Positions 1 through 10,787 of a DNA stretch of 10,787 bases are shown piece by piece. Made by a program: the position numbers and the translations under genes. Location: assembly GCA_003173915.1 (NCBI GenBank), contig PPGL01000031.1, positions 1 through 10,787 of the forward strand. Reading direction: 5' to 3'. The notes below the pieces were generated by a model. It ran no database searches. It had not been told where the DNA came from and was given only the letters and a program-made list of their open reading frames with translations. The first letter of the stretch is position 1. The number at the start of each line of letters is the position of its first letter. The stretch is from Candidatus Levyibacteriota bacterium (GTDB lineage: Bacteria > Patescibacteria > Microgenomatia > Levybacterales > UBA12049).

Positions 1-1466
1 TTCTTCGCACATACAATATTTTGGGTTTGCCGATTTTTACTGATGAAGCAATTTATGTGAGATGGTCACAAATTGCTGCTCAGGATGCTGCAGAAAGGTT
101 CATCTCCCTCACAGATGGGAAACAACCAATGTATGTTTGGATTGCAATGGTTTTTATGCGATTTATTCATGATCCACTGCTTGCTGGACGGTTAGTGTCT
201 GTTTTTGGGGGTGTTCTTACTGCAATCGGACTTTTCTTTTTGACTCGGGAACTTTTTAAAAATAAATGGATTGCTTTTGTTACTGTTGCAATGTATGTTA
301 TTTTTCCATTCAGTTTGGTGTACGATAGGATGGCTCTCTATGAAAGTCTTGTTGCTGCATCAATTATTTGGGGAATATATATAGAGGTACGCCTTGCTAA
401 ATATGTACGGCTTGATTTGGCACTCATTGCAGCGTTAGTTGTCGGAGCAGGGATGCTTACCAAAACAAATGCATTCTTTAATTTATATTTTCTTCCATTT
501 ACCCTTTTAGTTTTTGACTTCAAACAGAAGAATGTTAAAAAACAATTTGTAAGGTGGATAATCTATGCTCTAGTTGTTGTTATTTTGTCTAATATCTATT
601 ATTCAATTCTCCGTCTGTCTCCACTTTTTGGAATGATTAATGAAAAAAATCATACATTTTATTATTCATTTCATGATTGGTTACAGCATCCAATTCAGTT
701 TTTTGCTGGTAATTTACACGGGCTTTTGGATTGGTTTTTTACCTATGTTGGATGGATTCCTTTCGCATTTATGGTTGGGAGTTTTTTTGTTTTCAGGAAA
801 TTATGGCGAGAGAAAGTTCTTCTTCTTGTGTGGTTTATTCCACCAATTATTGGATTGGCACTTCTCGGAAAAGTATTGTACCCACGGTATATTTTACCAA
901 TGGTAGTTCCACTTATTCCACTTGCTGCACTTGCAGTATGGTATCTTTTTACAAAATATAACAAACTTTGGGTACGCGTGTTGGCAATTATTGTATTTGC
1001 GATTATGTATCTTCGCGCAGATTATTATATTCTTACTGATTTTGCTCACGCACCTATTCCTAAGCCAGATTTAGTACAGTATATAAATAGTTGGCCGGCT
1101 GGTGGAGGAATTAAAGAGTCAGTCGCTTTTTTTCAACAAGAAGCGAAAAAACAACCAATTTATATTGCAACTCAAGGAACGTTTGGTCTTATGCCGTTTT
1201 CTCTACAACTGTATTTGCAAGATAAGCCAAATCTTACTCTGCAAGGGATTTGGCCAATCGATAAGCAGTTGCCAGATAGTGTAGTCGCGGCAGCAAAAAA
1301 ATATCCAACATATTTTGTCTTTTACCAACCTTGTCCAAATTGTAGTGGAATACATAATGAGGAAGCACCATCGTCATGGCATGTTACAAAAATTGCACAA
1401 TATCAAAAAGGAATTGGCACAGACCATCTAACCGTTTATCGCGTAGTCTCTTCGTATGAAAAATAA
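1..1466 (+). CDS. GT39/ArnT-like membrane glycosyltransferase (5' end cut by window)
   Basis: Predicted integral membrane GT-C glycosyltransferase that would move a sugar from a polyprenyl-phosphate donor to an acceptor on the outer face of the membrane. The frame is open from base 3 and runs LRTYNI before the TTG at 21, so the true start lies upstream; the TTG is internal. About 487 residues are visible. The first extracytoplasmic loop carries the family's acidic pair in LPIFTDEAIYVRW (the DE near the N-terminus), followed by SLTDGKQP and AGRLVSV. Many hydrophobic segments follow, then YPRYILP, which is typical of GT39. The last ~120 residues are more soluble and contain a CPNC motif (Cys codons at 1332 and 1341). 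It ends TAA and overlaps the next gene by 11 bases. Donor and acceptor are unknown. The fold assignment is firm, the substrate is not. Confidence 0.85.
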   Translation, partial: LRTYNILGLPIFTDEAIYVRWSQIAAQDAAERFISLTDGKQPMYVWIAMVFMRFIHDPLLAGRLVSVFGGVLTAIGLFFLTRELFKNKWIAFVTVAMYVIFPFSLVYDRMALYESLVAASIIWGIYIEVRLAKYVRLDLALIAALVVGAGMLTKTNAFFNLYFLPFTLLVFDFKQKNVKKQFVRWIIYALVVVILSNIYYSILRLSPLFGMINEKNHTFYYSFHDWLQHPIQFFAGNLHGLLDWFFTYVGWIPFAFMVGSFFVFRKLWREKVLLLVWFIPPIIGLALLGKVLYPRYILPMVVPLIPLAALAVWYLFTKYNKLWVRVLAIIVFAIMYLRADYYILTDFAHAPIPKPDLVQYINSWPAGGGIKESVAFFQQEAKKQPIYIATQGTFGLMPFSLQLYLQDKPNLTLQGIWPIDKQLPDSVVAAAKKYPTYFVFYQPCPNCSGIHNEEAPSSWHVTKIAQYQKGIGTDHLTVYRVVSSYEK

Positions 1467-3144
1467 GTTGTATCTTTTTCTTGTTCTTATGACATTCTTT
1501 TGTGCGTTTTTTCTTCGCTTTCATCGATTGGGAGTTGTTCCAAACGGACTTAACGGAGATGAAACAGCAATTGGATATAATGCATTTCTTATTTTGCATA
1601 CCGGAAAGGATGAATATGGAAAAAAATTTCCATTGTATTTTAAATCGTTCAATGACTACAAATTGCCAGTCTATATTTACACAACTGTTCCATCAATCGC
1701 TCTATTTGGCCTTACTGAATACGCGGTTCGTTTTCCATCCGCTCTTTCAGGTTTTCTGACAGTTATTGTTTTGTACTTTCTTGTAAGAGAGCTTTCTCGA
1801 AGAAAAGATGTTCCACTTATTGCCGCATTTCTTCTCGCAGTTAATCCGTGGCATGTGTTTTTATCTCGTGCTGCATTTGAAGTAAATCTTTCAGTATTCT
1901 TCGTTACATTGGGCGCTTTTTTGTTTGTGTTTTCCATGAAAAAAAATGTGTCTATGATTTTTTTAAGTCTTTCAATTATTTCTTTTTTCCTCGCATTATA
2001 TTGTTATAACGTTACAAGACTCACCGCTCCATTACTTCTTGGTAGTCTTATCGTTATCTATAGAAAAAAACTATTTTCACTCTCCCGGATCTCGCTTATG
2101 TTCATTGTTATGCTTATTATTGTAGGAGTACTTCCTTTTCTTCTTACGTTTGCTTCTTCTTCTGGTTTCTCGGGTCAACAAAGCGTCATGATTCAAGGAG
2201 GAAATTCGCTTGCAAATATACTTGAGATACAACAAGAAGTGGCATTGCAGTTTTCGCCCTGGTTTGTCAAAACATTCTTCAATACCTATGTACTTATTGC
2301 GTATCAGTATATCCGAAATATTGGAGGTTTTCTTTCCATTCCGTATTTCTTTTCATTCGGACAACCCGGAGGAACAACCAACATAGACAATATGGGAATG
2401 TTTTATTCATTTGAGCTCCCATTGGTAATTGCAGGATTTATTGTACTGTTTCAGAAAAAAACGAAAGAGATGTTGTTATTTTTTTATTGGTTTGTTATTT
2501 CTGTACTTGTTGTAAGTTGGAGCGCGGAAGTTCCGCATGGGACAAGGGCATTTATCATTGTTATTCCTATGGTTGTTTTATCGGCATATGGCAGCGTTTT
2601 TTTATTCGATTTGGTAAAAAAAATTTCTTCCAAAATTTTTCAAAGAGCAATTTTTCTTGGTTTTGCTGCGTTTGCAAGCTATTCAATACTGTACTTTTTT
2701 GTAACATATTTTGTCCGGATGCCTGTTTTATTTGGGAATGTCTGGCGCCCTCAAGATAAAGCGCTCGCATTATATTTAAAAAGTGAAGAGTCAAAACATG
2801 AAAAAATTATTGTTGATTCCGATGCAGATTTTATTTATACTTCGTTACTTTTTTATCAACAGGTGCCACCGGATGTTTTCTTTTCTCAAGCAGTGCATGA
2901 GCCAGATAGTTTGTTTGTCCATTTGGAAAAAATGGGGAAATATCAATTTAGAAAAATTGATTGGGTAAAAGATTATTATTGTAAAACATGTCTTCTTGTT
3001 GGTGGAGGAAGTGATATTCCCGGTGCACATAATCCTACTAAAACATTTTACTATCCTTCTCGTCCGGATGTGGCATATGTGAATAAAAAGTATGTTCAAT
3101 TTCCCGTACAGGACGCTGTATATAACATATATATTCCGGAGTAA
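1456..3144 (+). CDS. GT39/ArnT-like membrane glycosyltransferase
   Basis: A 562-residue polytopic membrane protein of the GT39/PMT_2 class, predicted to use a polyprenyl-phosphate sugar at the outer membrane face. After one N-terminal hydrophobic helix, the first loop has LNGDETAIGYNA with the acidic pair D35-E36, then FNDYKLPVYIY (66-75) and AVRFPSAL (90-97). NPWHVFLSRAAFEVNL (130-145) and the EVPHGTRAF segment (358-366) are recognisable family blocks. About ten hydrophobic segments reach residue 420, followed by a ~140-residue soluble tail with CKTC (C509, C512) and GGGSDIPG. The ATG lies inside the end of the preceding gene (11-base overlap), with no clear ribosome binding site, so translation is probably coupled. 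It resembles the upstream gene in architecture but not closely in sequence. Sugar and acceptor cannot be read from the sequence. Confidence 0.85.
   Translation: MKNKLYLFLVLMTFFCAFFLRFHRLGVVPNGLNGDETAIGYNAFLILHTGKDEYGKKFPLYFKSFNDYKLPVYIYTTVPSIALFGLTEYAVRFPSALSGFLTVIVLYFLVRELSRRKDVPLIAAFLLAVNPWHVFLSRAAFEVNLSVFFVTLGAFLFVFSMKKNVSMIFLSLSIISFFLALYCYNVTRLTAPLLLGSLIVIYRKKLFSLSRISLMFIVMLIIVGVLPFLLTFASSSGFSGQQSVMIQGGNSLANILEIQQEVALQFSPWFVKTFFNTYVLIAYQYIRNIGGFLSIPYFFSFGQPGGTTNIDNMGMFYSFELPLVIAGFIVLFQKKTKEMLLFFYWFVISVLVVSWSAEVPHGTRAFIIVIPMVVLSAYGSVFLFDLVKKISSKIFQRAIFLGFAAFASYSILYFFVTYFVRMPVLFGNVWRPQDKALALYLKSEESKHEKIIVDSDADFIYTSLLFYQQVPPDVFFSQAVHEPDSLFVHLEKMGKYQFRKIDWVKDYYCKTCLLVGGGSDIPGAHNPTKTFYYPSRPDVAYVNKKYVQFPVQDAVYNIYIPE
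3138..3141 (+). promoter_or_regulatory. possible ribosome binding site, short spacing
   Basis: GGAG ends 4 bases before the ATG at 3146 and overlaps the last sense codon of the preceding gene. It supports 3146 as the start rather than the in-frame upstream ATG at 3092, which lies inside the previous gene. The spacing is shorter than ideal. Confidence 0.4.
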
Positions 3145-3145
3145 T

Positions 3146-4816
3146 ATGATAAAAAAAATTATTTCTTATCTTTGGATTCCGATCGTGCTTGTAGCTCTTA
3201 CGTTTCCAATCATCCTTCCATATTTTCATCCTGGATATTTCCCAACACATGATGGTGAATGGGCAGTGGTACGTTTGGGAGATATGTTTCGTGAGATTCG
3301 AGATCATCAATTCCCTCCACGATATAGTGGCAATCTTGACTTTGGATATGGCTATCCGTTGTTTAATTTTGCATATCCATTACCGTATTACATAGGACTA
3401 GTTCTTTATTTACTCAAATTTTCTTTTATTGACTCAATAAAATTCTTATTTGCTGGAAGTGTTTTACTTTCTGTCGGTTTTATGTATTTGGCCGCAAAAG
3501 AATTTTGGCAAAGTAAAAAAGCTGGGTTTGTAAGCGCTTTATTATTTGCATACTTTCCATATCGATTAGTTGATTTATATGTCAGAGGGTCAATTGGTGA
3601 ATGTTTTGCTTTTATTTTTTTCTCTGCATTATTTTGGTTTGCAATAAGACTTTATAAAAGTCCAAAGCAAAAAATATTTATTCCATTAATTTCTTTAGGA
3701 GTTGCAGGTCTTATTCTGAGTCATAACATTATGGCAATACTTTTCTTCCCGTTGTTTTTACTTTTTATTGCACTGCTTGTGTGGAAAGAATATAGAATAC
3801 ATATTACTTCGCTTGCTACATCGCTTAGTCTTGGCTTACTCGCTGCATCTTTTTTTTGGGCGCCTGCACTTGTGGAAAAAAATTTAATTCTTTTGTCAAA
3901 AATTCCTATTGCAGATAGGTTGATAAATTATGTAACTTTTTGGGATTTGCTTTTTCGCCCTTGGGGATATGGAATTCCCGAAGTAGCACAAGGAGGATTT
4001 ACTTATCAAATTGGCTGGCCGCAAATTGTAGCTTTTTTGTTTGTTTTAGTTCTGTTCACAAAGATGATTTTTCAAAAGAAACATGTGACTGCAACTATAA
4101 ATGATCGTGTTGTTGGAATTTTTATTGTTATAACAGTTGGAATGATTCTTATGATGTTTCCTTTTACCAATGTTATATGGAAAACTGTTCCTCTTTTGAA
4201 AGAAATTAACTATCCCTGGACATTTCTTGGACCTATTGGATTTATTATTAGTTTTCTTAGTGGATACATTGTTATTCAAAAAAAACAATGGATTACTCTT
4301 TTTGCATGTATTCTTTGTATAAGTGCTCTTTTATTGTATCTTCCAAATGCAAAGCCTCAAAAATTTACTTATTATGACAGCTCTTATTATCTTACCAATG
4401 ACGGGACAACAACATCGTCATCTGAATATACTCCGCTATGGGTAAAAGAACTCCCACTGAATAGACCTACAGAAAAGGTACTTGTTTTATCAGGACAAGG
4501 AACAATTTCAAATCTTTCCTATAATTCAAAAATGACTACATTTTCTGCGTCGCTCTTAACAAAAGGAGTTATTAGAATTAATACAATTTATTACCCAGGG
4601 TGGAGAATTACTGTTGATGGCATGCATGCTATGCCAGATTATAATAATTCCCATGGAGTAATGGATGTAACATTATCTTCTGGTACACATTTTGTCAGTG
4701 CTACCTTTTCAGAAACACCTCTGAGACTTTTTTCAGACATTCTCTCCTTATGTTCGGTAATACTTATCATAGGATGTATTGCGTGGTTTATTCCCAGAAA
4801 AAGAATATTCATATGA
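3146..4816 (+). CDS. PF10131-like ('6-pyruvoyl-tetrahydropterin synthase-related') membrane protein, probable GT-C enzyme
   Basis: A 556-residue polytopic membrane protein. I choose the ATG at 3146, one base after the previous stop. An in-frame ATG at 3092 would add 18 residues encoded inside the neighbour and precedes no membrane helix. Family blocks seen: first-loop PTHDGEW (H35, D36), FGYGYPLFNFAYPLPYY (67-82), DLYVRG (143-148), LSHN (191-194), RPWGYG (271-276), INYPWTF (354-360), EYTP (427-430). A C-terminal beta-rich tail has YYPGWRITVDG (482-492) and ends in a last membrane helix (~529-548). The family name comes from database history; nothing here resembles a soluble pterin enzyme. The layout (acidic first loop, many helices, YfhO-like tail) suggests a lipid-linked-sugar glycosyltransferase. 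It overlaps its paralogue downstream by 4 bases (ATGA). The family call is good; the function is inferred. Confidence 0.8.
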   Translation: MIKKIISYLWIPIVLVALTFPIILPYFHPGYFPTHDGEWAVVRLGDMFREIRDHQFPPRYSGNLDFGYGYPLFNFAYPLPYYIGLVLYLLKFSFIDSIKFLFAGSVLLSVGFMYLAAKEFWQSKKAGFVSALLFAYFPYRLVDLYVRGSIGECFAFIFFSALFWFAIRLYKSPKQKIFIPLISLGVAGLILSHNIMAILFFPLFLLFIALLVWKEYRIHITSLATSLSLGLLAASFFWAPALVEKNLILLSKIPIADRLINYVTFWDLLFRPWGYGIPEVAQGGFTYQIGWPQIVAFLFVLVLFTKMIFQKKHVTATINDRVVGIFIVITVGMILMMFPFTNVIWKTVPLLKEINYPWTFLGPIGFIISFLSGYIVIQKKQWITLFACILCISALLLYLPNAKPQKFTYYDSSYYLTNDGTTTSSSEYTPLWVKELPLNRPTEKVLVLSGQGTISNLSYNSKMTTFSASLLTKGVIRINTIYYPGWRITVDGMHAMPDYNNSHGVMDVTLSSGTHFVSATFSETPLRLFSDILSLCSVILIIGCIAWFIPRKRIFI

Positions 4817-6504
4817 AACTTTTAAAATCTTATCTTCCTATATTATTTGTTATTGTTTTAAGTTTTTTTACTGTACGACCACTCCTGCAACCTGGGTTTT
4901 TCCCAATGCATGATGATACACAGGTTGCCAGAGTTTACGAAATGAGTAAAGCGTTAAAGGATGGTATGCTTCCTGTTAGGTGGGTTGCGGACTTAGGATA
5001 TGGTTACGGATATCCAATTTTTAATTTTTATGCACCTCTTGCATATTATGTTGGTGGAGTAATTGCAGCGGTGGGTACTGACCCTCTTGTTGCAACAAAA
5101 GTGATGATGATAATAGGAATGCTTGCTGCAGGAATGTGCATGTACTTGTTTTGTAATCTTGTATGGGGGAAAGCTGGGGGAATTCTTGGAGGAGTTTTTT
5201 ATGCATATGCAACCTATCACGCCTTAGACCTATACGTTAGAGGAGACGTTGCAGAATTTTTTGCATATGCATGTATTCCACTTGCTGCGTATGGACTGCT
5301 TCTATCTTTTAGAAAAAAAACTTTGCTTTCGGTTGGAATTGGAGCAATTGGTTTTGCAGGAGTTATTATCTCTCATAATCTAACCGCACTTATGGTAGCA
5401 CCATTTTTATTTCTTTTTTCACTAATATTGGTATATATTGGTTGGAAGGAAAATAAAAAAGACAAACGTTTTGTTTTTCCAGTCATATCATTTGTTGGAG
5501 GGATTCTTCTTTCTTCATTTTACTGGTTGCCAGTACCTTTTGAAATGCACTATTCCAATGTGCTGTCTCAAGTTGGTGGAGGCGCAGATTTTAGAGATCA
5601 TTTTGTTTGTCTGTCACAACTTTGGTATAGCCCGTGGGGATATGGAGGTTCTGTTCCGGGATGTGTAGACGGATTATCGTTTATGGTAGGGAAACTTCAC
5701 TTTCTTGCTGTTTTTATATCGATTGTAGCAGCAGGATTTTTATGGAGAAAAAATAGAAATGCATCACTATGGATAATAAGTGGCATTGTTGGATTTTTCA
5801 TTTCTGTTTTTCTTACAACCGCGTTTTCTAAACCAATATGGGAAACAATTTCTGCGATGGCATTTTTTCAGTACCCGTGGAGGTTTTTACTACTTGCAGC
5901 ATTTTTCTCTTCTTTTCTCGGAGGAGGACTTGTTCTGTTATTTAACAACAAATTACTTCGTGTTCTTTTTGTACTTTTGCTATCTTTTGGAGTAGTGCTA
6001 CTGCAATATAAATTTTTTGTTCCTCAAAAAACTCTTCCTGTTTCATCGACATTTTATACTAATCCACAAAGTCTTATGTTGAGAACTTCAAAAATTTCTG
6101 ATGAATATATGCCAAAAGGATTTAAAAAACCCATGGTAGAAAATTCCATTCCTCAAGTTCCTTTTTCTGTTCTTCATGGAAAAAATGGGATTGTGCTGAT
6201 TACGGAAGATATAACACAAAGAAAAGAAGCAGTTATCAACTTAGAATCGCCTGCACTACTGATTGTTAACATTGCATATTTTCCTGCGTGGCAGATTTAT
6301 ATAGATGGAGTGCGCGCATCTTTTACTCCAACCTCATACGGCTTAACACTTCCAATTACAGAGGGGAAGCACACTGTTACCGCCTTTTATGTATCAACTC
6401 CAATTGAAAATGTAGGCAATATGCTAACACTTACTAGCATCCTCTTACTTATTCTTGCTATAATTTACGAAAGGAGACCACTATATGGCAAAGCTCGTAC
6501 CTGA
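4813..6504 (+). CDS. PF10131-like membrane protein, tandem paralogue of the preceding gene
   Basis: A 563-residue polytopic membrane protein. The start at 4813 forms an ATGA overlap with the previous stop. An upstream in-frame ATG at 4750 is rejected because it lies within the neighbour and adds a polar stretch before the first helix. It shares every block of its neighbour: PMHDDTQ (H33, D34, D35), LGYGYGYPIFNFYAPLAYY (61-79), DLYVRGDVAEFF (139-150), ISHNLTA (186-192), SPWGYG (273-278), FFQYPWRF (351-358), EYMP (431-434), then a beta-rich tail with YFPAWQIYIDG (489-499) and a final membrane helix. Unlike the neighbour it has two cysteines flanking SPWGYG (C266, C284), in a loop predicted to be outside. 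Its last codons carry the ribosome binding site of the next gene. Probable GT-C glycosyltransferase; the substrate is unknown. Confidence 0.82.
   Translation: MKLLKSYLPILFVIVLSFFTVRPLLQPGFFPMHDDTQVARVYEMSKALKDGMLPVRWVADLGYGYGYPIFNFYAPLAYYVGGVIAAVGTDPLVATKVMMIIGMLAAGMCMYLFCNLVWGKAGGILGGVFYAYATYHALDLYVRGDVAEFFAYACIPLAAYGLLLSFRKKTLLSVGIGAIGFAGVIISHNLTALMVAPFLFLFSLILVYIGWKENKKDKRFVFPVISFVGGILLSSFYWLPVPFEMHYSNVLSQVGGGADFRDHFVCLSQLWYSPWGYGGSVPGCVDGLSFMVGKLHFLAVFISIVAAGFLWRKNRNASLWIISGIVGFFISVFLTTAFSKPIWETISAMAFFQYPWRFLLLAAFFSSFLGGGLVLLFNNKLLRVLFVLLLSFGVVLLQYKFFVPQKTLPVSSTFYTNPQSLMLRTSKISDEYMPKGFKKPMVENSIPQVPFSVLHGKNGIVLITEDITQRKEAVINLESPALLIVNIAYFPAWQIYIDGVRASFTPTSYGLTLPITEGKHTVTAFYVSTPIENVGNMLTLTSILLLILAIIYERRPLYGKART
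6471..6476 (+). promoter_or_regulatory. strong ribosome binding site for the DPM1-like gene
   Basis: AAGGAG lies 8 bases before the ATG at 6485, inside the end of the upstream gene. It is the only well-formed Shine-Dalgarno sequence in the window; the other starts rely on overlap or very short gaps. Confidence 0.8.
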
Positions 6505-7204
6505 ATTATCTATATTTTTCCCATTCTGGAATGAAGAACAAAATATTGAAAAAGTCGTAAGTCAGGCAATTCCTGTTGCAGAAAAGGTCGCAGAGAAGTG
6601 GGAAATTCTCATGATTGATGATGGATCAAACGATAATACCCTTGAAATTGCAGAAAAACTAGCGAAAGAAAATTCTCATCTACGCGTTATCTCACATAAA
6701 CCAAATAGAGGATATGGAGCATCTCTAACAGAAGGATTAACGCATTCTAAATATGACCTTGTTGTTTTTACAGATGGAGATGGGCAGTTTGATTTTTCTG
6801 AAGTAACAAAATTTTTAGAAAAAATTGATGATGTAGAGATGGTAATTGGTTTTAGAAAAAAGAGAAACGACAAAAATATTGGTAAGCGCCTTTTGCTTAT
6901 GAACATGCTAAAAGTGTGGGATTTTATCTTATTTCATTTTAGTTTTCGAGATATTGATTGTGGGTTTAAAATGTTTCGTCGTGAAGCGATTGATAAATTA
7001 TTACCTCTTCGATCAGAAGGAGCGATGATTACCACAGAAATTCTTGCGAAAGCAAAACGAAAGCACATAAAAATAAAAGAAGTTGGCGTGATGCATTATC
7101 CTCGAGAATTTGGTCATCAATCAGGTGCAAATTTTCCAGTTATTGTGAGGGCAGTTTTGGAAAGTCTGATTTTATGGTACGACTTACATTATGGAAGAGC
7201 TTGA
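6485..7204 (+). CDS. GT2 polyprenyl-phosphate sugar synthase, DPM1-like
   Basis: A 239-residue GT-A fold family 2 glycosyltransferase, close in layout to dolichyl/polyprenyl-phosphate mannose synthases. These move a sugar from a nucleotide donor to polyprenyl phosphate at the inner membrane face. Motifs: FFPFWNEEQNI (11-21), IDDGSNDNT (44-52), NRGYGASL (74-81), DGDGQFD with D97/D99 as the likely metal-binding DxD, and RDIDCGFKMFRRE (155-167), the conserved C-terminal block of DPM1-like enzymes. No membrane helices or GtrA-like extension, so this is the short catalytic-only form. The start is set by a good ribosome binding site; it overlaps the previous gene by 20 bases and the flippase by 14. 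Its product is the natural donor for the four upstream GT-C type genes. The sugar could be mannose, glucose or another; the sequence does not decide. Confidence 0.85.
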   Translation: MAKLVPELSIFFPFWNEEQNIEKVVSQAIPVAEKVAEKWEILMIDDGSNDNTLEIAEKLAKENSHLRVISHKPNRGYGASLTEGLTHSKYDLVVFTDGDGQFDFSEVTKFLEKIDDVEMVIGFRKKRNDKNIGKRLLLMNMLKVWDFILFHFSFRDIDCGFKMFRREAIDKLLPLRSEGAMITTEILAKAKRKHIKIKEVGVMHYPREFGHQSGANFPVIVRAVLESLILWYDLHYGRA

Positions 7205-8645
7205 TATCGCTGCGGTTACAAAGCGATCGATCCGAGGGGTGTTTGCTTTAGTAACCAGAAGTCTTTTTATTCAAATTGTTACTCTTGTTGTTAATATTTT
7301 TCTTGGTGTTTACCTTTCTGCATCAGACTGGGGAGTGTATCTTATTGTTTCTTCAGTCATTGCTTTTTTACAGTATTTTTCAGATATTGGTTTGGCAGCT
7401 GCGCTTATTCAACAAAAAGATGCAATAACACAAGATGAATTAAAAACAACATTTACTATTCAACAAGCACTTGTTATTACAGCTTGTGCTATCGCCCTTA
7501 TTTTCTCATCATATATTGGTTCTTTTTATCATTTAAAAGCAAATGGAACAATACTTTTTCAAGTACTTATTATTTCATTTTTTCTTTCTTCTCTTAAAAC
7601 AATTCCCTCTATTTTACTTGAAAGAGATCTTCGGTTCGACAAGCTAGTTATTCCACAGATTGTTGAAACATTGGTTTTTGATATCGTTGTTCTTTTCTGC
7701 GCCTACAATAACCTAGGAGTTGCAAGTTTTACATATGCAGTACTTCTTCGAGGAATAAGTGGGTTAGTCACTATTTATATAATAGCTCCGTGGAAAATTC
7801 GCATTGGATTTTCAAAAAAAGTCGCGAAGAAACTTCTATCATTTGGTATTCCTTTTCAGGCAAATAGTTTTCTTGCATTACTCAAAGATGATTTATTGGT
7901 CGCATATATTGGTAAAGTTCTTCCACTAGCACAAGTTGGGTTTATTGGAATTGCACAAAAGTGGGCATTTGTACCTTTGAGGGCAATTATGGATAATGTT
8001 ATTCGTATAACATTTCCATCCTTCTCTAGACTGCAGAATGAAAAGGAGACTCTTGCGAGGGGAGTAGAAAAATCCCTTTTTGCACTTTCTTTATTAATAT
8101 TTCCTTCACTTGTAGGTCTCGTTTTGCTCGCACCATATTTTATTCATCTTGTTCCTCGTTATCAAAAATGGGAACCTACTGTTTTATCCCTCGGCTTTTT
8201 TGCCTTCAATGCGGCGCTTTCGTCTATCAGTACTCCCTTAACCAATGCACTGAATGCAATTGGGAAAATAAAAATTAGTCTCTATCTAATGATTTTTTGG
8301 ACTATAGCAACATGGGTTCTTACCCCTCTTAGTATTTTTCTGTATGGTTTTAACGGAGTTGCAATAGCTTCTGCAGTCATTTCTTTGTCCGTTGTGTATG
8401 TTGTTTGGCTTACAAAAAAGTATATTCCAATTTCAATTAGCAAAGCTGTGGGATATCCCTTGGCTGCATCAATAATTATGGGAGTGATTGTTCTTGTTGC
8501 GAGAACTTTTTTATCAATTTCCTGGTTTTCTACAGCCACTTTAATTTCTTTGGGAATTGGAACTTACGCAGTTGTAATTCTTCTTATTGCAAAAGAAGCT
8601 GTTTTAACAGACATTGCAACAATTAGAAGGCAATTTGTAAAATAA
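7191..8645 (+). CDS. polysaccharide flippase, Wzx/MOP superfamily
   Basis: A 484-residue polytopic membrane protein of the MOP-exporter type (polysaccharide biosynthesis protein, Polysacc_synt-like), predicted to flip lipid-linked glycans to the outer face. Seen: N-terminal amphipathic start followed by helix pairs; DWGVYLIVSS (46-55); FSDIGLAAALIQQKDAIT (63-80), a block typical of WzxC/TuaB-like members; LERDLRFDKL (143-152); LLSFGIPFQANSF (215-227), opening the second half; QKWAFVPLRAI (256-266); and ISTPLTNALNAIGK (346-359). About 12 to 14 membrane helices and the usual family length. The ATG sits inside the end of the DPM1-like gene with no visible ribosome binding site, which fits coupled translation. 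The next gene follows after 4 bases. The glycan exported is unknown; it is presumably built by the GT2 enzymes around it. Confidence 0.85.
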   Translation: MEELDIAAVTKRSIRGVFALVTRSLFIQIVTLVVNIFLGVYLSASDWGVYLIVSSVIAFLQYFSDIGLAAALIQQKDAITQDELKTTFTIQQALVITACAIALIFSSYIGSFYHLKANGTILFQVLIISFFLSSLKTIPSILLERDLRFDKLVIPQIVETLVFDIVVLFCAYNNLGVASFTYAVLLRGISGLVTIYIIAPWKIRIGFSKKVAKKLLSFGIPFQANSFLALLKDDLLVAYIGKVLPLAQVGFIGIAQKWAFVPLRAIMDNVIRITFPSFSRLQNEKETLARGVEKSLFALSLLIFPSLVGLVLLAPYFIHLVPRYQKWEPTVLSLGFFAFNAALSSISTPLTNALNAIGKIKISLYLMIFWTIATWVLTPLSIFLYGFNGVAIASAVISLSVVYVVWLTKKYIPISISKAVGYPLAASIIMGVIVLVARTFLSISWFSTATLISLGIGTYAVVILLIAKEAVLTDIATIRRQFVK

Positions 8646-8649
8646 ATTT

Positions 8650-9642
8650 ATGAAAAAATTATCAGTTGTTATTTCTGCCTATAATGAAGAAAAGAATATT
8701 GAAGAGTGTCTAGAATCAGTAAAAAATGTTGCAGATGAAATTATTGTTGTTGATAATTCGTCTTCAGATAATACTCAAGAAATTGCAAAAAAATACACAC
8801 CACATGTATTTACACAAAAAAATGATCCCAAAAAAATTGATTTACAAAAAAATTTTGGATTCTCAAAAGCTACAGGAGATTGGATTTTAAGTCTTGATGC
8901 AGACGAGCGGGTGAGTACGGAACTCGCTGCTGAGATCAAATCTGTCATCCTGGAGGGAGCAAAGCGACCGATAGGATCTTCCACAAATGATAAAAGAGAT
9001 TCTATCGCTTCTCCCGCTCAGCGGGCTTCGCTCCAGAATGACAAGAAAATTAGTGGATATTGGATTCCGCGAAAAAATATTATTTTTGGGAAATGGATTG
9101 AACACACGGGATGGTTTCCAGATCCACAACTACGACTTTTTCAAAAAGGAATGGGTCAGTATACCTCTGAACATGTACACGAACACATATCAATTACAGG
9201 GACAGTAGAAAATCTGCATGAATTTATTTTACACAAACACTATAATAATATTGGTGAATTTATTGGAAAAATGATGATTTATGCTCCAAATGAAGCAGAT
9301 AATTTAGTTGCGAATGGATACACATTTTCTTATTTAGACTCACTACGTTTCCCGGCAAAAGAGTTTATTAGTAGATTTTTTGCAAGAGAAGGGTACAAAG
9401 ATGGACTGCACGGACTTATTTTGTCACTTCTTATGGCATTTTATCATCTCATGATTTTTATTTTTCTTTGGGAGAAAAAGGAGTATCGTGAAGTAAATTC
9501 TGATGCATTTTTACATGATGTTAAAAATGAAAGTATCCATATAGGGAAAGAATTGTTGTATTGGTTTGCAACAGAAGGTCTTAAAGCAGCAAAAGGTATG
9601 GAAAAGATTACTCTAAAAATTAAACGCAAACTTTCTTTATGA
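8650..9642 (+). CDS. GT2 glycosyltransferase, WaaE-like, with in-frame palindromic insert
   Basis: A 330-residue GT-A fold enzyme of the WaaE/KdtX-like branch of family 2, predicted to add a sugar to a glycan on the inner membrane face. Motifs: SVVISAYNEEKNIEECL (5-21), VVDNSSSDNT (33-42), SLDADERVS (81-89) with D83/D85 as the DxD, GYWIPRKNIIFGKWIEH (136-152), GWFPDPQLRLFQKG (154-167) and HEHI (177-180). A hydrophobic stretch at 255-273 probably touches the membrane. Residues 99-131 come from a 99-bp GC-rich palindrome. Removing them would join ...AAEIKS directly to KKISGYWIP..., the normal spacing of the family. The frame is intact, so the gene is probably functional. It starts 4 bases after the flippase stop without a clear ribosome binding site, and overlaps the next gene by 4 bases. 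Confidence 0.85.
   Translation: MKKLSVVISAYNEEKNIEECLESVKNVADEIIVVDNSSSDNTQEIAKKYTPHVFTQKNDPKKIDLQKNFGFSKATGDWILSLDADERVSTELAAEIKSVILEGAKRPIGSSTNDKRDSIASPAQRASLQNDKKISGYWIPRKNIIFGKWIEHTGWFPDPQLRLFQKGMGQYTSEHVHEHISITGTVENLHEFILHKHYNNIGEFIGKMMIYAPNEADNLVANGYTFSYLDSLRFPAKEFISRFFAREGYKDGLHGLILSLLMAFYHLMIFIFLWEKKEYREVNSDAFLHDVKNESIHIGKELLYWFATEGLKAAKGMEKITLKIKRKLSL
8944..9042. repeat. 99-bp palindromic repeat element inserted in frame in a GT2 gene
   Basis: The outer arms 8944-8955 and 9031-9042 (GTCATcCTGGAG / CTCCAGaATGAC) pair at 11 of 12 positions. The inner arms 8970-8979 and 8997-9006 (GATAGGATCT / AGATTCTATC) pair at 9 of 10, plus one G-T wobble. AAGC 8962-8965 also pairs with GCTT 9007-9010. 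By hand count 51 of 99 bases are G or C, well above the flanks. The length is exactly 33 codons (V99 to D131), with no stop in the frame used. The insert falls in a loop where this enzyme family varies in length. The sequence resembles the dispersed GTCATTCTGGAGCGAAGC-type palindromes I associate with CPR and some other bacterial genomes. No second copy is in this window, so 'repeat' rests on that recognition. Confidence 0.8.
9013..9025. repeat. nested hairpin in the right arm of the palindromic element
   Basis: CCCGC-TCA-GCGGG forms a 5-bp all-G/C stem with a 3-base loop. The left arm has no counterpart, so the two arms of the element differ by this extra segment. In single-stranded form the element would be a long hairpin with a side branch. 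Confidence 0.7.
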
Positions 9643-10553
9643 AAAAAATCGGCCTCGTTACCATCAATTACAATAGTGATAAAGAAACACATGCATGTCT
9701 TGCGTCTCTAAAAAAAATGCATATTCCAGAAGGATATGCACTTCGTGTTGTCGTTATAGATAATGCATCGAAAATTCCTTTTGTATTAACTCCAGAAGAA
9801 AAAAAAGAGGACATAGAGTTAATTCGGACAAATGAAAATCTGGGTTTTACTGGAGGGAATAATCTTGGTATTCGGTATGTAATGGATCATGGAGATGCCT
9901 ATATTATGCTCCTTAATAATGATACAATTGTTGATAAAAATACACTTTTAGAACTTCTTAATGGATTTCATACAACCGAAAATATTGGAGTGACTGTTCC
10001 GAAAATATACTTTGCAAAAGGTCATGAATTTCACAAAGAAAGATACAAAAAAGAGCAACTCGGAAAAGTATTTTGGTATGCAGGAGGAGGGATCGATATG
10101 GCAAATGTTTTTACTTATCATAGAGGAGTTGATGAGATAGACCAAGGGCAATACGATACTTCCCAATCAGTTGATTTTGCAACCGGTTGTTGTATGCTTA
10201 TTAAAAAAGAAGTACTTGAGAAAGTCGGCCTTTTTGATGATACATTTTTTCTGTACTTTGAGGATGGAGATTTAAGTATGAGGATACAACGTGCAGGATT
10301 TATTCTTATGTATACGCCTAAGGCAATTATTTGGCATATAAATGCAGGTTCGTCTGGATCTGGATCGTCGTTACATGATTATTTTCTCACAAGAAATAGA
10401 ATGGTTTTTGGTATGCGATATGTCTCTCCTCGAACAAAAATTGCTCTCATTAAAGAAAGTATGCGTTTGTTATTTGCCGGGAGAGAGTGGCAAAAAAAAG
10501 GAATTGTGGATTTTTATTTAGGAAGATTTGGAAAAGGAAGTTGGGGAAAGTAG
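9639..10553 (+). CDS. GT2 glycosyltransferase, WbbL/rhamnosyltransferase-like
   Basis: A 304-residue soluble family 2 glycosyltransferase of the rhamnosyltransferase (WbbL/RfbF-like) branch, which extends lipid-linked glycans in the cytoplasm. Seen: GLVTINYNSDKETHACL (5-21), VVVIDNASK (37-45), TNENLGFTGGNNLGIRY (64-80), the signature block of this branch; MLLNNDT (90-96) with the metal-site Asp at 95; FATGCCMLIKKEVLEKVG (180-197); LYFEDGDLSMRIQRAG (205-220), where the ED pair is the likely catalytic-base region; and IIWHINAGSS (230-239). Length is usual for the group and no membrane helix is evident. It starts in an ATGA overlap with the WaaE-like gene and is followed 11 bases later by another GT2. 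The name rhamnosyltransferase is conventional; the sugar used cannot be told from the sequence. Confidence 0.85.
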   Translation: MKKIGLVTINYNSDKETHACLASLKKMHIPEGYALRVVVIDNASKIPFVLTPEEKKEDIELIRTNENLGFTGGNNLGIRYVMDHGDAYIMLLNNDTIVDKNTLLELLNGFHTTENIGVTVPKIYFAKGHEFHKERYKKEQLGKVFWYAGGGIDMANVFTYHRGVDEIDQGQYDTSQSVDFATGCCMLIKKEVLEKVGLFDDTFFLYFEDGDLSMRIQRAGFILMYTPKAIIWHINAGSSGSGSSLHDYFLTRNRMVFGMRYVSPRTKIALIKESMRLLFAGREWQKKGIVDFYLGRFGKGSWGK

Positions 10554-10564
10554 AAATTTATTTT

Positions 10565-10787
10565 ATGAAACTATCAGCTATTATTATTGCAAAAAATAGT
10601 GCCGAGTTAATTAAGCAGTGTATTGAATCTGTATCATTTTGCGATGAAGTTGTAGTTGTTGATGGAGGATCTGAAGACAAAACGGTTTCTATAGCAAAAT
10701 CTCTTGGAGCAGTTGTAGTTTACGGGTCGCCAGATGATTTCTCAAAGCAAAGAATGGTAGGTCTTGAGAAAGCGCATGGGGAGTGGG
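10565..10787 (+). CDS. GT2 glycosyltransferase, WaaE-like (3' end cut by window)
   Basis: Only the first 74 residues are inside the window. They form the start of a GT-A fold family 2 enzyme: MKLSAIIIAKNSAELIKQCI (1-20), then CDEVVVVDGGSEDKTVSIAK (26-45), YGSPDDFSKQRMVGLEKA (53-70) and HGEW (71-74), where the strand leading to the DxD motif would begin. The order and spacing match the WaaE-like gene at 8650, and the two are clearly related, though the usual NEE after the first strand reads NSAE here. The ATG is 11 bases after the previous TAG, with no strong ribosome binding site at normal spacing (a purine run GGGGAAAG lies too far upstream). The same operon is likely. The metal site and acceptor domain are outside the window. 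Confidence 0.8.
   Translation, partial: MKLSAIIIAKNSAELIKQCIESVSFCDEVVVVDGGSEDKTVSIAKSLGAVVVYGSPDDFSKQRMVGLEKAHGEW

Follow-up and report, generated by a model that had tools for sequence, protein, structure and literature searches.

The 99-bp element embedded in a glycosyltransferase gene of a Levybacteria-type bacterium of the Candidate Phyla Radiation (CPR) is very probably a dispersed, non-autonomous palindromic repeat, composed of two TGTC-tagged REP-like hairpins and inserted in frame into the gene; its copies would scatter, and those that keep the frame within loops would persist and be translated. The identity as a repeat and the in-frame insertion are established at the level of sequence and by copies in related genomes. 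The window, i.e. the whole 10.8-kb stretch of DNA that was analysed, contains the following features:

8650..9642, + strand: GT2 glycosyltransferase ORF (P0001, 330 aa; Pfam PF00535, E 1.5e-23), carrying the element in frame
8944..9042, + strand: whole element of 99 bp (codons V99-D131), made up of two REP-like hairpins that face opposite ways
8943..8946, + strand: TGTC tag at the left outer end (tag as defined in PMC3733652)
8944..8978, + strand: left hairpin, C type; outer stem ATCCT/AGGAT, internal loop GGAG/CGAT, apical arm longer
8979..8997, + strand: spacer of 19 nt between both hairpins
8998..9042, - strand: right hairpin, T type, with an ATTCT/AGAAT outer stem and an apical arm with CCCGCTGAGCGGG
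9040..9043, - strand: TGTC tag at the right outer end, read from the sequence

Architecture of the Element

The boundaries of the element are exact, running from GTC at 8944 to GAC at 9042 (codons 99-131 of the ORF), and the ORF from 8650 to 9642 has no internal stop, so that the in-frame insertion of 33 codons proposed in the initial annotation is confirmed to the base. The element is also GC-rich, as had been claimed, with about 50% GC (0.49-0.50 in 100-base windows) compared with 0.23-0.28 between 8600 and 8899 and 0.28-0.41 downstream. It had further been described as a single imperfect palindrome, of which the palindromic nature stands: the RNA from 8935 to 9050 is predicted to fold with -42.7 kcal/mol vs a shuffle mean of -25.6 (z -4.87, equalled by 0/200 shuffles), and the DNA of the element behaves likewise (z -4.16, 0/200 shuffles equal). 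It is not one long palindrome, however, but two hairpins separated by the spacer, each following the formula GTCATYCTGGAG-variable stem-CGATAGRATC and placed in opposite orientation to each other.

Host Protein and Site of Insertion

The genes around GT2 encode other glycosyltransferases as well as flippase-like and membrane proteins (six proteins tested). Most of the genomes that match GT2 best bear the label Levybacteria, with identities of 54% or less, in agreement with the earlier guess of a CPR host, and seven distant relatives (22-28% identical) are found in viral contigs. Of the 7999 candidates that were scored in a homologue search with P0001, 7113 reached E<=0.001, and 120 were listed and aligned. 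Among these 120, the segment from ADE to NII comprises 33-35 residues in 68, 36-41 in 32 and more in 20, compared with 62 residues in P0001. The statement that the rest of the family has only a short loop at this place is thus mostly correct, with 68 of the 120 at the commonest length, but does not hold for the 20 homologues with segments longer than 41 residues. After residue 104 lies the sole internal position with insertions of at least 2 aa among the homologues listed, reaching at least 4 aa in 30/120 and at least 8 aa in 19/120. Minus the 33 residues, the segment of P0001 would be 4-6 residues below the commonest length, and the junction is therefore no clean addition.

In P0002, which is 74% identical to P0001, the insert has 27 residues (VILEGGKGRPRGSHHDSKDSIASLQND) and agrees with that of P0001 in place and frame. 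Relatives without the segment, for which the initial annotation had proposed to look, are found in P0003-P0007 (64-68% identical). Since P0001 and P0002 share place and frame, the insert probably predates their split. Between the two, 20/26 aligned residues of the insert are identical, with 8 gap positions, and six residues in the region of the right hairpin are without counterpart in P0002; the remainder of the protein is identical at 226/297 positions. Judged from this pair, the insert is evolving no slower than its host protein. Insertion of family A, that of the element in the window, was seen in the GT2 loop of P0001 and P0002 only. The loop of P0014 has ITSLRAEAKQSRGSVDILTGLPRHSSVVPRNEVV, a family B peptide, and that of P0009 has LSPLPAGRQGLPQ, an LPAGRQG peptide; going by peptide likeness alone, both look like translations of other repeats. 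Short tandem-like inserts occur in the loops of several homologues, e.g. NSELRTQNSEL and KDQRSKNQDLK.

An AlphaFold model of P0001, based on an alignment of 30 sequences, has a mean pLDDT of 87, with block means of 87-97 for residues 1-100 and of 60, 49 and 55 for residues 101-130. In this model the insert is placed between the helix 90-101 and the strand 134-139, with a short helix at 122-129. The likeliest reading of the model is that the loop is flexible and hardly affects the enzyme, so that the insertion would probably be neutral, and a function of the added peptide is not supported. For comparison, a Rickettsia guanylate kinase with a palindromic element is translated and active, with a changed substrate affinity (Abergel 2006, via PMC2229807).

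Copies of the Hairpins in Related Genomes

Copies of the element were counted in relatives, mainly with reference to G007, the Levybacteria genome with locus L009, whose order and phylum are those meant below; from the organism of the window itself the 10.8-kb stretch was searched, and it contains no second copy with up to 3 mismatches. The 99-bp element matches 7/26 genomes, those reached via the GT2 matches, at E<=0.1, strongly in G007 (19 partial matches) and G005 (2) and marginally in the other five. The core hairpin pattern ATYCTGGAGN{2,16}GATAGRAT, for which the tag was not required, was found in 11/82 genomes of the order, with 25 hairpins in G007, 6 in G067, 5 in G065 and one in each of eight, vs 0/82 for the reversed pattern used as control. 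Across the phylum the numbers are 12/379 and 2/379, respectively. Over 36 nt, the left arm of the element in the window agrees at 97% with a copy in G007, the GT2 proteins being about 52% identical, and the apical stem varies among copies with its pairing kept (e.g. TGGCAACGACCA, GTCGCCTTGGCGACC and GGGCTTTAGCCC). The proposal that the element is dispersed, with some copies in frame in genes, accordingly holds for the relatives, G007 having 25 hairpins and 11 of 24 sites in frame.

Two further families occur in the order, namely family B in 20/82 genomes (no match to the reversed pattern) and family C in 42/82 (one match each in two genomes for the reversed control). A short palindrome, CTGCCGGCAGGCAGG, is likewise dispersed, in 40/82 genomes of the order with at most 26 matches, in G027, and none for the reversed pattern; many of its places are matched on both strands. 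Carriage by viruses was considered and rejected: the core pattern occurs in two viral contigs, but as isolated 18-nt matches, and these are judged to be due to chance because the rest of the hairpin is absent. No plasmid matched the element at E 0.01.

The third pair of the outer stem is Watson-Crick in 60/60 distinct tagged halves (29 C-G, 29 T-A and 2 G-C), in a search that left both of its bases free to vary. Among the core-pattern matches it is kept in 42/44 within the order, being broken in G039 and G081, and is also broken in two matches of the phylum, G139 and G161. The halves of family A dimers differ at this third pair in 21/21 cases, without a single homodimer there, a count that includes the L181 dimer, of which one half is doubtful. 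Family B dimers have identical halves in 0/40 and the same three bases before GCAAT in 14/40, and given these 14, family B does not obey the strict rule seen in family A. Head-to-head pairs of family C are mostly C/T among the matches listed, as assessed by eye. A preference for heterodimers is known for REPs and was tentatively explained as an escape from hairpin-cutting enzymes (PMC3733652).

In-Frame Copies in Housekeeping Genes

In G007, 11/24 sites lie in frame within ORFs of at least 150 aa, distributed over ten genes, all of which match NCBIfam models in a submission that covered ORFs of 90 aa or more. Above the curated cut-off are ValS (with two copies), AlaS, NAD(P)H-hydrate dehydratase, TsaE, DprA and TopA; below it are the other 4/10, namely MutY, RecJ, MurT and a ClpB-like ATPase, in which the element is found in the C-terminal tail. 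In G034, G067 and G065, 34/65 sites of families A and B are located inside ORFs of at least 90 aa, 33 of them of at least 150 aa. Twenty ORFs chosen from these three genomes gave 16 that match an NCBIfam family at E<=1e-8 and four that match none. Seven of the 16 are above the cut-off (LeuS, GatB in two genomes, GAPDH, UvrA, Nth and PurD) and nine below, including dihydrofolate reductase, TruB and a PcrA-like helicase. UvrA of G067 carries VILEGGINRPIGSRDSIATLQND, which corresponds to the reading frame of the element in the window. The remaining sites are between ORFs or overlap short ORFs, as placed by neighbouring ORFs only, and may include genes split by the element. Orthologues of ValS and UvrA with empty sites exist.

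Two of the G007 genes appear to hold more than one insertion: recJ has two in frame from different palindrome families (L176:92-172 and 384-457; VILNLFQDLPTPTEEIPDQVRND and CHPGASAIGSKKKDSIGRQGDLQND), and the C-terminal part of the MurT-like protein (L180:2696-4051) also has CHPELPPRIDLRVETGDSGSPLVDSGSLSGMTTR, which resembles another translated repeat.

An element adapted to coding was rejected as a candidate, there being no overall excess of stop-free frames in the dimers. The mean number of open frames out of six was 2.08 in genes, 1.44 elsewhere and 1.82 in shuffles for family A (21 dimers), and 2.93, 1.87 and 2.32, respectively, for family B (29 dimers), the counts being small and the control a home-made segment-swap shuffle. 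This absence of enrichment makes it more likely that the in-frame set stems from selection after insertion than from a coding design. By eye, dimers in larger ORFs nearly all exit as ...ND (AAT GAC), though the MT frame is open as well.

Different Repeats in the Same Loops

Homologous loops are occupied by different repeats in different species. In G007 a family A dimer occupies the ValS loop that follows FIEMKR; in G034 this loop has a family C dimer (GTCATCCTGAGCGAAGCGAAGGATC), and in G019 a further dimer of family C, one tag of which is changed. The second ValS loop occupied in G007 has a single hairpin of the CHPELVSGS type in G034. The sites within valS of G034 and G019 are included in the family C matches listed. 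Likewise, the UvrA loop that is of family A in G067 carries ATTCTGGACAAGCCAGAATGACG, a tagged hairpin of another type, in the orthologue of G034. GT2 has an orthologue in 47/82 genomes of the order, all of which were aligned, with a loop of 10-21 residues in 45/47. The loop of G020 has 28 residues and, read on the minus strand, is a hairpin resembling family C (GTCATCCTGAGGAGTATTAGCGACGTGAGGATCTC). The DNA of this loop recurs elsewhere in G020, once at 92% over 39 query bases (E 3.8e-8) and once more weakly (75%, E 0.037), and the stretch alone folds no better than shuffles (z -0.35, 62/200 as good).

Other forms of this loop were observed as well: in GT2 of G062 (L246:1735-1908) the loop comprises 33 residues and consists of short AAAGAYC-like repeats, so that it has grown in another way, and in a Shapirobacteria GT2 (L041:2470-2667) 66 residues at this loop are encoded by DNA that folds stably (z -2.86).

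From the sequences of these loops we conclude that permissive loops have been hit by insertions repeatedly, and the insertions are taken to be independent because the repeats differ. Whether this extends to a general picture for Levybacteria is evenly poised, namely that unrelated hairpin families serve as interchangeable loop donors, that ValS, UvrA and GT2 were colonised in frame independently across species, and that the repeats are a continuing source of peptides in reduced CPR genomes.

Mobility and Relation to Known Repeats

The hairpin dimer is probably the spreading unit, since opposite-orientation pairs with complementary differences are common. Copies would most likely scatter when the hairpin pair, in the form of single-stranded DNA, is transposed in trans. 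Judging from the distribution of the sites, insertions that shift the frame or strike structured parts would be lost, and those that keep the frame in permissive surface loops would persist and be translated. In GT2, the peptide VILEGAKRPIGSSTNDKRDSIASPAQRASLQND would extend a naturally variable loop leading from the helix of the DAD motif to the GYWIPR strand, as a flexible excrescence with most likely little effect.

RAYT-driven mobility was considered as well and received no support, no transposase being tied to the hairpins. Y1_Tnp, present in 49/82 genomes, is not found in the hairpin-bearing drafts G007, G005, G041 and G057, and at 30 Y1_Tnp loci there is no excess of hairpins, with 26 tagged hairpins vs 40 in mononucleotide shuffles. 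This absence is weak evidence because the genomes are drafts. A transposase is likewise not reported for CGTC REPs in PMC3733652.

Several features of the element are shared with the superfamily of CGTC-tagged REPs (Di Nocera et al. 2013, PMC3733652). These are the CGTC/TGTC tag, here TGTC at both outer ends; a stem starting with AT (here ATCCT/AGGAT and ATTCT/AGAAT); dispersed copies, opposite-orientation dimers and heterodimers, the dispersion being seen in relatives with 25 hairpins in G007 and 21 dimers over the loci read; intragenic in-frame copies, which encode 20-30 aa in CGTC REPs; and the lack of an associated tyrosine transposase, here for the 30 Y1_Tnp loci and the G007 draft. By contrast, CGTC-tagged REPs have a stem of 8-9 bp and a loop of 4-5 nt, whereas the hairpins here have an outer stem of 5-6 bp, the GGAG/CGAT internal loop and a variable apical stem, and the short unpaired tail, which is mostly CCA there, is CTT and CTC in the window. 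Moreover, the element is from Patescibacteria, which are not among the five phyla given for CGTC repeats in PMC3733652. As tag, AT start, dimers, dispersion and the lack of a transposase fit but stem, loop and tail differ, the element is filed as a variant near the CGTC superfamily, outside the groups CGTC-1 to CGTC-4.

The parallel with Rickettsia palindromic elements (RPEs) that had been drawn at the outset is apt in kind: like RPEs, the copies in relatives are found in frame in conserved proteins as well as between genes and are tolerated by the host. The hosts are unrelated, however, and the likeness is one of kind and description. RPEs of 105-146 bp have been reported (PMC2229807), and RPE-4 and RPE-6 correspond to CGTC-4 and CGTC-1, respectively (PMC3733652). 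By tag and dimer form, both RPEs and the element resemble the group of CGTC-tagged REPs. With REPINs and with GTAG REPs that have a RAYT, the element shares two short hairpins in opposite orientation that possibly move as a pair, but those have a GTAG tag and a RAYT gene, whereas the element lacks GTAG and shows no excess of hairpins beside the 30 Y1_Tnp genes.

Alternative Explanations

An unlikely alternative to a tolerated repeat is that the inserts have been retained for some benefit, with the peptide in the loop altering the interactions of the protein or the mRNA hairpin tuning translation or stability. The insert has indeed stayed in frame in P0001 and P0002 despite divergence to 74% identity, different repeats occupy homologous loops of ValS, UvrA and GT2, and the mRNA hairpin is strong (z -4.87). 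However, the insert is conserved no better than the remaining protein (20/26 vs 226/297) and has a 6-residue indel, it is predicted as a low-confidence loop, the same loops hold different peptides, Rfam finds no match to the element, and 45/47 genomic orthologues do with short loops.

It is far less probable still that the segment represents ordinary variation in loop length by local slippage, with a chance likeness to a palindrome. Loop length does vary in the family and several homologues have tandem-like inserts, but slippage is refuted by the copies, since the left arm matches dispersed copies of another species at 97% over its 36 nt, the GT2 of that species being only about 52% identical, and neither the fold (z -4.87) nor the compensatory stem changes across the copy family agree with it. 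Equally improbable is an artefact of assembly, in which a repeat was collapsed or two contigs were misjoined within the gene. P0001 comes from one contig only and short repeats do cause misjoins; yet the ORF runs on unbroken to either side of the insert and aligns with homologues over its length, P0002 has the same insert at the same place on another contig at 74% identity, and the same kind of in-frame insertion occurs in independent genomes. The reading as a dispersed repeat inserted in frame is therefore strongly preferred.

Implications

In PMC3733652, PMC2229807 and PMC12306157, protein-coding palindromes are discussed chiefly from Rickettsia and from a few other bacteria. In a literature search for palindromic repeats together with Patescibacteria, Candidate Phyla Radiation or Levybacteria, covering sources outside most subscription journals, none of the papers listed dealt with such elements in CPR bacteria. 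The palindromes in housekeeping genes of CPR bacteria suggest a process of broader reach that operates in small genomes too. They also advise caution, as orphan insertions in CPR proteins may derive from repeats. At the same time, they amount to insertion experiments done by nature, which point out the permissive loops of ValS, UvrA, TopA and others, and they provide several species for tracing how CGTC-type REPs move.
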